This document shows positions 1 through 47,123 of a stretch of DNA of 47,123 nucleotides, piece by piece. Origin of the DNA: Gemmataceae bacterium. GTDB lineage: Bacteria; Planctomycetota; Planctomycetia; Gemmatales; Gemmataceae. The notes beneath the pieces were generated by a model. That model was not told where the DNA came from, did not search any database, and saw only the letters and a list, made by a program, of their open reading frames with translations. Position 1 is the stretch's first letter. The number at the start of each line of letters is the position of its first letter. The position numbers and the translations under genes are program-made. Location: NCBI GenBank assembly GCA_009692005.1, contig SHZZ01000027.1:1-47123 (forward strand), given 5' to 3'.

Positions 1-279
1 GACGGTTTCCTGGCGAAGGAAAACTTGAAGTTCGTGAAGAAAGCGAAGCGTGCTGAGGATGGTCATCGCCGTGTGCCTCCGGGAGTGGAATTGCCAGTGG
101 TGTTGTCGATCCAGGAAGAGCGCGTGGTGCAAAGTGATTGGACGGTGGTATGTGGGAACCGGTGGTTCCAGTTGGATTCGGTGGAGCAGAAGCGGCGGCT
201 GGTGAAGAAAAAGGTGATGGTGTGTCGGCTGTTAAATGGCACGATGCAATTGCAGTATCAGGGCCATGAGCTAAAGTGA
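1..279 (+). CDS. ISNCY-like transposase, C-terminal part (5' end outside window)
   Basis: The frame is open from base 1, so this is a truncated view of a longer gene. The first in-frame TTG at 25 is not a plausible start. The visible 92 residues include an ERVVQSDWTV segment, then NRWFQL and RLLNGTMQLQYQGHEL. This matches my recollection of the beta-rich C-terminal tail of ISNCY/integrase-core transposases, where a line such as 'RVVanDwTv...' follows the DDE catalytic core. The core itself is not in the window, so intactness cannot be judged. It is followed by the terminal repeats of the element. Confidence 0.65.
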   Translation, partial: DGFLAKENLKFVKKAKRAEDGHRRVPPGVELPVVLSIQEERVVQSDWTVVCGNRWFQLDSVEQKRRLVKKKVMVCRLLNGTMQLQYQGHELK

Positions 280-401
280 AAGGAGTTGCCGGAGCGTCCG
301 GTGCGAATGAGGGCGGTGGAACCGGAGAAGGCGGCGAAGTCGAAGCCAGCGTGGAAGCCAAAGGCAGACCACCCCTGGCGTTAGCGGCGCCCGGTGGTGT
401 A

Positions 402-450
402 GGGGCCATTTCTATCTGTGGAAGGATGGGGACATTTCTACCTGTGGAAG
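402..450 (+). repeat. Two tandem copies of an IS terminal motif
   Basis: Two 23-bp copies that differ at two positions start at 402 and 428, 26 bp apart. Each reads GGGG, then C or A, CATTTCTA, then T or C, CTGTGGAAG. They lie about 120 bp after the transposase stop, where the transposase-binding terminus of the element would be expected. Tandem binding motifs inside a terminus are common in IS ends. The role is inferred from position. Confidence 0.55.
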
Positions 451-469
451 ACAGCGTTTGAGTTTTAAC

Positions 470-496
470 TTGACATAATTAGAGCAGGGATATAAG
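470..496 (+). promoter_or_regulatory. Candidate sigma-70-type promoter for the HU gene
   Basis: TTGACA at 470-475 is followed after 15 bp by TATAAG at 491-496. The -35 is perfect and the -10 is good, but the spacer is about 2 bp short. It lies 20 bp beyond the last IS terminal repeat and 64 bp before the HU start codon, so HU transcription may start right next to the IS end. Confidence 0.4.
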
Positions 497-559
497 GTTA
501 AGGCCGTTCGGTAGGCTGGATTTCATATCTCTTTGCCCCGGATTTCAGGAGGGCCGATT

Positions 560-898
560 GTGACCAAAAAAGAAATCGTCAAGCAGATTTCTGACCGCAT
601 CGGCCTTACTCAACTCAAGACCAAGGAAATCGTTCAGCAGACCTTTGATGCCATCGTGGAAACGATGCTCGAAACAGGAAGAATCGAGTTGAGAAATTTT
701 GGCGTGTTCGAGGTCAAGCAGCGCAAGGCGAGGAAGGCCAGGAACCCGCGCACCGGCGAACGAGTCGATGTCCCACCCAAATATGTCGTCACCTTCAAAC
801 CGGGAAAAGAAATGGAAGAGAAGGTGAAACACCTGTCCACCATGGCATTCAACTCGGATGGACAAAAGGCCGTGTCAGGCGGGGATATCTCTAAATAA
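560..898 (+). CDS. HU/IHF-family DNA-bending protein
   Basis: A nucleoid-associated protein of 112 residues that would bind and bend DNA as a dimer. The N-terminal helices (1-38) begin [10 protein letters not shown]. The beta-arm region follows: [13 protein letters not shown] (40-52), then the minor-groove tip RNPRTGE (61-67), which contains the Pro-bearing family signature. A further 20 or so residues beyond the usual 90 form a polar tail. The start is taken as GTG at 560 because CAGGAGGG lies 6-7 nt upstream; the in-frame TTG at 533 has no ribosome-binding site. The gene stands alone between the IS end and a small lipoprotein gene. Which of the planctomycete HU/IHF paralogues it is cannot be told. 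Confidence 0.9.
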
Positions 899-1105
899 GA
901 AATGCCAAAGGTTTTAAGGCGTTTACCGCCTTGACTATTCGCCCCAGCCTTCCATCTTCCTCTTCCTTCAAGCCGATTTTTCACTTTTACCCTTCCATCA
1001 CTTGGTTTTTGCCTCAAGCTCATAACCCTTACTTTCCGAATATCTACCCAGAGGAATGTTGCCTTTGGCCATTCTTATTACGGCTTGTGATTGGGGGGTT
1101 TCGCA

Positions 1106-1324
1106 ATGAAACGGTATATTCTTCTGGCATCCGTCGGCTTGGCCATCGCTTGCAACACCGGTTGCTTGCTTAATGCCTATTCCTCCGACCCAACCATGCG
1201 GATGAAGGCCCTCATGAACCAATCGGAAGATTTAAGGCAGATTGAGCAAGAATGGGCGCGCATCTGGTTTACCGATCACCCATCGCATCTGACCAACGAG
1301 CGCGTGGACGGCGGGTTGCAATAA
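1106..1324 (+). CDS. Small putative lipoprotein, conserved planctomycete type
   Basis: A 72-residue product. Residues 1-20 form a lipoprotein-like signal with a hydrophobic stretch and candidate lipidation cysteines at 16 and 20. The mature part is short and polar, with the block SEDLRQIEQEW followed by WFTDHPSHLT and a terminal GG. I associate this block with short planctomycete proteins, but no function is known to me. The start is ATG 1106, with a G-rich ribosome-binding stretch (GGGGGG) just upstream, preferred over TTG 1091. It is convergent with the haem-binding protein gene and shares a bidirectional terminator with it. Confidence 0.7.
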   Translation: MKRYILLASVGLAIACNTGCLLNAYSSDPTMRMKALMNQSEDLRQIEQEWARIWFTDHPSHLTNERVDGGLQ

Positions 1325-1343
1325 TCATTGCTTAAAAATTGAG

Positions 1344-1375
1344 ACCTGGCCTTTAAGGAATAAAGGCCAGGTTTT
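1344..1375. terminator. Bidirectional rho-independent terminator
   Basis: A perfect 12-bp stem (ACCTGGCCTTTA at 1344-1355 with TAAAGGCCAGGT at 1361-1372) and a 5-nt loop lie between the convergent genes ending at 1324 and 1353. TTT follows on the + strand, and a broken T-rich run (CTCAATTTTT) follows on the minus strand. The stem contains the stop codon of the minus-strand gene. Confidence 0.75.
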
Positions 1376-4300
1376 GTGCTTTTGTGGAAATCAACAGGCC
1401 TTCTGCCCGCAGGCAAATTTTTAAAGTGGTACTCGCGGGCGAATAGCGAAAATCGACTCTCGCCTCATTCCAACCCTTTTTTAAAACAAGCCGGTTTAGT
1501 TCCGGGGGGAAAGGCTGTAAATTCCCGCCCCATTTTTTCCCTTCTTCGCCATTGATGGAAAGTGTCAAGGGAAAATCCGCCGCGATTTCTACCGGGATGG
1601 ACTGCTGCGCAGGGGAATGGACAAAAAAGCGCAAGGAAAAATTGCCAGTCTTTTTCCCCAAGGCTCCCTGCAAGTCCAAGAAACCACCCCCGGTTGGAAA
1701 AACCAGTATTTCCTGGTTATTTTTTTCCACAGAATCCGAGAAGGCGCTGGCGACAAGGACAGCGCCGGCCAACGACTCGCTGTTCTTTCCCTGTAAAAAA
1801 GCCGCCAGATCGAGGCATTGACCCCAGGTGAACTGCCCGTGGGAAAACTCTGGCATGAGGGATTTATCCGCCGGGCTGATCTTGGAAACTTCCTCCAGGG
1901 GAATGCCAATATCCCTCAAGGTGGCATCGCGAAGGAGCAACTTTTTCCCGTCGCGGTGAACCAGCATTCCCGTGGTCAAGGCGCCGGACTGATGCAACAC
2001 CGTTACGGCCCGGAACCCCAGGGCAATTTCCTGGCTGGGGAAGAGCAAGGATTCCACGATTTTTTTCCCGCTTTGGTTTCCGCAGGCTTGAGTTAAGTCC
2101 GGCCCCAGGGCGCCCCCAACCCCTTGAACCCGGTGGCATGCCAGGCAGGATTGACCGCGGGAGTTCAAGAAAACTTGCAACCCCTGGTCTCGGTCACCGG
2201 AGATTTTCCCATCGGAGGGTAATTGTTTCCACTGGGCTTGCAAAAGTTCACCAAGCGGTTTTTTCAAATCGGGATTCCCGGGCAGAAGCTTTTGTCCAGC
2301 TTCCATCACCAGAGGGAGAATTTCTGGCCCCGCTTTTCCTTCCAACAGTTTGCTGGCCAGAAAATGGGTCCCCGCGGCGCTTGATAAAAGAACTTTCGCA
2401 GCCTCGAGCCGTAATTCCTTATCCGAATGCAAAAGCAACGATCTGGCCAGGGTGAAGGCCGCCTCTTCGCTGATTTTCCTGATGGCCCGAAAGGCCTGCA
2501 GGCGAATGGTGTTATGGTCCTTCCCTTTTTCCTCCTGGACCCGGCCAGCCAATAGCGGAATAAAATCAGGTTTTTTTACCCTTCCCGCCGCCCCAAGCAA
2601 GGCCAGAGTTTCCTCGGGCGGCAGATTTTTATCCTGCAGCAATTCACCCACCTGAGAAATCAAAATGTCAGGGGATTTCTCGTCAAGCGCCTTGAGGGCG
2701 GCAATTCTAAGGACGGGGTCGCCATCTCGAAGGGCCTTGTCAAGAAAGGCGGTGGCCCAGGGGTGGCCGGGCGGGGCCAGCAAGGGCAGGGTCTTGGCCA
2801 GTGCGATTCTAACTTCGGGCGTGTTGTCGGCCAACTTGGTGACTTCTGCCAAAATTGCGCCGCGGTCACGGGGGTTCAAGGGGGGAAGGAATAGTAACGA
2901 CCGCAAAAGCATGGCCTTTTGCCCGCTGGTCAGGTTCGGATTAGCCAGCCAGGCAGGAATGGCCGAGGCGGAATCCGCCGTCTGCAAGGCCACCTGGAAT
3001 TCCAAGGCCTTTTGCAAATCTCTCTTAACGCCGGAATCTCCCGCGGCTAATAAACGATCGAGGCCCTCCTTGCCCGCTGCCCTCAGGGCGGTTCTAAAAG
3101 CCTGAATCACCCTTGGGTTGCCGCCCTCGTAAAACAGCGCGGAGTTGACAAGAATCTCGGCTGTGCCAGGGGCGTTGAGCATTCCCATGGCCCGAATAAC
3201 CGCCGGACGCACCTGGGGCTGTTCGGTTCCCAGTTGCTTCAGCAAGGCGTTGAAAACCGGCTCATTTTTTTTGGGGCAGTACCGTGAAAGGTATTCTGCC
3301 GCTCCCGTTTGCAACTCGGGTATCCCCGACTCGAGCGCTTGCAAGCAGGCTTCTTGAATTTCCTTACCCCAGGCGCCGCCAAGGGAATGAAGAGCCAAAA
3401 CCCTTGCCAGAGGAATTTCATCTTCCTTGCTCAGGATCTTTAAGGCAAAGGTTGGTTCTTTGGCGGCCCTGGTGAATATTTCCTCCTGGCTTTCCTTACG
3501 GCGCCAGTCGTCGTCGCCAATCAGCAGGGCGGTAAGTTTTTCCCAATCGGTTTCGCCCAAGGGACCATTTACCGGTTCATCGGGTTTTTCATTGGGTAAA
3601 AAACGGAGGATTCGCCCTGAAGGCTTGAACTCATCCTTGTACCCTTCCCAGGGTCGGCCCCGGTCCAAAACAAGGAGTGAATTCCCGGGCCCAATGGCCG
3701 CCTGGGCTGGATAAAAACTTCCCACTTCACCCTTGGCAAATGCCTTGGGAGCCGCACGCCCTGCTCCCTCCCCGGTTGGCAGTTGCCAAATTTGAATAAC
3801 CCCCTGGTCCGGAAAAGGCACCAACAGCGCCTCCTCCTGGACTCCGGTGATCTTGGGATTCCCCGATAGGCAGGGGATGCCTGCCCGACCAGGCGCTTTA
3901 AAAACCGCCTTCAAAACAACTTCAAGGTCGCTAGCGCGGCCTTCCTTGGCCTGGTGGTGATTACCGTAATCGGCATCGGGGAAAAATTCATAAAGCCGCG
4001 TTTCCCAGCCGTTCCCTACCGCCACGCGATCCACAACCCATTGCCTGCCATCTCGGGAATGAAAAATATCGGGAACTGGCAAGGCCAGTCCTTCACCGGC
4101 CTTTTCCCACTTCTCTCCTGGAAGCGAGCAAAAAAGGACTCGGTTGGAAAAGCTGGCGGCGGCATTTTCCCGGGCAAAGACTTGCGCCCTCCCATCCAGA
4201 CCTAAGGCCATCCCTTCCAGAGAATAATCCCCGGCCCCCGGGGTTTGCAAGTTCTCGGGTTGGTCAGGGCCGGAAATTTTTCGCCTTTGAAGACTCGTTA

Positions 4301-4679
4301 GGGACAAGGCGTACATCCACTGGCCCCGGAGTTGGAAATCCAGTCCCTGGTCCAATTCCAAAAAAGGCCGGGTTTTAGTAAACCTGCCCTCTTTGCCTGG
4401 GTTTGATAACAGCGTAATCCGGTCCAGGCGAGGTTTTTTTTTGCCGTTTTGGCCCGGCGGACTGAGAGTCTTTTCCAACACCCATACCCCGCCAGCGCCA
4501 TCCAGCCTTACAAGGGCAGGATTTTCCACCAAGGGGTATTCCGCCACCACCTGGAGGGAATACCCCTCCGGGGTTGAAACTTTTGGCGCGCCCTCGGGCG
4601 CTCCAGGGCAATCTCCCTCGGCGAACCAGCAGAAAACCATCGTGACCAAGATCAGGCGAAATTGGAAAGTCTTTTTCAT
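1353..4679 (-). CDS. Giant secreted propeller/HEAT/haem-binding protein (planctomycete membrane-bound dehydrogenase type)
   Basis: 1108 residues with an N-terminal signal peptide (about 1-27). The N-terminal third resembles the six-bladed NHL/sorbosone-dehydrogenase-like propeller found in large planctomycete and verrucomicrobial secreted proteins. The middle (roughly 400-800) is a chain of HEAT-like helical repeats. A c-type haem motif follows, CLACH (C845, C848, H849), then the 'PVC-type' haem-binding domain with LGPDLT and a possible methionine ligand in SLMPEF near 942. About 140 further residues form a beta-rich tail. The likely role is an exported redox protein acting on a sugar or similar substrate; substrate unknown. 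Haem attachment implies export of the chain and a cytochrome c maturation system. It is the last gene of the minus-strand run, 7 bp after the protease gene. Confidence 0.85.
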   Translation of the reverse strand: MKKTFQFRLILVTMVFCWFAEGDCPGAPEGAPKVSTPEGYSLQVVAEYPLVENPALVRLDGAGGVWVLEKTLSPPGQNGKKKPRLDRITLLSNPGKEGRFTKTRPFLELDQGLDFQLRGQWMYALSLTSLQRRKISGPDQPENLQTPGAGDYSLEGMALGLDGRAQVFARENAAASFSNRVLFCSLPGEKWEKAGEGLALPVPDIFHSRDGRQWVVDRVAVGNGWETRLYEFFPDADYGNHHQAKEGRASDLEVVLKAVFKAPGRAGIPCLSGNPKITGVQEEALLVPFPDQGVIQIWQLPTGEGAGRAAPKAFAKGEVGSFYPAQAAIGPGNSLLVLDRGRPWEGYKDEFKPSGRILRFLPNEKPDEPVNGPLGETDWEKLTALLIGDDDWRRKESQEEIFTRAAKEPTFALKILSKEDEIPLARVLALHSLGGAWGKEIQEACLQALESGIPELQTGAAEYLSRYCPKKNEPVFNALLKQLGTEQPQVRPAVIRAMGMLNAPGTAEILVNSALFYEGGNPRVIQAFRTALRAAGKEGLDRLLAAGDSGVKRDLQKALEFQVALQTADSASAIPAWLANPNLTSGQKAMLLRSLLFLPPLNPRDRGAILAEVTKLADNTPEVRIALAKTLPLLAPPGHPWATAFLDKALRDGDPVLRIAALKALDEKSPDILISQVGELLQDKNLPPEETLALLGAAGRVKKPDFIPLLAGRVQEEKGKDHNTIRLQAFRAIRKISEEAAFTLARSLLLHSDKELRLEAAKVLLSSAAGTHFLASKLLEGKAGPEILPLVMEAGQKLLPGNPDLKKPLGELLQAQWKQLPSDGKISGDRDQGLQVFLNSRGQSCLACHRVQGVGGALGPDLTQACGNQSGKKIVESLLFPSQEIALGFRAVTVLHQSGALTTGMLVHRDGKKLLLRDATLRDIGIPLEEVSKISPADKSLMPEFSHGQFTWGQCLDLAAFLQGKNSESLAGAVLVASAFSDSVEKNNQEILVFPTGGGFLDLQGALGKKTGNFSLRFFVHSPAQQSIPVEIAADFPLTLSINGEEGKKWGGNLQPFPPELNRLVLKKGWNEARVDFRYSPASTTLKICLRAEGLLISTKAQNLAFIP

Positions 4680-4686
4680 GGGAGGA

Positions 4687-5493
4687 TCACAGGCCCAGGG
4701 CCGGGGTTACCTCTATCTGTTGTTCTTTCCCATCCCTCAGCACCCGCAGAATAGCTTTTTTTCCTGAAGGATGGTTTTCGCTGGCGTGAAGAAAATCCGC
4801 TGGGGTGATGATCCAACGCTCATTGATGGAAATCAAGGCATCGCCCTTGACCAACCCGGCGGTGGCCGCCGGCCCGCCCGGAACGACCCGTTCAATTTTC
4901 AATCCCGCCGCCTCCTCTGTGGAAAAGGAAAAACCCCAATAACCCCTGGCTGCAGCCACTCCAGGGCCAGCCTTTTTCCCCAAAAGCTGTTTCATCATAT
5001 TTTGCACCGCGTCCAGTGGAACAAAACCATTGGGCTCAAACGAGATCTTTTCCTTTTGGTAATCCAGGGTGACCTTGTAGCGGGCAAAAAAAGAATGGCC
5101 GACAATCCCTTCGATCGGTCCAAAGAACCGCGACATGGCGCTCACCGTCGGGTGATCCATAATCATCACGGCAACCTCCACAGGTTCGAGATCGCCCACG
5201 CGCATCGATTTCACTTTGGCCTGTCCCGCGGCGCCAAAGGGCGTGGGCCCTAGACCCTTGTTCGACACTCCCGCTTCCTTGGCCAGCTTATTGGTCACCA
5301 GAGTAATGGGCGCGCCGGTGTCGAATACCAGACGAAATGGCCCTTTGTCATTGACCTTTACGGCGACGACAATGTGCCCGGTTTTCAGAATCTCCATGGG
5401 CACAACCACTGGGAATGGTTTGGTTTCCGGCGGCCAGGCCAGCGCCGCCGTGAAGCTCAAAAAAACCAGGAACAAAGCAATTGGTGTTTTCAT
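4687..5493 (-). CDS. Secreted retropepsin-like aspartyl protease with C-terminal PDZ domain (copy 1)
   Basis: 268 residues. A signal peptide (1-19) precedes a retropepsin-type domain with the active-site motif FDTGAPITL (D58-T59-G60). Retropepsin-like bacterial proteases carry one such motif per chain and work as dimers. A PDZ domain occupies about 175-265 (GGPAATAGLVKGDALISING-type core, here ending ISINERW). The neighbouring gene at 5596-6444 has the same architecture, so the pair looks like a tandem duplication with considerable divergence. The substrate is unknown. The expected place of action is the periplasm or the cell surface. Confidence 0.8.
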   Translation of the reverse strand: MKTPIALFLVFLSFTAALAWPPETKPFPVVVPMEILKTGHIVVAVKVNDKGPFRLVFDTGAPITLVTNKLAKEAGVSNKGLGPTPFGAAGQAKVKSMRVGDLEPVEVAVMIMDHPTVSAMSRFFGPIEGIVGHSFFARYKVTLDYQKEKISFEPNGFVPLDAVQNMMKQLLGKKAGPGVAAARGYWGFSFSTEEAAGLKIERVVPGGPAATAGLVKGDALISINERWIITPADFLHASENHPSGKKAILRVLRDGKEQQIEVTPALGL

Positions 5494-5595
5494 GGATGGT
5501 TACCGTTCGGTGTCGGTTTTGCAGAGCGGGCAGCTTCAGGCGGTTGTTTCTTTGCCTTGTGGGGAACTGAAAAAAACCGGTAAACAGTTGCCATG

Positions 5596-6444
5596 TCAGA
5601 ATCCTTCTTCCCAGGAAACTTCCAGCGTTACTTTCTTCCCAGCTCTTTCCACCAGGACGGAAAAAGGCTTATCGGAAGAGGTATCGAGAGTTTTTTTTCT
5701 CAGCGCTTCAAACGAACTGACTTTTTGGCCATTGAAGAAAAGAAGAATGTCCCCTTTTTGAAACCCGCTTTGCATCGCCGCGGTTCCGGGAAAAACCCTG
5801 CCCACTAGCAATTGGCCCTCTTTGTCCAAGAGTTCCAACCCCAAGGCCCCGCGGGCCCGCGGAGGCAACGGCGGTTTCATCCCCATGAGGGCGCCAAAGG
5901 TTTTCATTATCGATCCGACGACTTCCAACCCGCCGGCGCTTGACTTGCCCTTTCCCCCAATGCCGAGTGGTCTCTTCGGCTCGAAATCTAACGGCGTCCA
6001 AATCATGCGGTCGCGGGTCAAATCAATTTCTATCCGGTGCCGGGCCAGCAAGTCATAACCAATCAAGCCATGCAGTTCCATTCCAGCCATGGCCATGCCA
6101 TTCATTCCCTTGAGCTGGAAAGGCGTTTCCAGTCGGAGTTTTGTCTTGGGAATGACCAAGCCCCCTTCCAACTCAAAATGCTCCACCTGGCACCAAAGGT
6201 TTTCATCCCCCTTCAGCCCGATTTTTTTAGCAGCTTCCTCCGCCAGAAAGGTGACCGGCGCTCCCGTGTCCACGATCAGATTGAACGGCCCCTTCCCTTC
6301 CACCTTGGCGCGAACCACCAGATGTACCGAGGTGGAAAGGCGGTAGGGGACTTCGAAAGATCGCCGTGCCGCCCCTTGGCCCTGGACAGACCAGGCCAGT
6401 GATGCGCCAAAAAACAATAACAGTGCGAGACGCAGAATAGTCAT
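5596..6444 (-). CDS. Secreted retropepsin-like aspartyl protease with C-terminal PDZ domain (copy 2)
   Basis: 282 residues with the same plan as its downstream neighbour: signal peptide (1-23), retropepsin-like domain with VDTGAPVTF (D59-T60-G61), then a PDZ domain (about 195-280; FPGTAAMQSGFQKGDILLFF). A segment GLIGYDLLARHRIEIDL in the protease domain corresponds to IVGHSFFARYKVTLDY in copy 1, supporting common descent. The gene starts at ATG 6444, 16 bp after the NIPSNAP gene, and may be co-transcribed with it. PDZ domains in such proteins usually bind C-termini or regulate the protease; here that is inference. Confidence 0.8.
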   Translation of the reverse strand: MTILRLALLLFFGASLAWSVQGQGAARRSFEVPYRLSTSVHLVVRAKVEGKGPFNLIVDTGAPVTFLAEEAAKKIGLKGDENLWCQVEHFELEGGLVIPKTKLRLETPFQLKGMNGMAMAGMELHGLIGYDLLARHRIEIDLTRDRMIWTPLDFEPKRPLGIGGKGKSSAGGLEVVGSIMKTFGALMGMKPPLPPRARGALGLELLDKEGQLLVGRVFPGTAAMQSGFQKGDILLFFNGQKVSSFEALRKKTLDTSSDKPFSVLVERAGKKVTLEVSWEEGF

Positions 6445-6460
6445 TGCCCTGCTTGGCTCC

Positions 6461-6907
6461 TTATTTCAAAGGGGAATAATCGGTCGGGTTGAGATAAACC
6501 GAATCCGCCTTTTTAACCAGCTTTCCAGCTTTCTCGGAAGCATCGCGGGCAGCGTGCCAGGCCGGGTCTTCTCGAAACCCTTTCCAAGACTTGTCTGCAG
6601 CTTCCTTGCTCGGGTAGGCCAGAATGTAAACCAGCACTTCCTCCGCCTTGGCCGCATCAGTCGGTTTCCAATAACCCACATTGGTTATGCCATGCTTTTC
6701 AAAAAGCTTCAAAGTGTGGTCGCGAAACCTGGCGTGCAGGGCCTCGATCTTCCCGGGGTTGGCGTAATAGGTCCGCATTTCAAATACACGATTGTCCTTG
6801 GCGATCACTTTTCGGCTTTCCTGGCTGGAGGAGAAAAGGGGAAACCCCAGGACTGCCAGGGCAATCCCGGAAAACAGGATTCTAGAAAAACGAACAGAAG
6901 GCAACAT
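6461..6907 (-). CDS. Exported NIPSNAP-family protein
   Basis: 148 residues from ATG 6907, chosen because GGAGAT stands 5 nt upstream; an upstream in-frame start at 6997 would run into the preceding gene and would bury the signal peptide. Residues 1-28 form a signal peptide. The rest is one NIPSNAP-type ferredoxin-like fold with the family opening FEMRTYYANPGK, followed by FRDHTLKLFEKHGI, VGYWKP and a YILAYPS strand. NIPSNAP domains bind or turn over small molecules in several contexts, but no activity is established for this secreted group. Next to a PQQ-propeller gene and two proteases. Confidence 0.85.
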   Translation of the reverse strand: MLPSVRFSRILFSGIALAVLGFPLFSSSQESRKVIAKDNRVFEMRTYYANPGKIEALHARFRDHTLKLFEKHGITNVGYWKPTDAAKAEEVLVYILAYPSKEAADKSWKGFREDPAWHAARDASEKAGKLVKKADSVYLNPTDYSPLK

Positions 6908-6929
6908 GGAAATCTCCAATAAAAAAGGG

Positions 6930-8174
6930 TTAGTTGGCGGGTGAACCGATGCAAAACAGGTGGTTTTTCCCGCGCAGGAACAGGCGGTCATTGGCAATTG
7001 CCGGGGTGGCCGAGATCGGTTCCCCCATCGAGTTCTTGTTCAGGAGCTTGAAATCCGCCGCTGCGGAATAAATGTAGACCTCGCCGGTTTCGGAAAAGAC
7101 CATTATCTTCCCGTCGACCAAAAGCGGGGAAGCAGTCACCGGGCTTTCCAGCCTTTCCGACCAGACTTCCTTTCCCGTGGCAGCCAAGTTGCACATGGCC
7201 TGACCTTTGTCATTGACGCTGAAGAGGTACTCGCCGTACCCAAGCATGGAAGGGACATAGGGAAAAATCTTGCGATTTTCCCAGGCCAGGTTGGTGGCGG
7301 TGACATCGCCCTTGCCCCCGAGGCGGACCGCAATGAGATGGCGGTCGCCCGCGCCATCGCCGCTGCAAGCGAAGACCACGCCACCGGCCACGACCGGGGA
7401 AGCCACCGTGCGCAAAGGCATTTTGGAAAAGGTCCAGGTGTAGTTCCAGTTTTCCAGACCGCTGTCGGGGTTGTAGCTGGTGATGCCTGCCGTGGTGGTG
7501 ACGAGAAGTTCAACTCCGTTGGCGGTGGCATTCAAGCAAGGTGTGGAATAACAAGCGCGGAAAGCTTTCCTCGGCATCTCCCACACGGTTTTTCCCGTCT
7601 TGGCATCCAGCGCCATCAACTGAGCGCTGCCATCCTGGTCGTTATTGAAAAGCACCTTGTTCCCCACAACGATGGGGCTGTGGCCGGGCCCGTGCTGGCT
7701 GGTGTACCCGCCCAGGTCGCGCTTCCAGATTTCCTTGCCCTGGAAATCATGGGCATAAAGGGCAATCGCCTGGCCATCCCAGATCAGGGAGTAAACGCGT
7801 TCGCCATCAGTGGCCGGTGTGCAGGAAGCCAAGGTATTCCTGATATGCGTTTTGGCCTTGGCGCCAGAGAAGTTCTTCTTCCAGACCTCCTTGCCGGTTT
7901 CCGTGTCCAGGCAGGCGAGTGTTCGCGTGGAACCATCCCCGGCGGAAGAATGGAGGAATAAACGATTGTTCCAAATGACCGGTGAGGAGTTTCCGATTCC
8001 TGCCAGGGGAGTTTTCCAGATGACTCCCTGCTTATCAGAGAATTTCATGGGGATTTTTTTGCTGGCTGACACGCCGGTGCCGTTGGGCCCGCGAAAGCGT
8101 TCCCAGTTTTCAAAAGCGATTGAAAGGGCAGGCACAAACAACAACGCCGCCAAAAGCAGCCAGAATCGTCGCAT
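6930..8174 (-). CDS. Exported PQQ-like beta-propeller protein
   Basis: 414 residues with a signal peptide (1-20) and then the WERFRGPNGTG opening that typically precedes planctomycete PQQ-like propellers. Repeated blades carry the signature of aliphatic strand plus 'LDaKTGKtvW' (for example CLDTETGKEVWKK, LMALDAKTGKTVWEMP, NLAATGKEVWSE). These repeats resemble those of PQQ-dependent dehydrogenases and of BamB. No PQQ-dehydrogenase catalytic domain or cytochrome motif is present, so a structural or binding role is as likely as catalysis. The NIPSNAP start lies 22 bp downstream, consistent with one transcript. Confidence 0.85.
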   Translation of the reverse strand: MRRFWLLLAALLFVPALSIAFENWERFRGPNGTGVSASKKIPMKFSDKQGVIWKTPLAGIGNSSPVIWNNRLFLHSSAGDGSTRTLACLDTETGKEVWKKNFSGAKAKTHIRNTLASCTPATDGERVYSLIWDGQAIALYAHDFQGKEIWKRDLGGYTSQHGPGHSPIVVGNKVLFNNDQDGSAQLMALDAKTGKTVWEMPRKAFRACYSTPCLNATANGVELLVTTTAGITSYNPDSGLENWNYTWTFSKMPLRTVASPVVAGGVVFACSGDGAGDRHLIAVRLGGKGDVTATNLAWENRKIFPYVPSMLGYGEYLFSVNDKGQAMCNLAATGKEVWSERLESPVTASPLLVDGKIMVFSETGEVYIYSAAADFKLLNKNSMGEPISATPAIANDRLFLRGKNHLFCIGSPAN

Positions 8175-8201
8175 GAGAAACTCCTAAAGAATATTGACCA
8201 A

Positions 8202-8648
8202 TCAAACGGCAGGGGGCGAGGCCGCCATGGACTTTTGGTTTTCCTTGCCGGGGTTTTTACCCGGCAGGCGGGGGGGAAAGAACACAAAGGTTAATAATAC
8301 CAATCCGCCGAAGCCAATGTGCGCCCATTCGAAATACTTGTGAGGAATGCCCGGGTAGAAGAGGATGCGGTTGGCCATGCGTGGAATGAATGGCACCTGG
8401 AAAACTTCTTGCCCCGCCCTGGCGCGCAGATTTCTTTCCCACACCGTCACCGGGCATTCCACATCAAATATGCCTTCCACAGCGACAAAGGAAATAGCCG
8501 CCAGGTGTATAAGACGAAACCAGAAATTCCTGGCCCAGCGGCCCTTGAAGATCCAGGCCAGCAAAATGGCCAACTGCCCCAGCACCACAAAGGCAACAAA
8601 GCTGAGGTGAACCAAGACCAGGATATCCGCCAAGGTTGCAGGGTTCAT
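8202..8648 (-). CDS. DUF2784 integral membrane protein
   Basis: 148 residues with about four transmembrane helices (roughly 5-32, 43-65, 105-120 and 124-136). The start LADILVLVHLSFVAFVVLGQL and the segment GIFDVECPVTVWERNLR are hallmarks of DUF2784 as I know the family. The C-terminus is a Pro/Lys-rich cytoplasmic or periplasmic tail. Function is unknown. It is 7 bp downstream of the DinB-family gene and so probably translated from the same mRNA. Confidence 0.8.
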   Translation of the reverse strand: MNPATLADILVLVHLSFVAFVVLGQLAILLAWIFKGRWARNFWFRLIHLAAISFVAVEGIFDVECPVTVWERNLRARAGQEVFQVPFIPRMANRILFYPGIPHKYFEWAHIGFGGLVLLTFVFFPPRLPGKNPGKENQKSMAASPPAV

Positions 8649-8655
8649 CGTTTTC

Positions 8656-9150
8656 CTAAAAGAGGATCGGTTTTCCCAGTTTCCTGCGGATCACGCTCCA
8701 TTGCCCCAGGTGCATGAGCGTATGTTGACAGACGAGAAGGAGCAACTTTCCCAGAGTGGGCGCTTTTTGCGCCAGGGGGCCTTTGGATGGCGCGTCCAAA
8801 TCCTTGTCGGATAAATTCTTCACCGCAGCGCAAGTGGCCGCCCGCGTTTTCTGAAATAGCTCCAGGTACTTTTCCTTGGTCAAGAACCCTTCGCACCCTT
8901 GCTTCGCGGTGTTGTCACGGCTGTGAACTTTCTCGAAATCCCCTGCCAGGGGTTCATAGGCCGCGCCGGATAAATTGATGGATAGTAAAAACCGCTCGGC
9001 GGCGATCAGGTGGCCCACCTGCCAGGCGGCATGGTTGGCCCCATCCAGCGGACAGACGGTCAGGTCGCTGTCGGAAAAATCGGCCAAAAAAAAGGAGGGC
9101 ATTTGCCCCGTCGCTTCCAGTTCCGCTAAAACCGCTTCCACTCCGGTCAT
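8656..9150 (-). CDS. DinB-family (YfiT/DinB four-helix) protein
   Basis: 164 residues forming a predicted four-helix bundle. The usual metal-binding histidines of the superfamily are visible: NHAAWQVGHLIAAERF near 50 and QHTLMHLGQWSVIRRKLGKP near 145. DinB-like proteins include thiol-dependent S-transferases and damage-induced proteins of unknown role; which of these applies here cannot be told. The upstream gap to surE (9151-9241) is short and holds no clear promoter. Confidence 0.8.
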   Translation of the reverse strand: MTGVEAVLAELEATGQMPSFFLADFSDSDLTVCPLDGANHAAWQVGHLIAAERFLLSINLSGAAYEPLAGDFEKVHSRDNTAKQGCEGFLTKEKYLELFQKTRAATCAAVKNLSDKDLDAPSKGPLAQKAPTLGKLLLLVCQHTLMHLGQWSVIRRKLGKPILF

Positions 9151-9241
9151 GTGAACCTCCCTTGGTAAAATTCTCTGCCCTTATGATAAGGCGATTCCCT
9201 GGCCCTTTCACCTGGTAACTTCACAAGGAAAGGGAAACTCC

Positions 9242-10006
9242 TTACGGCCAATGCCAGCCGGAAAGATCCTTGAGTTTATCATGATCGGTCAGGTTGAACT
9301 GCAGCGGCGTGACCGTGATAAACCCCTCGGCCAGAGCGCTGGTATCGGTGTCGGGGTGCGGGTCGGGGCAGCCGAAGTCGGCGCCGAGCCAGTAATAGGT
9401 TCGTCCCCGCGGGTCGACTCGCCGGGCAAAGGTCTCTTCATAAACAGCAATGTTCTGGGGCGCGGTTTTTATTCCCCTTACTTGGCCTTTCTCCAAACTG
9501 GGGATATTCACATTGAAGAGAGAACCGGGAGTTGGCTTCTTCTCGAGAATTTGCGAAATCACTTTGGCCGACAGGGACGCCCCCCGGGAAAAGTCCAAGG
9601 GGAAAGCCTTGGTGTATTCCAGCGAACAAGCAATACTTGTGATGCGGTAAAAAGCGCCCTCAATGGCAGCGGCAACTGTGCCGGAATACAGGACATTGAT
9701 GCCGGCGTTGGAACCGGCGTTGAGCCCGGACACAATCAAGTCCGGCTGGTAGCCAAGCAATTCCCTCAGGGCCAGCTTGACACAATCGGCGGGGCGGCCT
9801 TCCACCGCCCAGCCCATTTTCTTCCCCTCCTCGTCTTGAACTTCCTGCACGATCAAGGGAGTGGTCAAAGTGACGGAATGCCCGGCAGCGCTCTGCTCGG
9901 TAGCCGGCGCCACCACCTCCACGCTTCCAAATTTCTTCAGTTCGTGCCTCAGGGCCCTTAGCCCGGGGGCGTAAATGCCGTCGTCATTTGTCAGTAGGAT
10001 CCGCAT
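9242..10006 (-). CDS. surE: 5'/3'-nucleotidase SurE
   Basis: 254 residues. SurE removes phosphate from nucleoside monophosphates in a divalent-metal-dependent reaction in the cytoplasm. The diagnostic N-terminus MRILLTNDDGIYAPGL holds the paired metal-binding aspartates; VVAPATEQSAAGHSVTL, DLIVSGLNAGSNAG and YSGTVAAAIEGA follow. The start is ATG 10006, with AGGAGA about 9 nt upstream; the TTG at 10015 is too close to that site. The start lies inside the end of uvrC (overlap of 23 bp), indicating translational coupling. Confidence 0.93.
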   Translation of the reverse strand: MRILLTNDDGIYAPGLRALRHELKKFGSVEVVAPATEQSAAGHSVTLTTPLIVQEVQDEEGKKMGWAVEGRPADCVKLALRELLGYQPDLIVSGLNAGSNAGINVLYSGTVAAAIEGAFYRITSIACSLEYTKAFPLDFSRGASLSAKVISQILEKKPTPGSLFNVNIPSLEKGQVRGIKTAPQNIAVYEETFARRVDPRGRTYYWLGADFGCPDPHPDTDTSALAEGFITVTPLQFNLTDHDKLKDLSGWHWP

Positions 10007-11354
10007 CTTCAGCAATCTCCTTTCCTTGATCCCTTGCTTGTTCCATCTCGCCCTCTAGTTTTTTCCTGCGCAGCAAGTGGTGGTAATGTTGAGCAAAGCG
10101 ATGGGCCTCATCGCGGACATATTGCAAAAGCCTTAGCCCGGCCGAGTGACGCGACAATAGCAGTGGCGCCGACTCGCCCGGCCGAAATATTTCCTCCTCC
10201 CGCTTGGCCAGCGAGATCACGGCCGGCGGCGTCACCCCCAGCAAACGAAAAGCATCCATGGCGCCGTTCAACTGCCCCTTGCCCCCGTCAATCAAAATCA
10301 GATCGGGAAAAAACTCCTCCCCCTCGCCTGTCTGGCGGTACCGGCGGGTGATGACTTCCCGCATCGAGGCGAAATCATCCACCCCTTCCACGGTGCGAAT
10401 GCGGAAGCGCCTGTACCCCGGTTTGAAGGGCAGGCCATCGAGAAAGCGCACCTGCGAAGCCACGGTTTCCTCCCCGCCAAGGTGTGCGATGTCGAACCCG
10501 TCGATGATTCGCGGAGGCGAGGGCAAGCCCAGGTCGCGCTTGAGGGTTTTCATTCCCTTTTTCGGGTTGATGGGGAAAACTTCATACTGCACCTGCCTGT
10601 CGAGGCTTCCGCGCTCATCGAGTTTTTCCAAGGCGATGATTTCATCCCGAAGGCGGGCCGCCTTTTCAAACAACAGTTGACCACTGGCTTTCTGCATCTC
10701 TTTTCTCATGCGCGATAGCAAGCGCTTCTTTTTCCCCTCGAGAATCAGGATGAGGGATTTAATGCTGGCCCGGTAGTCTTCCCGGGTGACGCGGAAATTG
10801 CAAGGCCCGGTGCATTGGCGGATGCTGTGCAGCAGGCAGGGACGAAACCAGCGCCAGCGTTCCTCTTGCGAGCGTATGTCGAGCTGGCAGGTGCGGAATT
10901 GAAAAACCTTTTGTAAAACCAGAAGGGCCCTGCGCAAAGTGGTGGCGTTTAAAAAAGGCCCGTAAAGGCGCACCCCTTTTCTCCTGGGCGTGCGCGTGAC
11001 CTCGACCCGGGGAAACTCCTCGCGGGTGCGGATTTGCAAATAGGGAAAGGTCTTGCCATCGCGCAGGTCGCGATTGAACTTGGGCTGCACATCCTTGATC
11101 AGCCTGGCTTCAAGAAAGAGCGCGTCCACTTCAGACTCCGCCGCCAGAAAATCAATGTCAGCAATTAAAGGGACAAGGTTGGCGGTGCGGGGATCCTCCG
11201 CCGCGGCCTTGGTGAAGTAGTGCGTGACGCGGTTGCGCAAGTTCTTGGCTTTGCCAATGTAAAGCACAACCCCGCTGGCATCCTTCATCAGGTAAACGCC
11301 TGGAGTCGTGGGGAATTCTTTGGCTTTTTCCGAGGGCGGCTGGCTTGGCTCCAT
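9984..11354 (-). CDS. uvrC: UvrC-type excinuclease subunit lacking the C-terminal HhH domain
   Basis: UvrC makes both incisions in UvrABC nucleotide excision repair. This one has 456 residues against about 610 in E. coli. Seen in order: GIY-YIG nuclease (G19-V-Y and LYIG 31-34), a Cys cluster (CLLHSIRQCTGPC), a UVR-type UvrB-binding helix pair (LLFEKAARLRDEIIALE), then the RNase H-like nuclease with GFDIAH, LILIDGGKGQ and RDEAHRFA, which hold the expected Asp, Asp and His. The chain then stops after about 35 charged residues, where other UvrC proteins have two helix-hairpin-helix motifs. There is a clean stop, and the downstream DNA is surE, so this is not a simple frameshift. Operon: citrate synthase-serS-uvrC-surE. 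Confidence 0.87.
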   Translation of the reverse strand: MEPSQPPSEKAKEFPTTPGVYLMKDASGVVLYIGKAKNLRNRVTHYFTKAAAEDPRTANLVPLIADIDFLAAESEVDALFLEARLIKDVQPKFNRDLRDGKTFPYLQIRTREEFPRVEVTRTPRRKGVRLYGPFLNATTLRRALLVLQKVFQFRTCQLDIRSQEERWRWFRPCLLHSIRQCTGPCNFRVTREDYRASIKSLILILEGKKKRLLSRMRKEMQKASGQLLFEKAARLRDEIIALEKLDERGSLDRQVQYEVFPINPKKGMKTLKRDLGLPSPPRIIDGFDIAHLGGEETVASQVRFLDGLPFKPGYRRFRIRTVEGVDDFASMREVITRRYRQTGEGEEFFPDLILIDGGKGQLNGAMDAFRLLGVTPPAVISLAKREEEIFRPGESAPLLLSRHSAGLRLLQYVRDEAHRFAQHYHHLLRRKKLEGEMEQARDQGKEIAEDADPTDK

Positions 11355-11384
11355 ACCTTTTCCCCTGGATTTACAAGGCAGGCG

Positions 11385-12674
11385 CTACCGGGTGACGATC
11401 CGGTCCTTGCCAACAAATGGGCGCAACACTTCTGGAATGGTAACGGATCCATCGGTTTCCTGGAAGTTTTCCAGGATGGCGAGAAGGGCTCTTGTGACAG
11501 CCACGGCTGTGCCGTTCAAGGTATGGACAAAGCGGGTGCCTTTTTGCCCCTGGGCCTTGCAGCGGATGTTCAGCCTGCGAGCCTGGTAATCGGTGCAGTT
11601 GGAAGTGCTGGTCACTTCGCCGTACTCTCCCTCCTTGCCGCGGCCGGGCATCCAGGCCTCGATATCAAATTTTCGGTAGGCCGGACCACCGAGGTCTCCC
11701 GTGCAAGTGTCGATCACATGATAGGGAATGCCCAGCCCTTGAAAGATTTTCTCTTCGATGCGCAACAGTTCCAGGTGAATCGCTTCGCTTTGCTCGGGGG
11801 TGCAAAAGACGAACATTTCCACCTTGGTAAACTGGTGGACGCGGTAAAGACCGCGGGTGTCGCGGCCGGGTGCGCCAGCCTCGGTGCGGAAACAGTGCGA
11901 CATCCCCACATATTTCCTGGGCAATGTGGCTTCGTCGAGAATGTGGTCGCGGTGCATGCCGCCCAGGGTAATCTCTGCAGTGGCCACCAGGCAGAGGTCG
12001 GTCCCCTCGATGGTGTAGACCTGCCTTTTTTCCGGGTCGGGGTCGCGGGGGATGAAACCGATCCCTTCCAGCACTTCCACCCGCGCCAGGTCAGGGGTGA
12101 TGAACGGGGTGTAACCTTCCTTTACCAGGACTCCCATGGCGTATTGAACAAGGGCCAGTTCAAGGAGGGCGCCTTCGTTTTTAAGGAAGTAAAATTTTTG
12201 GCCGGTCACCGAGGCGCCGGCCTCGAAGTCGGCCAGTTGTAGCGAGTCGCAAAGCGCCACATGGTCCTTGGCAGGGAAATCGAACTGCCTGGGCTCGCCC
12301 CAGCGGATGACCTCCTTATTCCCCGCCGGGTCGGAACTGACCGGGGCGTCGGGGTGGGTCATGTTGGGAATCAAGGAAAGTGCGGCTTTCAAGTTGGCTT
12401 CGGCCTCGCGGACTTGCACTTCGACCAGAGCCACCTGTTCCCGCAGGGATTTTCCCTCGGCAATCATGGCCTGTTTTTGCCCCGGGTCTTTTTCCTTGGG
12501 GATCAGCTTGGAAACTTCGTTTTGCCGTTGTTGTATAGTTTGGATTTTTCCCAGCAGTTCCCGCCGACCATCATCCAAGGCCACCACGCGCACGATATCA
12601 GCGGGCACATTGCGGTTTTGGCAATTGGCTTGAACAGCTTGCAAGTTGTTTCGGACAAAAGCGGCATCAAGCAT
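11385..12674 (-). CDS. serS: Seryl-tRNA synthetase
   Basis: 429 residues, the normal length for a bacterial class II SerRS, which charges tRNA-Ser and tRNA-Sec. The N-terminal coiled-coil arm (about 30-100) reaches the tRNA variable arm. Class II motif 2 is seen in HCFRTEAGAPGRDTRGLYRV, followed by FTKVEMF. SNCTDYQARRLNIR and motif 3 in LNGTAVAVTRALLAILENFQ complete the site. The gene starts at ATG 12674, 42 bp after the citrate synthase gene, and ends 30 bp before uvrC. Confidence 0.95.
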   Translation of the reverse strand: MLDAAFVRNNLQAVQANCQNRNVPADIVRVVALDDGRRELLGKIQTIQQRQNEVSKLIPKEKDPGQKQAMIAEGKSLREQVALVEVQVREAEANLKAALSLIPNMTHPDAPVSSDPAGNKEVIRWGEPRQFDFPAKDHVALCDSLQLADFEAGASVTGQKFYFLKNEGALLELALVQYAMGVLVKEGYTPFITPDLARVEVLEGIGFIPRDPDPEKRQVYTIEGTDLCLVATAEITLGGMHRDHILDEATLPRKYVGMSHCFRTEAGAPGRDTRGLYRVHQFTKVEMFVFCTPEQSEAIHLELLRIEEKIFQGLGIPYHVIDTCTGDLGGPAYRKFDIEAWMPGRGKEGEYGEVTSTSNCTDYQARRLNIRCKAQGQKGTRFVHTLNGTAVAVTRALLAILENFQETDGSVTIPEVLRPFVGKDRIVTR

Positions 12675-12716
12675 GAAGTTTCCCGGCCTCCATAGAAAAG
12701 GACCGTCCTGAAGATA

Positions 12717-13856
12717 TCAAGGCCTATTTTGCAGAGGGAGATAGGGCCTGTCCATTTTCCCAATGTAAATCTGCTCGGGGCGGAAGATGCGGTTGTTTTT
12801 CAATTGTTCCAGCCAGTGAGCCAGCCAGCCGGCCACCCGGGCAATGGCAAAGATGGGGGTGAACAAGTCGCGTGAAATGCCCAGGCTTTGATAAATGATG
12901 CCGGAATAGAAATCGACATTGGGATAAATGCCCCTCGGCCCGAGAATGGGCAGCGCAGCCTTCTCGATTTCCACCGCCAGCTTGTAGATTTCCGGCTTGC
13001 CGGTTTCCACGAACATGTTTTCCGCCAAGTCTTGCAGCACCGTGGCGCGGGGATCCTTCACCTTGTAAACCCGGTGGCCAAACCCCATGATCTTTTTCTT
13101 CGACTCCACCGCCTCTTCCAGCCAAGATTTCGCCTTTACTACCGAACCAATCTCTTCCAGCATGTCGAGAACTTCCTCGTTGGCCCCTCCATGCAGTGGG
13201 CCGGTTAGCGTGCCGATGGCGGAACTGACAACCGTGTACGGATTGGCCAGCGTAGAGGCGGTCACCCGGCCAGAAAATGTCGAGGCGTTCATGGTGTGTT
13301 CGGCGTGAAGAATCAGGCAAGCGTCCAGCAATCGCGAGATGGAAGGCGAAGGTTCTTCCTCGAACAGCATGTAATAAAAGTTGGCGGCGTGGCTGAGGTC
13401 GTCGCGGGGTTCAATGGGGAGGTTGCCCTGGCGAAGGCGGTGAAAGGCGGCAATAATAGTTGGCAGCTTGGCGATCAGCCGCACCACCGATTCCCAATTT
13501 TTCTCGGGGTTGCTGACTTCCCTGCCGGGGTAAAACATCCCCGATGCCGCCACGCCCGCCTGCAGCGCGTCCATGGGATGGCCCGATTCTGGCAAGCACT
13601 TGATCAGGTCGATGATGCGGAATTTCAAACGGCGGTGATGGCGAAGATTGTGGTCAAATACCGCCAGATCCCTTTGATTGGGCAACTCGCCTTTAAGAAG
13701 AAGCCAGGCAGTTTCCTCGAAGGTGCTTTCCTGTGCCAAAGTTTCAACCGCAATGCCACGGTATTCCAGCCTGGCTCGCTTCCCGTCAATAAAGCTGATC
13801 CCGGATTCGGCAACCGGCACATCCGCCAGTCCCGGGCGATATTCCAAGTCCGCCAT
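12717..13856 (-). CDS. gltA: Citrate synthase
   Basis: Condenses oxaloacetate and acetyl-CoA to citrate, the entry step of the TCA cycle. 379 residues from ATG 13856 (MADLEYRPGL), which matches the usual N-terminus; an in-frame TTG at 13895 would add 13 residues but has no better ribosome-binding site. Catalytic elements are visible: GPLHGGANEEV (first active-site His), GFGHRVYKVKDPRA (second His and the substrate-binding signature), and NVDFYSG (catalytic Asp). A citrate versus 2-methylcitrate preference cannot be read from sequence alone. It heads the minus-strand run and diverges from rlmN. Confidence 0.92.
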   Translation of the reverse strand: MADLEYRPGLADVPVAESGISFIDGKRARLEYRGIAVETLAQESTFEETAWLLLKGELPNQRDLAVFDHNLRHHRRLKFRIIDLIKCLPESGHPMDALQAGVAASGMFYPGREVSNPEKNWESVVRLIAKLPTIIAAFHRLRQGNLPIEPRDDLSHAANFYYMLFEEEPSPSISRLLDACLILHAEHTMNASTFSGRVTASTLANPYTVVSSAIGTLTGPLHGGANEEVLDMLEEIGSVVKAKSWLEEAVESKKKIMGFGHRVYKVKDPRATVLQDLAENMFVETGKPEIYKLAVEIEKAALPILGPRGIYPNVDFYSGIIYQSLGISRDLFTPIFAIARVAGWLAHWLEQLKNNRIFRPEQIYIGKMDRPYLPLQNRP

Positions 13857-14020
13857 GATGTTTTCCCAAGGAGCCAAAGGTGGGTGTAATTTCAATTTGC
13901 AAAACTACTTGTGGAATTATAGCGAGGAGCACCAGTTCGAGGAGGTGCCCAATTACTTATTCGCCTGGTTTTAACATCCCACCGAGGGGCGCTCCTTTTT
14001 ACCGTTTTCCACCCAATGCG

Positions 14021-14048
14021 TTGTTGCAGACCGTTCCTTCTTTACAAT
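14021..14048 (+). promoter_or_regulatory. Possible promoter for rlmN giving a very short leader
   Basis: TTGTTG at 14021-14026 and TACAAT at 14043-14048 are separated by 16 bp. The -10-like element ends only 6 bp before the ATG at 14055, so transcription from it would start at or next to the start codon. No ribosome-binding site precedes that ATG, which fits a leaderless mRNA, but the -35 is weak. Confidence 0.3.
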
Positions 14049-14054
14049 ACCAGT

Positions 14055-15140
14055 ATGACTCATTCCCGCGCGTCGCTGGCTCTTTTGCCGGCCGGTTTGA
14101 AACCCGGTTTCCTTTCCCTGGAAGATTCCTCGCTGGCGTCCTGGCTGGAACAGGGCCAGGAGTCCCCTTATCGAACCAGGCAAATTGCTGCCTGGATTTT
14201 GGAAAAACGCGCCCTTTCCTTTGAGCAAATGACCGACCTGCCCGCACGCTTGCGCGACAGTTTAGTGCAAAGTTTCAACCTTTTCTCCTCGCGCATCGAT
14301 TGCCACAAAGTTTCCCTCGATGACACCAACAAACTTTTGCTGCAACTGGAAGATGGCAATCGGGTGGAATGCGTGCTCATGAAAGAGGAAACCCGTCGAA
14401 CCGTTTGCGTCAGCACCCAGGTCGGCTGCGCCATGGGATGCGTCTTTTGCGCCAGCGGCATCGACGGCGTTGTACGCAACCTGCGCCCACACGAAATCCT
14501 CGAACAAATGATCCATGCCAGGAATCTCCTGCCCAAGGAAGAGCGGCTGACCCATGTGGTGGTCATGGGGATGGGTGAACCGCTGACAAACCTGGAGGCG
14601 CTGCTTGAGGCCCTGGCCTTGGCCTGCTCACCCAAGGGGCTGGGGCTAGGCGCCAGGAATGTCACGATTTCAACCGTCGGCCTACCGGTGCAAATCCGCA
14701 AACTCGCGGATTTGAAAAAACAGTTTCACCTGGCGGTTTCCCTGCACGCCCCCAATCAGGACCTGCGCTCGCGCATTGTCCCGGTAAATGCCCGCGTGGG
14801 CATTGAAGAAGTTCTTGCCGCCGCCGACTATTTTTTTGATACCACCGGAAGGCAAGTCACTTTTGAATATATCCTGCTGGGCGGGGTCAACGATCATGCG
14901 GAACATGCCAGGGAACTTTTGCAACTGCTGCAGGGGAGAAAGGCGCATGTCAATCTGATCCCCTTCAACCGGGTGGTCGGGCTGCCTTACCAGCGACCGA
15001 CGCCGGAAGCGACCCGGGAATTCGCACGCATCTTGAAGCAAGCCGGACAAAGTGTGACAATCAGAAAGCGCAAGGGGGCGGACATTGACGCCGCTTGCGG
15101 ACAGTTGCGCAGGAACCAAGAGCAAGCCCAGAGCGGTTGA
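14055..15140 (+). CDS. rlmN: Dual-specificity rRNA/tRNA adenine C2-methyltransferase RlmN
   Basis: A radical-SAM enzyme that methylates C2 of A2503 in 23S rRNA and A37 in some tRNAs. 361 residues from ATG 14055. The radical-SAM [4Fe-4S] motif is CAMGCVFC (C125, C129, C132). The two catalytic cysteines of the RlmN mechanism are also present: C118 in TVCVSTQ and C348 in DIDAACGQL. GMGEPLTN, a SAM-binding segment, and TISTVGL follow in the usual order. The upstream in-frame ATG at 14016 would add 13 residues unlike the family. The gene ends 28 bp before the sigma-factor start. Confidence 0.94.
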   Translation: MTHSRASLALLPAGLKPGFLSLEDSSLASWLEQGQESPYRTRQIAAWILEKRALSFEQMTDLPARLRDSLVQSFNLFSSRIDCHKVSLDDTNKLLLQLEDGNRVECVLMKEETRRTVCVSTQVGCAMGCVFCASGIDGVVRNLRPHEILEQMIHARNLLPKEERLTHVVVMGMGEPLTNLEALLEALALACSPKGLGLGARNVTISTVGLPVQIRKLADLKKQFHLAVSLHAPNQDLRSRIVPVNARVGIEEVLAAADYFFDTTGRQVTFEYILLGGVNDHAEHARELLQLLQGRKAHVNLIPFNRVVGLPYQRPTPEATREFARILKQAGQSVTIRKRKGADIDAACGQLRRNQEQAQSG

Positions 15141-15168
15141 GCAGGCGGGAGAAAAACAGGAGCCAGGA

Positions 15169-15840
15169 TTGACAGCCATCGGCAAATCCAGCGCCCAATT
15201 TGCCCTCCGCGACCCGGACATACGCATGATGCTGCGGGTCCGCGCCGACGAGGAAGGGGCCTTTGAGGATTTGGTCAACGGGTTTCAGCAGCGGCTGGTG
15301 GGTATTTTGCGTCACATCGTGAACAACCGCGAAGAAGCCGAGGACCTGGCCCAGGAAGTTTTCCTCCGCGTTTTCAAGTCGCGGAAATCGTACCACCCTT
15401 CCGCTCGTTTCGGCACTTGGCTCTTCACCATAGCCAACAACTTGGCCTTGAACCACATCCGCGCCAGGAAAAAGAAGGGCGCCATTTCCCTCGAGGCCTG
15501 CGACTCCGGCATTCATCAACGCATCTCCTCGGATAACCGCCGCAACCCGACCGAGCAAAGCCCGGGCAAGAGGCTCGACCATGCCGAATTGGCCAATGTT
15601 ATCCGCCTGGCCATGAGCACTTTAAATGAAAGGCAGCGGATGGCGGTGGCGCTCAACAAATTCGAGGACATGAATTACGCCGACATTGCCACCATCATGG
15701 GCCTGACCACCAAGGCGGTGAAATCGCTTCTCAGCCGGGCCCGGGCAAGTTTGCGCGAGGCCCTTAAACCCTACATTCAAATGCACGATTCCAGAAACCC
15801 CGCCCAGGAATCCGACGAAGTTAAGAAAGAGGACTCATGA
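15169..15840 (+). CDS. ECF-type RNA polymerase sigma factor
   Basis: 223 residues from TTG 15169, chosen because AGGAG lies about 6 nt upstream; the in-frame TTG 15085 overlaps rlmN. Sigma region 2 (about 28-100) holds FEDLVNGFQQRLVGIL, the core-binding DLAQEVFLRVF and the -10-recognising WLFTIANNLALNHIR. A polar linker of about 45 residues follows, then region 4 with LNERQRMAVALNKFEDM and the helix-turn-helix YADIATIMGLTTKAVKSLLS. The stop overlaps the next gene (ATGA), so sigma factor and putative anti-sigma factor are translationally coupled. The target promoters are unknown. Confidence 0.9.
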   Translation: MTAIGKSSAQFALRDPDIRMMLRVRADEEGAFEDLVNGFQQRLVGILRHIVNNREEAEDLAQEVFLRVFKSRKSYHPSARFGTWLFTIANNLALNHIRARKKKGAISLEACDSGIHQRISSDNRRNPTEQSPGKRLDHAELANVIRLAMSTLNERQRMAVALNKFEDMNYADIATIMGLTTKAVKSLLSRARASLREALKPYIQMHDSRNPAQESDEVKKEDS

Positions 15841-16328
15841 AACCTTTTGATTCCCTCGATGACGAAGAAAAGGAAGAGATCTTTTCCGCCTACCTCGATG
15901 GCGAATTGCCCTCGGAGGAAGTTCAGGTTCTGGAAACGCGGCTGGCCGTTGACTCCGAAGCCCGCGACCGCCTAGAGGCATTGAGAAAAACCTGGCAGTT
16001 GCTCGACTTCCTGCCCAAGGCCGAAGTTTCCGCTTCCTTTACTGAAAGGACCATGAAGAAACTGGTCCTGCCAACACGCACTCTGCCCCGCCTGGCATGG
16101 AAGTCTGCCCTTGCGCAAGCGGCCTTCGCCCTGGTTCTGGTTCTGGCTTTTTCCGGCGGCTTCCTCGGCTATTATTTCGCGGGAAACCGCTCCGCCAGCC
16201 AGATGTCCTTGATTCGCGACCTAATGCTTTTCGAAAACAAACGGCTTTATGAGGCCGCGGGTGATTTGGATTTCTTGAGAAAACTCGATACCCCCGATTT
16301 GTTCGGCGACCCGGCATCGGGAAATTGA
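15837..16328 (+). CDS. Putative membrane anti-sigma factor
   Basis: 163 residues. An acidic N-terminal domain (EEIFSAYLDGELPSEEVQVLE, near 11-31) resembles the anti-sigma domain that clamps ECF sigma factors; the H-x3-C-x2-C zinc motif of ZAS-type anti-sigma proteins is absent. One transmembrane helix lies near 86-108, followed by a short extracytoplasmic part. It starts within the sigma-factor stop (4-bp overlap), the standard arrangement for a cognate pair. The next gene, 13 bp on, encodes an exported protein that may be the sensor or the output; that last point is inference. Confidence 0.75.
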   Translation: MKPFDSLDDEEKEEIFSAYLDGELPSEEVQVLETRLAVDSEARDRLEALRKTWQLLDFLPKAEVSASFTERTMKKLVLPTRTLPRLAWKSALAQAAFALVLVLAFSGGFLGYYFAGNRSASQMSLIRDLMLFENKRLYEAAGDLDFLRKLDTPDLFGDPASGN

Positions 16329-16341
16329 AAGGACTCGCCAT

Positions 16342-17460
16342 ATGCTTTTGACCCGACAATTTCTGGTCCTCCTTCCGCTACTGGCTCTGCTCCTGCTGGC
16401 AGGAGCAGATCTCCCCCCCAAGGAAGATTTCGACCGCAACCGCAGGCTGCTGGAAAAGTGGAAGGACGATCCCGAACACTACAGACAATTGCTGAAAGAC
16501 CAGGCCGCTTTTGAAGCCCTTCCTGAATCCGCCCGCAACCGCATTCGCTCTTTGGACAGAGAACTCGATCTGCTCGAAGATGGCGATCGCAAACGCTTCA
16601 TGGAAGTCTTGCGCAGGTATGGCTCCTGGGTTGACCTTTTGAGCCCAGCGAACAAAAAATTGCTCGAAAGCGCCAGCAGCAACGACCAGAAATTGACCTT
16701 GGTCAAACAAATCCTCGACAGAAATTGGGAGGAACGCCTGCCAAAGAGGGACCGCGATCTCCTGGCAGGGTTAATCGGCGAGAAGCGAAGCCAAGAAATT
16801 GCGCGCATACGGGAAGAGGAAAAGAAAAGGCGGGAGTTTTCCTCCCGGCCCAGGTTGCGCCCCAAGAAACTATCCGAACTGCCCGAAGAAGTTCGCAAAT
16901 TCGTGGAATCAATCCGGCCGCGATTTACCCAGGTGGAATCGGATCGCCTGGCTCGCATGGAGAAAAAGGGTGGCAACATTGCCAAGACCATTCTCGAACT
17001 TGCGGAGGCTCATCCCAATTATCCGGCCATCACTCCCGCCAAGGAAGGGATCATTACCTTCAAGGAACTGCCAGAGTCCATGCGTGAAAAACTCATCCAG
17101 GCCCGCGCCATGGCTGGAACCAAGGGATTGGACCTGGCCAAGGCGGAGGGCAAGTGGCCAGAATTCGCCCTGGCTGTTACCAATGTGATCCGCCTGAATC
17201 AGAAGGAGTTTCATTACCCGTTTGGCGCCAGCAGGGTGGCCGAGTTCCCTCCGGGAACCAGAGAGTTTCTCGATGAGATTCTGTTCCCTGCCCTGACGAC
17301 GCAAGAGAAATCCCGCCTGCAGGCCGCCGAGGGAAAATGGCCCGATTATCCCCAGCTCCTGGTTGAATTCGCCAGAGTCCACATGATTGTTATTCCGGGG
17401 ATTTCGCTCCCTGGGCCGCGCGAACTCTGGCGCTTCGCCAGGGGAACGCCTCTGCCATGA
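16342..17460 (+). CDS. Secreted charged helical protein of unknown function (sigma/anti-sigma operon)
   Basis: 372 residues with a signal peptide (1-22) rich in Leu. The mature chain is highly charged and mostly helical, with two or three repeated units of the sort 'LPesxRxrixxLdreL...'; for example ALPESARNRIRSLDREL and ELPESMREKLIQ. No enzymatic motif is recognised. Low-similarity matches to periplasmic DUF3106-like helical proteins are possible. It follows the anti-sigma gene by 13 bp and has its own ribosome-binding site (AAAGGA), so it belongs to the same operon. A role as a partner of the anti-sigma factor is plausible but not shown. Confidence 0.6.
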   Translation: MLLTRQFLVLLPLLALLLLAGADLPPKEDFDRNRRLLEKWKDDPEHYRQLLKDQAAFEALPESARNRIRSLDRELDLLEDGDRKRFMEVLRRYGSWVDLLSPANKKLLESASSNDQKLTLVKQILDRNWEERLPKRDRDLLAGLIGEKRSQEIARIREEEKKRREFSSRPRLRPKKLSELPEEVRKFVESIRPRFTQVESDRLARMEKKGGNIAKTILELAEAHPNYPAITPAKEGIITFKELPESMREKLIQARAMAGTKGLDLAKAEGKWPEFALAVTNVIRLNQKEFHYPFGASRVAEFPPGTREFLDEILFPALTTQEKSRLQAAEGKWPDYPQLLVEFARVHMIVIPGISLPGPRELWRFARGTPLP

Positions 17461-17526
17461 TTTTCCCTGGGTTCAAAGCGCAAGCACAACTTATTTTGTT
17501 TTCAAAAGTAATAAGCAGGAGTCATT

Positions 17527-17565
17527 AAAAAAAGCGCCCACCCTGAATTTGTCACAGGGTGAGCG
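17527..17565 (-). terminator. Strong rho-independent terminator of the DUF3500 gene
   Basis: Read on the minus strand, a stem of 12 positions with one mismatch (GCGCTCACCCTG at 17565-17554 with CAGGGTGGGCGC at 17545-17534) and a loop of 8 nt are followed directly by seven T. The position, 40 bp after the stop at 17605, and the T-run make it a canonical terminator. The + strand gene ending at 17460 may also use the stem, but it lacks a good T-run on that side. Confidence 0.8.
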
Positions 17566-17604
17566 CGTTATCGCTTTTCCAATTGCCTTTCAATCCACTG
17601 CCTT

Positions 17605-18663
17605 TTACCCCTTGGCATTCAAAGGAATGGACGGGTCGTCCGCCACATTTACCCAGACATGGACATGGGGAGAGCCGCGGAAGTACCATACGAAAGCCGG
17701 CCCTTCCAACCGCCAGTTGTCCCAGACCTTGTCGTTGCCAATATCACCCTGCTTGAAGAAGGTCAGGTGGCATTGGTCAAGCCCGCCCTGTTTTTCCAAA
17801 CAGGCAATGGCTTTCTTCTGATCATCAACACGGAACGGTTCAATCAACCCGGACAGCGCCCCTTGCAACTCCTTTTTCTGCGCGGAATCAAGCTTGGCCA
17901 CCGGAATGCCAGTGAACTTCGCCGCCCGCCCGCGGAACTCTACCGCAGACTCCGCCGGGGTTTTCTCCACCAGGGACAACGCTTTCTGCTCTTCACCCAG
18001 CAAAGTGTAGACCTTGTTCGCCCGCAGTGCTTGTTCCCAGAAGACATTGCCTTTATGGGTGGGGCCTTCGTTGAAAGTGTCGGCGGCGTGACCGTAGAAA
18101 ATCGGCCCGCCAAACGCCACATGATCTTCCGAGTTGCCATCCGCACGCAGGGTCATGTGCCGGCCAGTCATGACAAATTCAAATTTCCCATCTCCGGGCT
18201 TGCCGAAGATGGCAATGCTTTGCTCCGCTCCCCATGGCTTTCCGCCGGTGTCGTCCTTCAACTGCTTCAAGAACTTGGAATACCATTCCGGATTGACAAT
18301 TCCCTTGAAAATGTCGTGGACAAGGTCTTGCTGCTTCTTGGTGAAATAATTGCTGAGGATCTTGGGCGAAGTGATCTGCCAGTTATTGGAAACGAAAGTG
18401 CGGAGCGTGCCCCTGGCTTCCGCCTTATGGTCCCAGCCGAAGCACAATTGTTTTTTCTGGGTGTCGGTCAGGTTTTCGTAGAGGGCCTTGACGGCGGTTT
18501 CTGCCGGTTTGGAAAGGTCGGGTTCACCGGCCAAGGCCAGCGAACTGCCAGCCAGTGGTGCTGCTACAGCCGCCATCCCTGTCAACTTAAGAAAATCGCG
18601 GCGCGAGGAGCCGCCTTCAACTCCGTCCGCGGAACAATCGCTGCATTGTTGATTGGTCTTCAT
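17605..18663 (-). CDS. DUF3500 protein with Tat-type signal
   Basis: 352 residues. The N-terminus has a twin-arginine signal (SRRDFLKLTG near 20-29) followed by a hydrophobic stretch, so the folded protein is probably exported by Tat. The rest is a single DUF3500 domain, recognised from GRHMTLRADGNS, FGGPIFYGH, GNVFWEQALRANKVY and the final WYFRGSPHVHVWVN. DUF3500 proteins are common in Planctomycetes; no activity is established. The many His and Asp residues suggest metal binding. It shares strand with the [2Fe-2S] gene, whose stop is 133 bp upstream. Confidence 0.8.
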   Translation of the reverse strand: MKTNQQCSDCSADGVEGGSSRRDFLKLTGMAAVAAPLAGSSLALAGEPDLSKPAETAVKALYENLTDTQKKQLCFGWDHKAEARGTLRTFVSNNWQITSPKILSNYFTKKQQDLVHDIFKGIVNPEWYSKFLKQLKDDTGGKPWGAEQSIAIFGKPGDGKFEFVMTGRHMTLRADGNSEDHVAFGGPIFYGHAADTFNEGPTHKGNVFWEQALRANKVYTLLGEEQKALSLVEKTPAESAVEFRGRAAKFTGIPVAKLDSAQKKELQGALSGLIEPFRVDDQKKAIACLEKQGGLDQCHLTFFKQGDIGNDKVWDNWRLEGPAFVWYFRGSPHVHVWVNVADDPSIPLNAKG

Positions 18664-18796
18664 GCTTTTTCCTCTGAGAAGGTAATGGTCGGCTTTGCTA
18701 GCCAGGCAGGAACCGGTTGGATTGTAACACCACTTTGGCGGATGGGAATCAAATTTTTAAGAAGAAGGCGAATTGAGGCAGGAGGGGATTTTTTGG

Positions 18797-19105
18797 TTAT
18801 CTCGTCGGCGGTTTGCCCTTGCCCGAGCGAATATGCTCTTCCCTTCCCTTTTCGTACTCCTCCACGGAAATCGGCAGTTCCCCTTCCTGGCCCGATTGAC
18901 ATAGCGCGTGCATTTTCTTCAGGTAGGGAACACACCAGCCGCAACCCGTGCCGGCTCCGCCGCATTCCGACAACTGGCTGGCCACTTGCGGTTTTTCCAA
19001 CCGCAGGAAATTAAGCAATTTCCTCCGCGTTACATGGAAGCAATAACAGATTTTCACATCAGGGTTCATAAAGCCATTATGACGGAAGTTGCCATGGGTG
19101 CACAT
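18797..19105 (-). CDS. BFD-like [2Fe-2S]-binding protein
   Basis: 102 residues. The central part (about 15-65) has the four-cysteine pattern of bacterioferritin-associated ferredoxin-like domains: CYC followed about 30 residues later by CGGAGTGCGWC. BFD binds [2Fe-2S] and in other bacteria releases iron from bacterioferritin, while related domains are electron carriers in larger oxidoreductases. No bacterioferritin gene is nearby. The start is placed at ATG 19105; an internal ATG at 19069 (MNPDVKICYC) is an alternative and would give 90 residues. The C-terminal 35 residues are charged and of unknown role. Confidence 0.75.
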   Translation of the reverse strand: MCTHGNFRHNGFMNPDVKICYCFHVTRRKLLNFLRLEKPQVASQLSECGGAGTGCGWCVPYLKKMHALCQSGQEGELPISVEEYEKGREEHIRSGKGKPPTR

Positions 19106-19241
19106 CTTTCCCTTTTTCCACTTGTTCCCGGGTTCCTGAACTGAAGGGAAAACCCCTTGAAAGGAGCCAAATCTATGGTATGAGCAGCCTCAAGTGAAAG
19201 TGACTCGTTGGAGGGCTAGGTTGGTTGGAACAAAAGGGATA

Positions 19242-20348
19242 ATGGGCAAGCTTCCCATTTTGACTTCTGGGGTTTCCCGAAGGCTTTTGGCTTTGGGACT
19301 GGCTCTTTTTTTGTTTCACCCACCAACAGTTTGTGGACAAGGCCCAACGCCTTTGAGCCCTGAAGTGCCCCCGGTTCTTGGCCAACCCATTCAAATTCAT
19401 GGGCCAGGGGGAATTGGCCCCGCGCCACTGGGCGCACCGCCCAGATCGGCACTCGATCCGATTAACCTCGACCCGGTTCCGCCACCTTTGTTTCCCAATC
19501 CCCAGTTAACGGAGGACGATTTCCTGCGCGTCGCCGGAGTTTACGGCGCGGTGCGTCCAGAACCGGCCATCTTTTTCAATTCGGATACCGGCGCCTTGAT
19601 TCCACGCCTGAAAAATAATCTCCAATCGACCGTGGTCTTTCCCAATGGGGTGGTGGCTACTGTCAATGTCCCCACCACCGATTTGAATTGGGGCGCCAAC
19701 TTCAAAATAGAATTGGGATACCGCCTGCCCGATACTTTGGGCGCCTTCGCCATGTCCTGGCGCAATTTCAACGCGGAAGGGAATGGCGACGAACCTTATT
19801 TGCTTGGCTCAGCGCCGGTCAAAACCCGCCTGACGGTCAACCTGGGCGATTTCGATTACCTGTCCGCCCCTTTCATTTTTTCACCGAGATTTGACGCCCA
19901 GTACCGCATTGGCGCGCGCATCGCAGGGGTTTATTTCGACACCGCGCAACAAAACGAACTCTTCGCCCAGCACGAAAGCAACTACATGTTTGGCGGCGGG
20001 CCGCACTTTTACCTGGAAGGGTCGCACCGGTTTGTCCGCGTGCCGGGGCTTTCGGCCTTCGCTGGCCTCGACACCGCGGTAATTTTGGGCCAGGTGACGC
20101 AGCGCTTCACCGCGAAAATTCTACCCAACCAGATCGATTACCAGGCCTACTCTCAGCAATTCAAAATTATTTCCGTCCCCTCAGTGAACTTTCAGACCGG
20201 TTTAAGTTTCACTCCATGGGGCGCCCACTACCTCAAGTTTTCCACCGGCGTCCAGTTGGAATACTGGTGGGACCTGGGAAATATCTACAATTCCACAGCA
20301 ACGCTCGGCGATCTCGGCTTATTCCTCCGGGGGCAGGTCGACTTTTGA
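19242..20348 (+). CDS. BBP7-type outer-membrane beta-barrel protein
   Basis: 368 residues from ATG 19242, with AAGGG about 5 nt upstream; the in-frame GTG 19194 would add 16 residues before the signal peptide. The signal peptide covers about 1-33. A Pro-rich segment (40-85) precedes a chain of amphipathic beta-strands with regular aromatic ends (for example LELGYRLPD-type strands, GVQLEYWWDL, and a terminal LFLRGQVDF). Ending on an aromatic after a strand is typical of outer-membrane barrels. I relate it to the planctomycete BBP7/Lpg1974 group. Substrate or ligand is unknown. Confidence 0.7.
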   Translation: MGKLPILTSGVSRRLLALGLALFLFHPPTVCGQGPTPLSPEVPPVLGQPIQIHGPGGIGPAPLGAPPRSALDPINLDPVPPPLFPNPQLTEDDFLRVAGVYGAVRPEPAIFFNSDTGALIPRLKNNLQSTVVFPNGVVATVNVPTTDLNWGANFKIELGYRLPDTLGAFAMSWRNFNAEGNGDEPYLLGSAPVKTRLTVNLGDFDYLSAPFIFSPRFDAQYRIGARIAGVYFDTAQQNELFAQHESNYMFGGGPHFYLEGSHRFVRVPGLSAFAGLDTAVILGQVTQRFTAKILPNQIDYQAYSQQFKIISVPSVNFQTGLSFTPWGAHYLKFSTGVQLEYWWDLGNIYNSTATLGDLGLFLRGQVDF

Positions 20349-20429
20349 TTTCTTCTCCTATTCCACCCCGCCAGCAAATAAGATACTTCCCATTGATAAA
20401 ACCCTTCTATTAATGAAACGAGTTGTCCA

Positions 20430-21425
20430 ATGAACCTGCGCCTGTTGGGAAAAACCGGGATGAAGGTGAGCGAGTTGTGTATGGGCACCATGACCTTTGG
20501 CCGCCAGTGCGATGAGCAGACTTCTTTTGCCATCATGGATCAGGCGGCAAACGGCGGCGTGAATTTCATCGACACCGCCGATGTCTACCCTGTGCCTCCC
20601 GGCCCTGACGCCTGGGGAAAAACCGAGGAGATCGTCGGCAAGTGGCTGAAAGGAAAAAGGCAGCAGTTTGTCCTGGGCAGCAAATGCCGGCAGCGGGTTG
20701 GTCTTGGGGCCAACGAAGAAGGCCTTTCCCCCCGCCATATCATCCTTGCGGTCGAGGCCAGTTTGAAGAGATTAAACACCGACTACATCGACCTTTACCA
20801 GGCGCATGCGCCCGACCCCAACACCCCTTTAGAGGTTACCCTCCGGGCCATGGAAGACCTGCAGCGGCAAGGAAAAGTCCGCGCACTGGGCTGCTCAAAT
20901 TACCCCGCCTGGCAAGTGGCGCTGGCCATTGGCATTGCCGATAAAATGGGCTGGTCCGGCTGGGCCACGGTGCAACCGAGGTACAACCTGCTCTTCCGCG
21001 ATATCGAAGGAGAACTCCTGCCCTTGTGCAGGGAGAAAAATCTTGCCGTGCTTTGTTACAACCCCTTGGCCGGAGGCATGCTTACGGGGAAGTATAAGAC
21101 GGCGGAAGCCCCGGTTGAAGGAACGCGCTTTGCCCTGGGCATTACCGGGGAACTTTACAGGGCACGGTATTGGCACCGGGCCAATGTGACCGAGGTCGCC
21201 AGATTGAAGGAACTTTTTCAAGCGCGGGGGAAATCGCTAACCACGGCTGCGGTGGCCTGGGTCCTGGCCCAACCGGGCGTAACTGCAGCAATCATTGGGG
21301 CCTCAAAACCGGAGCAACTGGCGGAAAGCCTGCAATCCACAGCCTTCGCCTGGGGCGAGGGGGAAAAGGAAGCGTGCGATTTGGCCTGGCACAATTTGCC
21401 CCGGATGCCTAAACCTCCCGCATAA
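20430..21425 (+). CDS. Aldo/keto reductase
   Basis: 331 residues, a TIM-barrel NAD(P)H-dependent oxidoreductase of the YdhF/YajO-like branch. The catalytic tetrad can be placed: Asp and Tyr in NFIDTADVYP, Lys in FVLGSKC, His in LYQAHAPDP. GCSNYPAWQVALA and the cofactor-binding end GVTAAIIGASKPEQL are typical. The substrate is unknown. It begins 81 bp after the porin gene with no clear ribosome-binding site. Confidence 0.88.
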   Translation: MNLRLLGKTGMKVSELCMGTMTFGRQCDEQTSFAIMDQAANGGVNFIDTADVYPVPPGPDAWGKTEEIVGKWLKGKRQQFVLGSKCRQRVGLGANEEGLSPRHIILAVEASLKRLNTDYIDLYQAHAPDPNTPLEVTLRAMEDLQRQGKVRALGCSNYPAWQVALAIGIADKMGWSGWATVQPRYNLLFRDIEGELLPLCREKNLAVLCYNPLAGGMLTGKYKTAEAPVEGTRFALGITGELYRARYWHRANVTEVARLKELFQARGKSLTTAAVAWVLAQPGVTAAIIGASKPEQLAESLQSTAFAWGEGEKEACDLAWHNLPRMPKPPA

Positions 21426-21547
21426 TTTAGGAAATTACTTGAATTTCTCCCCGATACCAGAGATACTTTCCTAAGAACCTGCCTGCTCCCCTCTCAAGGG
21501 GACGATATTGTTATTACCTGCCAGTCCGCATCCAGGAGATTTTTAAC

Positions 21548-23011
21548 ATGCTGGTAATTCCTTCTTGGCCAGGAAAAGACACTTGTGACGGGGTCACCCG
21601 CCGGGAAATTTTGCGGGTAGGCGGTTCTGCCGCCTTCGGCCTTTCCCTGGCTGATGTGCTCCGCTTGCAAAACCTCCAGGCCGCTTCCAGCCAATTTTCC
21701 GGCGGCCCGGGATTTGGCAAAGCCAAGAGCGTTATTCTCCTTTATTTGCAAGGCGGGCCTAGCCACCTCGATCTTTGGGACCCCAAGGAAAATGTCCCGG
21801 ACAATGTCCGCAGCGTTTTCAAACCGATCGACACCAAATTGCCTGGGGTTAAGTTCACCGAAATACTCCCGAAGCTGGCGCAGGTGAATGACAAATTCAC
21901 CATGATCCGCTCCATGAGCTACACGCCGGTGGGATTGTTCAACCACACCGCGGCCATCTACCAGATGTTAACTGGCTACACCGCTGACAAGGTTAGTCCT
22001 TCGGGCCAATTGGAACCGCCCAGCCCCAAAGATTTCCCCACCGCCGGTTCACAAGTCGTTCGACTCAAGCCGCCTACCAAGCCCATGCTTCCCTTCGTCA
22101 TGCTGCCCAGGCCGTTGCAGGAAAGCAATGTCGTGGGTAAGGGCGGGTCGGCAGGGTTTTTGGGAAAAGCTTACGACCCTTACCTGCTGTATCCCCCAGG
22201 CGACGACATGGACCTGACCAAGATGGAGCGCATCAAGGTCGATGACTTGAAATTGCGCGACGAGATCACCTCGCGTCGGTTGGAAAGGCGCGCCAGCCTT
22301 CGGGAAACCATTAATAAGGGCCTGCCCGCCATCGAAGCGGCCACATCCAAACACGAACTCGACAGCTACTACAGCAAGGCTCTTAGCCTGGTGATTTCCG
22401 GCAACGCCCGCAAGGCTTTCGATCTCGGGCTGGAACCCAAGAGCCTCCGCGAACGGTACGGCATGAATACTTTCGGTCAAAGCTGCCTTTTGGCTCGCCG
22501 ACTGGTAGAAGCCGGCACGCGCTTTGTTGAAGTCAACTGGCCCAAGGTTGCCAATTCCGACAATCATTCCTGGGATGTCCATGCCGGGCTATCCAACAGA
22601 ATGAAGACCCAATCGGGGCCGATGCTCGACGCCGGATTGAGCGCCTTGTTTGCCGACCTCGATGAACGCGGAATGCTTTCTGAAACCCTGGTGATTGCGG
22701 TGGGTGAATTCGGCCGCAGCCCGCAGCGGGGTGTCAGCACCTCCGGCAACCAGAACCAGGACGACGGCCGCGACCACTGGCCCTACTGTTACACCGCCGT
22801 GGTGGGCGGGGCCGGCGCCAAGCGCGGTCTGGTCTATGGCAAATCCGATAAAACCGCTTCCGCACCGGTCGATTCCCCGGTTCACCCGAAGGAATTGCTG
22901 GCCACGCTTTATTTCTCCCTGGGCATCGATCCCTCGACAATGGTCCTCAACCATTTGAACCAGCCGCGGGAACTGGTGCAGGGAGAACCGGTGACCTCGA
23001 TCCTTGCCTAG
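21548..23011 (+). CDS. DUF1501 protein, solitary copy
   Basis: 487 residues. The N-terminus has a Tat-like [22 protein letters not shown]. The body shows the DUF1501 landmarks: [17 protein letters not shown], a central helical region, [19 protein letters not shown] and [16 protein letters not shown]. The fold is related to alkaline phosphatase/sulfatase enzymes, but catalytic activity of the group is not established. In planctomycetes these genes usually sit directly next to a DUF1549/1553 gene; this copy does not, in contrast to the one at 38921. AGGAG 8-9 nt before ATG 21548 supports the start. A terminator follows at 23038. Confidence 0.85.
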
Positions 23012-23037
23012 ACAAGGACCGGTTCTGGGATAAAAAT

Positions 23038-23074
23038 AACGGTCGGCAAACTTTTGTCGGCCGTTTCCTTTTTG
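23038..23074 (+). terminator. Rho-independent terminator after DUF1501
   Basis: A 13-position stem with two G-U pairs (AACGGTCGGCAAA at 23038-23050 with TTTGTCGGCCGTT at 23053-23065) has its top A/T pairs opening as loop, followed by T-rich sequence to 23074. The next start codon is 8 bp further on, so the HPF1-like gene is either read through, weakly terminated upstream, or has its own signal overlapping this element. Confidence 0.65.
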
Positions 23075-23081
23075 GGTCTTT

Positions 23082-23966
23082 ATGCCGCGCTTCGCTCTCA
23101 GAAAAAAACGCCTCGAGGAGGCCTATGGCTTCCCCCTTCCCGATTGCCTTTACCAATTTTGGGACTTCGCCAAGGCGCTTTCCCCCTTGGATCCCTTGAA
23201 ATGCCTTGAGGAACCGCTGGGAATTTTCCTGGTTGGGCCTTTTGAAATTTTGCATGGCTGCCTCGACCATTACCACGGCCCTATTCCCTTAAACCTGCAT
23301 TGGCGTTATTCCCTCGATCCGCCTGAGTTTATGACACTGATGGCTTCCGGGAACAATGGCTGGCACGCCGGGCTTTACTTCGACCTTCCCGATAGCCGAC
23401 ATTTCTCTTTCGCCTCGTACCACGCAGCCGAGGGTCTGGAATTTTCCCTGGATGGACATGACCCTTTCTCCGCCCTTTTGGCTTATTGCCAAGAACGGAA
23501 CGAGTTCCAGGCGCTGGGTGAGGGGCTGGAATTTCCCCAGGATTCTTCCACCGCGATTGAAAAAACTCAAAAGGTTCTCGGGCGCTACCAAAAGCGGGAA
23601 TTGAATCGGGCGCCCAGAAGAGTCGGCCTGAAAACCCTCGACGGCATGGGGGTGGTGGCGCCGGCAAAATCCTGCGCACCCTTTACTAAAAAAACTCAAA
23701 AGGCCTTTACTCAGCCCTGGACCGATTCCTTTTTTCACCTTGCGCTTGAGGAGGCAGGCCGGCATTTGCAAGCTGGAGCGCCGGGGTCCGCGCTTAAGCT
23801 GGCCAAGGATGTTTGGGCCGCAGGGGAAGAAGCCAGCATGAGGCAAGCGGCCGAGATCATGATGGGGGCTTATGAAGCCCTGGGCCGGGAACCTTTCAAA
23901 CAGATACTTGAAGGCCATATGGCCAACTTGAACCGCCCCTGGCTCGACATCCTCGACGCGGGATAA
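23082..23966 (+). CDS. HPF1-like protein (DUF2228 family)
   Basis: 294 residues related along their whole length to human HPF1, compared from memory. Matches in order: YQFWDFAKALSPLDP (24-38) to HPF1 YHFWKFCEELDPEKP; LVGPFEIL (50-57) to LVGPYDIL; LNLHWRYSLDPPEF (70-83) to FNLHWRFYYDPPEF; DGMGVVAPA (187-195) to HGAGLVVPV; FFHLALEEAG (217-226) to FVQFANDECD; FKQILEGHMAN (272-282) to FAEIIEEHLAN. In human HPF1 the acidic pair D283-E284 lends its Glu to the PARP1/2 active site; here the aligned pair is E223-E224. The region before it is about 25 residues shorter than in HPF1. No PARP-type transferase is in the window, so partner and role are unknown. ATG 23082 has no ribosome-binding site. Confidence 0.85.
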   Translation: MPRFALRKKRLEEAYGFPLPDCLYQFWDFAKALSPLDPLKCLEEPLGIFLVGPFEILHGCLDHYHGPIPLNLHWRYSLDPPEFMTLMASGNNGWHAGLYFDLPDSRHFSFASYHAAEGLEFSLDGHDPFSALLAYCQERNEFQALGEGLEFPQDSSTAIEKTQKVLGRYQKRELNRAPRRVGLKTLDGMGVVAPAKSCAPFTKKTQKAFTQPWTDSFFHLALEEAGRHLQAGAPGSALKLAKDVWAAGEEASMRQAAEIMMGAYEALGREPFKQILEGHMANLNRPWLDILDAG

Positions 23967-24028
23967 TTCCATCGTAAAATCTCTGCCCGCCTTTTGCTCG
24001 CAGATGCCTTCCCTCCCATAAACTAACT

Positions 24029-24763
24029 ATGGCCCATGGCAATTATTTTCTCCAAGGGAACGGCATCGTGGCAGAACCAGCGTTAAAAGTTCTTTTTGAA
24101 GACAACCACCTGCTGGTGCTGGCCAAGCCGCCAGGGTTGCCCACGGCCCATGGCGCCATCCGCGGGGTGTCCCTGTTTGATCATGCCAAAGACTACCTCA
24201 AGCATAAGTACAACAAACCCGGTAATGTTTACCTGGGCCTGGTTCACAGGCTCGACCAGGCGGTTTCAGGCGTGGTCGTGTTCGCACGCACCAGCAAGGC
24301 TGCCGCCCGACTTTGCGAACAATTTCGACTGGGGACGGTTCAAAAAACTTACCTGGCGGCAACGGAATCGCCCCCCGCGCCCCCCGTCGGCACCCTCCGA
24401 GATTTCCTGCAACCCCTTGAGGCAGAAAAAAAGGTCCAGGTTTCCCCCCGAGCAGAGGGGGCCAAAGAGGCCATTACAGAATATCAAACCCTTTTATCGG
24501 AAGCCGGGGTGACCCTGGTCAAGCTGCATCCCAGAACAGGAAGAAAACACCAGCTCCGGGTCCAGCTTGCCGTTCGGGGATGGCCCATTGTTGGGGATGG
24601 GAAGTACGGAGCGCAGAAGAAATTTCCCCATGGCATCGCCCTGCATGGGCTCGCGATAGAGATCCTTCATCCGGTGACAAAGAAGGCCATGACTTTCACC
24701 ATGCTGCCGCCCTTGAAATGGCTCAGGGAATTCGGCCCTTGGGTTAATGCGGTGTTGGCGTGA
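24029..24763 (+). CDS. RluA/RluD-family pseudouridine synthase
   Basis: 244 residues. Converts uridine to pseudouridine in rRNA or tRNA. The catalytic Asp lies in VHRLDQAVSGVVVFARTSKA near 75; the family signatures LAKPPGLPTAHG and LHPRTGRKHQLRVQLA are both present. There is no S4-type N-terminal RNA-binding domain, unlike RluC and RluD of E. coli, so the target is uncertain. The start may instead be GTG 24068, which has AAGGGA about 8 nt upstream and would remove 13 residues. The stop overlaps the next gene's GTG by 4 bp. Confidence 0.87.
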   Translation: MAHGNYFLQGNGIVAEPALKVLFEDNHLLVLAKPPGLPTAHGAIRGVSLFDHAKDYLKHKYNKPGNVYLGLVHRLDQAVSGVVVFARTSKAAARLCEQFRLGTVQKTYLAATESPPAPPVGTLRDFLQPLEAEKKVQVSPRAEGAKEAITEYQTLLSEAGVTLVKLHPRTGRKHQLRVQLAVRGWPIVGDGKYGAQKKFPHGIALHGLAIEILHPVTKKAMTFTMLPPLKWLREFGPWVNAVLA

Positions 24764-25758
24764 GTTTCCTTCAAGCGATCCTTGAATTAGTGCACCAGGA
24801 CCCCGGTGACCGAGGCCTGGCCAGGCAGGAGGTCAACCTGCTGACAGAAACAGCCGGACATTATGAACAGGCTTGCAACTCCCTTTCCCATCCGGGGGGA
24901 GTGGTCTTGCTTACTGGGTTTTTCATTCCCACCGCCGAGCCCCCCGGGCCGGAAACCGACGGCCCCCCCGGAGCGATTCACCTGGCCAGGGTATTAACCC
25001 GGCTCGGATTCAAAGTGGCGATCGCGGCAGAAAGTTATTGCCACGATGCCTTGCGGGCAGGGCTGGAATACTGGGGATTACTTGAGCAGGTCCCCTTACT
25101 GGTGGCGCCCTTGCAACCCGCCGATCAATTCACCCAGGATTTTTGGCATTTGGCAACAAAGGCGGTTGGCGAGGTAACGCACTGGATCAGCATCGAACGG
25201 GCCGGGCCCAGCCACACCGTAGACACACTGCGTGAGCAACCGCAGTTTGAATCTCAGGACTTGGAACATTTTCTGGCTATAACAAAACCGGGCAAGCGGG
25301 GCCGCATTCTTACCATGTCGGGGCATGACATCACCGAGCAAACTTCTCCCCTGCATCTGCTTTTCGAAAAAAGCTTTTCCCAGGACCATGGCATCACGCG
25401 CATCGGCATTGGCGACGGCGGAAACGAGATCGGCATGGGCGCCATCCCTTGGCAAGTGATTCAACAGAACATTCAAAACGGGGGAGAAATTGCCTGTGCC
25501 ATACCGGCGGACTTTTTGCTCGTCGCCGGGGTGAGCAATTGGGGCGCCTGGGCCCTGTCGGCCTTGCTGCTTCACCAGCGCCATATTGTCCCAGGTGATT
25601 TTTTCGACTCGGATCGCCAACAAGAAATGCTTGCACTCATGGTGAAAAAGGGCAACCTGGTGGATGGACGAACCGGGGAAAAATCCGCCACAGTAGATGG
25701 CCTCAATTGGGCAATCCATGCGAACATCCTGCGGGGAATTCAATCCAGGTGGAGGTGA
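24760..25758 (+). CDS. D-glutamate cyclase-like protein, DGLUCY C-terminal-type domain (DUF4392)
   Basis: 332 residues. The segments GVVLLTGFFIP, ETDGPPGAIHLARVL, ISIERAGPS, and GIGDGGNEIGMG mark the DUF4392 (GLUCM-like C-terminal) domain. Human mitochondrial DGLUCY joins a DUF1445 half and a DUF4392 half in one chain and converts D-glutamate to 5-oxo-D-proline. Here the two halves are separate genes 3 bp apart, with the DUF4392 gene first. The start GTG 24760 overlaps the stop of the RluA gene. The reaction is inferred from the family pair, not shown. Confidence 0.82.
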   Translation: MSFLQAILELVHQDPGDRGLARQEVNLLTETAGHYEQACNSLSHPGGVVLLTGFFIPTAEPPGPETDGPPGAIHLARVLTRLGFKVAIAAESYCHDALRAGLEYWGLLEQVPLLVAPLQPADQFTQDFWHLATKAVGEVTHWISIERAGPSHTVDTLREQPQFESQDLEHFLAITKPGKRGRILTMSGHDITEQTSPLHLLFEKSFSQDHGITRIGIGDGGNEIGMGAIPWQVIQQNIQNGGEIACAIPADFLLVAGVSNWGAWALSALLLHQRHIVPGDFFDSDRQQEMLALMVKKGNLVDGRTGEKSATVDGLNWAIHANILRGIQSRWR

Positions 25759-25761
25759 TCG

Positions 25762-26544
25762 ATGACTCCAAAAGAGATTCGCAGCTTATGTCGAACGGGA
25801 AAATTCACCAGCCCCACACCCGGGCTGGCCCCGGGATTCGTGCAAGCCAACCTGGTGATCGTTCCCGAAGCCCAAGCCTTCGATTTTCTTCTCTTTTGCC
25901 AACGAAACAGCAAGCCTTGCCCTCTCATTGAAGTCTTGGAAAAGGGGAAGTGGGAACCGGTCCACTGTGCCCCGGGCGCCGATCTGCGCACGGACTTGCC
26001 CCGCTACCGCGTTTTTGATTCGGGGAAACTCGTGGCGGAAGTGGACAGCATTGGCCACCTTTGGCAACCGGACCTGGTTTCTTTCCTGATCGGTTGCTCG
26101 TTCACTTTTGACGCGGCGCTGACGGCCCAGGGATTGCCGGTGCGACACGAACAAGAAAAAAAGAATGTGCCGATGTACAAAACTTTGATTCCCTGCGCGC
26201 CCGCGGGAGTGTTTCACGGACCTCTGGTGGTGTCCATGCGGCCAATGCTTCCGGGACAAGCCTTGGAGGCGGCGCGGGTGACTGGGCGCTTCCCCCGCGC
26301 CCATGGCGGGCCGGTTCATCTGGGCAACCCGGCGGCTATTGGCATCCACGACCTGGCCAGCCCAGATTTTGGCGATCCGGTTACTATTCACGAGGGGGAG
26401 GTGCCGGTCTTTTGGGCCTGTGGCGTAACGCCCCAAGCGGCAGCAGTGGAATCCAAAATTCCCTTGTTGATTACCCACAGCCCAGGACACATGTTTGTCA
26501 CCGATTGGCAAGACAGCCAATTGGAAGGGGAGACCAAGGTATAA
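25762..26544 (+). CDS. D-glutamate cyclase/putative hydro-lyase, DUF1445 family
   Basis: 260 residues, the size of bacterial UPF0317/DUF1445 proteins. Recognised from TPGLAPGFVQANLVIVP, the Cys-bearing GCSFTFDAAL near 110, the VPMYKTLIPC segment, and the C-terminal WACGVTPQAA and ITHSPGHMFVTD. It matches the N-terminal half of human DGLUCY. A strong ribosome-binding site (GGAGGTGA) lies about 5 nt before ATG 25762, within the end of the preceding gene, so both are probably made in comparable amounts. The pair may form one functional enzyme. It is convergent with the TPR gene at 26563. Confidence 0.85.
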   Translation: MTPKEIRSLCRTGKFTSPTPGLAPGFVQANLVIVPEAQAFDFLLFCQRNSKPCPLIEVLEKGKWEPVHCAPGADLRTDLPRYRVFDSGKLVAEVDSIGHLWQPDLVSFLIGCSFTFDAALTAQGLPVRHEQEKKNVPMYKTLIPCAPAGVFHGPLVVSMRPMLPGQALEAARVTGRFPRAHGGPVHLGNPAAIGIHDLASPDFGDPVTIHEGEVPVFWACGVTPQAAAVESKIPLLITHSPGHMFVTDWQDSQLEGETKV

Positions 26545-26553
26545 ACCTTGGTC
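26532..26553. terminator. Hairpin between convergent DUF1445 and TPR genes
   Basis: A perfect 9-bp stem (GACCAAGGT at 26532-26540 with ACCTTGGTC at 26545-26553) and a 4-nt loop include the stop codon of the DUF1445 gene. The T-tail is poor on both strands, so termination strength is uncertain. Confidence 0.5.
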
Positions 26554-26562
26554 GGCGTTTAA

Positions 26563-27330
26563 TTACCTGAAGCGGCTTTGTCTTCTTTCCCTGCGCGCTT
26601 TCAATGCATGCGGAGTGGGAAGTAATTGCGGTTCATCGGTGCGGAAACGGTCTTCAGTAAACACGCTTTTCAATTTCAAAAAGGGGAGGATTATGGCCGG
26701 CTGACTGGTTTGGCTGGTGGTAACTTCTTGCTCTCTGCGGGCTTCATGAAAACGCGTGGTATTTCTCAGAACCAGAAACTCGGAGTTGGCGCGGTTGCGA
26801 AAAAGAGCCCGGGTGGTGATGGCCACAGCCTCGGAGAATTTCCCGTTCTGTTGCAGCATGCGCACCAACCTGCGAAGTATGCCCAGGCTGCGCGGCTTTA
26901 TGGCCACCGCTTCACGCAAATAATCCAATCCTATTTCCGCTCCCTGCTTGCACAGGGTTATGCCCAGGAAAGCCAGGGCCCGGCTATGGCAGGGATTGAT
27001 TTTCAAACACTTTTGGAAATACCCTTTGGCCGCGTTGAGGTCGCCCGAACCATGGCGGGCCAAGGCCCGGCCAAGCCAGTAATGGTAATCGGCGTTGCCC
27101 GGATCGTGCGCCAGGCAGATGGCAAAGTGCCGACCGGCTCGATGGTATTTACCCTGGCAGAAAGACAGCCTACCGAAGAGGAACTGAATATTCTCGGCAA
27201 CTTTTTTGGGAAGCTTGGCGAATTGGCTGAGGCGTTTTAAAAGCGCCTGAAGCTCTTCGTGGCGGCCTAATTTCCAATATTGACGGCAACTTCGCAAGGC
27301 GATTTGAAACAAAGGAAGAACAAGGGCCAT
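26563..27330 (-). CDS. TPR-repeat protein
   Basis: 255 residues from ATG 27330, preceded at about 10 nt by AAGGAG; an in-frame ATG at 27399 with GGAGGG directly against it would add 23 residues. The centre contains about four TPR-like helical pairs, for example YHRAGRHFAICLAHDPGNADYHYWLGRAL and AAKGYFQKCLKINPCHSRALAFLG, each with the Gly/Ala spacing of the family (near 75-190). The C-terminal 60 residues are basic, without a recognised domain. No signal peptide, so cytoplasmic. A scaffold role is usual for TPR proteins; nothing more specific can be said. Confidence 0.75.
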   Translation of the reverse strand: MALVLPLFQIALRSCRQYWKLGRHEELQALLKRLSQFAKLPKKVAENIQFLFGRLSFCQGKYHRAGRHFAICLAHDPGNADYHYWLGRALARHGSGDLNAAKGYFQKCLKINPCHSRALAFLGITLCKQGAEIGLDYLREAVAIKPRSLGILRRLVRMLQQNGKFSEAVAITTRALFRNRANSEFLVLRNTTRFHEARREQEVTTSQTSQPAIILPFLKLKSVFTEDRFRTDEPQLLPTPHALKARRERRQSRFR

Positions 27331-27526
27331 ACTCCACTGCCTCCTTGCAGCCTGAGCAGCGTCCCGGCGAGGGGGAACAGCTGAATAGGGGGAAATCATA
27401 CCCTCCTGCCAGCTGGAAGCAAGAGGAAAGCCAGCTTTGACACCCCTTTTCCTTTTTCCCTTTCCTGTAGCGCACTTCCCTATCTTAACTCACCATGCCT
27501 TAGCCTTGACTTGCAAACACTTTAGG

Positions 27527-27545
27527 ATTTCACTTCAAGTGAAAT
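27527..27545. repeat. Perfect 19-bp palindrome upstream of the TPR gene
   Basis: ATTTCACTT and AAGTGAAAT flank a single central base. It lies 182-200 bp upstream of the TPR start in an otherwise featureless 324-bp gap (27331-27654). A third related half-site (ATTTCACTT at 27572-27580) follows within 40 bp. This could be an operator or a weak hairpin; a T-run (27555-27564) follows on the + strand. A TTGACA on the minus strand (27598-27593) could be a -35 element, but no clear -10 follows it. Confidence 0.4.
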
Positions 27546-27654
27546 TCTCCTTCCTTTTTTTTTTATTTTTCATTTCACTTTCCCTTACTTTTTGTCAATG
27601 GGCGGACTTTCCTACGCGTAATGGAAGGGTGACCTACGCCATGCCGACCACTTA

Positions 27655-29532
27655 TCAACCATTCCAATTGCCTGAAAAAAGCTGGTCGGAGTTTTCTTCC
27701 AACGAGGAGGAACGGACGCTGGTAAACGGCAGGAAAATCCCCGTGAACTCATAAGGCGTTTGCACAATACTCGACGAAGTCGGCTCGACATAGGATATGG
27801 CGCCGGCCGAATTTTGCTGATCGCGAGTCAACGACCAGAAGGAGACCAGGCCAATTCCCTTGGACTTGGCAAATGCCAGCACTTCTCTTGCTTCCTGCTG
27901 ATCAAGCACCTCTGTCACCACATCGTTACGGCCGATCATGGGCGTAAGGCCCACCATGGTCCAAAGCTGGCTATCGGAGTAGCCAGTGAACACGGATTTC
28001 ATTTGCGAGTGGAGGCTGTTTGCGGCCTGGATGGCGTAGTCACCCATTTTGCCATTAGGGTTCGGCGCGGCATAAGAGCCAAAATCCATGGCCATGATGT
28101 TCACCCCGCCCAGGTTCAACCCAGCGCGATTCGCGCTTTGCATGGCGTAAACACCATCCAAAGTAAGCCCGCTGGGCAATACTGGCAGGGTTAGCCAGAT
28201 TTCCAGAGTTTTCCCGGCCAATTGAGCGTCCGCTTGCAAGCTGGCTAAAACGGCGCTGCGGCGGTCGATGACATCCCGGTGGGCCAAGGCCGCGCCCTCA
28301 ATGTCGAAATCCAACCGGGTCAACCCGTAGGCATCGATTACCTTCTGATAAGCCGCTTTCAGAGCAACGGGGTCTTTGATCACCTCGGCCAGTTCCTGGC
28401 CGTTGGCTCCGCCAAAGGAAATGGTGACATCGCCACCCAGGGCCCGGACATCGCGAACCATGGAGCGCATTTTAATATCGAACTCCCCGCCGTTGATTTC
28501 ATAAACGGAATACCCGCCCCAAGAAGGCTGTTTGTTGGTGGAAGCGGTAATAAAGGCCAGGGAAAAATAGCGCAGGCCTTCTTCCCGGGCGACCTTGGCC
28601 AGGTCGAAAGTCGGGTAAAGGGTGACATCGACATACGGGGCGAAAACCTGCGCCGGCCAGGCTTTCATTCCTTCGCCCACTGGAACAACGGGCCCCGGGC
28701 TGGGAGTTGGCGCAGGGGTTGGCGCGGGAACTGGCACTGGCGCCGGGGTTGGTTCATTCACAACACTCACTTGCATTCCATTCAAATAAATGTCCGTGGG
28801 GATTTCCGAGGCGGGCCCGTGGCCGGTGAAACCAAAGCTGACCGTAGCCCCGGGAGCAATCGTCTGGTTCCAATCCAAGTTGGAAACTTTCCAGAAGGAG
28901 CCTGCATGGGAATCGACCTTGGCATTCCAAAGGGAATCAATCACCCAGCCAGTTTTGAATTGCAAATTCCAGGGTGAAATCGCTGCGGTCCCTAGGTTGG
29001 TTAAACGGATTTCACCAATGAAGCCGGACCCCCAGTCGCTGGCGACTGCGTATTGAAAGGAAAAATTTCCACTTGGAACGGGTGTTGGTGTTGGAACGGG
29101 TGTTGGAGTTGGCGCCGGGGGATCCTTGGAAAGGCCATCTCCCGTGATGGTGAACCCACTTGGATCAACCTGATAATTGGCCCCGCCGATAAAGCCAAAG
29201 GAAACACTTCCCCCGGGGGCGATAGTGTTGTTCCACCCGGCGCTGGCGACAGTGAATTTTCCATTCCCCGAAGCAACCAGAGTCGCATCCCATAATGAAG
29301 AGATCTTGTTGCCATAGGAAAACACCACCTGCCAATCGCGCACGGCGGTATCGCCAGTGTTATTCAAAGTAATGGCGCCCTGCATGCCTGAACCCCAGGA
29401 TGAATCGAGGTGAAACATGGCGGTAACCGCGCCCGATGGGGTCATGCGCGCTTCCAGTGCTTCCAGGGAAAGGAGAGCGTTTTTTTTGGAATTCTTCACA
29501 AGAGAAAACATACCGAAGGCCCGGATGTTCAT
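27655..29532 (-). CDS. Secreted GH18-type glycoside hydrolase with two CBM2-like domains
   Basis: 625 residues. The N-terminus carries the planctomycete surface-protein signature LEALEARMTPS (23-33) in place of an ordinary signal peptide. Two CBM2-like carbohydrate-binding domains follow (about 35-135 and 156-258), both with the SxWGSG and NxTIAPGxxVSFGF landmarks. They are joined by Pro-Thr linkers (139-154; 260-285). The catalytic GH18 barrel runs from about 290 to 590 with the SxGG motif as ISFGG (371-375) and the catalytic DxDxE as LDFDIE (D408, D410, E412). GH18 enzymes cleave chitin or related amino sugars with substrate assistance; CBM2 suggests binding to crystalline cellulose or chitin. 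The actual substrate is not known. Confidence 0.85.
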   Translation of the reverse strand: MNIRAFGMFSLVKNSKKNALLSLEALEARMTPSGAVTAMFHLDSSWGSGMQGAITLNNTGDTAVRDWQVVFSYGNKISSLWDATLVASGNGKFTVASAGWNNTIAPGGSVSFGFIGGANYQVDPSGFTITGDGLSKDPPAPTPTPVPTPTPVPSGNFSFQYAVASDWGSGFIGEIRLTNLGTAAISPWNLQFKTGWVIDSLWNAKVDSHAGSFWKVSNLDWNQTIAPGATVSFGFTGHGPASEIPTDIYLNGMQVSVVNEPTPAPVPVPAPTPAPTPSPGPVVPVGEGMKAWPAQVFAPYVDVTLYPTFDLAKVAREEGLRYFSLAFITASTNKQPSWGGYSVYEINGGEFDIKMRSMVRDVRALGGDVTISFGGANGQELAEVIKDPVALKAAYQKVIDAYGLTRLDFDIEGAALAHRDVIDRRSAVLASLQADAQLAGKTLEIWLTLPVLPSGLTLDGVYAMQSANRAGLNLGGVNIMAMDFGSYAAPNPNGKMGDYAIQAANSLHSQMKSVFTGYSDSQLWTMVGLTPMIGRNDVVTEVLDQQEAREVLAFAKSKGIGLVSFWSLTRDQQNSAGAISYVEPTSSSIVQTPYEFTGIFLPFTSVRSSSLEENSDQLFSGNWNG

Positions 29533-29597
29533 GGCAACTCCGCACTTGGGTTTTTGGAAAAACAGACAACCCCGGAAGGGTTTTTATTGGGTGATCA

Positions 29598-29631
29598 ACG
29601 GGGTTTTGAAAGGTTGTCCGAGCAACCCCGT
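29598..29631 (-). promoter_or_regulatory. Possible structured leader of the GH18 gene
   Basis: In the 5' region of the GH18 gene an 8-bp inverted repeat (ACGGGGTT/AACCCCGT, arms 29598-29605 and 29624-29631) encloses a competing 5-bp hairpin (GGTTG/CAACC, 29612-29616 and 29623-29627). A third AACCC-GGGTT hairpin with T-rich 3' flank lies nearer the gene (about 29568-29585). A TTGACA (29666-29661) with TAGCCT 17 bp on (29643-29638) could be the promoter. Alternative folding is only a possibility. Confidence 0.3.
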
Positions 29632-29705
29632 AAATCAAGGCTAGGTCAGGAAAACCGGTTTGTCAAAAAAAAGAGAATTTTGCGAAACAATAATGGGGTG
29701 AGGAT

Positions 29706-29740
29706 AAAAAAGTTGTGGCACGGCCAGAAGACCGTGCCAC
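29706..29740 (-). terminator. Rho-independent terminator of ilvC
   Basis: Read on the minus strand: stem GTGGCACGG/CCGTGCCAC (29740-29732 with 29723-29715), 8-nt loop, then AAC and six T. It stands 59 bp after the ilvC stop at 29799, a canonical position. It separates ilvC from the GH18 gene on the same strand. Confidence 0.85.
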
Positions 29741-29798
29741 ATGAGTTTTTAATAACAAAGCGCCCAGGCCCCATTAGGCTTGGACGGAAATCGGGAAC

Positions 29799-30860
29799 TT
29801 ACTGGCCTTCTTTTTTGGCCCGTTCTGGACGGAGAGAGCGAACTTCTGCCCCGGCCCGCCACATTTCGCTGTCGGCGATTTCCTTCAATTCCTTTTCCAA
29901 CTGCGCCCGGTAATCGGGGCGGCTATTCGATTCCAGCGTCCGGCGGGTTTCGCTGCCGTCGGCGACTTTCTTGTACAACTCCTCGAACACCGGCTTGGAG
30001 ACATCACGGAACTTCTTGAACCAATCCAGCGCGCCGCGCTGCGCCGTCGTCGAGCAATTGGCGTACATCCAGTCCATGCCGTTTTCCGCAATGAGAGGGT
30101 ACAGGCTTTGCGTGGCCTCCTCCACGGTTTCGTTGAAAGCCTCGCTGGCGGAATGGCCGTTGGCGCGCAGCACTTCGTACTGGGCCAGCCAAAGGCCGTA
30201 GATGGCGCCCATGAGCACGCCGCGCTCGCCGGTCAAATCGCTAAACACTTCCTTTTGGAAAGTGGTTTCAAACAAATAGCCGGAACCGATGGCAAAGCCA
30301 AGGGCCCGAACGCGATCATAAGCCTTGCCAGTGGCATCCTGAAAAACCGCGTAGCTGGAGTTGATGCCCTTTCCTTCGAGGAACAACCTGCGGACGGAGG
30401 TGCCGGAGCCCTTCGGCGCCACCAGAATGACATCGATATCGGTGGTAGGAATCACGCCGGTCTGATCCTTGTAAACGATGCTGAAGCCATGGGAAAAATA
30501 AAGGGCCTTTCCCTTGGTCAAGTGCGGCTTCAATTGGGGCCATTGTTCTTTTTGCCCGGCATCAGAAAGCAGGTACTGGATTACGGTGCCCTTGGCCGCC
30601 GCTTCTTCCATGGAAAAGAGGGTTTTCCCAGGCGCCCAGCCATCCTGCACCGCCAGATCCCAGGACTTGGATTTTTCCCGCTGCCCGACGATGACATTCA
30701 AGCCAGTGTCCTTCATGTTCAATGACTGACTCCGACCCTGAACGCCGTAACCCAGCACGGCCACCGTTTCCTTGGCCAGGATTTCCTGGATCTTTGCCTT
30801 GGGGTAATCGGCCCGTTCGACCACGGTTTCCGACTCATTCCCCACTTGAATTTTCTTCAT
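29799..30860 (-). CDS. ilvC: Ketol-acid reductoisomerase, Ilv5-like
   Basis: 353 residues from ATG 30860, with GGGGAT about 6 nt upstream; an in-frame ATG at 30926 would add 22 residues of unlikely sequence. The enzyme isomerises and reduces acetolactate for valine, leucine and isoleucine synthesis, using NADPH and Mg. Seen: nucleotide-binding LGYGVQGRSQSLN, VAPKGSGTSVR, the metal-binding SDLTGERGVLMG and NETVEEATQSLYPL. The C-terminal part (GMDWMYANCSTTAQRGALDW, then RAGAEVRSLRPE) matches the yeast Ilv5/Bacteroidetes-like subtype better than the short bacterial class I enzymes as I recall them. Confidence 0.93.
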   Translation of the reverse strand: MKKIQVGNESETVVERADYPKAKIQEILAKETVAVLGYGVQGRSQSLNMKDTGLNVIVGQREKSKSWDLAVQDGWAPGKTLFSMEEAAAKGTVIQYLLSDAGQKEQWPQLKPHLTKGKALYFSHGFSIVYKDQTGVIPTTDIDVILVAPKGSGTSVRRLFLEGKGINSSYAVFQDATGKAYDRVRALGFAIGSGYLFETTFQKEVFSDLTGERGVLMGAIYGLWLAQYEVLRANGHSASEAFNETVEEATQSLYPLIAENGMDWMYANCSTTAQRGALDWFKKFRDVSKPVFEELYKKVADGSETRRTLESNSRPDYRAQLEKELKEIADSEMWRAGAEVRSLRPERAKKEGQ

Positions 30861-30964
30861 GTTAATCCCCAAGCCTGAATAATCCCGGGCCAAATTGGTT
30901 GGCCTAGCCACTCTGCTACTGTACATTTATCCCAGGCCAGTGACTACTTCCCGCCTTTGGAAAG

Positions 30965-32056
30965 ATGCCAACCATGTTGATTTTTGACGCGCACCTCGAC
31001 CTCGCATGGAACGCCATTGATTGGAACCGCGACCTGCGTCTGGAAGTAAGTGAAATCCGTCAGCGCGAAATATCCCAATCCATCCCGGGTAAGGGGCGAG
31101 GAGTGGGAACGGTGTCCTTTCCGGCGCTCAGACAGGGAAAAGTGGGGATTTTCATCGCCACGCTGCTGGCCCGGTTGATGCGGCCGGGGATGATGCCTCC
31201 CATTCAACGGTATGAATCGATGGAGGCGGCCTATGGGGCGGCGCGTGGGCAACTCGGGTATTACCAGGCCATGGTTGAAGAAGGAGAGCTTAGGTTTATC
31301 AAGACGGGCAAAGAGTTGGAAGAACACGCCACCGGCTGGAAAAAAACCGCCGGGCAAGGCGAGCCCCTCGGTTTTATTCTCAGCATGGAGGGCGCCGACC
31401 CCGTGTTGAACCCGGAACAAGTTCACCACTGGTTTGAACTGGGATTAAGGATTATCGGGCCGGCGCATTATGGGGTCAGCCCCTATGCTCATGGCACCAG
31501 TACAGAGGGCGGATTATTCCCACCGGGGCCGAAGCTCCTGAAGGAAATGGAAAAATGTGGCATGATCCTGGATGTCACTCACTTGTCGGATCAGTGCTTC
31601 GACGAGGCGATGGATCTGTACGGCGGGCCGGTCCTGGCCAGCCATCACAACTGTAGAGCTTTGGTTCCGGACCAAAGGCAGCTCACCGATGAACAAATCA
31701 AGAAACTGATTGCGCGCGGAGCAGTGATTGGCGGGGCCTTCGACACCTGGATGCTGGTTCCCAACTGGGTGCGGGGAAAAACCACGCCGCAGGAAACCGG
31801 CGTTTCCATCCGCCATGTGGTGGACCACATCGATCGAGTTTGTCAACTGGCGGGGAACACCGACCACGCGGGGCTCGGCACCGACCTCGATGGCGGATTC
31901 GGGCGCGAGCAATCGCCAGTGGACCTCGACTCCATTACTGATCTGGCCAGTTTTCCCACGCTCCTTAAGCAGCGCGGATACGCTGAAGCCGATGTGGAAA
32001 AGATCTGCCACGGCAACTGGATCAGGTTCTTTAAAAATGCTTTGCCCACGGGGTAG
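30965..32056 (+). CDS. Membrane dipeptidase-family (M19) peptidase
   Basis: 363 residues. M19 enzymes hydrolyse dipeptides with a two-metal site. The expected ligands are visible: DAHLDLAWN (His10, Asp12), SMEGADPV (bridging Glu), ILDVTHLSD (His), LASHHNCRAL (His pair region) and LGTDLDGGFG (Asp). No signal peptide is evident, so cytoplasmic. The start may be ATG 30965 or ATG 30974 (MLIFDAHLD). It diverges from ilvC with about 105 bp between start codons. Confidence 0.88.
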   Translation: MPTMLIFDAHLDLAWNAIDWNRDLRLEVSEIRQREISQSIPGKGRGVGTVSFPALRQGKVGIFIATLLARLMRPGMMPPIQRYESMEAAYGAARGQLGYYQAMVEEGELRFIKTGKELEEHATGWKKTAGQGEPLGFILSMEGADPVLNPEQVHHWFELGLRIIGPAHYGVSPYAHGTSTEGGLFPPGPKLLKEMEKCGMILDVTHLSDQCFDEAMDLYGGPVLASHHNCRALVPDQRQLTDEQIKKLIARGAVIGGAFDTWMLVPNWVRGKTTPQETGVSIRHVVDHIDRVCQLAGNTDHAGLGTDLDGGFGREQSPVDLDSITDLASFPTLLKQRGYAEADVEKICHGNWIRFFKNALPTG

Positions 32057-32083
32057 ATTTAACGGCTGGTGTTCTTCAGTCAT

Positions 32084-32141
32084 GCGCATACTGCCTCGGC
32101 CAGCCTGCTTTTGACGAGCGGCATCGGGGCGAGGCATGCGC
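32084..32141. repeat. Imperfect inverted repeat between convergent genes
   Basis: GCGCAT, 3 extra bases, GCCTCG (32084-32098) faces CGAGGCATGCGC (32130-32141), giving a 12-bp stem with a 3-nt bulge around a 31-nt loop. It lies between the dipeptidase gene and the small gene at 32146. No T-run follows on either strand, so a terminator role is doubtful. Confidence 0.4.
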
Positions 32142-32145
32142 CTGG

Positions 32146-32409
32146 TTAATGCTGGGCAATATCCTCGATGCGGGAAATGGCAATCACCTCCCTGCGAGAA
32201 ATCAGCACCTTTTTCCGGTTTCTTTTGATGCCGCTGGCCACCGACTCAGCGATGTAATTCTCTCGCGAGGTCTGCGTATCGCGCAAGTCGTGAAAGTCCG
32301 CGTTGGCCAGTTCAAGAAAATGCTCGTCAGCGCTTTTCAAAGTGCCAAGGCAGACAAACGGGCTTGTGAAGTCCACCACGACTTTCCCACCAATCAGTCC
32401 GTCGAGCAT
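32146..32409 (-). CDS. Small conserved planctomycete-type protein, possibly Sm-like
   Basis: 87 residues from ATG 32409 (MLDGLIGGKVVVDF); an in-frame ATG at 32469 would add 20 basic residues. The order of strands (GKVVVDFTSPFVCLGTL, EHFLELANADFHDLRD, NRKKVLISRREVIAISRI) suggests a small beta-barrel such as the Sm/Hfq-like folds, but this is a structural guess. The 'DLRDTxTsRENYiaE' core is one I associate with planctomycete proteins of similar length, of unknown function. Convergent with the dipeptidase gene and divergent from rnd. Confidence 0.65.
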   Translation of the reverse strand: MLDGLIGGKVVVDFTSPFVCLGTLKSADEHFLELANADFHDLRDTQTSRENYIAESVASGIKRNRKKVLISRREVIAISRIEDIAQH

Positions 32410-32513
32410 GACCCTTTCTCCCCTGCATTCGCTTTCCGACCTTTTATTTGGGGCCGGCCCCTTCTTCACCTATGCTAACAAGATAATACTCCGGGTAAAT
32501 AAGGGTGCAAGTA

Positions 32514-33695
32514 ATGAAGGAACATTTGATCCGCGACAACCATTCCCTGAAGTCCTGCCTGGAAAGTCTGTCACGGGCCAGCATCATCGCCTTCGACACT
32601 GAGTTTGTCAGCGAGGAATCGTTTCGGCCAGAACTTTGCCTTTTACAGGTGGCCACGGAGGAAGAACTCTTTGTTATTGATCCACTGCAAGTGGAGGGGT
32701 TGAATGGATTTTGGGACATTCTTTCCACGGGGCAAAAGGTGGTTATTGTCCACGCGGGCAGAGAGGAGATCCGCATTTGCCAGGTGCTGTCGGGGAAGCA
32801 ACCTGGGGGAATATTCGATATTCAGGTGGCGGCCGGTCTGCTGGGTTTGGGTTACCCATCCAGCTACGCCTCCCTGGTGCAAAACCTGACAGGCACGAGG
32901 TTGTCCAAACAGGAAACCTTGACCGATTGGCGCATCCGACCGCTTCGGGAGGAACAGATCCGTTACGCTTTTGACGATGTGCGCTACCTGATTCCCTGCT
33001 GGAAAAAGATGAGCCAGCGCCTGGAGAAACTGGAACGGGAAGCATGGGCGGGGGAGGAATTCGCCATGCTCTTGGCCAAAGTGAATTTGAATGATGGGGA
33101 AAGCGAACGCTGGCGAAAAGTAAAAGGGGCGGGCAGCCTCGATGCCAGGAAGCTGGCAATGCTGCGCGAGATTTTCAAGTGGCGCGAGGAGATGGCGGCG
33201 AAAAGGAACCGGCCCGTGCGGGCCATTTTGCGCGACGATCTCATCATTGAAGTGGTCAAGAGGAACCCCAAGGAAGGGAGTGATCTGGCACACCTTCGTG
33301 GCATCCAGCCGCGGGATACCACGGCCCTTTTTGCTTGCCTGGAAAAAGCCCGCGCCATTTCCAAGGAGGAACTCCCCGAGGTCGAGGATTACCGCCAGGA
33401 GCCGCCGCAAGTGCAAACCATCGCCCAGGTTTTGGGCAGTATCCTGGCCGACCACTGCGCCCGCGAGGAACTCACCCCAGGGTTGGTGGCAACTACCTCC
33501 GACCTGCGCGACCTGGTCCGGGGCAAGCTCGAAGGCAATGGCCTTTCCCCTGACAATGCCCTGGCCGACGGCTGGAGGAAGAAGCACATCTTGCCGATTT
33601 TTATGGCCTTTCTTGAGGGAAAATCCTCTCTTCGCCTGGCCCGGGTCGATCGGGAATCGCCCTTTGAATATGATAATCATTCATCCCGCGGGTAA
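32514..33695 (+). CDS. rnd: Ribonuclease D
   Basis: 393 residues. A 3'-5' exoribonuclease of the DEDD family that trims tRNA and other RNA 3' ends. Exo motifs: FDTEF (catalytic Asp, Glu), the [12 protein letters not shown] segment with motif II-like acidic residues, and YAFDDVRYL (motif III, Tyr variant). An HRDC-type domain follows (about 205-280; [21 protein letters not shown]). ATG 32514 is preferred, with AAGGG about 8 nt upstream; GTG 32505 is the alternative. thrC starts 17 bp after the stop. Confidence 0.88.
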
Positions 33696-33712
33696 TTGTC
33701 CCACCCGCTGGA

Positions 33713-35128
33713 ATGTTGAGGACCATCCACTTGCGAAGCGACCTTGCCTTTCAGCGATGCATCCTGCCGGAATGCAACGGAACCGCCTCCCTCGATGACA
33801 CCCGCTTTGCCTGCCCGAAGTGCGAAGGCCTCATGGATGTCGCCTACGACTGGAACAAACTGCCGGTCCCCTCCTCCATGGCTTTTTTTGAATCCAAGTG
33901 GAGCCAAAGGCATTTGCCGCGCTCTTTCAGCGGCGTTTGGCGCTTCCACGATTTGCTTCCCTTCGCACCCCCGGAAATGGTCCTGACCATTGGCGAAGGG
34001 CAAACCCTCCTGCAGAGGGCCGATCTCGTGGCCCAATACACCGGGCTGAACTCGGGCAACCTCTTCCTGCAATACGAAGGGATGAACCCCTCCGGCAGTT
34101 TCAAAGATAACGGCATGACAGCGGCATTCACGCACGCACGCATGACTGGCGCCAAGCGCGCCGCCTGCGCCAGCACAGGCAACACCAGCGCCTCCCTGGC
34201 CGCCTATTGTTCCGCCACCGGCCTCATGCGCGGGATTGTCTTCATCGGCAGCGGCAAGATTTCCTATGGCAAACTGGCGCAAGCGCTTGACCATGGCGCC
34301 CTCACACTGCAAATCGCCGGCGACTTTGACGATGCCATGCAGCGCGTCCAGCAAGTCTCCCGCAAGCTCGGTATTTACCTGGTCAACAGTGTCAATCCTT
34401 TCCGGCTGGAGGGACAAAAGACCATCATGTACCGGGTTCTTGAGGGTCTGCGCTGGGAAGTTCCCGACTGGATCGTGGTGCCTGGAGGAAACCTCGGCAA
34501 CTCCTCGGCTTTTGGCAAAGCCTTCATGGAACTAAAGGAACTGGGGCTGATTAACAAGGTTCCCCGCCTGGCCGTGATCAACGCCGCCGGCGCCAACACT
34601 TTCAACCTGCTGACAGGGCAAAACCAAGTCACCTGGAACCAGGGCAAGCCCGATTACAAAACTACCGAGAAGTTTTTTCACGCCATGGATGAGAAAAACC
34701 TGCGCGCCTCGACCATTGCCAGCGCTATCGAGATCAACCGGCCGGTTAATTTATCCAAGGCGCTCAGGGCGCTGGAATTCTGCAACGGCGTTGTCACCGA
34801 GGTTACTGATCAGGAGATTCTCGACGCCAAGGCCAAAGTCGGCGCAGGCGGCCTGGGGTGCGAACCGGCATCGGCGGCAAGCGTGGCCGGCGCCAGAAAG
34901 TTAACCGGCCAGGGCGTCATCGCGCCCAGTGAGCGGGTTGTCTGTATTTTGACTGGCCATCAGTTGAAGGACCCCACCGCTACTGTGGCTTACCATGGCG
35001 CGGACCAGAAAACCTTTGACGAGGTTCTAGGGGTGCGCGGTGTCCGCCGGGCGGGGTTTGCCAACCGCGCGGTCCAGCTTCCCAATAGCCTGGACGACAT
35101 TATCAAAGCCATTGAGGTCTTTTCTTGA
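33713..35128 (+). CDS. thrC: Threonine synthase
   Basis: 471 residues. A PLP enzyme converting O-phosphohomoserine to threonine. The N-terminus holds a zinc-ribbon-like pair of Cys doublets (RCILPEC and ACPKCEG, about 15-41), seen in many long-form threonine synthases. The PLP lysine is in [12 protein letters not shown] and the phosphate-binding loop in [14 protein letters not shown]. Cysteine and serine patterns fit the class. The gene sits between rnd and dapB with 17-bp and 13-bp gaps, so the three are probably one operon. DapB and ThrC both act on branches from aspartate. Confidence 0.92.
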
Positions 35129-35141
35129 ACGGGGACTTGCC

Positions 35142-35942
35142 ATGAAAATTGCTATCGGGATAAACGGCGCGGCCGGGAGAATGGGACAGCGGTTGGTGGC
35201 CCTGTCGCAAGAAGACCCGGAATTAAAGCTGGTGGCAGCGCTGGAATTTCCCCAACACCCAAGTTTGGGAAAGGACGCGGGCGAAATTGCCGGCCTGGGA
35301 ATACTGGGCCTGCCCGTGCAAGCTCAGCCAGGCCTGGGGACTACTATCAATGCTCTCATCGATTTTTCCACCCCGGAAGGGACCATGACGATTTTGCCTC
35401 TCTGCCTCAACAGAAAAATTCCCCTGGTGGTCGCCACCACCGGCCACACCAGTGAGCAAAGGCAGGAGATCGCTTCCGCCGCCCACCAGATTCCCGTTCT
35501 CCATGCTCCTAACATGAGTCTGGCAGTCAATGTTCTCTTTGAGTTGACCCGAGTGGCGTCGCAATTACTGGCTGGGAAGGGGTTCGATGTGGAAATCATC
35601 GAACGGCATCACCGGTACAAGAAGGATTCCCCGAGCGGCACCGCTTTGCAGTTCGCCAAGATCGTGCAGCAGGTTCAGGGGCAAAAGGAATTCCGCCATG
35701 GGCGAGAAGGGCTGGTGGGGGAAAGGCCGGAAAGCGAGATCGGCATTCACGCCGTGCGCGTGGGCGACAATGTGGGCGAGCACACGGTGGTTTTCAGCAC
35801 GCTTGGCGAGACCATGGAGTTGGTGCATAAAGGGCACACGCGAGACAGTTACGCCCGAGGGGCGCTTCTGGCAGCCAAGTTCCTTGCAAGTAAGGGTCCG
35901 GGAATGTATTCCATGAACGATGTATTGGGAATAGCGCCCTGA
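35142..35942 (+). CDS. dapB: 4-hydroxy-tetrahydrodipicolinate reductase
   Basis: 266 residues from ATG 35142. An NAD(P)H-dependent enzyme of the lysine/diaminopimelate pathway. Nucleotide-binding GINGAAGRMGQ opens the chain; the catalytic region HHRYKKDSPSGTAL near 155 includes the paired His and the Lys. The C-terminal GIHAVRVGDNVGEHTVVF and HTRDSYARGALLAAKFL are standard. GGGGACT lies upstream at about 7 nt. Diaminopimelate synthesis fits with peptidoglycan production, which planctomycetes are now known to have. Confidence 0.93.
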   Translation: MKIAIGINGAAGRMGQRLVALSQEDPELKLVAALEFPQHPSLGKDAGEIAGLGILGLPVQAQPGLGTTINALIDFSTPEGTMTILPLCLNRKIPLVVATTGHTSEQRQEIASAAHQIPVLHAPNMSLAVNVLFELTRVASQLLAGKGFDVEIIERHHRYKKDSPSGTALQFAKIVQQVQGQKEFRHGREGLVGERPESEIGIHAVRVGDNVGEHTVVFSTLGETMELVHKGHTRDSYARGALLAAKFLASKGPGMYSMNDVLGIAP

Positions 35943-36053
35943 GCCCGTTTATGCGGATTTAATCTTTCCGGGAAACTCTTGCTAAACTGGAAGTGTTGAA
36001 TGAGAATAAGGGAGCCATTAATCTCAGGCGGACAAGGGATTTCAGGAACAATC

Positions 36054-38873
36054 ATGGGTTTCAAGATAAAAACGCAGGCGTGGCTGGTTGCCGGGCTGGT
36101 TCTTTTCTTTCCCTTTGCAATTTATGCGCAAGACCCGGCTCAGGTCGAGTTCTTTGAAAAAAAAATCCGCCCCGTTCTATCTGAACACTGCGCCAAATGC
36201 CATGACCTCGATGGGAAAAAACCAAAAGGCGGCTTCTCCACAAAGGACCGACCGTCCCTTTTAAAAGGTGGCGATTCTGGCCCGGCCTTGGTTCCAGGAA
36301 AACCGGCTGAGAGCCTTCTGATTCAAGCCCTCGGTTTCCAGGGCGATTTAAAAATGCCTCCCAAGGGCAAACTGCCAGATTCCGTCATCGAAGATTTCAC
36401 CACCTGGGTAAAGAAGGGCGCGGTGGATCCCCGCGATGGCAAAGCTCCCTCGCCACTTGCTACCAAAGCCAAGAGCGGGAATTGGTGGTCATTCAAAACC
36501 CTGCAGAATGCCGCAGTTCCTGAAATCAAAAAACAGCCGGGCGTGGTTAACGATATTGACCGCTTTATCCAGGCCCGCCTGCAAAAAGAAAATCTCCCAA
36601 GCGCGCCAGAAGCATCCAAAACAATTCTAGCCCGCAGAATTTATTTCGATCTCACCGGGCTGGCGCCAACCCCTCAGCAACTGCGCGTTTTCCTTGACGA
36701 CTCCTCGCCCAACGCCTACGAGAAACTGGTTGATTCCCTTTTACAATCGCCCCATTTTGGCGAACGCTGGGGAAGGAATTGGCTGGATGTCGTGCGTTTT
36801 TCGGAATCGAGCGGCGGCGGCAGAACCGCGATTTTCCCCGATGCCTGGCGCTTCCGCGACTATGTCATCCGTTCTTTCAACCAAGACAAGCCTTTCAACC
36901 GCTTTATTCAGGAGCAAATCGCGGGCGACTTGCTGGAAGCCAAAACCCCCGCTGAGGTGGAAAACAACCTGGTGGCAACGACCTTCCTTGCCATCGGGCC
37001 CACCAATTTCGAAAGGCAAGACAAGAAAATCCTGGAAATGGATGTCATCGACGAGCAGCTTGACACTTTGGGAAAAGCCTTTCTGGGGATGACCCTTGGC
37101 TGCGCCCGCTGCCATGACCACAAGTTTGACCCCATTCCCACCCAGGATTATTACGCCCTGGCCGGAATTTTCAAAAGCACCAAGACGCTGATCCACGACA
37201 ATGTTTCCAAATGGGTGGACCGCGACCTGCCGGTGGATCCTGCTAGCGCAGGGAAAATCGCCGAGCACAAAAAACTCACCTCCGCCCTGGAAAATCAAAT
37301 CAAGGAACTCAAAAGCCAAAACAAAGGCGCCAAACCGATCCTGGCCAAGGAAGACCTGAGCGCACTGGGCGGCTTAATCCTCGACGATTCCCAGGCGGAA
37401 AAAGTCGGCGATTGGAAAGATTCCCGATTCAGCGGATCTTTCATCGGCGCTGGGTACATTCACGACGACAACAAGGGCCAGGGCGAAAAGACGGTCACCT
37501 TCAATCCGGAATTCACCAAGGGTGGCAAGTACGAGGTCCTGCTCGCCTATGCGCCGGGAGGCGGCCGGGCTGACTCCGTGCCCGTTACTATTTTTCATGC
37601 CGATGGCGAAACCGTGGTTCCCGTCAACATGAAAAAGAGCCCCGAGGTCGAGGGGCGTTTCGTCAGCCTGGGGCAGTTCCGTTTTGAAGCTTCTGGACAG
37701 GGTTTCATCATGGTTTCCAATCAGGACGCCAAGGGCCATGTCACGGTGGATGCCGCCTGGTTTTTGCCCCTGGACGAGCAGGGAAAGGTGATCCGGCCAG
37801 CGGTAAAGAACGGCGGCAAACCCGGAGAAATGCAAAACCTCAAGAAGTTGGAAGACGAGTTGAAGGCCTTGAAAAGCAAAGCGCCACCCAAGCCAGTCGC
37901 CATGTCGGTGGAAGAAGAGAAAACTCCCGCGAACATACGCATTTTCATTCGCGGCAATATCCACACCCCGGGCGCCTTGGTGACTCGGGGCTACCTCTCC
38001 GCCGTTTCCACCAGCGTCATTCACCCTATTCCCGCCAAGGCTAGCGGCAGAAACGAGTTTGCACTTTGGCTGACCGACCCAGGCAACACCCTGACTTCCC
38101 GCGTAACCGTCAATCGATTGTGGCATTGGCTTTTTGGTTCTGGCCTGGTTCGCACTACCGACAACTTCGGCATCACGGGGGAGACGCCTTCACATCCCGA
38201 ACTTCTCGACTTTCTTGCCACCCGGTTCGTTCGCGAAGGGTGGACGGTTAAAAAGCTCGTCAAGGAAATGGCGCTAAGCGGAACCTATCGGCAGAGTTCG
38301 GAAACCACCGAGGAAGCCCGCCGCCGAGACCCGGATAACCGTTTGCTTTCCCACATGAACCGCCGCCGCCTCGAAGCGGAGCAGGTGCGCGACACCATGT
38401 TGCAAACAACGGGCAATCTTGACCTGGCCGTGGGCGGCCCGAATATCAGGGCGGGAACCAACAGCGAGTACGGCTACAAGTTCAACGATTTTCGACGAAG
38501 CGTCTACACCCCGGTTTTCCGCAACACCCTGCCGGAACTTTTTGAAGTCTTTGACTTCCCTGATCCCAACTTGGTGATTGGAAAAAGAAATACCAGCACG
38601 GTGGCGCCGCAGGCTTTGTTCCTCATGAACAACCCGCAGGTGATGGAATATTCCCGGCTGGCGGCGGCAAAGTTGCTAGCCAAGCCGGGGCTGAGTGATG
38701 CAATGCGTGTTCAGGAAGTTTTTCTAACCGTGCTGAACCGACAACCCGAGGCCAAGGAATTGGACCAAACCCTGGCTTTTTCCAGGGGTTTTTCAGCAAA
38801 GGACAAGGAAACCGCCTGGGCCCAGGTGTTTCAGGCAACCTTTAGCACTTTGGATTTCCGATATTTACATTAG
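36054..38873 (+). CDS. Planctomycete cytochrome-domain/DUF1549/DUF1553 protein with golvesin-like insertion
   Basis: 939 residues from ATG 36054, with CAGGA about 7 nt upstream; the upstream in-frame ATG at 36000 would push the signal peptide inward. Signal peptide (1-26). Planctomycete cytochrome c-like domain with CAKCH (C46, C49, H50), then DUF1549 (about 162-390), DUF1553 (about 662-939). Between them at about 440-575 lies a beta-rich segment (LDDSQAEKVGDW to AAWFLPLDE, with SGSFIGAGYIHD and FNPEFTKGGKYEVLLAY) resembling the golvesin C-terminal/xanthan lyase carbohydrate-binding-like domain. The role of DUF1549/1553 proteins is unknown; the paired DUF1501 gene starts 47 bp downstream. Confidence 0.87.
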   Translation: MGFKIKTQAWLVAGLVLFFPFAIYAQDPAQVEFFEKKIRPVLSEHCAKCHDLDGKKPKGGFSTKDRPSLLKGGDSGPALVPGKPAESLLIQALGFQGDLKMPPKGKLPDSVIEDFTTWVKKGAVDPRDGKAPSPLATKAKSGNWWSFKTLQNAAVPEIKKQPGVVNDIDRFIQARLQKENLPSAPEASKTILARRIYFDLTGLAPTPQQLRVFLDDSSPNAYEKLVDSLLQSPHFGERWGRNWLDVVRFSESSGGGRTAIFPDAWRFRDYVIRSFNQDKPFNRFIQEQIAGDLLEAKTPAEVENNLVATTFLAIGPTNFERQDKKILEMDVIDEQLDTLGKAFLGMTLGCARCHDHKFDPIPTQDYYALAGIFKSTKTLIHDNVSKWVDRDLPVDPASAGKIAEHKKLTSALENQIKELKSQNKGAKPILAKEDLSALGGLILDDSQAEKVGDWKDSRFSGSFIGAGYIHDDNKGQGEKTVTFNPEFTKGGKYEVLLAYAPGGGRADSVPVTIFHADGETVVPVNMKKSPEVEGRFVSLGQFRFEASGQGFIMVSNQDAKGHVTVDAAWFLPLDEQGKVIRPAVKNGGKPGEMQNLKKLEDELKALKSKAPPKPVAMSVEEEKTPANIRIFIRGNIHTPGALVTRGYLSAVSTSVIHPIPAKASGRNEFALWLTDPGNTLTSRVTVNRLWHWLFGSGLVRTTDNFGITGETPSHPELLDFLATRFVREGWTVKKLVKEMALSGTYRQSSETTEEARRRDPDNRLLSHMNRRRLEAEQVRDTMLQTTGNLDLAVGGPNIRAGTNSEYGYKFNDFRRSVYTPVFRNTLPELFEVFDFPDPNLVIGKRNTSTVAPQALFLMNNPQVMEYSRLAAAKLLAKPGLSDAMRVQEVFLTVLNRQPEAKELDQTLAFSRGFSAKDKETAWAQVFQATFSTLDFRYLH

Positions 38874-38879
38874 GCCATT

Positions 38880-38908
38880 CTCTGGGAAAATACCCAGAGG
38901 TAGTTTTT
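38880..38908 (+). terminator. Intercistronic hairpin between the DUF1549/1553 and DUF1501 genes
   Basis: A perfect 7-bp stem (CTCTGGG at 38880-38886 with CCCAGAG at 38893-38899) with a 6-nt loop is followed by GTAG and five T. It falls in the 47-bp gap, so it could partly terminate or attenuate transcription into DUF1501. Confidence 0.5.
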
Positions 38909-38920
38909 GAGGGGCAGCTT

Positions 38921-40336
38921 GTGATGTTTAATCGAAGAAAATTCCTGGAATCGGCTTCCTGCGGCTTTGGTCACCTGGCCTTGCTCGGTTTGGCTGGAGG
39001 TCAGGCCAGGGCCGCCGCGCTCGACCCTTTGGCCCCCAAAGCCGGGCCCTTTCCCGCCAAGGCCAAGCGGATCATTTTCCTCTTTATGCAGGGCGGGCCC
39101 AGCCATGTCGATTCCTTTGATTACAAACCGAAGCTCGATCAACTTGACGGGCAGATGCTGGATTTTCGCGACGCCCGTGTTCTGGCGAAAACCGGCTCGG
39201 TGGTGAAACACCGGGTCATGAAGTCTCTTTGGAAGTTCAAACAATACGGTCAGTCGGGGAAATGGGCCTCAACCCTTTTCCCGCAAATTTCCAGCCACGC
39301 CGACGATTTGTGCTTCCTCCATGGCATGCGAACAGAAGGCGTTGCACACGGCCCGGCAACCCTGTTCCTGCACACCGGGTCGATCAACCTCATTCGGCCT
39401 TCCATGGGATCCTGGGTCTCCTACGGCCTGGGGACTGAAAACCGAAATCTACCCGGCTTTGTCACTCTTAGCCCTTCCATGGGCAACGGCGGGCCGAGGA
39501 ATTACAGCAACGCTTTTCTGCCGGCGGTGTACCAGGGCACGGCGGTCGGCCGCGCCGGCATTGCCGCCAAGGAATCGACCATCCGAAATCTGAGCAATCC
39601 CAAGTCATCAATCCCTGATCAAAAGAGGTACCTGGAATTCCTGGCCATGCTCAATGCCGGCCAGGCAGCCAAAAACCCAGGAGACAAAGAATACGAGGCG
39701 GTGCTAAACTCGTATGAATTGGGCTGGCGCATGCAGAACTTCGCGCCGGAAACTCTCGACCTTTCACGGGAAAATAAAACCACGCTGGAAGAATATGGCG
39801 TGGGCCAGTCGGCCACGGATAACTACGGCCGTTTGTGCCTCACGGCCCGCAGAATGGCGGAAGCCGGGGTGCGCTACATTCAAGTGAACTACGGCGATAA
39901 CACCAACAACCCCGCCTGGGACCAGCATTCCAACTTGCCAAAACATGCCGATCATGCCAAAGCGGTTGATCAACCAGTGGCAGCGCTCCTGGGGGATTTG
40001 AAACGCCGCGGCTTGCTGGAAGACACCCTGGTATGGTTCGGCGGCGAGTTTGGCCGAACCCCCTATTCAGAAAAGAATGGCACTGGCCGCGATCACAATC
40101 CGGGTGGCTTTACGGTTTGGCTGGCGGGGGGCGGGGTGAAGCCCGCTTTCTCCTATGGCGCCACCGACGAGTTTGGTTTTAGCGCCGTCGATGGCTGCGT
40201 TCACATGCACGACTTACACGCCACTATTCTTCATCTCATGGGACTGAACCACGAGAAATTGACTTTCAAATTAGATGGGCGCGACTTCCGTCTGACCGAT
40301 GTTCATGGGCAAGTGGTCAAAGAAATCATGGCCTAA
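38921..40336 (+). CDS. DUF1501 protein paired with the DUF1549/1553 gene
   Basis: 471 residues. A Tat-like NRRKFLESASCGFGHLALLGLAGG N-terminus leads a DUF1501 body with FLFMQGGPSHVDSFDYKP, TLVWFGGEFGRTPY and GRDHNPGGFTVWLAGGGVK. GTG 38921 and ATG 38924 are adjacent possible starts. Alkaline-phosphatase/sulfatase-like fold; activity unknown. DUF1549/1553 plus DUF1501 is a standard planctomycete gene pair and is presumed to act on the same exported substrate. Confidence 0.88.
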   Translation: MMFNRRKFLESASCGFGHLALLGLAGGQARAAALDPLAPKAGPFPAKAKRIIFLFMQGGPSHVDSFDYKPKLDQLDGQMLDFRDARVLAKTGSVVKHRVMKSLWKFKQYGQSGKWASTLFPQISSHADDLCFLHGMRTEGVAHGPATLFLHTGSINLIRPSMGSWVSYGLGTENRNLPGFVTLSPSMGNGGPRNYSNAFLPAVYQGTAVGRAGIAAKESTIRNLSNPKSSIPDQKRYLEFLAMLNAGQAAKNPGDKEYEAVLNSYELGWRMQNFAPETLDLSRENKTTLEEYGVGQSATDNYGRLCLTARRMAEAGVRYIQVNYGDNTNNPAWDQHSNLPKHADHAKAVDQPVAALLGDLKRRGLLEDTLVWFGGEFGRTPYSEKNGTGRDHNPGGFTVWLAGGGVKPAFSYGATDEFGFSAVDGCVHMHDLHATILHLMGLNHEKLTFKLDGRDFRLTDVHGQVVKEIMA

Positions 40337-40350
40337 CTTCATTTTGCCGA

Positions 40351-40368
40351 GCGGCTAGCTTCAGCCGC
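40351..40368. terminator. Hairpin between convergent DUF1501 and yebC genes
   Basis: GCGGCT and AGCCGC flank a 6-nt loop in the 41-bp gap between the two convergent genes. No T-run follows on the + strand; the minus-strand side reads into a weak AAAAT stretch. Terminator role is inferred from position only. Confidence 0.4.
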
Positions 40369-40377
40369 CTTGGGGAA

Positions 40378-41124
40378 TTACTCCATCTCGGCCATGGCTG
40401 CGTCATCCAGGTTGGCGTTGCAATGGACATTCTGCACATCGTCATGGTCGTCGAGGAGGAGCAGCAATTTGGCAACTTTCCTCGATAAATTGGCATCAGC
40501 ATCGACCGACAATTTGGGCAACTGAGTGATTTCCTTCAAGGCCAGTGAAATCTTCTTCTCCTCCAACACATCCTGCACCTTGGAAAAACTGACGGTATCG
40601 CAAGTGATGCGGAAGTTTTCACCGTCCCTTTGCATGTCGTCGGCGCCAGCTTCCAGGGCGATGTTCATCAAATATTCCTCATCCTGCCCGGCAGAAGGGA
40701 CCAGGAACACCCCCTTGCGTTCGAAAAAATGCGCGGCGCAACCCGAGGAGCCCATGTTGCCCCCGCCTCGCTCGAAGATCTTTCGAATTTCCCCATTGGT
40801 CCGGTTGCGGCTGTCGGTGACAACCTCGACCAGAACGGCCGTGCCGCCAGGGCCGAAGCCCTCGTAGGTAAGTTCCTCGAGGATCGTTCCTTCGATGTCG
40901 CCCGTGCCTTTTTTGACCGCCCTTTCAATGTTGTCCTTGGGCATGCTGACAGAGCGGGCTTTGTCGATGGCATAGCGAAGTTTCAGGTTCATGCCGGGGT
41001 CGCCACCGCCATTGCGCGCGGCAATGATGATGATCCGGCTTAATTTGCTCCACAGCTTGCCCCGCTTGTTATCAACGGCGCCTTTTTTATGCTGGATGTT
41101 CGCCCAATGAGAATGCCCTGACAT
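40378..41124 (-). CDS. yebC: YebC/PmpR-family protein
   Basis: 248 residues with the invariant start MSGHSHWANIQHKKGAVDNKRG and SMPKDNIERAVKKGTGD. YebC-family members have been described as transcription regulators and as factors that help translation through proline-rich stretches; the assignment for this organism is open. A single copy appears in the window. It shares strand with the TPR gene, 135 bp downstream of that gene's start side; no operon link is evident. Confidence 0.9.
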   Translation of the reverse strand: MSGHSHWANIQHKKGAVDNKRGKLWSKLSRIIIIAARNGGGDPGMNLKLRYAIDKARSVSMPKDNIERAVKKGTGDIEGTILEELTYEGFGPGGTAVLVEVVTDSRNRTNGEIRKIFERGGGNMGSSGCAAHFFERKGVFLVPSAGQDEEYLMNIALEAGADDMQRDGENFRITCDTVSFSKVQDVLEEKKISLALKEITQLPKLSVDADANLSRKVAKLLLLLDDHDDVQNVHCNANLDDAAMAEME

Positions 41125-41259
41125 TAACTTGGCTCCTCCCCCGACCGCGGAGGGTCCTGCTTTTTTGTTTCAATCTCTACTTGGTATTTTACAACGACTA
41201 CCACGGGATTCCAGTGAAGACTCATCTACACGGATGAATACTTGGCCATCGGCAGGCGC

Positions 41260-43485
41260 TTATTTCCCTGGCGTAGGTTGAAGCTGGATTTTCTTTTTGA
41301 TGTCTTCCACGCGTTCCTCAGGCCGCCGGGCGCGATGGACCAGATACAAATCGACCGCCCTGCGCCAGCATTTTAAACTCTCCTCTTTTTTCCCCAGGCG
41401 GAAATAGACATCCCCCAGATGGTCCCATATCACCGGGTCGTCCTCGCCATCGGGAAGCTTGCTGGCTTTTATTAGCAGGGTCAGCGCTTCTGGCAATTTT
41501 CCCTGGCGGAACAAGACCCACCCCAGGCTGTCGATGTGGGCGCCGCTCTCGGGTTCATAGAGAAGTTGCGTGCTGGTGGCGCGCTGCTTTTCGTCCAGGT
41601 CGAGCGCCTTGCGGATCATGCGCTCGGCCGCGTCCAGGTTAAGATTTCGGTCGGCCCACTGGTACCCGAGGTCGTTGTTGGCGGTGACATCGGCAGAGTC
41701 GATCTCAAGGACTTTCAACAGTTGCTCTTCGGATTTCTTGTGGTCCTTGCTGTGGGAGTAAATGCCGCTGAGTGTGTAGCGGATATCGCGAATTTCGTTG
41801 GGCGCCTGGTAGTCGGCAAAGAGGGCCAGGACTTCTTTTTCGGCCTGGTCGGATTTCCCCATCTGACCCAGCATGCTGGCGCGGTAGCGTTTGCAAAATA
41901 GTTTTTCCCGGTCTTGCGATTCCTGGATGGCCAGATCGATGGCGGCGAGGCAATCGCTATCCTTTTCCAGATGAAAGTAGGCGCCGGCAAGTTCAATGTG
42001 GAAAAGCACCCTGCTGGTGGCCATTGCTTGCGTCAGCCCTTGCTTGCAGACTTCAATAATTCTCTGGTGATTATGGGTCAGGCGAAGGACGCGCAGAAGG
42101 CCGGAGTAGACTTCGTGTTCTGACTGAGGGTTGCCCTTGGTTTGCTCCAGAGAATTCTGGAAGAGGTTTTCCGCGGCCGCGGCGTCCGGTAAACGCGCCG
42201 CCATCGTTCCCAGCGCCACCTTGGTCTCCAGGCCCAAGGGTTGCTTATTTTCCAGCCGACGCAGCGCGGCTTTCACGATCATGCGCGTTAGGCTGGGATC
42301 GGTTTTCAACGCCAGCATCATGGAGCGAACGCGCTGTCCTTGGCTGGGGTCGGGCGGGATGCCTCCTTGCCTTTTCGCCGCCTGGATGGCCAATTCCAAT
42401 CGGGCCAGCGCTTTCTCCGCCCCGGCATCCTTCCCCTCCCGGTAAACTTCGAAGAGGGCGGTGTAGACTTCTTTTCCCGGCGCGGAGAATTCCACGCTTT
42501 CGTAAATGGCCTCGGCGCGCGCCACTTGCCCATGCGACCGCAACTCCTTCGCCAGCAGCAGTTTTAACGGCTGATTGTGAGTGTCACGCGACGAGGCTAA
42601 TTCCAGCTCGCCCAGGATGTCTTTCTCCCGACCCATTTTTTTCTGCAGTTCAATCTTCAACGCATATCCTTCGGTTCCCAGCGGCTGCGTTTTCAAAAAT
42701 TCATCAACGCGAAGGAGCGCCTCTTCGTTCTTTCCATTTTTTGCGTAGACCTGCGCCAGGTTGAACCCCAGGCGGCCGGCGCGCACCGGATCGTGCTTTT
42801 GCGATTGCAGGTAGCGATTTATGGCGGTTTCCGTGTCGCCGCGCTTGAGGGCCAGTCGGCCAAGCCGTTCAAAATTCTGCGCCTTTTCCTGGCGCAATTC
42901 CGTTTCGGTCAGGCCAAGGATTTCCTCGGCGGCGGTGATTTCTAAAACCCGCGCCAGTTCCAGGCCAGTGGCCTCGGCTTTTTTGCCATCGTCGCCGGTG
43001 TCCTGCAGCAAGGCCAGGTCGTGCAGCACGCGCATTTTCAACTCGTGCTTTTCCTTGGCCAATGGCGACTTGGCCAGTTTTTCCAATAGTTCCTCAACCT
43101 CTTTCAACCGGCCCAGGGCCCGAAGTTGCTGAACATATACCAAAGTGGTTTCCAGGCTTTCCGGGTCCCGTTCGAGTACGAACCGGCAAGCAGACATCGC
43201 TTCCTCGATGCGATCCAGGGCAAGGAAGATGGGAATCATGGCCTTGCGCGGCGCCACCGCCTGGGGGTTCAGTTTGATCGATTCCTCGAAAGCCTTCAGG
43301 GCATCGAGCAGACGGTTTTCCTTTTCATAAAGGAGCCCGGCGCCATAGAGACGGACCGCCTCGGCTTTTTTTTCCTTCTCCTGGTTGGCGGGGAGCGGGT
43401 CAAGCCTCTTGGGCGGGTCGGAAACCTGCAAGGCAAACCCCATCCCTGGGGCGATTAGCAACAGTAAAAGAACAGCATTGCGCAT
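41260..43485 (-). CDS. Large exported TPR-repeat protein
   Basis: 741 residues from ATG 43485, with GGAGGGG 6 nt upstream; an in-frame ATG at 43500 would add five residues ahead of the signal peptide. A signal peptide (1-19) is followed by at least ten TPR-type units along the chain, for example YGAGLLYEKENRLLDALKAFEESIKLNP near 50-78, LGFNLAQVYAKNGKNEEALLRV near 245, and the last ones near 605-710. The chain ends in a charged helix. Presumably periplasmic or surface-exposed scaffold; partner unknown. Upstream folD is 73 bp away on the same strand. Confidence 0.82.
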   Translation of the reverse strand: MRNAVLLLLLIAPGMGFALQVSDPPKRLDPLPANQEKEKKAEAVRLYGAGLLYEKENRLLDALKAFEESIKLNPQAVAPRKAMIPIFLALDRIEEAMSACRFVLERDPESLETTLVYVQQLRALGRLKEVEELLEKLAKSPLAKEKHELKMRVLHDLALLQDTGDDGKKAEATGLELARVLEITAAEEILGLTETELRQEKAQNFERLGRLALKRGDTETAINRYLQSQKHDPVRAGRLGFNLAQVYAKNGKNEEALLRVDEFLKTQPLGTEGYALKIELQKKMGREKDILGELELASSRDTHNQPLKLLLAKELRSHGQVARAEAIYESVEFSAPGKEVYTALFEVYREGKDAGAEKALARLELAIQAAKRQGGIPPDPSQGQRVRSMMLALKTDPSLTRMIVKAALRRLENKQPLGLETKVALGTMAARLPDAAAAENLFQNSLEQTKGNPQSEHEVYSGLLRVLRLTHNHQRIIEVCKQGLTQAMATSRVLFHIELAGAYFHLEKDSDCLAAIDLAIQESQDREKLFCKRYRASMLGQMGKSDQAEKEVLALFADYQAPNEIRDIRYTLSGIYSHSKDHKKSEEQLLKVLEIDSADVTANNDLGYQWADRNLNLDAAERMIRKALDLDEKQRATSTQLLYEPESGAHIDSLGWVLFRQGKLPEALTLLIKASKLPDGEDDPVIWDHLGDVYFRLGKKEESLKCWRRAVDLYLVHRARRPEERVEDIKKKIQLQPTPGK

Positions 43486-43572
43486 GGGATTCCCCTCCAT
43501 CCATGGAGGTTAAAATGAACAAGGGACAGGGGAGAATTGTACTCGACTTGGCAAAAGAAGTGCTAGTGCGGT

Positions 43573-44436
43573 TCAACGAGACAAGGCCAGGCGAGCCGCT
43601 TGCAGGGTGTTGTGCAAAAGCATGGCGATGGTCATGGGGCCAATGCCGCCGGGAACCGGGGTAATGGCGCTGGCTACCTTTTTAACTTCTTCAAAATCGA
43701 CATCACCGGCCAACTTGCCATCCTCCTGCCGATTGATGCCCACATCAATAACAACCGCGCCAGGGCGAACCATGCCAGCCGTGACAAAGCGGGCCTTGCC
43801 AATGGCCGCCACCAGGATGTCGGCTTGCCGGGTCAGCGAGGCCAGGTTTTCCGTGCGGCTGTGGCAAGTGGTAACCGTGGCGTCCAGGCCCTGCTGCAAA
43901 AGTATCAAACCCATCGGCTTGCCTACAATTGTGCTGCGGCCGAGGACGACCACATGTTTTCCCGCAACGGGGATATAGTTTCTCTGCAATAAGATTAACA
44001 CGCCATGCGGCGTGCAGGGGAGGAAGCGAGGCCGCCCGGAGGCTAGCAACCCGAGGCTTTCAGGCCCGAACCCGTCCACATCTTTACCCGGCGCAACCGC
44101 GTCTAAAACCAGGTTGGTATCCAGGTGCTTTGGCAAAGGCAACTGCACCAAAATGCCGTGAACTTTCGGGTCGTGGTTTAACTGGGAAATCAATCCGAGC
44201 AGGTCGGCCTGGGAACTGTTTTCAGGCAACTGATGCAGCCAGCTTGAAAAACCCGACTTCTCGCAAGCTTTTTGCTTGTTGCGGACATAGACCTGGCTGG
44301 CCGGATTTTCACCAACTAGAACCGCGGCAAGGCCTGGAGGCAAGCCACGCTCTTGTTGAAATTGCTGCGCTTGCAGGGCTAGTTCTCCCTGGAGAGTTTG
44401 CGCCAGGAATTTGCCATCGAGGAGCTTCGCGGTCAT
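43573..44436 (-). CDS. folD: Bifunctional methylenetetrahydrofolate dehydrogenase/cyclohydrolase FolD
   Basis: 287 residues. Oxidises 5,10-methylene-THF and hydrolyses the product to 10-formyl-THF, in one-carbon metabolism. [14 protein letters not shown] with the catalytic Lys, [21 protein letters not shown], the dinucleotide-binding [13 protein letters not shown] and the C-terminal [14 protein letters not shown] are all intact. Prx gene starts upstream on the same strand; the gap to it is 57 bp. Confidence 0.94.
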
Positions 44437-44493
44437 GCCAGAGTTTCCCAGGCTGGCCGGAAGGAGAAGCCTCCCGGCTCAGCCGATTCAGGT

Positions 44494-45078
44494 TCAGGTT
44501 TTTTCGAAGTACGCCTTCGACCCCTTGGGGTCGGCCTTCATCGTGGCCTGACCGGGTTTCCAGTTGGCAGGGCAAACTTCACCGTTTTTCTCGAAATTCT
44601 GCAAAGCGTCCACCACGCGGATCACTTCCTCCACGCTGCGCCCAATTGGCAGGTCATTGACCAGCGCGTGGCGGATCACGCCTTCCTTGTCGATGAGGAA
44701 AAGCCCGCGCAGTGCGATGCCAGCGTCTTCAAGTAGCACGCCATAGGCCCGCGAAATGTTTTTGTTGAGGTCGGCAAGCAGCGGATACTTGATGCCGCCC
44801 AGGCCGCCTTGCTTCCTCGGGATCTGGTTCCACGCCAAGTGGGTGAAATGGCTATCGACGCTGACGCCAAGGACTTCGGTGTTCCGCTTTTTGAATTCCT
44901 CCAGCTTGTCCTGGAAAGCTACGATTTCCGTCGGGCAGACGAAGGTAAAATCGAGAGGATAAAAATAAAGGACGACATGCTTGCCGCGGTAGTCGGACAG
45001 CTTGATGTCCTTGAACTCTTCGCCCACAAGTGCCTTGGCGCAGAAATCCGGCGCTGGCAGCGATACTTTTGCAGTCAT
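44494..45078 (-). CDS. Typical 2-Cys peroxiredoxin
   Basis: 194 residues from ATG 45078, with GGAGA 7 nt upstream; ATG 45090 adds four residues. Reduces hydrogen peroxide and organic peroxides. Peroxidatic Cys48 in FTFVCPTE and resolving Cys169 in [10 protein letters not shown] identify the Prx1/AhpC type. The C-terminal YFEKT resembles the YF motif of robust/sensitive forms, but the tail is short. Neither an AhpF nor a thioredoxin reductase gene is near; the reducing partner is unknown. Confidence 0.92.
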
Positions 45079-45211
45079 CTGTTTCTCCAATTTATGGTGA
45101 TAAGTCAGCTTGAGAGATTCTAGGAATTATTTCCGCCCCGAGATCTGCGAAACTTTTCGTAAAAGCAATTGCCGGGGTGTTCCACCAGGGCCTTTTCTGA
45201 AAAGTCGGCGC

Positions 45212-45772
45212 TCACCGCTTGGCTTCGTCAACCCGTTTTCGAACCAGCTCCCATTCCCCTGCCACTCCGAGCTTATCCGCCCAGGCGTTGATGTAGGCCC
45301 GATCCAGTTTGTCGCCTAGCAGCTTCATCATCCCGCCGATGTCGCGCAAGTGCTTATCGCCCGCGCCTCCACTGAGTCGATAGTAGACTAGCTTGTTTAG
45401 CAGCACATCTTCCGGCGAACCGAACCAGGCTGAATACTCCCCCTCGTTTGTGATCCGCTTGATCCGGGTCGCTTCGGAACGAGCAAACTCGGTGTCGGGC
45501 GGCACGATCACATCGACTTTCAATCCCGACGCGGGGTGCAAAATATTGAATTGAAAGCGCCACGCCACCGCCTCCCGGGCTGCCGGCTCTGAGAGGTAAT
45601 ACTCGGGCGCAGGAAACGCCGCGCACAAGGACGCGACATTGGCCAGGGTCAACTCGGCGACCATATCCACATCATTGGTAAAACGCGGCTCACCGTAGGC
45701 CATGCTGGCCATCGAGCCGACCACGCGATAGGCAACCCCCTGCGCCTCGAAGAAATCGGCCAGGCGCTGCAT
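45212..45772 (-). CDS. Nucleotidyltransferase-fold protein (MNT/AbiEii-like or DUF6036-like)
   Basis: 186 residues from ATG 45772; a TTG immediately before it (45775) is an alternative. The core has GSMAS (19-23) and NDVDMV with D34 and D36, the GS-x-DxD pattern of nucleotidyltransferases, and a third acidic residue candidate in LKVDVIVP. A DUF6036/AbiEii-like helical C-terminus with EDVLLNKLVYYRLSGGAGDKHLRDI follows. Such proteins occur both as toxin-like enzymes and as housekeeping-like orphans. Two tiny genes lie directly upstream on the same strand. Confidence 0.7.
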   Translation of the reverse strand: MQRLADFFEAQGVAYRVVGSMASMAYGEPRFTNDVDMVAELTLANVASLCAAFPAPEYYLSEPAAREAVAWRFQFNILHPASGLKVDVIVPPDTEFARSEATRIKRITNEGEYSAWFGSPEDVLLNKLVYYRLSGGAGDKHLRDIGGMMKLLGDKLDRAYINAWADKLGVAGEWELVRKRVDEAKR

Positions 45773-45800
45773 CAACTCATGCGGTTGCAGTTCTGATGAA

Positions 45801-46022
45801 TTAATAATTCACCACCCCATGACTGATGCGCCGGGCGATTTCTCGGTTGACCTGTTCGCTGTTCCAGTCGGGGTGTTCTGTGCGAATGGCCCCGCGCAGG
45901 ATCACCCGGGCCGACTTCCACATCTGCCCGGCGATCCGCAGCCGCTCCACTTCGGTCTTTTGCCGCAGAATATCCGCCATGGCATCGTCCATCACTTCGA
46001 AAACCGGTTCAGGTGAGTTCAT
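45801..46022 (-). CDS. 73-residue helical protein next to the nucleotidyltransferase
   Basis: ATG 46022 to TAA, all alpha-helical by residue pattern, with EVMDDAMADILRQKTEVERLRIAGQMW in the first half and ILRGAIRTEHPDWNSEQVNREIARRISHG after it. I recall similar short proteins adjacent to nucleotidyltransferase genes, but no function is known to me. It ends 28 bp before the nucleotidyltransferase start. Antitoxin or cofactor role is only inferred from the layout. Confidence 0.6.
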   Translation of the reverse strand: MNSPEPVFEVMDDAMADILRQKTEVERLRIAGQMWKSARVILRGAIRTEHPDWNSEQVNREIARRISHGVVNY

Positions 46023-46120
46023 GCTTTGGCTTCCACGGCCTTCCCTGCTGCATTGATGGCCTTGCTGATGGCCCGCCGGTTCTTTTTCAGCCTGGCGTTG
46101 TACCTACAGCCGGCACCCAT
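46019..46120 (-). CDS. Small basic ORF (33 residues) coupled to the 73-residue gene
   Basis: ATG 46120 begins MGAGCRYNARLKKNRR and the stop TGA overlaps the ATG of the next gene (ATGA, 4 bp). The chain is strongly basic (R/K-rich) with a helical C-terminal half. A short purine run (TAGG) lies directly before the start codon. Support comes from the overlap and the basic composition; it is too short for a domain call and could be a chance ORF. Confidence 0.4.
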   Translation of the reverse strand: MGAGCRYNARLKKNRRAISKAINAAGKAVEAKA

Positions 46121-46164
46121 CCTACAATACCGAAAAAGGAACAGCTATTTCCCTGCGGCAGCTT

Positions 46165-46202
46165 TTAAGAAAGAAGCCGCCCGCGAAAACTCGCGAGCGG
46201 CT
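46165..46202 (-). terminator. Rho-independent terminator downstream of the tRNA/tmRNA fragment
   Basis: Read on the minus strand: a 12-bp stem with one G-U pair (AGCCGCTCGCGA at 46202-46191 with TCGCGGGCGGCT at 46186-46175), loop GTTT, then TCTTTCTT. Its position, a few bases past the 3' end of the tRNA-like fragment, matches the native terminator of a stable-RNA gene. Confidence 0.7.
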
Positions 46203-46207
46203 TTAAG

Positions 46208-46229
46208 TGGAGGCGGCGGGAATCGAACC
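46208..46229 (-). other. 3'-terminal fragment of a tRNA or tmRNA gene (att-site-like)
   Basis: On the minus strand the sequence reads GGTTCGATTCCCGCC followed by GCCTCCA: the T-loop TTCGATT, the 3' side of the T-stem and the 3' acceptor strand with an A discriminator (no CCA encoded within the visible end). The bases 5' of it do not pair as a T-stem, and no GGAGGC-type 5' acceptor lies within the next 100 bp, so only the fragment is here. This is what a tyrosine integrase leaves at one end of an element inserted into a tRNA/tmRNA 3' end. Which RNA it came from is not settled; tmRNA and tRNA-Tyr-like ends both look similar. Confidence 0.55.
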
Positions 46230-46380
46230 TATCCGTATTTCCCGGGAAAAACTGATGTTTTGAACATAGGCGGCACAGAATCCGGCACAGTGGCAAGGTT
46301 TCCGGCAGCATAGAGAGGCCTTTCAAAGGATTTATCAAAAGCGATCCTGACCATTGTACGGGGTGGCGAACTGGCGGCGC

Positions 46381-46401
46381 AGTTCGCAGTTCGCAATTCG
46401 C
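46381..46401 (+). repeat. Three tandem 7-bp repeats, left side of an A/T core
   Basis: AGTTCGC, AGTTCGC and AATTCGC follow one another without gap. The reverse complement of the unit (GCGAACT) recurs at 46516-46529 and 46576-46597 on the other side of the A/T core. Confidence 0.7.
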
Positions 46402-46456
46402 AGGCGGGGTAAACCCCATTAGAGAATGGGGTAGTTGGGTACAGCGGAGCCTTGGC

Positions 46457-46506
46457 TATTATATATAATAAATATAATAATTATCTTTAATAATTATATA
46501 TAATAC
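46457..46506 (+). repeat. Almost pure A/T core with internal palindromes
   Basis: Fifty bases contain a single C near the middle (46485). The palindrome ATTATATATAAT occurs twice (46458-46469 and 46493-46504), and TAATAATTAT is directly repeated (46475-46484 and 46488-46497). Such easily melted cores are found at replication origins and at some recombination or transcription control sites. Confidence 0.7.
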
Positions 46507-46515
46507 CTAGGAACT

Positions 46516-46597
46516 GCGAACTGCGAAGTCCTAGACTCTCCCAGGCAGATTACCCAATTTAACTGAGTAGAGTCTGCGAACTGCGAACAGGCGAAGT
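46516..46597 (+). repeat. Inverted 7-bp repeat units, right side of the A/T core
   Basis: GCGAACT/GCGAAGT at 46516-46529, then after 46 bp GCGAACT, GCGAACA and GCGAAGT at 46576-46597. They are inverted relative to the AGTTCGC array at 46381-46401. Further outside, CGGAGCCTTGGC at 46445-46456 is an exact inverted copy of GCCAAGGCTCCG at 46639-46650. Confidence 0.6.
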
Positions 46598-46702
46598 CCG
46601 GCGTTGCCTCCTCCGGGCGAAACCAAGGCTCTGCCGCTGCCAAGGCTCCGGCAAGCGGGGCGGCCTCCAGCGACCGAAACGGGGCAGAAGCGAGATCGGA
46701 GA

Positions 46703-46939
46703 TTACCCGGGGAATGTGTGTAGCTCGTACCCATCGGCGCCTCTTCGAATCACGCGCCTGGCCAAGAGGTTGGGCAACAACACACTGAGCCTGTACGACT
46801 TAGGACAGCCGCTCAACTCCTGTTTGATTGCCGCCGCCTTGGCTGGACCGCGTTCAAGAATTTCCAGGATTTCCTGTTCGGCGGGTGAGAACGGCAACCA
46901 CCAGGCGGGTTGCAAGACCTTTGGTTTTGACTGGTTCAT
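46703..46939 (-). CDS. Small winged-helix-type DNA-binding protein
   Basis: 78 residues from ATG 46939, preceded by AGGAGGTC with 3 nt spacing, a strong site. The chain FSPAEQEILEILERGPAKAAAIKQEL followed by YRLSVLLPNLLARRVIRRGADGYEL has the pattern of a winged helix: helix, turn, recognition helix, then a beta-wing. Probably a regulator of the element to which it belongs. It is preceded by A-tracts and faces the repeat region. Confidence 0.6.
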   Translation of the reverse strand: MNQSKPKVLQPAWWLPFSPAEQEILEILERGPAKAAAIKQELSGCPKSYRLSVLLPNLLARRVIRRGADGYELHTFPG

Positions 46940-46980
46940 TTTGACCTCCTGGATCTTGGGAAAAAATATCGTACCCCGGG

Positions 46981-47028
46981 AAAAAAAAATTTAAACAAAA
47001 AAACTGCAAAAAAAAATTGCAAAAAAAA
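46981..47028. promoter_or_regulatory. A-tract region upstream of the winged-helix gene
   Basis: Four A-runs of 7-10 bases are spaced by 12-15 bp between centres (roughly 46985, 47000, 47012, 47024). Near-helical phasing of A-tracts is known to bend DNA. It lies 42-89 bp upstream of the start at 46939. No clear -35/-10 pair is visible, so the promoter is not located exactly. Confidence 0.35.
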
Positions 47029-47123
47029 TTATGAAATTATTGGCAGCCGGGTTTCCTCTAGCCGCCAAGCTCCGGCAGCCGGCGGGGGGGGTAGGGGGAG
47101 TCAAAAGACCATGGGTAAAATGG

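Follow-up and report, generated by a model that had tools for sequence, protein, structure and literature searches.

Heptanucleotide repeats have been described as the most abundant category of long simple-sequence repeats (LSSR) in most genomes (PMC4679880). Described members of the class include the STRR of cyanobacteria and the TAACTGA repeats of Beggiatoaceae (PMC4679880), and a heptamer repeat similar to the one analyzed here, ATTGCGAATTGCGAATTG, is reported from Nostoc, where it recurs between genes (PMC2408588). These repeats form short 7-bp tandem arrays in intergenic or tolerant coding DNA, and their distribution across phyla is patchy. Short repeats also adjoin A/T-rich DNA in the origins of iteron plasmids and phage satellites. 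In the satellite PLE, the repeat iterons lie in non-coding DNA (PMC7145576).

We analyzed a window of 47,123 nucleotides, which is the whole of one contig (C46) in a genome of 4.19 Mb and 99 contigs. Toward its right end, direct reading of the sequence reveals tandem heptamers at positions 46366-46588, with TTCGCAG on the left opposed by CTGCGAA on the right across a 49-bp A/T core. The arrays share their short 7-bp tandem form with LSSR, but they differ from both LSSR and STRR in being opposed, in enclosing an A/T core, and in occupying a single locus in the genome. They resemble PLE iterons and iteron plasmids in that the short repeats adjoin A/T-rich DNA within an integrated element. On balance, we lean toward reading the structure as an inverted pair of heptanucleotide tandem repeats of the LSSR/STRR class that is borne by a genomic island and has no dedicated role in replication.

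Structure of the heptamer arrays and the A/T core

The structure comprises the following features, given from left to right:

46366-46373, plus strand: lone GCGAACTG unit in the opposite sense, facing the left array (repeat search)
46378-46403, minus strand: left heptamer array CGCAGTTCGCAGTTCGCAATTCGCAG, 3.7 copies of CGCAGTT (TRF period 7)
46413-46432: perfect 8-bp hairpin ACCCCATT-agag-AATGGGGT, without a T-run (repeat search)
46457-46505: A/T core in which the 12-bp palindrome ATTATATATAAT occurs twice (starting at 46458 and 46493); the 18-bp arms are 89% complementary
46511-46527, plus strand: right heptamer array 1 GAACTGCGAACTGCGAA, 2.4 copies of GAACTGC (TRF period 7)
46532-46575, ends approximate: short inverted repeat (AGACTCT ... 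AGAGTCT) separating right arrays 1 and 2 (read directly)
46574-46588, plus strand: right heptamer array 2 CTGCGAACTGCGAA(C), 2.1 copies of CTGCGAA (TRF period 7)

The initial annotation had described AGTTCGC-type units on the left and two groups of GCGAACT-type units on the right, enclosing an A/T stretch of about 50 bp with two copies of one palindrome. Direct reading confirms this description, including the two copies of the palindrome within 49 bp. The structure is real at the interval proposed there (46379-46597), although that interval misses the lone opposite copy at 46366-46373. Right array 1 is itself bracketed by CTAGGA and TCCTAG, as read directly. The opposed arms are spaced approximately 112 bp apart, and the first arm pair is 22 nt long and 86% complementary. 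The units are few, with only three in the left array and two in each of the right arrays.

A mixed-orientation cluster of at least six heptamers occurs once in the window but in none of 40 whole-window dinucleotide shuffles or 2,000 local shuffles; the heptamer structure is not a product of chance. Seven further 20-kb stretches of this genome lack even a looser cluster of at least five heptamers. The 13-mer GCGAACTGCGAAC is present in three copies in the 4.19-Mb genome, two at the structure and one within apparent protein-coding DNA. Our statements about this genome are based on pattern and BLAST searches plus the seven sampled stretches, and by these means the tandem array was found at one locus only. 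The tandem repeat of the 7-nt unit is longer than expected by chance, as in a heptanucleotide simple-sequence repeat (LSSR). If the host genome had a dispersed STRR family, the unit would form short arrays at many loci, as it does in an Acidobacteria genome described below; because the locus in the window is the sole one, we file the structure as a heptanucleotide simple repeat rather than as part of such a family.

The A/T core is the sole 40-bp run of at least 90% A/T in the 47-kb window, and 140 kb of this genome yielded one more such run. Folded as RNA, positions 46370-46600 reach -90.9 kcal/mol, whereas shuffles average -57.8 kcal/mol (z -7.6). With DNA parameters, the folding of positions 46370-46655 has a z-score of -6.3 against shuffles.

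Position within a tmRNA-integrated island

The structure lies close to one end of a genomic island, which is delimited and accompanied in the window by the following features:

46174-46203, minus strand: hairpin and T-run, probable native tmRNA terminator, on the chromosome side beyond the distal attachment site
46202-46229, minus strand: exact 28-bp duplicate of the 3' end of tmRNA, forming the distal attachment site (att) of the island (100% match to C71:29799-29826)
46256-46307: 52 bp sharing 80% identity with the att flank on the integrase side (C71:29948-29999), with TGTGCC units at 46272-46277 and 46284-46289
46657-46715, minus strand: 59 bp, 100% identical to C74:5812-5870 (L005), beginning at the last codons of the 78-aa open reading frame (ORF)
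46703-46939, minus strand: 78-aa ORF, winged-helix-like by eye only, with no family match

The intact tmRNA gene is located on another contig (C71:29430-29823), and the next gene there encodes a tyrosine integrase (Pfam PF00589, E 2.8e-9; PHROG integrase, E 6.9e-30). The duplicated tmRNA 3' end at the two ends, together with the integrase beside the intact gene, identifies a tmRNA-integrated genomic island. In several relatives, a hairpin comparable to that at 46174-46203 lies directly 3' of the tmRNA; in the window, the hairpin and T-run are to the left of the tmRNA copy, so the left side is chromosome and the right side is island. This places the heptamer structure approximately 140-360 bp inside the distal att. 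The C71 end of the island also encodes a MerR/HTH_17 protein, at the contig end, and a 475-aa protein. The latter has weak helicase/primase matches (PHROG, E 4.3e-4), but no Pfam family scored over the cut-off. It may be compared with DUF3987-type proteins. No overlap joining the right ends of C46 and C71 was found, and the middle of the island is unassembled.

Two further claims of the initial annotation hold at this level. Its proposed link to a mobile element is borne out by the exact 28-bp duplication of the tmRNA 3' end and by the integrase, helicase/primase-like, and MerR/HTH_17 genes on C71, and the view that the structure is neither a gene nor a simple terminator is supported, as neither is evident there.

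Short repeats in both senses at a distance of 140-360 bp from att could be arm-type sites bound by the integrase of the island or by its excision factor, and in a related island (L092) GGTGTCA repeats lie near both att copies. Arm-type sites would be expected to repeat one short sequence on either side of the att core. The heptamer, however, is found on the distal side only, with none on the integrase side, and it is TGTGCC that occurs on both sides of att, with a spacing of 11-12 bp (four copies at +120 to +155 and two at 48 and 60 bp). We consider it highly improbable that the heptamers serve as arm sites and disfavor them in this role against the TGTGCC repeats flanking att, which, judging from their placement, are more likely to be the arm sites of the integrase. 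The 52-bp stretch at 46256-46307 is a candidate for such sites or for a remnant of an integrase 3' end (GTESGTVARFPAA*).

The location of the structure downstream of the small minus-strand ORF, its very stable folding (z -7.6), and promoter-like matches within the A/T core would all suit a hairpin that is transcribed and acts at the island end as a bidirectional terminator, an attenuator, or a small structured RNA. Promoter-like matches are nevertheless expected in A/T-rich DNA, the Rfam scan of the window returned nothing, and no terminator is called in the structure itself. In addition, 95 family genomes, phages, and plasmids yielded no homologues for covariation. We give this explanation little credence.

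Several minor observations concern the DNA around the island end. No relatives of the 78-aa ORF were found in genome and viral contigs. Just upstream of this ORF, near the contig end, A-tracts recur with a period of approximately 13 bp (46981-47028). The C74 contig that shares the 59-bp stretch carries a sigma-70-like gene and a protein-kinase-like gene, and the shared stretch is not a contig-end overlap. On the chromosome side of att, positions 45212-46022 contain two small genes that may form a toxin-antitoxin pair: an ORF weakly matching nucleotidyltransferases and an antitoxin related to Rv0078B (Pfam PF18993, E 1.2e-11). The chromosome is considered planctomycete-like from genes recognized by eye, such as that of a DUF1501-type protein at 38921-40336, and from one relative, G057, which matches a Planctomycetota metagenome-assembled genome.

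The same heptamer in other genomes

We found no DNA homologue of the structure region in 95 family genomes, phages, or plasmids. Searching the family genomes with 46360-46720 returned three weak pieces, one of which is the heptamers in a histidine-kinase-like gene, and searching phages and plasmids with 46340-46720 returned chance-level pieces only. The exact same-layout pattern was absent from viral contigs. The heptamer itself does recur: the exact 14-mer CTGCGAACTGCGAA is present in 7 of the 95 family genomes. G057 carries the matching 14-mer GTTCGCAGTTCGCA in a single element only, which also has an integrase and a primase/helicase-like gene. In G023 the same heptamer lies inside the histidine-kinase-like gene. 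Single matches to the 13-mer GCGAACTGCGAAC in relatives are seemingly isolated and mostly coding. The heptamer is shared with related genomes, but the layout with an A/T core is not conserved.

An Acidobacteria metagenome-assembled genome (MAG), PL23a_bin.88 (G111), contains 142 dispersed copies of the 14-mer GTTCGCAGTTCGCA, compared to none of a reversed control. We examined 25 of these sites (loci L191, L193-L196, and L227-L246) and found the heptamer as an inverted pair in six, with arms 44-97 bp apart; five of the six came from a search aimed at paired arrangements, and the frequency among the other sites is 1 of 20. The polarity is always GTTCGCA on the left and TGCGAAC on the right, as in the window, and at L191 and L193-L196 the arms are separated by 72-97 bp. 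These pairs differ from the structure in the window in their dispersal on many contigs, in their cores, which have an ordinary GC content (0.48-0.61) and lack an A/T core, and in their surroundings, which are ordinary chromosomal genes (recJ-like, TPR, and synthetase-like) with no mobile-element link seen. Scattered copies without a link to mobile elements, which the initial annotation regarded as evidence against its reading, exist in the Acidobacteria MAG. The genome of the window, by contrast, has the array at a single locus.

Helicase/primase-like elements and the comparison with replication origins

Of 102 genomes from the order, 26 contain matches to the 475-aa protein, the genome of the window included. 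Several of the related elements carry opposed heptamer clusters, each locus with its own heptamer (CGAGCAA in L090, GGAATTA in L098, GGGAGTA in L100, and GTTCGCA in L120). Two separate clusters of one heptamer were present at 4 of 21 loci with a helicase/primase-like gene and at 1 of 39 control loci. The association of heptamer clusters with these elements is suggestive but not clean, because some of the clusters lie within or against coding sequence and because CGAGCAA also occurs outside the element in its genome. A 40-bp core of at least 90% A/T was absent from 18 related helicase/primase-like gene loci, and the A/T core was rejected as a family trait.

The initial annotation likened the layout to an iteron-type replication origin. 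If the structure were the origin of the excised island, an initiator would bind the heptamers on both sides and open the A/T core. An A/T-rich opening region is indeed present beside the repeats, at 46457-46505, between opposed arrays, and the island carries an integrase and the 475-aa protein with its weak helicase/primase matches. The confinement of the same heptamer to one primase/helicase-like element in G057, the excess of paired clusters at helicase/primase-like loci over controls, and the iterons of PLE (PMC7145576) are also consistent with this possibility. Against it, the A/T core is missing from the 18 related loci, so the layout is not conserved; clusters of related elements lie in or against coding DNA; no heptamer array is found beside the helicase/primase-like gene on C71; the units number just three, two, and two; and inverted pairs of the same heptamer are chromosomal and lack an A/T core in the Acidobacteria MAG. 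SaPI-type origins are likewise similar in having short repeats beside A/T-rich DNA on an integrated element. The structure nonetheless differs from the origins of phage satellites and iteron plasmids, as its repeats are not next to the helicase/primase-like gene, related elements are without the A/T core, and initiator binding and replication here are hypothetical. Weighing these points, we regard an origin as possible but unlikely. We judge distinctly doubtful the broader idea that opposed clusters of element-specific heptameric iterons serve as origins in some planctomycete islands that have a primase/helicase-like gene, with the window, where an A/T opening region separates the arms, as the clearest form. 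A limited literature search found no description of how these small integrative elements replicate; if the origin reading were true, it would supply a concrete, testable origin for a group of them.

Proposed formation of the inverted pair

Our preference for an inverted pair of simple tandem repeats without a replication role follows from four lines of evidence: the same heptamer in the same polarity is dispersed at ordinary genes of the Acidobacteria MAG; clusters of other heptamers lie in or against coding DNA in related elements, and the same heptamer lies inside the histidine-kinase-like gene of G023; heptanucleotide repeats have been reported elsewhere (PMC2408588, PMC4679880); and the folding z-scores are strongly negative (-7.6 and -6.3). 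The repeats, their polarity, their computed folding potential, their island position, and the occurrence of the same heptamer pair elsewhere are shown by the sequence data. Two findings run counter to this preference: the array is not dispersed in its own genome, where it occupies one locus, and a rare A/T core sits squarely between the arms. Similarly, the confinement to one element in G057 and the paired clusters at 4 of 21 versus 1 of 39 loci hint at a function tied to the element.

Under the simple-repeat reading, short heptamer arrays would probably first arise by copying slippage and may then be duplicated in inverted orientation, for instance through template switching at a hairpin. Arrays in opposite senses would, according to the computed folding, let either strand form one large branched hairpin, with further palindromes nested in and beside the inverted pair in the non-coding distal end of the island. 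The structure would travel with the island and play no part in its replication; at most, it might act as a hairpin boundary that separates the island end from the neighboring small ORF. If so, the window adds a further example of opposed heptanucleotide pairs, which are common to Planctomycetota elements and an Acidobacteria chromosome, and it raises the question of how such pairs arise and spread.

Repeats at other loci

Three further loci have repeats or boundaries of their own. At L092:8260-13996, a stretch of approximately 5.7 kb lies between a tRNA-Arg gene and a 29-bp partial copy of that gene, and the GGTGTCA repeats near both ends of this island are a possible set of integrase arm-type sites. 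An island of approximately 5.3 kb at tRNA-Leu (L098:7470-12828) is bounded by a 59-bp direct repeat. At L103:11357-11547, nine copies of the 23-bp repeat GGCGCGAAATCCGGCGCACCAGC are present at the 3' end of an integrase adjoining tRNA-Trp.
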